From positions 1 through 21,129 of IMG/VR virus record IMGVR_UViG_3300028388_004266: a stretch of DNA of 21,129 bases, one strand, 5' to 3'. The notes under the pieces are model-generated. The model saw only the letters and a program-made list of their open reading frames with translations. It was not told where the DNA came from and searched no databases. The number at the start of each line of letters is the position of its first letter. Position 1 is the first letter of the stretch. Source of the stretch: a virus. Of the stretch, positions 1 through 21,129 are shown piece after piece. Both the position numbers and the translations under genes were made by a program.

Positions 1-2
1 TT

Positions 3-53
3 GAGCTTGCTGATGGCTTTGACACTGCCGGTAACTGGACGATCCAAGGCTAA
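3..53 (+). CDS. C-terminal end of an upstream tail-region gene (partial)
   Basis: An open frame enters from the left edge and ends in TAA at 51-53. Only 16 residues are visible, ending in NWTIQG. The stop shares one base with the ATG of the next gene (TAATG), an overlap used elsewhere in this phage, so this is probably a genuine gene end. Its position just before tail genes suggests a tail or tail-assembly protein, but the fragment is too short to identify. Confidence 0.6.
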   Translation, partial: ELADGFDTAGNWTIQG

Positions 54-460
54 TGGCAACGACCTTCCCAAGTATCGAGCCAACAGCTAGGAGCTTCACG
101 GCACCAGCATGGCAAACGACGACACAGACATCTCAATCTGGCGTAGTAACTCGCAGGTTGTGGGGCAGCAAACCAAGCCGCGCCACGCTAAACCTGCAGT
201 TCAATAACGTTGATGATACGGACACAAGCGCAATCCTCAACGCCTACAACACTGCCAAGGGCTCTGTCGATAGCTTGACGCTGCCAGGCATCTTGTTCAA
301 TGGCGCGGATACGACGCTAAAAAACTGGCTAAACGGAAGCTCCGCTGCTGCTGGATTGCTGTGGTGCTTTGCCGAGGGCTCGCCGCCGCAAGTTGAAAGC
401 ATTGCACCTGGCAGGTCTAACGTAAGCGTCAGCTTGACCGCAGAGCTTAGAATAAGCTAA
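53..460 (+). CDS. putative small phage tail protein (135 aa)
   Basis: The 135-aa protein starts at an ATG overlapping the upstream stop by one base. It is rich in Ser/Thr, Ala and beta-prone stretches, has no signal peptide or membrane segment, and ends in an alternating beta-strand pattern (VSVSLTAELRIS), as in many small tail and tail-tip proteins. It sits 12 nt before a tail-tube-like gene, which places it in the tail module. I infer a minor tail or tail-tip component. I cannot name the family, and no catalytic motif is visible. Confidence 0.7.
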   Translation: MATTFPSIEPTARSFTAPAWQTTTQTSQSGVVTRRLWGSKPSRATLNLQFNNVDDTDTSAILNAYNTAKGSVDSLTLPGILFNGADTTLKNWLNGSSAAAGLLWCFAEGSPPQVESIAPGRSNVSVSLTAELRIS

Positions 461-472
461 AAGGTTCCCACT

Positions 473-1609
473 ATGGCTGTTAAGACAGGCGCCACCGCCG
501 AACTCCGACTCGATGGCTCGGCCATTGCCAAAGTCCGTGACGTATCCATTACGTTTGCTAGGGATGCGCTGGAAACCACCGGCATCGGACAGAATGACAA
601 TCAAGCGTATTGGACTGGCGACCGCATCATTATCGCCGCCGCAGGTGGCGTTCCATTCGACATCAATGACGACGGTTACGCAGACTGCCCCGATGGCCAT
701 GCCTTTTACCGTGGATCGACTTGGGCAACAGGCCCAGCACTTGCTTTCTACGTCGGGGCATTGACGGATGGCGCACCATTTTACGATCAGTTCACGGAAA
801 CCGGCACGCTGACAACCCAGGCTGGCGACACACTGATCACCCAGGCTGGCGACACACTGATTGGCTTCCTCGGCAGCGAAGATGACAATGACCGCTACAA
901 CACCGCTGCGACAACAGGACTATCAACGCAAGTAGATGGCTACATGAGCCGCGATGCACTGGATCGCATCAAGTTATGGACCACTGAAGGTGCCGCGCAT
1001 TCTGGGACAGGAACTGAAAAGACGCTGGTTGCCGTAAAGCCGTCAAACTTCATCATCACGCACTACGACAGCGACGCGAGCTATACCAGCGCAATCGATA
1101 GTGCAGCCAACTCAATCCAGCCGTTGACATTGCCTGATTCCGAGCAACGCCTTGCTTCGGCGATCACGCTGCCCGCTGGCTTCAGCGTGGTATGCGAAAA
1201 CCGAGATTGGAAGCTGCAATGCGACCTCCAAGAATGGGTCATGAGCATCGATGCCAGCAACCTTGACACCACTGCGATCGGCGAAACGTTCGGTGAAAAT
1301 ATCAAATCCCTGGTCCGTGGTGCTGGCAGCTTGCAGTTTTTGGCTGAACACAAGAGCGTTGCGACTGAAGAAGACAGCCTTGCGTTACTCAGGCTGGTGC
1401 TTTTGACCCAAAACCAGTGCAACACCAAAGCACGGTTCTATCTGTACAAGGATCGCACGGCACCGTCGCCCCGCATCGACGGATCGGTGTATTACGAGTG
1501 CGACATCCTTCTAACCAATACTCGGCTTAATACTCGCGCCACCGAGATTATCGCTGGCACGGCTGACTTCGTTGCCACGTCTGAAATCAAGCTCAAAGTA
1601 GCAGCCTGA
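473..1609 (+). CDS. tail-tube-like structural protein with internal duplication
   Basis: The 378-aa product has an N-terminus (about residues 1-45: AELRLDG, SITFARDALETTGIG) typical of phage major tail/tube proteins. The C-terminal 130 residues repeat that pattern (SIDASNLDTTAIG near residue 257) and continue into a long beta-rich region ending TSEIKLKVAA. Between them lies about 200 residues of unrelated sequence with a 24-bp tandem repeat. Tube proteins of this kind are usually 130-200 aa, so this one is about twice as long. No tape-measure gene follows, which is unusual for the main tail tube, so it could be a distal-tail or hub protein with a tube fold. AAGG about 10 nt before the ATG is a modest ribosome binding site. 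Confidence 0.7.
   Translation: MAVKTGATAELRLDGSAIAKVRDVSITFARDALETTGIGQNDNQAYWTGDRIIIAAAGGVPFDINDDGYADCPDGHAFYRGSTWATGPALAFYVGALTDGAPFYDQFTETGTLTTQAGDTLITQAGDTLIGFLGSEDDNDRYNTAATTGLSTQVDGYMSRDALDRIKLWTTEGAAHSGTGTEKTLVAVKPSNFIITHYDSDASYTSAIDSAANSIQPLTLPDSEQRLASAITLPAGFSVVCENRDWKLQCDLQEWVMSIDASNLDTTAIGETFGENIKSLVRGAGSLQFLAEHKSVATEEDSLALLRLVLLTQNQCNTKARFYLYKDRTAPSPRIDGSVYYECDILLTNTRLNTRATEIIAGTADFVATSEIKLKVAA
815..862 (+). repeat. 24-bp tandem direct repeat (2 copies) inside a tail gene
   Basis: Two adjacent 24-nt copies, 815-838 and 839-862, differ only in the last base. Each begins ACCCAGGCTGGCG. The unit is in frame and encodes TQAGDTLI twice. The near-identity suggests a recent slippage duplication in a tolerant loop. 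Confidence 0.95.
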
Positions 1610-1651
1610 TTTATGCGGTGCTACGATGACCCCATGTAGTGCCAAGGTAAC

Positions 1652-4600
1652 GTGTCCAGCCTGGAATTTGCCGGTGACAATGGTTCGCTGAGCGACATTA
1701 ACGCAACTCAAGGTGAGTTTCGCAGTCAGATCGCGGCCTTGACCGACATGGTCAAGCAGATTGCTGGTAATGCTGCCGTTTCCGCTGGCGACTCTGCACA
1801 GGCTGATCCTCTTAACGCCCCATTTACTCTTTACGTCAACCCCTATACCGGCAGTGATGAGTTTGTCGGTGGATCGTATAACGACTACGAAACCGGCGCG
1901 ACGCAGCAAGAAATTATTGAATCGAAGCTTAAGCGCCTTGAAAAGCAGCGCCTGACTTGCGGTTTCACGCCGCAGCGTCCGTTCAAGACGATCAACCGCG
2001 CTGTCATTGAAGCGGCGATCATCACCAGCAAGGACTGGTACACGATTACTGATCCTGCCGCACATGTGGACTGCGTGAGCATCGTGCTCAGCACTGGTGT
2101 TCACACGCTTTACAACGACCCTGGGCAAGCCAGCACCAGCATCGCAAGCTGGGGCGCATCCAAGAATCCGAGTACGGCTGATCTGATCAAGTTCAACCCT
2201 GCCACGGTTGGCGGTGTGCTGCTGCCTCGTGGTTGTTCGCTGTGCGGACCTGACCTTCGCAAAACCACGATCCGCCCCAACTGGGTGCCCGCTGTTGCTG
2301 ACGAAGCGGCAGATTACAGCAACCGTCGCGGGATGCTGAAGATCACCGGAACCGGCTACTTCTTTGGCTTTACGGTGATGGACAAGATTGGCCTTGAAGC
2401 CAGTCACCATCTGCTGGATGCGTTCCAGTTTGCCAGCAAAGCAGAGCTTGATGATTTCTACGCCAAAACGTTCAGCGCTGTGGGATCTGGCGCGGACTTG
2501 GCTTCCGCTCTAACCGTCACACGCGGCACCGAATACCAGATCGTTGGTCCGATTGATCAGACGCAATCGCCCACCAGCGCTTGGGATACGACCAGCAGCG
2601 CTTCGCCGTACATCTTCAACTGCTCCATCCGATCCAACTACGGCATCGGTGGTGCGTTCATGGACGGCTCCAAGGTCGAGGGCCTGAAGTCAATGGTCTG
2701 CGCCAACTACACCGGCGTCAGCCTGCAGAAAGATATGAGCTGCTGGCAGATTTATGACGGCAGCAACTGGGTGCAGCCGACCTATGAGCAATACATCAAC
2801 GCTGACCCTGATAACACACGGATGAACCCGGCGCGGCTAAGTCGCCACATCTGCGCCATCAACGACGCCTTCATCCAGGAGGTGTCCGTTTTTGCCATCG
2901 GTCAAGGCATTCACCACTTCACCGACCTCGGTGGTGAAATCACTGTCACCAACAGCAACAGCTCGTTTGGTGGTTGCGCTGCGTACAGCAAAGGCTACAA
3001 AGGCACAGCATTCCCGAGCGACACAAACTGGGCAGTCAGCGGTATCCGTGTGCCGCTCGATCTGCAAGAAAAAACTGGCAACATCCGAACGATCTATCTC
3101 GGCACGATTGATTCGGCTACGAGTAGCAAGATCACCCTGACATCACCGCTTGCAGCGGATACCTCGTCTGACAGTATCCCGGCTGTTTTGCTGGAAGATG
3201 GATACACACTCGCCAGCGGCACCTACATCTGGGCTGAAAATCCGCTTGGTGAACCATGGTACGCACCTCTTGCGTCTAACGCTTGGGACGCAAGCGCACC
3301 AGATGAAATTGATATCAGCAGCGCTTTTGATGGCGCTGACGACACGATTGAGGAGGGTGTCAGCCTGCTCCCAGGGAAGCGTGTTTACATCCGTCGCTTG
3401 GTTGATACACGCACTCCAAACGAACGCCGGATTTCGGTTCTTGCTAACAACACCGCATCAGCTCGGTTGCCGCAGCGTAACTTTATTATCCAAACAGATC
3501 CGTTGCGAACCAACGGTGCCATCAGCCGTGAATTCACAACAACCGGCACCGAAATTTTTGCTGTTAGCAACGCTGGCGCGGGGAATGAGGCTGGCGTAAC
3601 GACCTCAACAGAATTCACCCTGCGGCGCTCTGCGCCGAGCACGGCATACAGCAACGGCGACTTCTATACCGCAGGAACAGTTGTCCGCAGCGGCGGCAAG
3701 CACTACATTGCCACGCGCGATATTTATACAACAACGGCATCACCGGATCCTGCATCATGGCTCGAAACCTTTGTTCACACGGCATCGGATTACGACGCTG
3801 AGGACCCTATCACGCAAGAAGCGCGGCAGATCATTATTGACACAGACACCGACACTGATGCCTACAGCACAGATCTTGGCATTAACTGGTCCAGCGTCTG
3901 GGCTGATGATGAGTACCGCAGCTCAACTGACTACAAAGGTGTTCACGCATTCTTGGTTGCATTGGGCTTGACCAGCAATCAAGCTCATGCTGCACTGGTC
4001 CCGCAAGCTGCTTCTGATCGGCTGCTGGATCCTACCAGCGCAACAGATTTCCCGAACGCACCAGCAGGTGGAGCGGCGACCGGACGTGGCAACTGGGCTA
4101 TTGAGTTCCGCCGCCCGAGCACACTGCGCCTTTATGGCCACGCCTGGGAATGGGCTGGTTTCCTGAACTACTCAAAGGCCATTCCAGCGGCGCAAAAAGA
4201 CCTTGGTCCGCAGAACGCCTTCACTTACTACTTCACCAACGAAGCAGGTGGCCGCGTCGTGCCGCAAGGCAGCAACGAAAACGGATTCAACATCACACCA
4301 CGCGGTCTCGAAGACATCGAGACTGGTTCAACGCTAACTGTCGAAAACATCGGCAGCAGCTCGATTGACATTATCGCTCAAACAGAATTTGAAAATCTCA
4401 GCGTTACTGATACGTTAACCACAGAAAACCTTAATATAACTGGCTCGATTAGCGGCTTGCCAACTGTAGGCTCAGCAACAACAGGCAATACCGATGATGA
4501 CCTAGGTTTTGTTCGTTTGGCTAGCATCTCGGACTTAGAAAGCACCTCTCTCGCGTCCACTGATGCTGCGATCGAACAATCACCTGAAGTTGTCACATAC

Positions 4601-6241
4601 AAAGGATTAAATTATTGGAAAAATTATAACAATTTAGTCAGCGCTCGTAGCGGCACGCAATACGTCTACGTTGATCCAGTTAATGGTCGAACCGCAAGTG
4701 TTAGTGAATTGCTTGAAGAAGAACCTAACATCCAAATGACGTGGAACGGAACCAAATGGAGTAAAAGCGCAAATCAACCCGCAAAATCAATTGTAAATGC
4801 TGTCGGGTACATCAACGCTCGATTCAGCGCAAACGAAACAATTGAATTGCGTATTGGACCTGGGTTTTATTTAGAGGCAGGTGAACTACGTTTGACATGC
4901 AAAGCTCGTGTGAGGGCATGGGATTTTGTTAACAATACATACTTGAATGATGAAGAAGATGGCGGAACGAAGCCGTTTATGGGCCAGGTCGAAGTTAACG
5001 GCGAACGCGGTAAATCATGGGACCAAACTCGTGCTTACCTAACAAACCCAGCAAATCATCCCATTTTTCTCTCTCGCCCTCGGATGACATATTCATACAG
5101 CCCTCCGCAAGGCTTTTTTGAAACAACGCCATTGCGATTTGTATTTGAACAAGACGCAACTATAATTGGCTGTGTTTGGCTGGGTCCAGCTGAAGTACTT
5201 ACGCAATCTGCAGATAACGTACCCGATAGCTTTTTTGCTCCATCAAATAGCAGTGTTGATATTGCAACAATTAGAGCCAATACTAGGGTTGATCCCGACA
5301 ATGCCCTGAATTACTTAATTAAAGCGGAAATCTCTAGCAGGTCTGACGATAACGCAACATGGGAGCACATGTTTGCTCAATCTTGCATTGAGGGCCAAGC
5401 AAGGCTTACTGTTTCCAACTGCGCTTTTGACGCTATGGCTCCTGTCGAACAAGAAAATAACAACAGGAGGAGAGATGGAGTTATTACAGTATCGGCTCAA
5501 CCTGCAGAAATTGCTGGCATATGGGCTATCGGTAATGTCAATGTAAGCAGTGCGCTAACAGGGGCGCCAGCCTATAGAAGCAATAGCACCTATCAATATA
5601 CAGGTCATCATAGGACTCTTATCGCCGCAACATCAGATGAACTTGAGGGCACAGCGGCGGCGATAAGGCTAGGTGGATTTCGCGAAATCGGTGGCGGCTC
5701 TGGCGCAGACGCTGATTATAATTTTGCTTGGAATAATATCCATTTGGTTAACAACAGCCTTCAATACAGAGATGGCTGGGATACATCCAATCCACCAAGC
5801 ACAGCAAGTTATCTAGACGAAGATCCTACCACTGGTACGAACTGGAAACTAATCGGTCCTGGCTATGATGGATTTATTGATACTGTAACTAGGCTAGGGC
5901 AGTTTGGTCTTTTCTGGCACGCAGCTTTTGTCCAATCAGCAAACCATCTGCAAGGTTTTGCAGGAATTTTTGGCAACATTTCACTGCAAAGCGGCGTCAG
6001 AAGAACAAGAGGGATTGCAAGTATACCGGCTGGATTTACTGGCATAGAATGGCGTCTTAGTTACTTCTTGCGTCGCGCTGGAACGATAAGTGCTGCAAGT
6101 AATGTAGGCAACACACCCGCCAATCCAGGTGAAGTCGGATCGCTTCAAGATTTTGACCCGCTTAACGCTCAGGTATTCCCAATCAAAAAAGGAATTGATG
6201 TGAACGAAGCCGTAACGGTCAGTAGAGACCTTTGGCTGTAG
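1652..6241 (+). CDS. giant beta-helix tail fibre / virion structural protein (1529 aa)
   Basis: I infer a virion fibre or spike that contacts the host surface. Near residues 57-155 is a pattern like DUF1565/pectate-lyase N-caps: LYVNPYTGSD, then RPFKTINRAV, then a hydrophobic strand. A second version lies near residues 1003-1070 (YVYVDPVNG, QPAKSIVNAV, IELRIGPGFY). The rest is Asn/Ser/Thr/Gly-rich beta sequence typical of right-handed parallel beta-helices. The start is GTG at 1652 with AAGG four bases upstream; the next in-frame ATG is 32 codons later and would still leave both modules intact. GC content falls from about 60% to under 40% at about 4380 (residue 911). It resembles the large structural proteins of cyanophages, but the exact role (fibre, baseplate or spike) is not provable here. 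Confidence 0.8.
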   Translation: MSSLEFAGDNGSLSDINATQGEFRSQIAALTDMVKQIAGNAAVSAGDSAQADPLNAPFTLYVNPYTGSDEFVGGSYNDYETGATQQEIIESKLKRLEKQRLTCGFTPQRPFKTINRAVIEAAIITSKDWYTITDPAAHVDCVSIVLSTGVHTLYNDPGQASTSIASWGASKNPSTADLIKFNPATVGGVLLPRGCSLCGPDLRKTTIRPNWVPAVADEAADYSNRRGMLKITGTGYFFGFTVMDKIGLEASHHLLDAFQFASKAELDDFYAKTFSAVGSGADLASALTVTRGTEYQIVGPIDQTQSPTSAWDTTSSASPYIFNCSIRSNYGIGGAFMDGSKVEGLKSMVCANYTGVSLQKDMSCWQIYDGSNWVQPTYEQYINADPDNTRMNPARLSRHICAINDAFIQEVSVFAIGQGIHHFTDLGGEITVTNSNSSFGGCAAYSKGYKGTAFPSDTNWAVSGIRVPLDLQEKTGNIRTIYLGTIDSATSSKITLTSPLAADTSSDSIPAVLLEDGYTLASGTYIWAENPLGEPWYAPLASNAWDASAPDEIDISSAFDGADDTIEEGVSLLPGKRVYIRRLVDTRTPNERRISVLANNTASARLPQRNFIIQTDPLRTNGAISREFTTTGTEIFAVSNAGAGNEAGVTTSTEFTLRRSAPSTAYSNGDFYTAGTVVRSGGKHYIATRDIYTTTASPDPASWLETFVHTASDYDAEDPITQEARQIIIDTDTDTDAYSTDLGINWSSVWADDEYRSSTDYKGVHAFLVALGLTSNQAHAALVPQAASDRLLDPTSATDFPNAPAGGAATGRGNWAIEFRRPSTLRLYGHAWEWAGFLNYSKAIPAAQKDLGPQNAFTYYFTNEAGGRVVPQGSNENGFNITPRGLEDIETGSTLTVENIGSSSIDIIAQTEFENLSVTDTLTTENLNITGSISGLPTVGSATTGNTDDDLGFVRLASISDLESTSLASTDAAIEQSPEVVTYKGLNYWKNYNNLVSARSGTQYVYVDPVNGRTASVSELLEEEPNIQMTWNGTKWSKSANQPAKSIVNAVGYINARFSANETIELRIGPGFYLEAGELRLTCKARVRAWDFVNNTYLNDEEDGGTKPFMGQVEVNGERGKSWDQTRAYLTNPANHPIFLSRPRMTYSYSPPQGFFETTPLRFVFEQDATIIGCVWLGPAEVLTQSADNVPDSFFAPSNSSVDIATIRANTRVDPDNALNYLIKAEISSRSDDNATWEHMFAQSCIEGQARLTVSNCAFDAMAPVEQENNNRRRDGVITVSAQPAEIAGIWAIGNVNVSSALTGAPAYRSNSTYQYTGHHRTLIAATSDELEGTAAAIRLGGFREIGGGSGADADYNFAWNNIHLVNNSLQYRDGWDTSNPPSTASYLDEDPTTGTNWKLIGPGYDGFIDTVTRLGQFGLFWHAAFVQSANHLQGFAGIFGNISLQSGVRRTRGIASIPAGFTGIEWRLSYFLRRAGTISAASNVGNTPANPGEVGSLQDFDPLNAQVFPIKKGIDVNEAVTVSRDLWL

Positions 6242-6300
6242 CCTCCTTGGGGGGTTGAGGTAGACTTTAGTTAATCTGGATCACCGCTTTCTGACCTGCC

Positions 6301-7821
6301 ATGGCCAACATCAAAATCACCGACCTAACGGTTTATACCAATCCTGATACCACGGATGTGCTGCCGATCGTTGATGTTGGTGCGGATGTCACGAAGAAGG
6401 TCGCTGTTGGCGAAGTAGTCGGCAAGATCACAGGCGATGTAAGCGTTGCCACTGACGGAACCTCGGCGATTGCAGTGGGCGCGATCGTCAATGCTGACGT
6501 AAACGCCTCGGCTGCAATTGCTGGCACTAAGATCAGCCCGAATTTTGGCAGCCAGACCATCACCACCACTGGCGTTATTAGTGCTGCCCTTGGCGCTGCC
6601 GCTACGCCAAGCATCACCTTCACTGGCGATCTCAACACCGGCATCTACAGCCCCGGCGCAAACCAAGTAGCGGTAGCAACTAATGGGCAGGGGAGGTTGT
6701 TTGTTGATGCGAGTGGGAATGTAAATGTTGGTCTTGGCGGAGCACGGCCGACAGTCTCTATTGGCAACAGAATACTAATGCTGAGTCCTGATAGTGGCTC
6801 GTCAGAGATAGTTCTTTTTAATCCAGATGCAAACGATGCAGCATTTTCGCATATTACTTTTGGTGGATTCAGGGACAATGCGGGAGCTACTGCTCGCATT
6901 TCCGCAAACAGAAGGGGTGAAATTGTATTTGGCAACAATGATGCTGTTAATGGCGTTAATACAGTAACCGAACGCCTGCGCATCACGTCCGCAGGGCTCG
7001 TAGGCATAGGGACTAGTGCGCCTGCTTATGCTTTCGACTGTCGCGGCCAAGGTGCTTTTGAATTATATAACGCTACTGGTGGAGGAAATGTTTTAAATTT
7101 GCGACCGTCTTTGGGGGATGCCAGTAAGTACAACATGAGCATCAGCTCCTACGACCATGGCGGAGAAGGAGTAGGGTCTGCAGACGGATTGAGTATTAAC
7201 GGATTTGATGGGGTTAGCATTTGCACAGGTAATAGTACCGCTAGGCAAGAAAGAGTTCGTGTTACTCAAGCAGGCAACGTAGGGATTGGCACTCAGAGCC
7301 CTGCCTATCAGTTACAAGTTTCGACAGATTCTGCTGGTAAACCATCAACAAACACTTGGACAGTTGTCTCCGACGAACGTATCAAAGACGACATTGAACT
7401 TGCCGACCTTGACATCTGCTACGACGCAGTTAAAAACATCCCACTGAAGCGGTTCAAGTGGAAGGATGAAGTCTATACCGAAGAGCAAGTTTCAGACCGC
7501 CACAAGATTGGCTGGATTGCTCAGGATGTAGAAGCAGTCTTTCCTAAAGCAGTCCGTACCAATGAGTTTAAGTACGGTCGAGTTTACGAAGAGATTATTA
7601 TCCCTGCCGTACCTGAAGAGCTGGATGACGAAGGCAATGTGATTACGCCTGCTCAACCAGAGCGTATCGAGCAAGGCGAGCTAATCAGCGAAGAGGTCAT
7701 CGAAGACTGCCGTGATCTCAATGCTGATCAGCTTTATGCTGCGATGTACGGTGCTATTCAAAAGCTGATTGCTAAAGTAGAGACATTGGAAACAGAGATT
7801 GCAACGCTCAAGGCTGCATGA
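6301..7821 (+). CDS. tail fibre with C-terminal S74 intramolecular chaperone
   Basis: The 506-aa fibre starts with an N-terminus common in phage fibres (MANIKITDL, then TDVLPIVDV). Its shaft has two copies of a stem motif (GLVGIGTSAPAY and GNVGIGTQSPAY). The C-terminus is a peptidase_S74/endosialidase-type chaperone: S357-D-E-R-I-K362 is the cleavage-site motif, followed by RFKW, IGWIAQDVE and a coiled coil at the end. By analogy with the family, the last 150 residues trimerise the fibre and are then released by cutting before Ser357. The shaft (about 6670-7370) is AT-richer than both ends, suggesting exchange of the receptor-binding part. No Shine-Dalgarno sequence is seen before the ATG. 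The stop overlaps the next gene by ATGA. Confidence 0.9.
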   Translation: MANIKITDLTVYTNPDTTDVLPIVDVGADVTKKVAVGEVVGKITGDVSVATDGTSAIAVGAIVNADVNASAAIAGTKISPNFGSQTITTTGVISAALGAAATPSITFTGDLNTGIYSPGANQVAVATNGQGRLFVDASGNVNVGLGGARPTVSIGNRILMLSPDSGSSEIVLFNPDANDAAFSHITFGGFRDNAGATARISANRRGEIVFGNNDAVNGVNTVTERLRITSAGLVGIGTSAPAYAFDCRGQGAFELYNATGGGNVLNLRPSLGDASKYNMSISSYDHGGEGVGSADGLSINGFDGVSICTGNSTARQERVRVTQAGNVGIGTQSPAYQLQVSTDSAGKPSTNTWTVVSDERIKDDIELADLDICYDAVKNIPLKRFKWKDEVYTEEQVSDRHKIGWIAQDVEAVFPKAVRTNEFKYGRVYEEIIIPAVPEELDDEGNVITPAQPERIEQGELISEEVIEDCRDLNADQLYAAMYGAIQKLIAKVETLETEIATLKAA

Positions 7822-8312
7822 ATGAAAGCGCAATAACGGCGGCGCCACTCAAGTGCTCGGTATGCAGTGAAATACTCCCTGCTGAGCACTTTTATGCGTT
7901 ACGCAGCCGAAAAAATGGCAAGCGCGATTCAAGCGGAATCATTCGATCTTCACGCTGCAAGGATTGCCAAATCAACGACTACTTAAAGCTGGACCCACGC
8001 AAAAAGCTGCTGTACGCGGCCAGAAAGCGTGCCAAGCAAAATGAGCTTGAGTGCAGCATCACGGTGGACGACATTGTGATTCCTGAGTTCTGCCCTGCGC
8101 TTGGCATCAAACTTGAGGCTCGTGTTGGTGCAGGGCGATCAAACCGTGAAGACATCGGCAGCTCGCCAAGTCTTGACCGTATCGACAACAGCAAAGGCTA
8201 CGTGCCCGGCAATGTAGCTGTGATTTCATTACGAGCCAACATGATCAAAACAGATGCGACCGCTGCTGAACTCAAAGCAGTGGCTGCCTACATTGATAAC
8301 CAGCCACGGTGA
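7818..8312 (+). CDS. HNH-type (endonuclease VII-like) zinc endonuclease
   Basis: The 164-aa protein has an N-terminal zinc finger (C13-x2-C16 and C47-x2-C50) and a C-terminal nuclease-like block: SLDRID at 118-123, then GYVPGNVAVIS with N132, then a second Asn at N141. This arrangement is known in phage HNH/recombination endonuclease VII-type proteins, where the DRID and Asn residues belong to the beta-beta-alpha metal site. The usual first His is replaced by Asp. It could be a homing-type endonuclease or one acting on phage DNA junctions. It overlaps the fibre gene by 4 nt (ATGA), so it is probably translated with it. A free-standing endonuclease beside a mosaic fibre gene could promote fibre exchange; that is inference. 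Confidence 0.75.
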   Translation: MNESAITAAPLKCSVCSEILPAEHFYALRSRKNGKRDSSGIIRSSRCKDCQINDYLKLDPRKKLLYAARKRAKQNELECSITVDDIVIPEFCPALGIKLEARVGAGRSNREDIGSSPSLDRIDNSKGYVPGNVAVISLRANMIKTDATAAELKAVAAYIDNQPR

Positions 8313-8334
8313 CGAGTCCCCTTCACTCATCTGC

Positions 8335-8361
8335 CTGGCTCGGCGTAATAAACTGAGCCAG
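8335..8361. other. hairpin after the endonuclease gene, possible weak terminator
   Basis: CTGGCTC (8335-8341) pairs perfectly with GAGCCAG (8355-8361) around a 13-nt loop. No T-run follows, so it is not a standard intrinsic terminator. It may act as an RNA-processing or partial termination signal. Confidence 0.45.
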
Positions 8362-8384
8362 CGTAGTCTTTGACGTTACTACGC
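8361..8384. other. second hairpin abutting the first
   Basis: GCGTAGT (8361-8367) pairs perfectly with ACTACGC (8378-8384) around a 10-nt loop and starts at the last base of the preceding hairpin. The region 8313-8450 has no convincing gene, so these twin stems are its main content. Confidence 0.45.
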
Positions 8385-8450
8385 TTCGGTTGACCGCCCT
8401 ATGTGCTCCTGCGGCTTCTGCACTACAATGCCAACAGGCATTTCATACCC

Positions 8451-8762
8451 ATGACCACCAACTTTGAATGGAAAATCGCCAATCTCGAAAGGCACACCGC
8501 TGACGGCGCCGTTTTCACCGTGCATTACACCGTGAATGCCGATGACGGCACCTATTCAGCAGGCGCGTACGGCAGCCTTGGGCTCGAAGCACCGGATCCT
8601 GACAGCATGATCCCGTTCGACAACCTCACCGAAGAGATTGTGGTCGGTTGGGTGAAGGACAACTTCGGCGAAGAGAAAGTCGCCGAGATCGAGCAAGCAC
8701 TTCAAGCCCAGCTCGATGAGAAACATGCGCCAACTAAAGCGGCTGGTGTGCCTTGGGGCTGA
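8451..8762 (+). CDS. conserved cyanophage protein of unknown function (DUF7936-like)
   Basis: The 103-aa acidic protein has an N-terminal beta-rich half (VFTVHYTV, then SAGAYGSLGLE) and a C-terminal helical half (EEIVVGWVKDNFGEEKVAEIEQALQ) ending in GVPWG. I recall this pattern from cyanophage proteins now grouped as DUF7936; the name is from memory. I place the start at ATG 8451 because MTTNFEWK is the natural N-terminus; the longer frame to 8403 reads through non-protein-like sequence. No Shine-Dalgarno sequence is present. Function is unknown. It lies between the fibre and lysis regions, so it may be virion-associated or late-expressed. Confidence 0.75.
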   Translation: MTTNFEWKIANLERHTADGAVFTVHYTVNADDGTYSAGAYGSLGLEAPDPDSMIPFDNLTEEIVVGWVKDNFGEEKVAEIEQALQAQLDEKHAPTKAAGVPWG

Positions 8763-8769
8763 TAAAATA
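8761..8769 (+). promoter_or_regulatory. GATAAAATA motif, possible late-promoter element
   Basis: GATAAAATA overlaps the stop of the preceding gene and lies 20 nt before the next ATG. The identical 9-mer occurs at 9257-9265 before another lysis-region gene. It resembles a -10 box (TAAAAT) or the T4-type late element, but no convincing -35 box is seen. Confidence 0.3.
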
Positions 8770-8788
8770 GAAGAAACGCGAAAGAGCG

Positions 8789-9121
8789 ATGACACTCGGA
8801 CTCAAATCTGGCTATGAGGTTGCTGATCTTGGCAGCCTCACTGAGGCGGGTGTCACCGACTCTCAGGTCACTACTGGGCTGAACCTTGCGTTTCAGGTTA
8901 CTGTCGCAAGCGTCGGAACAAGCGTGACGATCCGACTCGAAGGCAGCGTTGATGATGAAAATTATTTCAATCTTGACGAAAGCGAGACTGACACAACGTT
9001 GACCGCAAACGGGACTTATGGGTATGCGCTGAATGGCTGCCCAGTCAAGCATGTTCGCCTTCGCGTTGTGAGCATCGATGGCGGCTCCCCAACCGTGAGC
9101 GCTAAAGTCGGCTCAATGTAA
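8789..9121 (+). CDS. small beta-sandwich-like phage structural protein (110 aa)
   Basis: The 110-aa protein consists of alternating beta strands: FQVTVASVGTSVTIRLEGSVD, then a YFNLD motif, then TLTANGTYGYAL, then VKHVRLRVVS, ending in VSAKVGSM. This looks like small virion proteins with a single carbohydrate-binding-like or decoration-type beta-sandwich. I recognise the fold pattern rather than a named family. There are no membrane segments or catalytic residues. ATG 8789 follows a weak purine stretch (AAAGAG), and the stop shares a base with the next start (TAATG). Confidence 0.65.
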   Translation: MTLGLKSGYEVADLGSLTEAGVTDSQVTTGLNLAFQVTVASVGTSVTIRLEGSVDDENYFNLDESETDTTLTANGTYGYALNGCPVKHVRLRVVSIDGGSPTVSAKVGSM

Positions 9122-9261
9122 TGAAAAATTTACGAACCAGTATCAACACCGGAATCCGCAGCAGCGTTGCTGGCGGCCTTGCGCTGCTTGTGATCTTGGC
9201 GTCTCAGCAGGATGAAAAGCTAATGACCCAAGCGGGCAGATTCATTGTCTTGAATCGATAA
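9121..9261 (+). CDS. 46-aa single-pass membrane protein, lysis region
   Basis: This short gene starts at an ATG that shares a base with the previous stop (TAATG), so it is probably translated by coupling. The N-terminus is basic (MKNLRTSINTGIRSS), followed by one hydrophobic segment (about residues 16-28, VAGGLALLVILAS) and a polar tail ending RFIVLNR. Size, topology and place ahead of the lysin are compatible with a small holin or holin partner, but no family match can be claimed. Its stop overlaps the second GATAAAATA motif. Confidence 0.55.
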   Translation: MKNLRTSINTGIRSSVAGGLALLVILASQQDEKLMTQAGRFIVLNR

Positions 9262-9265
9262 AATA
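9257..9265 (+). promoter_or_regulatory. second GATAAAATA motif
   Basis: Identical to 8761-8769, overlapping the stop of the 46-aa gene and lying 26 nt before the GTG of the next gene. In both places the motif straddles a stop codon and precedes a start by a similar distance. Confidence 0.3.
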
Positions 9266-9281
9266 AGGTTGATGGGGGCCT

Positions 9282-9285
9282 GGAG
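9282..9285 (+). promoter_or_regulatory. ribosome binding site GGAG deciding a GTG start
   Basis: GGAG lies 6 nt before GTG 9292. It is one of few good Shine-Dalgarno matches in the window and supports GTG as the true start. Confidence 0.6.
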
Positions 9286-9291
9286 TACACC

Positions 9292-9537
9292 GTGATCGAA
9301 ATCTACGCCGCGATCCTTGGTGCCTCGATCGGCATTGCTGGCATGTCGGTATCGGGCTTCACCAAACGCACCAGCGAGTCGCGCGAAGCTGTGATTCGCC
9401 TCACCGCAGCAGTCGAATCGATCGCTGGCAAGCTGGAAGAGCTGCATCAAGACATGAAAGCAGACCGCAAAGAAATTTACACTCGTCTTAACGCACACGG
9501 CGAAAGGATTACTGTCCTAGAAAACCAACAGCGCTAG
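9292..9537 (+). CDS. membrane-anchored coiled-coil protein (81 aa), possible holin/spanin-type
   Basis: Residues about 3-23 form one hydrophobic segment (IYAAILGASIGIAGMSVSGF). The rest is a charged helix with heptad spacing (IRLTAAVESIAGKLEELHQ, then IYTRLNAHGERITVLENQ), predicting a coiled coil. The lack of a lipobox argues against a classical spanin subunit. Small phage lysis-cassette proteins with one membrane helix and a coiled coil are common, often annotated as holin-like, but the more familiar XhlA layout has its membrane helix at the C-terminus. The neighbours support a lysis role; the precise function is inferred. Confidence 0.65.
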   Translation: MIEIYAAILGASIGIAGMSVSGFTKRTSESREAVIRLTAAVESIAGKLEELHQDMKADRKEIYTRLNAHGERITVLENQQR

Positions 9538-9563
9538 GATTCAGGTACGAGTTACTCACCCTC

Positions 9564-9713
9564 ATGCACCTCGAAGAAATTCTGGCCAGCCCGATCACCT
9601 GGATCGTTGTGGCTGCTGCATCTGAAATCATTGCCCTCTCACCGGCTAAGGACAACAGCGTGATCCAGCTTGTGTTTCACGTTCTCCGCACGCTGAAATC
9701 AAAAAAGGGCTGA
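9564..9713 (+). CDS. 49-aa membrane protein, holin-like, with slippery 3' end
   Basis: The protein begins MHLEEILASPITWIVVAAASE, with a hydrophobic helix at about residues 10-25, then a second amphipathic helix (VIQLVFHVLRTL) and a basic tail (KSKKG). Small cyanophage proteins with an ASEIIAL core like this are, to my recollection, often called putative holins. Codons 46-48 read TCA AAA AAG, containing the heptamer A AAA AAG, just before the GGC TGA end. A -1 shift there would extend the protein to 127 aa, so the short and long forms may both exist. Confidence 0.6.
   Translation: MHLEEILASPITWIVVAAASEIIALSPAKDNSVIQLVFHVLRTLKSKKG
9701..9707 (+). promoter_or_regulatory. candidate -1 programmed frameshift site A AAA AAG
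   Basis: The heptamer is phased exactly as the classical slippery site (zero frame TCA AAA AAG) and lies two codons before the zero-frame stop TGA (9711-9713). The -1 frame then stays open to 9946. Confidence 0.55.
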
Positions 9714-9946
9714 TCCCTGCTGATGGCCGCTGGCTATGGCGGTTTGACACGCGGTCACCGCTGCAGGATCTGCAGCGTGCGATCCAGCGCCGCAAGTTCG
9801 ACGCCACGCTGAAGCCACGGCTCGATGCTGAGATCAAAGACTGGCACGCGGCCCAGCCACCGATAACACCGCCGCCAGTGCGGCTTGATGACCTACACAT
9901 CCGTGCTCCTTGGTTCGATGAACGCGACACCGATCCGACTGATTGA
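9707..9946 (+). CDS. open frame without a start codon, probable -1 frameshift extension
   Basis: The frame is open from 9650 to the TGA at 9944-9946 but has no ATG, GTG or TTG before the protein-like part, which starts at GLIPADGRWLWRFDTRS. The only canonical start inside it is a GTG near the end. The sequence looks like a soluble cytosolic domain: a Trp/Arg-rich start, an amphipathic helix (PLQDLQRAIQRRKFDATL), a Pro-rich stretch and an acidic end (FDERDTDPTD). Translation by -1 slippage from the 49-aa gene gives 127 aa in total. Alternatives are a CTG start at 9710 reinitiating at the TGA, or an assembly error in the A6 run. The last 29 nt overlap the lysin gene. Confidence 0.5.
   Translation, partial: GLIPADGRWLWRFDTRSPLQDLQRAIQRRKFDATLKPRLDAEIKDWHAAQPPITPPPVRLDDLHIRAPWFDERDTDPTD
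9759..9777 (+). other. stem-loop downstream of the slippery site
   Basis: CGCTGCA (9759-9765) and TGCAGCG (9771-9777) form a perfect 7-bp stem with a 5-nt loop. It lies about 51 nt after the heptamer, farther than the usual 5-9 nt, so it could help only as part of a larger fold. A weaker GU-containing stem (GGCCGC with GCGGTT) lies closer, at about 9725-9744. Confidence 0.35.
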
Positions 9947-11039
9947 CCTATTCAAGTACTACAAGCGGTTGGGGCATCAAGATGCCGCGATCATTGAATT
10001 GGAGCAGCGGCTATTAAAGGCAGACCCGACAATCTTGAATAGGGATCAAGACTGGTACAGCACCTGGTCATCGGCTGTCGAGGCGCCTGCCAGTTATGAC
10101 AACGATTGGAACGGCATCATGGCTGCCGCTGCGGTTGCTGGGGCCAAATTCCCCGAGGTGGTCGCAGCACAATGGGCGCTTGAGTCTGGCTGGGGAAAGC
10201 ACGTCTCAGGCCAACACAACTACTTCGGCCTCAAGGGATCCGGCACATCCACGATCACACGCGAGTTCCTGGATGGGCAGTGGGTCACGATCACCGATAG
10301 TTTTATCGATTTCCCGTCACTTGCTGCTTGCGTCGAGTATCTCGTCTCGCGGTGGTATCAAGATTATCAGCAGCACCATGGCGTCAACCGCGCTGATGAT
10401 CGCAACGAATGCGCTCGGCTGCTCGTCAGCGAAGGCTATGCGACCGATCCTGCCTATGCGACCAAGCTGATCGCAATCATGGATTCGCAGCTCGGCAAAC
10501 CGGGCGAACGCATCCTTAATGTCCCGTATGAGTATCAGCTTGATAACGCATCAGGCGCCGGATACCGCGAATGCTTCAGCAGCACCTGCGCGATGATCGC
10601 TGGCTATTACGGCCAGGTTGACTCGGATGATGAGTACAACATCATCCGCGCTCGATTCGGCGATACCACTAACCCGCAAGCGCAAGTCAAAGCATTGCGT
10701 TCGCTTGGCTTTGATGCCAGGTTCCGCACCGATTGCTCGATCGCAACGCTTGAAGCTGAGATCAACGCTGGGCGACCTGTTGCTGTTGGCTGGTTGCATC
10801 ATGGCCCGATCACTGCGCCACGTGGTGGCGGGCACTGGACCTGCGTGATCGGTTACACCGAAGACACGATCGTTCACAACGATCCCAACGGCGAAGCCGA
10901 TATGGTCAACGGCGGCTACATCGGCAACTCAGCATCGTTGGGCGCTCGCATTGAATACAGCCGTAAAAATTGGCAAAGGCGCTGGGAAGTCGATGGTCCG
11001 AGCACTGGTTGGGCTATTCTGGTAAAGCCTGAATTTTGA
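9918..11039 (+). CDS. two-domain endolysin: glucosaminidase plus C39-like peptidase
   Basis: This is probably the enzyme that cuts host peptidoglycan. Residues 1-40 are an N-terminal segment (TPIRLIDLFKYYK). Residues about 60-190 match the glucosaminidase fold (WALESGWGKH with likely catalytic Glu89; NYFGLKG; FPSLAACVEYLVSRWY). Residues about 205-373 look like a C39-family papain-like peptidase, with Cys219 (ECFSSTC), His306 (GGGHWTCVIGY) and Asp322 (HNDPNG) as the likely triad. The fusion would attack both glycan and peptide links. I chose ATG 9918 because IRLIDLFKYYK looks like a conserved start; TTG 9885 and ATG 9888 would only add residues in the overlap. No signal peptide is seen, so export would need a holin from the upstream small membrane genes. 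Confidence 0.85.
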   Translation: MNATPIRLIDLFKYYKRLGHQDAAIIELEQRLLKADPTILNRDQDWYSTWSSAVEAPASYDNDWNGIMAAAAVAGAKFPEVVAAQWALESGWGKHVSGQHNYFGLKGSGTSTITREFLDGQWVTITDSFIDFPSLAACVEYLVSRWYQDYQQHHGVNRADDRNECARLLVSEGYATDPAYATKLIAIMDSQLGKPGERILNVPYEYQLDNASGAGYRECFSSTCAMIAGYYGQVDSDDEYNIIRARFGDTTNPQAQVKALRSLGFDARFRTDCSIATLEAEINAGRPVAVGWLHHGPITAPRGGGHWTCVIGYTEDTIVHNDPNGEADMVNGGYIGNSASLGARIEYSRKNWQRRWEVDGPSTGWAILVKPEF

Positions 11040-11042
11040 ATC

Positions 11043-11561
11043 GTGAGCGTACTTTGCGATTGGCAGATCGAAGCACTTTGCGAAAAATCACAAATGGTCT
11101 GGCCGTTCGTGCCAGCATTGCTGAATCCAGCAAGTCTTGATGTAACACTTGGCGACAACATCATGATTGAAGTTGCCGATCAACGGCAACTCATCACGAT
11201 GAGCATTTCGGATCGCACCGCAGAGGATCCGTACTGGATGCTACCAGGCGAATTCTGCCTCGCAGAAACTCGCGAAGTATTCACCATTCCAGAAAACATT
11301 TCAGCTCAATTTGTATTAAAGAGCAGCCGAGCGCGTGAAGGTTATGAAAATCTACTTGCAGGCTGGTGCGATCCTGGGTGGCACGGCAGTAAACTTACGC
11401 TCGAATTGGTAAATGCACGCAGGCACTGGCGACTACCGCTTTACCCAGGATTGAAAATTGGTCAAATGGTGTTCTTCAACATGGATCAAACACCGCTGCG
11501 AGATTATAGCGTAACCGGACGATATAACGGAGATCTTAAGGTAAAAGCAAGTCGGGGTTAA
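11043..11561 (+). CDS. dcd: dCTP deaminase / dUTPase-family protein
   Basis: Enzymes of this family deaminate dCTP to dUTP, some also hydrolysing it to dUMP. The 172-aa length is normal. Family landmarks are present: PASLDVTLGD (29-38), the active-site loop KSSRAREG (93-100), DPGWHG (110-115), LTLELVN with the expected catalytic Glu121, and LYPGLKIGQMVFF (133-145). The usual SSLARLG loop is altered to SSRAREG, but the Ser-Ser and key Arg remain. The start is GTG 11043, three bases after the lysin stop, with no Shine-Dalgarno sequence. ThyX on the other arm would convert the resulting dUMP to dTMP. Dcd versus bifunctional dCTP deaminase/dUTPase cannot be decided here. Confidence 0.8.
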   Translation: MSVLCDWQIEALCEKSQMVWPFVPALLNPASLDVTLGDNIMIEVADQRQLITMSISDRTAEDPYWMLPGEFCLAETREVFTIPENISAQFVLKSSRAREGYENLLAGWCDPGWHGSKLTLELVNARRHWRLPLYPGLKIGQMVFFNMDQTPLRDYSVTGRYNGDLKVKASRG

Positions 11562-11580
11562 TAACAGCTTCCGTTCAGTA

Positions 11581-11598
11581 GGCTCAATGTGTTGAGTC
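11581..11598. other. short hairpin in the dcd-HNH gap
   Basis: GGCTCAA (11581-11587) pairs with TTGAGTC (11592-11598), including one G-U pair, around a 4-nt loop. There is no T-tract, so its role is uncertain. Confidence 0.35.
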
Positions 11599-11642
11599 GC
11601 GAACATTCACGTGGCTGAAGAATTCAGGCAATGCAGGCGAAG

Positions 11643-11658
11643 TTCTCTATGCAGAGAA
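11643..11658 (+). promoter_or_regulatory. perfect hairpin just before the HNH start
   Basis: TTCTCT (11643-11648) and AGAGAA (11653-11658) pair perfectly around ATGC, followed by TCTTT. The hairpin ends 9 nt before ATG 11668 and could affect ribosome access or act as a weak terminator after dcd. Confidence 0.4.
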
Positions 11659-11667
11659 TCTTTGCCA

Positions 11668-12240
11668 ATGAGTCAGCTCACGTTGGTAAATGGAAGCTGG
11701 GTTTGCGATCCAAACAAGTGCCCAAGACGAGTACCACAGCAAGAAGAATCAACGTATCGCGTTGAAAAGCGCTACCTGAATATCGCAAAGATTACGTTTC
11801 TCAGCTCTGGCGCCAACGGTCAAGATCCTGATGATTTTGCAGAAAACTTTGCCGCCAGACTTGAAGAGCTAACAGAAGAAATTATTGACCTTGACGTTGA
11901 AGTCTATCCGCTGGAAGGAGGCTTCATCGGTCACGCGATCGAAGGCTCTGAACTCGTACCCAAGAAGACAAGCAAGAATCGATTCCGAAGGCAGATCTTC
12001 GAGGAATGGGATAACAGGTGCGCATATTGCGACAAACCAGCGGATACGCTTGATCACGTGATCCCGAAGTCGAAAGGTGGCATGACTGTGAAATCGAACC
12101 TGATTGCAGCTTGTCGGATCTGTAACGGATCAAAATCGGACAAGCATTACAAAGAATGGTACAAAAATCAACCGTTCTGGGACCAAGCCCGCGCAGACGC
12201 TATTGAGTACTGGCTGCAGAACGGAACACTGGATCAGTAA
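11668..12240 (+). CDS. HNH endonuclease (190 aa)
   Basis: The C-terminal half has a classical HNH nuclease: C118-AY-C121, TLDHVIP with Asp129-His130, then SNLIAACRICN with Asn144, Cys149 and Cys152, ending GSKSDK. The four Cys should bind zinc and the His/Asn residues the catalytic metal. The N-terminal half is a separate domain with a Cys pair (C13, C18) and an acidic helix (NFAARLEELTEEIIDLD), possibly for DNA or partner binding. ATG 11668 (MSQLTLVNG) is preferred over GTG 11611, because the extra 19 residues are not protein-like and the space holds a hairpin. It ends the plus-strand arm and overlaps the convergent minus-strand gene by 7 nt. Confidence 0.8.
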   Translation: MSQLTLVNGSWVCDPNKCPRRVPQQEESTYRVEKRYLNIAKITFLSSGANGQDPDDFAENFAARLEELTEEIIDLDVEVYPLEGGFIGHAIEGSELVPKKTSKNRFRRQIFEEWDNRCAYCDKPADTLDHVIPKSKGGMTVKSNLIAACRICNGSKSDKHYKEWYKNQPFWDQARADAIEYWLQNGTLDQ

Positions 12241-12452
12241 TACTGCGCGTAAACCTGCGCTTGCCACAGGTCTGACGAATACCGACAGATCGCTCCTCCC
12301 CTGGAGCACGTCCGATAATACGGCTCGCCCGTGCGTTCGTCGTACAGCGTATCGATGTACGCTCCGTTATCGCATTCAATCCGCCCAGAATGCTGAGCAC
12401 TGGTTTGCAAATCGTCCGCCACTTCTTCTGCCTTCCGGGAATCCAAGACCAC
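12234..12452 (-). CDS. small hypothetical protein (up to 72 aa), start uncertain
   Basis: This is the last minus-strand frame before the convergent HNH gene. The C-terminal 45 residues look coding (GRIECDNGAYIDTLYDERTG, then YYRTCSRGG), with a polar, Tyr-rich composition and three Cys. The GTG start at 12452 would overlap the upstream gene by 77 nt, which is long for this phage; a TTG near 12407 would cut the overlap to about 30 nt. There is no recognisable family or membrane segment. Confidence 0.45.
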   Translation of the reverse strand: MVLDSRKAEEVADDLQTSAQHSGRIECDNGAYIDTLYDERTGEPYYRTCSRGGAICRYSSDLWQAQVYAQYY

Positions 12453-12687
12453 AATTTGATTTTACTGGCTCCCAGTGGATGCACTGCCAGCAATAAGGTT
12501 TAGGGTTTGTTACAGCTCGAGCGTCAGCGTAAAGCTGCTCCGCTTCAATAATCGCAACCTCTGGCTTCGATGCAGACAACGCAACCTCAACGGTCTCCTT
12601 CCTGGTCTTGATCACGGCGATCCAACCCTCTGGTCGTTCAGTCACAACCAAACGACCAGCGTGATACCGAAAGCTAGTGCCAGTCAC
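12376..12687 (-). CDS. small protein with C-terminal Cys/His-Trp motif (103 aa)
   Basis: The N-terminal 55 residues form a compact alpha/beta unit (GRLVVTERPEGWIAVIKTRK, then EVAIIEAEQLY). The C-terminus carries C66-x2-C69-x-H71-W72-x6-C79-x2-GFP-x12-C97. The same motif, with the same GFP-to-Cys spacing, occurs in the HTH protein at 12876-13169. Four Cys plus a His suggest zinc or iron-sulfur binding. The start is GTG 12687, overlapping the upstream gene by 14 nt, so coupling is likely. I do not recognise a named family. Confidence 0.65.
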   Translation of the reverse strand: MTGTSFRYHAGRLVVTERPEGWIAVIKTRKETVEVALSASKPEVAIIEAEQLYADARAVTNPKPYCWQCIHWEPVKSNCGLGFPEGRRSGGRFANQCSAFWAD

Positions 12688-12868
12688 GAATGAAACCGCC
12701 TTGTCTTACTGATGTCCTCATTCTGTCAGCAGCATCAAGTGCTGCAGACTGAGTGTGCTCAGGATCACCCCAGTAAACAACCTTTCCGTCAAAATACCAA
12801 GGCTTAAAATAAGAAGTCACTCCGTAGCTCATCAACTGAGCGCCAGTGTTGCCGGGCTGCATAGCCAT
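12674..12868 (-). CDS. hypothetical protein (64 aa)
   Basis: The 64-aa protein has an aromatic-rich middle (GVTSYFKPWYFDGKVVYWGD) followed by a helix (TQSAALDAADRMRTSVRQ) and an Arg/Trp end. The codon pattern and placement between two Cys-motif genes support coding. The ATG at 12868 has another ATG two codons later; no Shine-Dalgarno sequence is seen. Function is unknown. The C-terminal 14 nt overlap the next gene. Confidence 0.6.
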   Translation of the reverse strand: MAMQPGNTGAQLMSYGVTSYFKPWYFDGKVVYWGDPEHTQSAALDAADRMRTSVRQGGFIRDWH

Positions 12869-12875
12869 ATAGCAG

Positions 12876-13169
12876 TTAAGCAGATATTACTGCATACATG
12901 TTGCAGTCGCGAGCAGCACGAGGGCCTTCTTCTATTGGATCGGGAAAGCCAAACGAGCAATACCCGTTACGCCAATGCTCGCATTTCTTGCAAGAATGGT
13001 TATTGCGTCGCGGGATATCCGGCCTCACGTTCGCATAAGTGTTGCCACGCCTGATCTGCTGAACAGACTGACGTGAAATCCCATACCTCTCGCCCGCTTT
13101 CGCATCACTGATCCTGGATTCGAGGATGTCCACAACAGCATCCTCGGTAAGGGTGCGCTGGAATCTCAT
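12876..13169 (-). CDS. helix-turn-helix protein with C-terminal Cys/His-Trp motif (97 aa)
   Basis: Residues about 8-46 form a helix-turn-helix of the resolvase/small-regulator type (TEDAVVDILES, then AGERYGISRQSVQQIRRGNTY), predicting DNA binding. A linker leads to C60-x2-C63-x-H65-W66-x4-C71-x2-GFP-x12-C89, the same Cys module as in the neighbouring 103-aa protein. ATG 13169 overlaps the previous gene's stop (ATGA); the upstream extension of the frame is only the shadow of that gene. A metal-sensing or metal-stabilised regulator is possible, but that is inference. Confidence 0.7.
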   Translation of the reverse strand: MRFQRTLTEDAVVDILESRISDAKAGERYGISRQSVQQIRRGNTYANVRPDIPRRNNHSCKKCEHWRNGYCSFGFPDPIEEGPRAARDCNMYAVISA

Positions 13170-13393
13170 TGCTGGCTCTCCAGTTCGTCGGCGATGGCAA
13201 GCAGGCGGATGCGGTCTTGCTTGCAGTACAGCACAGCAGCACGAAGCGCGGCGGCAAGGCCACGGCGATGAACGCAAAACCAGCATCCATTCCAATCATC
13301 ATCGTCTGGATGACAACCGCGATCTTCACGTAAACAACGTGACTTTGCTTCAGCGATTAGAACTGCTTTAGCAGCGGGTGAGAGTTCAGTCAT
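13166..13393 (-). CDS. conserved small phage protein, LSPAA family, copy 1 (75 aa)
   Basis: It begins MTELSPAAKAVLIAEA and ends RIRLLAIADELESQ, with a middle Ala-rich helix (AAALRAAVL). A paralogue at 13562-13789 shares both ends. I recognise the pattern (MT-LSPAA-AVL plus LAIADELE) from many cyanophage small proteins of unknown function. This copy has three Cys and an acidic DDDD stretch in the middle that its paralogue lacks. It overlaps the upstream coiled-coil gene by 8 nt and the downstream HTH gene by 4 nt. Confidence 0.7.
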   Translation of the reverse strand: MTELSPAAKAVLIAEAKSRCLREDRGCHPDDDDWNGCWFCVHRRGLAAALRAAVLYCKQDRIRLLAIADELESQQ

Positions 13394-13547
13394 CGGAGCC
13401 AGGGTTTAGGTCTGCAAAGAACTTGGCGCGATTTGGCATATTGTGTGCGACGGCATTGGCCAGCCGCAAGTAGCTGATGCGAAGGCTGCGGATTTCCTCT
13501 TGAAGCTCTTCGATGCGGGCTTCGAGGTTAGGGAGGCTGTTAAGCAT
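13386..13547 (-). CDS. small coiled-coil protein (53 aa)
   Basis: The frame encodes MLNSLPNLEARIEELQEEIR and on through SLRISYLRLANAVA, a strong amphipathic/coiled-coil helix, then an Asn/Phe-rich tail ending PGSDD. Its stop overlaps the next start by 8 nt (ATGACTGA), and it fills the whole gap between the two LSPAA paralogues. No Shine-Dalgarno sequence is present. It may dimerise; no family is recognised. Confidence 0.65.
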   Translation of the reverse strand: MLNSLPNLEARIEELQEEIRSLRISYLRLANAVAHNMPNRAKFFADLNPGSDD

Positions 13548-13561
13548 GGGAGTTGATCGGA

Positions 13562-13789
13562 CTACTGGGCTTCAAGTTCGTCAGCGATGGCGAGAAATTC
13601 GGAACGAATCTCATTGGCATGACGCGATCCGTCTCCCGGCACCACCTGATCCGCAGCAGCACGTAAAGCAACAGCTGCATGAGATCTAATGCTGGCGGCT
13701 AACTGAGGTATATCCTCTGGGTCAAGAGTGTACTCGTCTTGCGCAACAGCGGACAAGACTGCATAAGCAGCGGGTGAAAGATCAGTCAT
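13562..13789 (-). CDS. conserved small phage protein, LSPAA family, copy 2 (75 aa)
   Basis: This paralogue of 13166-13393 starts MTDLSPAAYAVLSAVAQDEY and ends FLAIADELEAQ, around a central helix (AAVALRAAADQVVPG). It is closer to the common family form, with no Cys. The two genes also share near-identical DNA at their 5' ends, so they look like a tandem duplication with one gene between. The function is not known. Confidence 0.7.
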   Translation of the reverse strand: MTDLSPAAYAVLSAVAQDEYTLDPEDIPQLAASIRSHAAVALRAAADQVVPGDGSRHANEIRSEFLAIADELEAQ

Positions 13790-13807
13790 GGTGATTAGCG
13801 GGATGGA

Positions 13808-14029
13808 CTAAGAGGGCGGGTAAAGCTGATTGATGGCATCGCGAATAAGCAAGGCATCTTCCTTGGCAATGGCGAACAACTGCCTACCTTCTTTGCAATC
13901 TGCATCAAAATACATAATTGTTAGTCCTGTACCGGGGTCCGGAAGGCATTCGACATTGCAATCTTCGACGGTGTACCACCAATCGGAATCAGATTGGCAG
14001 CGCTTGATGGTTGTAACAGGCATGGTCAT
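13808..14029 (-). CDS. hypothetical protein (73 aa)
   Basis: The protein starts MTMPVTTIKRC, has an N-terminal beta-rich part with three Cys (CQSD, DCNVEC) and a DADCKEG loop, and ends in a helix (EDALLIRDAINQLYPPS). There is no membrane segment or known motif. The ATG at 14029 shares one base with the TAA that ends the interrupted frame upstream (TAATG), supporting this start. A second ATG two codons later is possible. Confidence 0.6.
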   Translation of the reverse strand: MTMPVTTIKRCQSDSDWWYTVEDCNVECLPDPGTGLTIMYFDADCKEGRQLFAIAKEDALLIRDAINQLYPPS

Positions 14030-14124
14030 TAGTTAGAAACGTGCACCGGACTAGGCCTAGCTATCTCAATCTATTCCTCAATCAGCTTTGGCGCCGGAGT
14101 GATCGGGTGATTGTTATCAGTCAT
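14029..14124 (-). pseudogene. tiny gene interrupted by an in-frame TAG
   Basis: Translation from ATG 14124 gives MTDNNHPITPAPKLIEE and then TAG at 14071-14073. If that codon is read as sense, the frame continues 13 codons and ends in TAA sharing one base with the next gene's ATG, exactly as intact genes do here. MTxxxHPITPxPxLIxxW is a start I associate with small cyanophage proteins, with Trp (TGG) where TAG now stands. I infer a one-base TGG-to-TAG nonsense change, or a recent decay remnant. The coordinates cover the reconstructed frame. Confidence 0.5.
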
Positions 14125-14194
14125 GAGAATTAAGGACGATGACAGTGATGCAGATCATTACGGTGATGATCACAAGAGCGTCAGGCAGGCTCAT
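14117..14194 (-). CDS. 25-aa single-pass membrane micropeptide
   Basis: The frame encodes MSLPDALVIITVMICITVIV and five more residues (LNSHD), almost entirely one hydrophobic helix. It starts 12 nt inside the end of the DUF3310 gene and overlaps the next start by 8 nt (ATGACTGA). This tight packing supports translation, since such an uninterrupted hydrophobic helix bounded by coupled starts is unlikely by chance. A host-membrane effector is possible but unproven. Confidence 0.5.
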   Translation of the reverse strand: MSLPDALVIITVMICITVIVLNSHD

Positions 14195-14462
14195 CGGATT
14201 CTTCTGCGTTAAGGATGCTGAGCAGAGTGTCCCGTTGCCAAGGCGTTAACGACTGACGCGCCTCAATCGCCCAGTTGAGGTAGGGAACGCACTTCGCCAG
14301 GGTTTCGTTCTGGCCTTTGTGGCGCTCGCGCCACACGTACTTGAGGACGTTGCCTTTGCAGAAGCCGCGAAATTCCTCGGCGGTGAGCGCAGCGCGAATG
14401 GCATCAATGCACTCGATCTCGCCCTGCGAATAGTGCTCGGGGTGGTTGACGGGATCGGTCAT
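14181..14462 (-). CDS. DUF3310 protein (SaV-like, putative nucleotide-metabolism role)
   Basis: The 93-aa protein carries the family pattern: VNHPEHYSQGEIECIDAI near the N-terminus, GFCKGNVLKYVWR in the middle, then a helix (LAKCVPYLNWAI). DUF3310 proteins are widespread in phages and are often annotated as nucleotide kinases without proof. The start is ATG 14462, overlapping the thyX stop by 4 nt (ATGA), so the two are probably co-translated and may share a nucleotide-supply role. Upstream extension of the frame to 14525 only shadows thyX. Confidence 0.85.
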   Translation of the reverse strand: MTDPVNHPEHYSQGEIECIDAIRAALTAEEFRGFCKGNVLKYVWRERHKGQNETLAKCVPYLNWAIEARQSLTPWQRDTLLSILNAEESDEPA

Positions 14463-15181
14463 GGTGCAAGCCTCGCTTTGCCTAAACGGTTTTTGGTGTA
14501 CCACTGCGCAACTGCTGGCGCCCACTCGTCAAAGTGTGGTATCAACATGTTGCACAGTTGATGGATTTCAATCTGCGCATCAGACTTTGCACGCAGATCG
14601 AGGAAGTGCATCAGCGAACGCATGTTAAACGTCACGACAAAATGCTGCCTGTAATCAAACGGCAAGATGCTGCGAGCGTGTTCTTCTGAATAGCCCAGCT
14701 CGATCATGTTCAGATAACGCTGGGCTGCAACATCGCAGATGCACATATCTTCATACCGCTCGCGATCAGGGTAGAAGTACTTCTTGCCCTGGCGATCGGT
14801 GTATTCACCGACCGGCCTGATGTAAAACACCTCCTCAAGATCACGCTCACCGCGAGCGACTTCGCAGATGCGTTTGCCTGTGTACCGCAGAGACTGCACA
14901 TCAAACGAAACAGCAACACGATGTGTCCTGGCTTGCTGCATCACTGAATGCGGGAAGTATCCGACATTGAACGTGATGCTTGGATGCTCTACTGGTCCCC
15001 AGTGCCCGCGACCTCCAGCAAGCAGGTGCTTAACAACCCGCTCACCAGCCTCTTGCTCTGATGGCGGCTCTTCATCCGCAACCAGTAGCTCGCTGTAATC
15101 TTGGTGCATCGCGTGCCAGATCAACGTTTGCGGATCCGACGTGCGGCTGAGAACCTCAACGCGAAAGTACGGATCAAACAT
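14459..15181 (-). CDS. thyX: flavin-dependent thymidylate synthase ThyX
   Basis: ThyX methylates dUMP to dTMP using methylene-tetrahydrofolate, with FAD/NADPH for reduction. The 240-aa product has the ThyX signature region at residues 85-100 (RTHRVAVSFDVQSLRY), a divergent form of RHRxxSxNExSxR in which Asn-Glu is replaced by Asp-Val, as I recall for cyanophage enzymes. WGPVEHPSITF precedes it, and MRSLMHFLDLR with an Ala-Gln-x-Glu-Ile helix follows near the C-terminus, forming the usual nucleotide-binding region. ATG 15181 has a good GAGGAG site; the longer frame to 15301 is the shadow of the upstream small gene. It overlaps that gene by 8 nt and DUF3310 by 4 nt. Confidence 0.9.
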   Translation of the reverse strand: MFDPYFRVEVLSRTSDPQTLIWHAMHQDYSELLVADEEPPSEQEAGERVVKHLLAGGRGHWGPVEHPSITFNVGYFPHSVMQQARTHRVAVSFDVQSLRYTGKRICEVARGERDLEEVFYIRPVGEYTDRQGKKYFYPDRERYEDMCICDVAAQRYLNMIELGYSEEHARSILPFDYRQHFVVTFNMRSLMHFLDLRAKSDAQIEIHQLCNMLIPHFDEWAPAVAQWYTKNRLGKARLAP

Positions 15182-15350
15182 CTTTGATCTCCTCAACGAG
15201 TTTCTGTAACTCTTCTGGGCTGAGATCTTCGACGATCTGCAGAAAAGCCTTGACCACGCAAACAAGCATGGTCGCAGGCGCGAACAGCCCAAGGAACGCA
15301 AACATCAACCGCTTACCGAGGCCAAACTGCTTGCCAAACTCTTTCAGCAT
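15174..15350 (-). CDS. 58-aa membrane protein upstream of thyX
   Basis: The frame encodes a basic start (MLKEFGKQFGLGKR), one hydrophobic helix (LMFAFLGLFAPATMLVCVV), and an acidic amphipathic C-terminus (EDLSPEELQKLVEEIKDV). Its stop overlaps the thyX start by 8 nt (ATGTTTGA) and its ATG shares a base with the upstream stop (TGATG). The thyX ribosome site lies inside its last codons, so the two are translationally linked. Function is unknown; a small inner-membrane protein is likely. Confidence 0.65.
   Translation of the reverse strand: MLKEFGKQFGLGKRLMFAFLGLFAPATMLVCVVKAFLQIVEDLSPEELQKLVEEIKDV
15189..15194 (-). promoter_or_regulatory. strong Shine-Dalgarno site for thyX
   Basis: On the minus strand GAGGAG stands 7 nt before the thyX ATG, one of the best ribosome binding sites in the window. 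It fixes the thyX start at 15181. Confidence 0.8.
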
Positions 15351-15478
15351 CACTCGCCCTCCATTTCGATTACATGATGCAGCGCACGCAGATAGCCGTC
15401 CCAGTAACGCTGGTCCGGGTCTCCGTTGCGGAACGCTTGGTCGTACAGTCTACAAGGAAAAAGCGAGAATTGCAACAC
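15350..15478 (-). CDS. 42-aa conserved-looking small protein, non-ATG start
   Basis: The C-terminal part (RLYDQAFRNGDPDQRYWDGY, then LRALHHVIEMEGE) looks like a small acidic cyanophage protein. Its stop shares a base with the start of the 58-aa gene (TGATG). No ATG exists in this frame; GTG 15478 or TTG 15475 are the only starts before the protein-like part. A competing 46-aa frame (15370-15510) starts at ATGA with the preceding stop but is less protein-like. A frameshift mutation joining the two frames is possible. Confidence 0.5.
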   Translation of the reverse strand: MLQFSLFPCRLYDQAFRNGDPDQRYWDGYLRALHHVIEMEGE

Positions 15479-15506
15479 GCGCAGGATGCAATGAAAAACG
15501 AAGAGG

Positions 15507-15650
15507 TCATTGTTTGACGAGGCTCACGCTTGACACCGTAGAGCCAGGCCAGCGGTTCTCGGCGTAAACCTGAGCACGTTTCTTACTCTCCGCTGGTAAC
15601 TGCACAACGATCTTCGGTCCGTTGACCGGCTTCACCACCAACCGATACAT
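15507..15650 (-). CDS. small basic protein MYRLVVKPVNGP family (47 aa)
   Basis: I place the start at ATG 15650: MYRLVVKPVNGPKIVVQLPA leads into ESKKRAQVYAENRWPG, a beta-alpha arrangement resembling small phage proteins with a YAENRWPG motif. The open frame reaches back to 15770, but the first 40 residues (Pro/Gly-rich) overlap the upstream gene by 59 nt and look non-coding. No Shine-Dalgarno sequence is visible. Function is unknown. Confidence 0.55.
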   Translation of the reverse strand: MYRLVVKPVNGPKIVVQLPAESKKRAQVYAENRWPGSTVSSVSLVKQ

Positions 15651-15711
15651 CTTCGTGCGCACACCCGGCAGTGGCCTGCTCTGGCCAGGCCCGATCGATG
15701 CTGCAGGGTCA

Positions 15712-16116
15712 TCATCGTTCCAGCTCAGTCCGGGCCAAGCTGGCTGCTTCTTCTTCGATTCGTTCAACACTTTTAGGTCCTAGTTCTTCGATAAGGATTT
15801 CGCGAAGATGCTTTTTGTAAAGATCTTCGTAGTTTGGCTTGTTTGGTGCAACTGATCCATTCAGTACAGCATTCAACCTTGCAGCAAACTCAAGGCAAAT
15901 CCTGCGCTTCTTCTTGGCGCGATGCAGCCAATCGGAATCAGTCCTGATTCCAGACCGTTTCTCAAGGTCAAGAATCTCAGCGATAGTCTCGTCGATGCTT
16001 TTTACAGCCTCGACAAGCTCTTCGTAAAGTAATCGTTGCTGGTCGGTGTCGAGATCTTCTACTTCAGAAAGTGGCAACACACGACCCAATTCTTTGCTGT
16101 TAAAAGTTGGGTTCAT
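15712..16116 (-). CDS. hypothetical helical protein (134 aa)
   Basis: From ATG 16116 (MNPTFNSKELG) the protein is almost all charged helix: DTDQQRLLYEELVEAVKSID, ETIAEILDLEKRSGI, WLHRAKKKRRICLEFAARLN, and an acidic/basic C-terminus (IEEEAASLARTELER). Heptad-like spacing suggests coiled-coil or helical-bundle assembly. The longer frame (16149) is rejected because its leader (GAACPPPFP) is the translated GC-rich hairpin. No family is recognised. Confidence 0.65.
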   Translation of the reverse strand: MNPTFNSKELGRVLPLSEVEDLDTDQQRLLYEELVEAVKSIDETIAEILDLEKRSGIRTDSDWLHRAKKKRRICLEFAARLNAVLNGSVAPNKPNYEDLYKKHLREILIEELGPKSVERIEEEAASLARTELER

Positions 16117-16119
16117 GGG

Positions 16120-16143
16120 AAAAGGGGGCGGGCACGCCGCCCC
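16120..16143 (-). terminator. GC-rich hairpin with short T-tract, terminator or attenuator
   Basis: Minus-strand GGGGCGG (16143-16137) and CCGCCCC (16131-16125) form a 7-bp all-GC stem with a 5-nt loop, followed by C and TTTT. It lies between the stop of the SSB-like gene and the ATG at 16116, only three bases before that start. The U-tract is short, so termination may be partial. Confidence 0.6.
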
Positions 16144-16152
16144 GAGCAATGA

Positions 16153-16527
16153 TCAAAACAGATCGTCAAGCACGTTGCCATCGGCAGCGGAAGCCAAAGA
16201 CTCGGCGGCTTTGGTGACAGCCTCACCGGAGTCGCCTTCGGCTTTCTCGTACTTGTAATGCGGCTTGAAGCTCAAGCTCACATAAGGCTTGCCAGCGTTG
16301 GTGGTCCGCTTCCAGCCGCTGATCGCGATCGGAATTTCTTGACGGTCACCAACAGGCTTGCCCTGCATGATGTACTCAGCCAATGCGTAAGCCGCATCGG
16401 CTGGGATGTTCATCACACCGTCAAGCTGCGGGTAATTCTTGGATGCGTCGTAACGATCCTTGAGCCGCTTCTTCAGGTCATCGGCGCTCTGAGGGAACAA
16501 AGCGCCATTAACGGAAAATTCAGTCAT
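16153..16527 (-). CDS. putative single-stranded DNA-binding protein (124 aa)
   Basis: The N-terminal half is helical (DDLKKRLKDRYDAS, ADAAYALAEYIMQG). The middle is a beta-rich block that could be part of an OB-like fold (EIPIAISGWKRTTNAGKPYV, SLSFKPHYKY). A low-complexity Ala/Ser/Glu linker leads to the tip NVLDDLF. An acidic, hydrophobic-ended tail like this is the hallmark of SSB proteins, which use it to recruit repair enzymes. Neighbouring nucleases and helicase support an ssDNA role. I do not see a classical SSB signature, so this rests on the tail and context. It overlaps the upstream gene by 8 nt. Confidence 0.5.
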   Translation of the reverse strand: MTEFSVNGALFPQSADDLKKRLKDRYDASKNYPQLDGVMNIPADAAYALAEYIMQGKPVGDRQEIPIAISGWKRTTNAGKPYVSLSFKPHYKYEKAEGDSGEAVTKAAESLASAADGNVLDDLF

Positions 16528-16804
16528 CAGAGGGTTTAAGGTTGCAGATGATGTAGCACCCAGCTTTGGATGCTTCAGAACGAACAGAGTAGCGATACTG
16601 TGCGCTGTCTTTCGACATACGCCCCACTACCTGGGCGACCGTAGAAGGCTTGTAACCTTCGCCGGTCTCCGCATTGAAGTATGACACATAAAATGCCTCT
16701 TCGGGTTGCAATGCGGCAATTGCTTCACGCAGCGGTGTGGTCTTACTGCGACGTGCGCTGCGGGCAGGGATGTCAGCAACGCTGACCTTTTCAAATGCAG
16801 ACAT
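16520..16804 (-). CDS. hypothetical small basic protein (94 aa)
   Basis: From ATG 16804 (MSAFEKVSVADIPARSARRS) the protein has a basic N-terminus, then PLREAIAALQPEEAFYVSYF, then a polar alpha/beta part (VAQVVGRMSKDSAQYRYSVR) ending CYIICNLKPSDD. The pattern STVAQVVGRM could be a small helix-turn-helix, suggesting DNA binding; this is weak. A GTG at 16822 would add six residues. It lies between the SSB-like gene (8-nt overlap) and the recombination genes. Confidence 0.6.
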   Translation of the reverse strand: MSAFEKVSVADIPARSARRSKTTPLREAIAALQPEEAFYVSYFNAETGEGYKPSTVAQVVGRMSKDSAQYRYSVRSEASKAGCYIICNLKPSDD

Positions 16805-16830
16805 AGCTTCAATGGCTTGCACAGAGAATC

Positions 16831-17379
16831 TTAACCTCTTGCGGCCAGTTCTGCAAGGAGCTTTTCGCGCTCCTCTGCGGTCAGCTCACCGGCTTTCAGC
16901 AGCTCATCGATCCTGCCCCGCACTGCTTCATACTGGTCCGGTGTCGCCTGCTTGATGCGACGCAGTGCCACTGAGTAGTACCCCGTAGGCTGCAGCTTCT
17001 GCACCAGCTTGCGGCGCTTCGGTGGTGTCCACTCGCACACCACCTCCTCCTTGATATCAGGGCTGCCATAAACCCTGATGCAGGGCTCATTCCTGCGACG
17101 AGGGAACGGCATGATCTCAGTCGTCGTGTAAAACGTCACACGCTTACCGATCCACTGCTGCACGTCACTGCCGAACATCGCCCTGATGCACACAGCGTTC
17201 ACCTTCGCAAGCACAAGCTGCATCGCGGTCTCCTCAAAGGTCATCACGACCTTCTCCTCCATGCCGCCTTCCACCTCAAGCTGCTCGCGGGCAACAGCCT
17301 TGATGGTGTAATTCGCTTTCCCATTTGGGATGTTCCCAGCCTTCAAAAATCGGCTTGGATACAGATCGTCAAAGTTCAT
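16831..17379 (-). CDS. conserved phage protein next to the recombination nuclease (182 aa)
   Basis: It starts MNFDDLYPSRFLKAGNI, continues with a beta-rich block (VVMTFEETAMQLVLAKVNA, then DVQQWIGKRVTFYTT) and a motif PCIRVYG, and ends in a charged helix (LTAEEREKLLAELAARG). I recognise this layout (LYPSRFLKA, VLNK-N, W-GKRVTFY, IRV) from many phage proteins that neighbour exonuclease or recombinase genes, none of proven function to my knowledge. The start ATG overlaps the nuclease stop by 4 nt (ATGA). An accessory role in recombination is inferred. Confidence 0.75.
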   Translation of the reverse strand: MNFDDLYPSRFLKAGNIPNGKANYTIKAVAREQLEVEGGMEEKVVMTFEETAMQLVLAKVNAVCIRAMFGSDVQQWIGKRVTFYTTTEIMPFPRRRNEPCIRVYGSPDIKEEVVCEWTPPKRRKLVQKLQPTGYYSVALRRIKQATPDQYEAVRGRIDELLKAGELTAEEREKLLAELAARG

Positions 17380-18215
17380 TCGAGTCCCTCCAGTTCAAGG
17401 TCATCAGCATCGGTTGCATTCGCGGGATCATCCGCTTGCGTCCATCGTGGTGCATCCATCAGATGCACGCCCCAGCTCGGCCATTCATTGATCCCCTGGC
17501 ACTCCTTGATCAAGCACATCGCCTCCTCGCGACGACGGCGGCCTTCCTCCAGCAGGTCATCACTGATCACGTTCGCTGACCAGTTATGCGGCCAGTTCCA
17601 CTCATAAGCCAAGAGCACAATCTGCTTCGGATAGTCGCCATAACGATCGCGATACCCCTCTGCATAATGCGCAACTTGGATGTCATACCCCAAGCTGTAT
17701 GACTGCGCAGCAAACGACCTCGGATTCGCGCTGCGGGTCTTCTTCAGATCCACCAGCCTTCCGTGATAAGGATCCTCAATATCGGGCAAATATCGACAAT
17801 CCAACTGATGGTCAGCGTCATGCCAGAAATGCGGCTCCTGGCCCTGGCCCTGCAGATACTCAGACGCAACCGGATCATTCCGCAGCTTGCTCGCGATCAG
17901 TTTCGCGATGTGGAACCACTCGGATGAGATCACCGTTGCAAGGTTTGCACGAGCCTCCTCCTCGCACTCAGCCCAAGCCGCCTTGCCAGCCTTGGTGCGG
18001 CGATCCACCTTCGGTGCCACCACATACTTGCGATCGAAATTCTGCGGCTCGGTGATCAAGCAATCGACCAAGCTGCCTTGTTTCATTGCATCCGTTGGCT
18101 GCATCGGCATCCGATTTGGATCCTCATACGCAGCCCAATAATCAATTGGAGTGCCGCACGCGATCTTCTTCAGCTTTGACGCTGAAATCGCTGGATGGTC
18201 ATGGTAAGCAATCAT
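17376..18215 (-). CDS. PD-(D/E)XK exonuclease, RecE/Exo VIII-like
   Basis: The 279-aa protein fits the Exo VIII-type nuclease family that resects double-stranded ends for phage recombination. Residues 9-15 (AISASKL) and 46-54 (QGSLVDCLI) match the N-terminal region. The core is LDCRYLPD (acidic Asp145), GRLVDLKK (Asp156, Lys158) and a following helix with GYDIQVAHY (Gln180, Tyr184), the expected PD-(D/E)XK layout. I chose ATG 18215 (MIAYHDHPAIS); a TTG at 18224 adds three residues. The companion protein follows with a 4-nt overlap. A probable extended -10 promoter lies just upstream. Confidence 0.85.
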   Translation of the reverse strand: MIAYHDHPAISASKLKKIACGTPIDYWAAYEDPNRMPMQPTDAMKQGSLVDCLITEPQNFDRKYVVAPKVDRRTKAGKAAWAECEEEARANLATVISSEWFHIAKLIASKLRNDPVASEYLQGQGQEPHFWHDADHQLDCRYLPDIEDPYHGRLVDLKKTRSANPRSFAAQSYSLGYDIQVAHYAEGYRDRYGDYPKQIVLLAYEWNWPHNWSANVISDDLLEEGRRRREEAMCLIKECQGINEWPSWGVHLMDAPRWTQADDPANATDADDLELEGLE

Positions 18216-18241
18216 TAAACGCAAAGTAGCGTACAGCCGAA

Positions 18242-18250
18242 ATCATACCA
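18242..18250 (-). promoter_or_regulatory. extended -10 promoter candidate TGGTATGAT
   Basis: On the minus strand TGG-TATGAT matches an extended -10 element (TGN followed by a TATAAT-like box). It overlaps the stop codon of the DEDDh exonuclease gene and would start RNA about 20 nt before the ATG of the Exo VIII-like gene. No good -35 box is seen, which extended -10 promoters do not require. Confidence 0.4.
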
Positions 18251-18929
18251 CGGCTTCGCGGACCTGGAAGTCGAGCTTCTCGGCATCGCTCGGACGCATC
18301 TTCTTCGCCCACGCTCTCGGCACGATCTGGTCCCACACGAAGCCAGCGTCCTTGCACTTTTGCTTCAATTCGTATGGAAGCATAGACACATACACCTTCT
18401 TCGGTTCCAGCGCTCGGATCAGCAGTCCCCTCAAATCCGGCTCGCGTTTCATTACCTCAGCCAGGTACACGCAATCCGTCAGCGCACGGTGTGCTGACCA
18501 CACCGGCACTCCATAATCCAACGCCAAACTCATCACCGACGGCCTGCCGCGTTTCGTATTCCTTGGCCACGGCACATCATCCATCGTGCAGATCCATCGC
18601 AGATCCAACGCAGGCAAGCTGCCGCCCTCACCGAACCACTTCGAGTCGAAATCCACATTGTGCGCCAACACATAATCCGCTTGATGCGCCATCTCATAAA
18701 ACGCCTTCAGCATTGGTGACATCAGCTTCGGCGCACTGCGCGTCAACTCCGGGCTAATTCCATTCACATGCGCAGCCGGGTTCTCTTGCGTCGGCAGCAA
18801 AAAACTCAACTGCGCGACAACATCACGCAACTCAACATCAAACAAAATCGCGCCGATTTCCACAACAACGGCACCATCCTTCGGACTCAAACCAGTCGTT
18901 TCCGTGTCGATGATCAATACTTTGTTCAT
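18243..18929 (-). CDS. DEDDh 3'-5' exonuclease (DnaQ-like)
   Basis: The 228-aa protein has the DEDDh residues in order: Asp8 and Glu10 in IIDTETTG, Asp95 in AHNVDFDSKWF, then His147 and Asp152 in SAHRALTDC. These make it a metal-dependent 3'-5' exonuclease of the DnaQ/exonuclease X type, for proofreading or repair. A C-terminal extra module (YVSMLPYELKQKCKDAGFVW, then IVPRAWAKKM) is separate from the nuclease core and may bind DNA. The ATG at 18929 lies inside an overlapping small frame (18838-19014). Confidence 0.9.
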   Translation of the reverse strand: MNKVLIIDTETTGLSPKDGAVVVEIGAILFDVELRDVVAQLSFLLPTQENPAAHVNGISPELTRSAPKLMSPMLKAFYEMAHQADYVLAHNVDFDSKWFGEGGSLPALDLRWICTMDDVPWPRNTKRGRPSVMSLALDYGVPVWSAHRALTDCVYLAEVMKREPDLRGLLIRALEPKKVYVSMLPYELKQKCKDAGFVWDQIVPRAWAKKMRPSDAEKLDFQVREAVV

Positions 18930-19014
18930 AGTCAGGATTCAAGCGTTCGTGATAAAGCTCTGTAACAAAATAATCATAGCGGTCGATCGCCGCTTGGATC
19001 TGCGCGTCGGTCAT
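18838..19014 (-). CDS. small frame overlapping the exonuclease start (58 aa)
   Basis: The ATG at 19014 shares a base with the upstream stop (TGATG). The first 30 residues (MTDAQIQAAIDRYDYFVTEL, then YHERLNPDYE) lie ahead of the exonuclease ATG and look protein-like. The frame then runs 92 nt inside the exonuclease gene in another phase, ending in WCRCCGNRRDFV. So either a true overlapping gene exists, or a short gene has lost its original stop. No family is recognised. Confidence 0.45.
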   Translation of the reverse strand: MTDAQIQAAIDRYDYFVTELYHERLNPDYEQSIDHRHGNDWFESEGWCRCCGNRRDFV

Positions 19015-19220
19015 CACCAGTCCTCCACCAAAGAAAGCAACGTGGTCCCATGCTGACGCACCTGCGTCAACGCATCCTTAAAACTCACCGCCATGATCCG
19101 CTCAGTCGTAACCAAACCGGTCTTCTTGTTGCGGTAGCTGGCCCTATACGGCCTCTTCTCTCCCATGCTCCTGATCGCTTCATCACGACCAGGAGATTCC
19201 GGCACACCACCATCAGCCAT
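19014..19220 (-). CDS. hypothetical basic protein (68 aa)
   Basis: From ATG 19220 (MADGGVPESPGRDEAIRSMG) the protein continues with KRPYRASYRNKKTGLVTTER and ends in a helix (SFKDALTQVRQHGTTLLSLV). The YRASYRNKKTG...ALTQVR layout suggests a small beta-beta-alpha domain in the middle and end; the function is unknown. The start overlaps the preceding stop by 8 nt (ATGGCTGA), so I prefer it to the ATG at 19238, which lies inside the upstream gene. Confidence 0.65.
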   Translation of the reverse strand: MADGGVPESPGRDEAIRSMGEKRPYRASYRNKKTGLVTTERIMAVSFKDALTQVRQHGTTLLSLVEDW

Positions 19221-19422
19221 GATTCGTCGCCAATCCATACTTCACAATCGGTTCCGGCACCAGCAACCTATAGCTGCATCCAGGATGCACCTTGGATGCC
19301 TTATGGATCGCCTGCTGCTCTGTCGCAGCCAGCACCTCCACATACTTACGGCCCCACCCTCGGGACTCGCACGCAACGCAAAAATAGAACAAATCAAACA
19401 AAGCGTAGAACACGCAAACCAT
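19213..19422 (-). CDS. hypothetical protein (about 69 aa), start uncertain
   Basis: The likely coding core is RKYVEVLAATEQQAIHKASK followed by VHPGCSYRLLVPEPI, a small alpha/beta pattern. ATG 19422 gives a hydrophobic N-terminus (VCVFYALFDLFYFCVAC), possibly a membrane segment. However, a strong terminator ends only 5 nt upstream of that ATG. If it works, the gene needs a promoter inside this stretch and a later start, for example GTG within KYVEV. The longer open frame to 19536 runs through the terminator and is rejected. Confidence 0.55.
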   Translation of the reverse strand: MVCVFYALFDLFYFCVACESRGWGRKYVEVLAATEQQAIHKASKVHPGCSYRLLVPEPIVKYGLATNHG

Positions 19423-19427
19423 AGCAC

Positions 19428-19450
19428 AAAAAAACCAGGCTTTTGCCTGG
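19428..19450 (-). terminator. strong intrinsic terminator after helicase and VRR-NUC genes
   Basis: On the minus strand CCAGGC pairs perfectly with GCCTGG around AAAA, followed directly by seven Ts. It is the clearest terminator in the window and closes the transcript coming from the right edge, about 100 nt after the VRR-NUC stop. The space 19451-19550 holds no convincing gene. Confidence 0.88.
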
Positions 19451-19550
19451 CTCGCAGTTACCGGAAACCCTGGAGGCTCGCGCACCTTACCCAGGTTGTT
19501 CACCCAGCCGGTGACTGGGACGCCTATCCGAAACAAAGAACGGGCGCACC

Positions 19551-19895
19551 CTAGCGCAAAATCGACTGCGCTTCCTCCACCGATCGCGCAATGCCAGCCA
19601 CGCCGCCAGCACTCCGCACATGCTCGATGAACCGCTGCTGCTCAGGGCGCACCCTCCCACGAGGTGTCTTCACCTCCACCGCAGCAAACTGCGCAATCTC
19701 CTGACCCACCATCTCAGGCGTGACCGTCACCTTCCGATACCCAATCAGATCACTGCCACCAGGGCTCCCCACGCCAAACGTCACATACCTACCAGTCCTC
19801 GGGTCCGGCAAACTCCCAGAATTGTTACGCCACAACCGCACCGCACCCCTGCTGCACTGCAATCGGATCTGCTGTTGGATTTCAGTTTCGCTCAA
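19551..19895 (-). CDS. VRR-NUC domain nuclease (114 aa)
   Basis: VRR-NUC proteins are stand-alone PD-(D/E)XK nucleases, several of which cut Holliday junctions or flaps. All hallmarks are present: Glu5 and Gln9 in the first helix, LWRNNSG (21-27), GGSDLIG with Asp49, AVEVKTPRGR with Glu74 and Lys76, and EQQRFIEHVR with Gln86. The start appears to be TTG 19895, one base after the helicase stop; no ATG or GTG exists before the domain. The arrangement helicase then VRR-NUC suggests a remodelling-and-cutting pair acting on branched phage DNA. Confidence 0.9.
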   Translation of the reverse strand: MSETEIQQQIRLQCSRGAVRLWRNNSGSLPDPRTGRYVTFGVGSPGGSDLIGYRKVTVTPEMVGQEIAQFAAVEVKTPRGRVRPEQQRFIEHVRSAGGVAGIARSVEEAQSILR

Positions 19896-19896
19896 G

Positions 19897-21129
19897 CTAG
19901 AAGTGGCGCGAAGCCATTATCTTTCGCGCCCATCCTACGGGATGTTTATACCCTCGACTACGACCAAGCTCTATCAACTGATCCAGCGTCTTAGCCCTGC
20001 CCTGCTCTGCTTTCTTCGCCATCTGCTCCTTCTTCTTCGCGAATCGCTCCAGCGCTGCAGCTTGCCTCATGTCGATCTCATCCAGCTCACCATCCACTTC
20101 CTGCGGCCCACCCTTCTGCGGTGTCGGATACCGATAACCACATTCCGGGCAAACCGGTGCTGGCACATGAGCAGCAAAACACGCTGGGCACTGCCTCACA
20201 GGTGTCGCACGCTGGCCACGACGCGACCGGCCCTGCAAGCTCCACTTCCGCTCCATATCCGGTGGCCCATGCTCAAAAATCGACCCGGCATGATCCAGTA
20301 CCGTCAGATGCGCCTTCCCTGATGCAGGTGACATCCGCAACCCACGACCAATCGCTTGCAGATAGAACGTCAAGCTCTTCGTCGGTCGCAACAACACAAT
20401 GCACTCGATCTGCGGTACATCCACACCCGCAACCCATAGCTGCGCATTGCATACAACCTGAATCGTGCCCTCTCGCAATCCAGTCAACGCTTCAGTGCGT
20501 TCTGATCTCTTGCTCTCACCCGAAATCGCAACCGCTCGATACCCTGCTGCTTGAAACTCAGCCGCAACATGCTCTGCGTGCTTGATTGACGTACAAAACG
20601 CAACAGCACGTTTGCCATCGCAATGTTTTCGGTAGTGCTCGATCACATCACCGGTAATCGTTGAACGATCCATCTCATCGTCAAGATCAGATTGACGATA
20701 ATCGCCACCAGACATCCTCAAGCCTGTAAGGTCCGGCCGATGTGGCGCGAAATACTTGATCGGTGCTAACAACTCTTCCTTAATAAGCGTGCCAGTGCTA
20801 CACGTCGGGATAATCTCATCAAACAGTTCACCTAGGCCCTTGCCATCAAGCCTGCACGGCGTACCGGTCAATCCAAGCAACACTGGATTGCCAATCTTTC
20901 CCAGCACCTTCAGATACGTCGTCGCAACCGCAAGATGACATTCATCCACAATCACCAAATCCGGCTTCGGTAAATCATCACGCCGCACTGCGGTCTGCAC
21001 TGATACCACCTGAACTCGACGGTGATACTCCCTCGCCTTGCCAGCGCCGATCTCACCAAACGGGATATTCACCGATCGCAATCGGCTCGCAGTATCCTCA
21101 AGGATTTCCCTTAAATGCGCGAGAAACCA
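19897..21129 (-). CDS. SF2 DECH-box helicase with zinc ribbon (5' end beyond window)
   Basis: 410 residues are visible and the frame runs off the right edge. Motifs in order: Ia-like FLAH at the edge, VDECH (Walker B, Cys in place of Ala/Asp), LTGTPCR (motif III), then the second RecA domain with CTSIKHAEHV (IV), WVAGVDVP (V) and QAIGRGLR (VI). A four-Cys zinc ribbon (CPAC, then CPECGY) and a charged coiled helix follow. This resembles phage DEAD/DEAH helicases of the RadD/UvsW/type III restriction group, which unwind or remodel branched DNA. Walker A lies outside the window. VRR-NUC follows one base later. Confidence 0.9.
   Translation of the reverse strand, partial: WFLAHLREILEDTASRLRSVNIPFGEIGAGKAREYHRRVQVVSVQTAVRRDDLPKPDLVIVDECHLAVATTYLKVLGKIGNPVLLGLTGTPCRLDGKGLGELFDEIIPTCSTGTLIKEELLAPIKYFAPHRPDLTGLRMSGGDYRQSDLDDEMDRSTITGDVIEHYRKHCDGKRAVAFCTSIKHAEHVAAEFQAAGYRAVAISGESKRSERTEALTGLREGTIQVVCNAQLWVAGVDVPQIECIVLLRPTKSLTFYLQAIGRGLRMSPASGKAHLTVLDHAGSIFEHGPPDMERKWSLQGRSRRGQRATPVRQCPACFAAHVPAPVCPECGYRYPTPQKGGPQEVDGELDEIDMRQAAALERFAKKKEQMAKKAEQGRAKTLDQLIELGRSRGYKHPVGWARKIMASRHF

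Follow-up and report, generated by a model that had tools for sequence, protein, structure and literature searches.

The virus record IMGVR_UViG_3300028388_004266 carries a 49-aa membrane-protein gene that ends on a candidate ribosomal slippery site and is followed by a long open −1 frame, which raises the question of whether one start codon here gives rise to two proteins. The analyzed DNA, hereafter the window, is the whole stretch of 21,129 bases (positions 1 to 21,129 of the record), and its sequence is similar to those of Synechococcus phages.

Organization of the locus

The features of the locus are given in Table 1. The 49-aa gene is located between the genes encoding the 81-aa TM/coiled-coil protein and the endolysin. 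Its product has an acidic N terminus (charge on the N side −2), a TM segment at residues 6–24 (Kyte–Doolittle value 1.86) and a Lys-rich C terminus; this charge distribution predicts an N-out/C-in orientation, and the extension described below is predicted to be cytoplasmic. The protein matches PHROG 22542, a family of unknown function. Two more small membrane-protein ORFs lie directly upstream. The nearer one, that of the 81-aa protein, shows only weak similarity with the hemolysin/XhlA and Rz-like families, and the other (9121–9261) encodes a 46-aa single-TM protein for which no family match was found.

Table 1. Features in and around the 49-aa gene (coordinates of the window).
Feature	Coordinates	Strand	Basis or remark
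81-aa protein, N-terminal TM and coiled-coil-like, PHROG 26178 (unknown)	9292..9537	+	profile match
Zero-frame ORF, 49 aa, ATG start, one TM	9564..9713	+	raw sequence, homologues
Slippery heptamer A AAA AAG in zero-frame phase, TC[A AAA AAG] GGC TGA	9701..9707	+	raw sequence
Zero-frame stop TGA, 3 nt 3' of the heptamer	9711..9713	+	raw sequence
−1 frame extension, 79 codons and stop	9707..9946	+	raw sequence, alignment, predicted structure
Long trans-frame product of 127 aa (48 + 79), predicted	9564..9946	+	raw sequence and comparison
Perfect 8-bp hairpin	about 9759..9777	+	starts about 52 nt 3' of the heptamer
Endolysin (Glucosaminidase and peptidase C39-like)	9918..11039	+	domain match, ORF list

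At its 3' end, the 49-aa ORF reads TCA AAA AAG GGC TGA, and the phase of the heptamer is that of a tandem slip (X XXY YYZ). No stop interrupts the −1 frame between 9650 and its TGA at 9944–9946; ATG, GTG and TTG are absent from the upstream stop through extension codon 57, and the first of them is the GTG at codon 58. The first-pass annotation had described the correctly phased heptamer, an open −1 frame lacking a start codon ahead of it and a slip product of 127 aa, and all three were confirmed in the raw sequence. The extension has the sequence GLIPADGRWLWRFD...DDLHIRAPWFDERDTDPTD and consists of a linker, one long helix and a C-terminal hairpin motif, DDLHIRAPW. The lysin most likely starts with the ATG at 9918 and thereby shares 29 nt with the −1 frame.

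Distribution among phages

Searches with the −1 frame protein retrieved 46 viral contigs and then, in two wider searches, 80 and 80, these sets partly overlapping. The relatives were taken both from contigs of IMG/VR and from Synechococcus phages in culture. After 143 non-redundant loci had been collected, three located at contig edges and one (L202), in which a different short gene carries A AAG GGC, were left out, and 139 loci were counted. The gene is widespread among phages of picocyanobacteria, with hosts from both oceans and lakes, and usually lies just 5' of the endolysin gene and overlaps it. The arrangement is present in the isolates S-CBS1, KBS-S-2A, S-CBS3 and S-EIVI and in the podoviruses 7B11-B and S-B28. 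A profile search of the C CCA AAG type found no homologues in bacterial genome contigs.

Annotators of the deposited isolates either left the extension out or entered it as a truncated separate gene. The loci gp22/gp23 of S-CBS1, CPKG_00007 of KBS-S-2A and gp21/gp22 of S-CBS3 have the same gene, heptamer and extension as the locus in the window, whereas in the deposits they appear as hypothetical genes that are separate or in part missing, and no frameshift is annotated for them. Related TM genes of S-CBS4, P60, S-SRP01, MedDCM-OCT-S37, S-CRES1 and one microvirus have neither the heptamer nor the extension; these frameshift-free genes were used as negative contrasts, some of the matches being weak. 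In the genome of Microviridae SD_MC_44 (L218) from a sea squirt gut, an unannotated ORF at about 1500–1640 matches the short membrane protein weakly (E 4e-4) and is devoid of the heptamer.

Conservation of the slippery heptamer

The heptamer is A AAA AAG in 85 of the 139 loci, C CCA AAG in 48, G GGA AAG in 5 and C CCA AAA in 1. The first three types, named in a review as highly shift-prone in E. coli (PMC5009743), are found in phase in 138/139 loci, with the stop 0, 3 or 6 nt further on. As a control, the remaining ORF ends of these contigs were analyzed, and a strong heptamer was present at 9 of 11,259. The bases of the heptamer are fixed beyond amino-acid demand: Ala preceding Lys-Lys is always encoded by GCA (38/38; GCA accounts for 27% of the Ala codons of these contigs), Ser at the heptamer by TCA (9/9, versus 16% of Ser codons) and Gly by GGA (9/9, versus 17% of Gly codons), and the sequence F-P-K is encoded by TTC CCA AAG/A in all 49 cases.

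According to a tree of 132 proteins, the heptamer type was switched at least eight times, six of the switches being forced by well-supported branches; this count is approximate, since each locus was labelled by a single rule and heptamers overlap in a few of the loci (TTCCCAAAAAAG). For example, L038 carries G GGA AAG and its sister L008 carries A AAA AAG. In L174 and L176, a second A AAA AAG is located at the extension's own end, just ahead of its stop (about 4256–4262), which may be due to chance.

Several loci depart from the common arrangement. In L266 and L270, the extension is lost and the gene ends with GCA AAG AAA TGA, overlapping the lysin ATG, so that Lys-Lys is kept and the heptamer is gone; these two loci are near relatives, and the loss may represent a single event. 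In L271, a stop is located within the extension and the strong heptamer is lost too. An exception is L039, in which the heptamer is kept but the −1 frame meets a TAG almost at once.

The extension as a protein

Purifying selection acts on the −1 frame. In 55 aligned loci, this frame had a median dN/dS of 0.14 over the first 52 codons, compared with 1.6 and 2.7 for the two others, and variation falls at the third positions of the −1 frame. 3D modeling of the extension in the AlphaFold2 program shows a long helix (18–48) and a short C-terminal hairpin; conclusions on the fold are restricted to secondary structure (mean pLDDT 77.7, pTM 0.41). The sequence and fold searches of the PDB found no match for the extension. 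Relatives in Pfam, PHROG, NCBIfam or PDB likewise assign it no function: there is no Pfam model and PHROG matches are marginal at most, so annotation has overlooked a conserved protein domain.

The C-terminal motif persists in loci with a deleted helix (L263, L275) and in phages with a replaced middle part of the extension (S-EIVI, S-CBS3 and the podoviruses). In addition, a motif resembling the ends of podovirus extensions, FGEDGWSIS[IL], terminates stand-alone ATG-started proteins of about 72–130 aa. These are encoded in many marine viral contigs and in cyanophages, T4-like ones among them (L328–L397, P-RSP2 L398, S-SSM4 L399), near tail or recombination genes and beside genes unrelated to lysis. 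The motif is possibly a shared binding tag for some partner.

Taken together, the slippery site, a −1 frame under coding selection and the concurrent loss of heptamer and extension indicate that the gene is almost certainly decoded by programmed −1 ribosomal frameshifting, which very probably yields two isoforms, short and long, of the membrane protein. The comparison of homologues, a check suggested in the first-pass annotation, strongly supports its proposal of such a frameshift, the heptamer and −1 frame both being kept; its description of a short/long membrane-protein pair adjoining a lysin is also supported.

Mechanism of decoding and stimulatory elements

From this pattern, we infer tandem tRNA slippage on the heptamer. 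Most ribosomes would stop at the TGA at 9711 and release the 49-aa membrane anchor, and a fraction would undergo a tandem backward slip of one base on the A AAA AAG heptamer and produce the 127-aa protein, i.e., the same anchor joined to a cytosolic linker, the long helix and the C-terminal hairpin motif. One tRNA-Lys gene was found in each of 7/7 Synechococcus-clade genomes, all with the UUU anticodon, using a pattern that allowed UUU or CUU and could overlook a divergent CUU gene. Slipping on A_AAG is favoured when the sole tRNA-Lys has the UUU anticodon.

As for stimulators, the stem-loop reported downstream in the first-pass annotation does exist as a perfect 8-bp hairpin, but it is not conserved among homologues and is therefore unlikely to be the stimulator. 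A Shine–Dalgarno-like element was below the level of shuffled sequence in the A AAA AAG group and slightly above it in the C CCA AAG group (44% vs 30% under −5 kcal/mol), which is not convincing. No conserved downstream structure was found (RNAalifold −1.58 kcal/mol, little covariation). A stimulatory element is common in −1 frameshifts but not required by definition. Since no Shine–Dalgarno-like element or RNA structure is conserved, the efficiency of frameshifting may be modest, and the ratio of short to long form would be set by the heptamer and the nearby stop, without a strong RNA stimulator.

Alternative explanations

The extension might be a separate gene translated without frameshifting, either from an internal start or by termination-reinitiation at a CTG overlapping the TGA (CTGA). 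The stop is indeed overlapped by CTG in 103/139 loci and by TTG in 12, and the annotated start of S-CBS1 gp23 is a TTG within the extension. However, 24 loci have NTA, which is not a start, at the stop, so that CTG reinitiation is not universal, and the window has CTA at the position of the S-CBS1 TTG. A start codon at or before the heptamer is absent in 119/139 loci and an ATG at or near the start in 136/139, and homologues with a separate ATG-started gene, which the first-pass annotation had named as contrary evidence, do not occur in the gene family. Because this explanation also leaves the conserved heptamer, its swaps among shift-prone types and its loss together with the extension unaccounted for, it appears very unlikely. 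Two further explanations concern the A6 run of the window. Runs of A can make RNA polymerase slip, and transcripts longer or shorter by one base would then encode the long protein; A6 is short for such slippage, however, and in 54 loci the heptamer is C CCA AAG, C CCA AAA or G GGA AAG, mostly without a long homopolymer, which makes transcriptional slippage highly improbable. Homopolymers are also prone to indel errors in sequencing or assembly, which could make an ordinary fused gene look like two frames, and in L283 an in-frame fusion follows an upstream one-base difference. Against such an artefact, 138/139 loci are alike, including separately sequenced cultured phages and heptamers other than A runs; it has next to no probability and was rejected in practice. 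The first-pass annotation had allowed for seven As in a plain fused gene, which is very unlikely since cultured phages sequenced separately and more than 130 contigs share the arrangement with the same or a different slippery heptamer.

Frameshifting may also be real and chiefly serve to deliver ribosomes to the overlapping lysin start, the long protein being a by-product. In most loci, there is an overlap between the extension stop and the lysin start, the commonest offset being 26 nt, and in the RNA phage MS2 the lysis gene has been linked to frameshifting in the coat gene (PMC10885494). Strong selection at the amino acid level along the extension argues against this explanation, as does the fact that in some phages no lysin follows, and it is considered unlikely. 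The long form could, alternatively, be an inner-membrane spanin-like protein with a periplasmic extension rather than a cytosolic regulator. A TM segment with a long helix in the lysis region is consistent with this, and a Gram-negative host requires disruption of the outer membrane. Nevertheless, the predicted N-out/C-in orientation is opposite to that of Rz-like i-spanins, which are N-in/C-out with a periplasmic coiled coil and a lipoprotein partner, and no lipoprotein partner was seen among the listed ORFs; a spanin-like protein is considered unlikely.

Possible role in lysis

The gene adjoins the endolysin gene in the window and in most loci, the phages 7B11-B, S-B28 and S-EIVI being different in this respect. 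Judging from this genomic context, the gene probably encodes a product of the lysis region with some role in lysis; the timing device put forward in the first-pass annotation is a hypothetical function. A purely lysis-bound role is disfavoured by the location of the gene away from the lysin in the podoviruses and S-EIVI and by the occurrence of the C-terminal motif beside non-lysis genes. As expected of a holin, the short protein is small and contains a TM segment. Its comparison with named holin families gave no Pfam or NCBIfam match, and its PHROG matches are of unknown function.

In the reading we prefer, which we only infer, the short form would be a holin-like membrane protein acting in lysis, and a minority long form would modify it through the cytosolic domain, either as a brake resembling an antiholin or as a subunit that binds a partner. 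A holin/antiholin pair or a lysin-tethering isoform specifically is suggested tentatively. In addition, coupling to lysin translation is possible, since the −1 frame overlaps the lysin start and frameshifted ribosomes could reach it. In L043 (5001–5969), the −1 frame runs in frame into the lysin, and frameshifting there would give a membrane-anchored endolysin. The endolysins of L045, L043 and the window (9918–11039) have one conserved N-terminal module (PIRLIDLFKYYK..) and differ in their downstream domains, which are Glucosaminidase and C39 in the window and lysozyme-like in L043 and L045 (by eye from the sequence).

Comparison with known systems and significance

The E. coli dnaX gene and the IS3-family transposases using A_AAA_AAG resemble the cyanophage gene in the heptamer, the tandem-slip phase and the formation of two products from one start. 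In dnaX, there are an upstream Shine–Dalgarno-like element and a downstream hairpin, and the shift yields the shorter product, whereas the cyanophage gene has no conserved stimulators and its shift would yield the longer one. The tail-assembly chaperone G/GT of phage lambda is likewise a case of conserved −1 frameshifting in dsDNA phages with variable heptamers and an added C-terminal domain, but it belongs to the tail region, whereas the cyanophage gene encodes a membrane protein in the lysis region. The dual-start holin/antiholin genes of lambda (S105/S107) and phage 21 are similar in that one small gene adjoining the lysin gives two membrane isoforms. In those phages, the isoforms differ at the N terminus owing to two starts, whereas here the difference is C-terminal with predicted frameshifting, and the holin function is putative. 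The gene order is also similar to the PBSX-type cassette xhlA-xhlB-endolysin (TM/coiled-coil protein, small TM protein, endolysin), although the profile similarity of the 81-aa protein with hemolysin families is weak; we know of no frameshift in xhlB.

In the literature searched, which mostly lay outside subscription papers, no earlier report of frameshifting in a cyanophage, holin or antiholin context was found, and the KBS2A genome paper does not mention it. With this finding, −1 frameshifting in tailed phages gains another widespread use in addition to that in tail chaperones; the gene concerned had no annotation, and the phages that carry it are very abundant in aquatic environments. Little is known about the lysis proteins of cyanophages; KBS-S-2A, which grows on Synechococcus WH7803, and S-CBS1 are named cultured systems, and in either of them the role of the isoform ratio could be tested by one silent mutation. 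A lysis switch of dsDNA phages in which a short holin and a long antiholin or lysin-tethering isoform are balanced by a naked heptamer alone is a possible, still doubtful, interpretation. If true, such a switch would be used across siphoviruses and podoviruses of picocyanobacteria, which perform much of the photosynthesis in the ocean.
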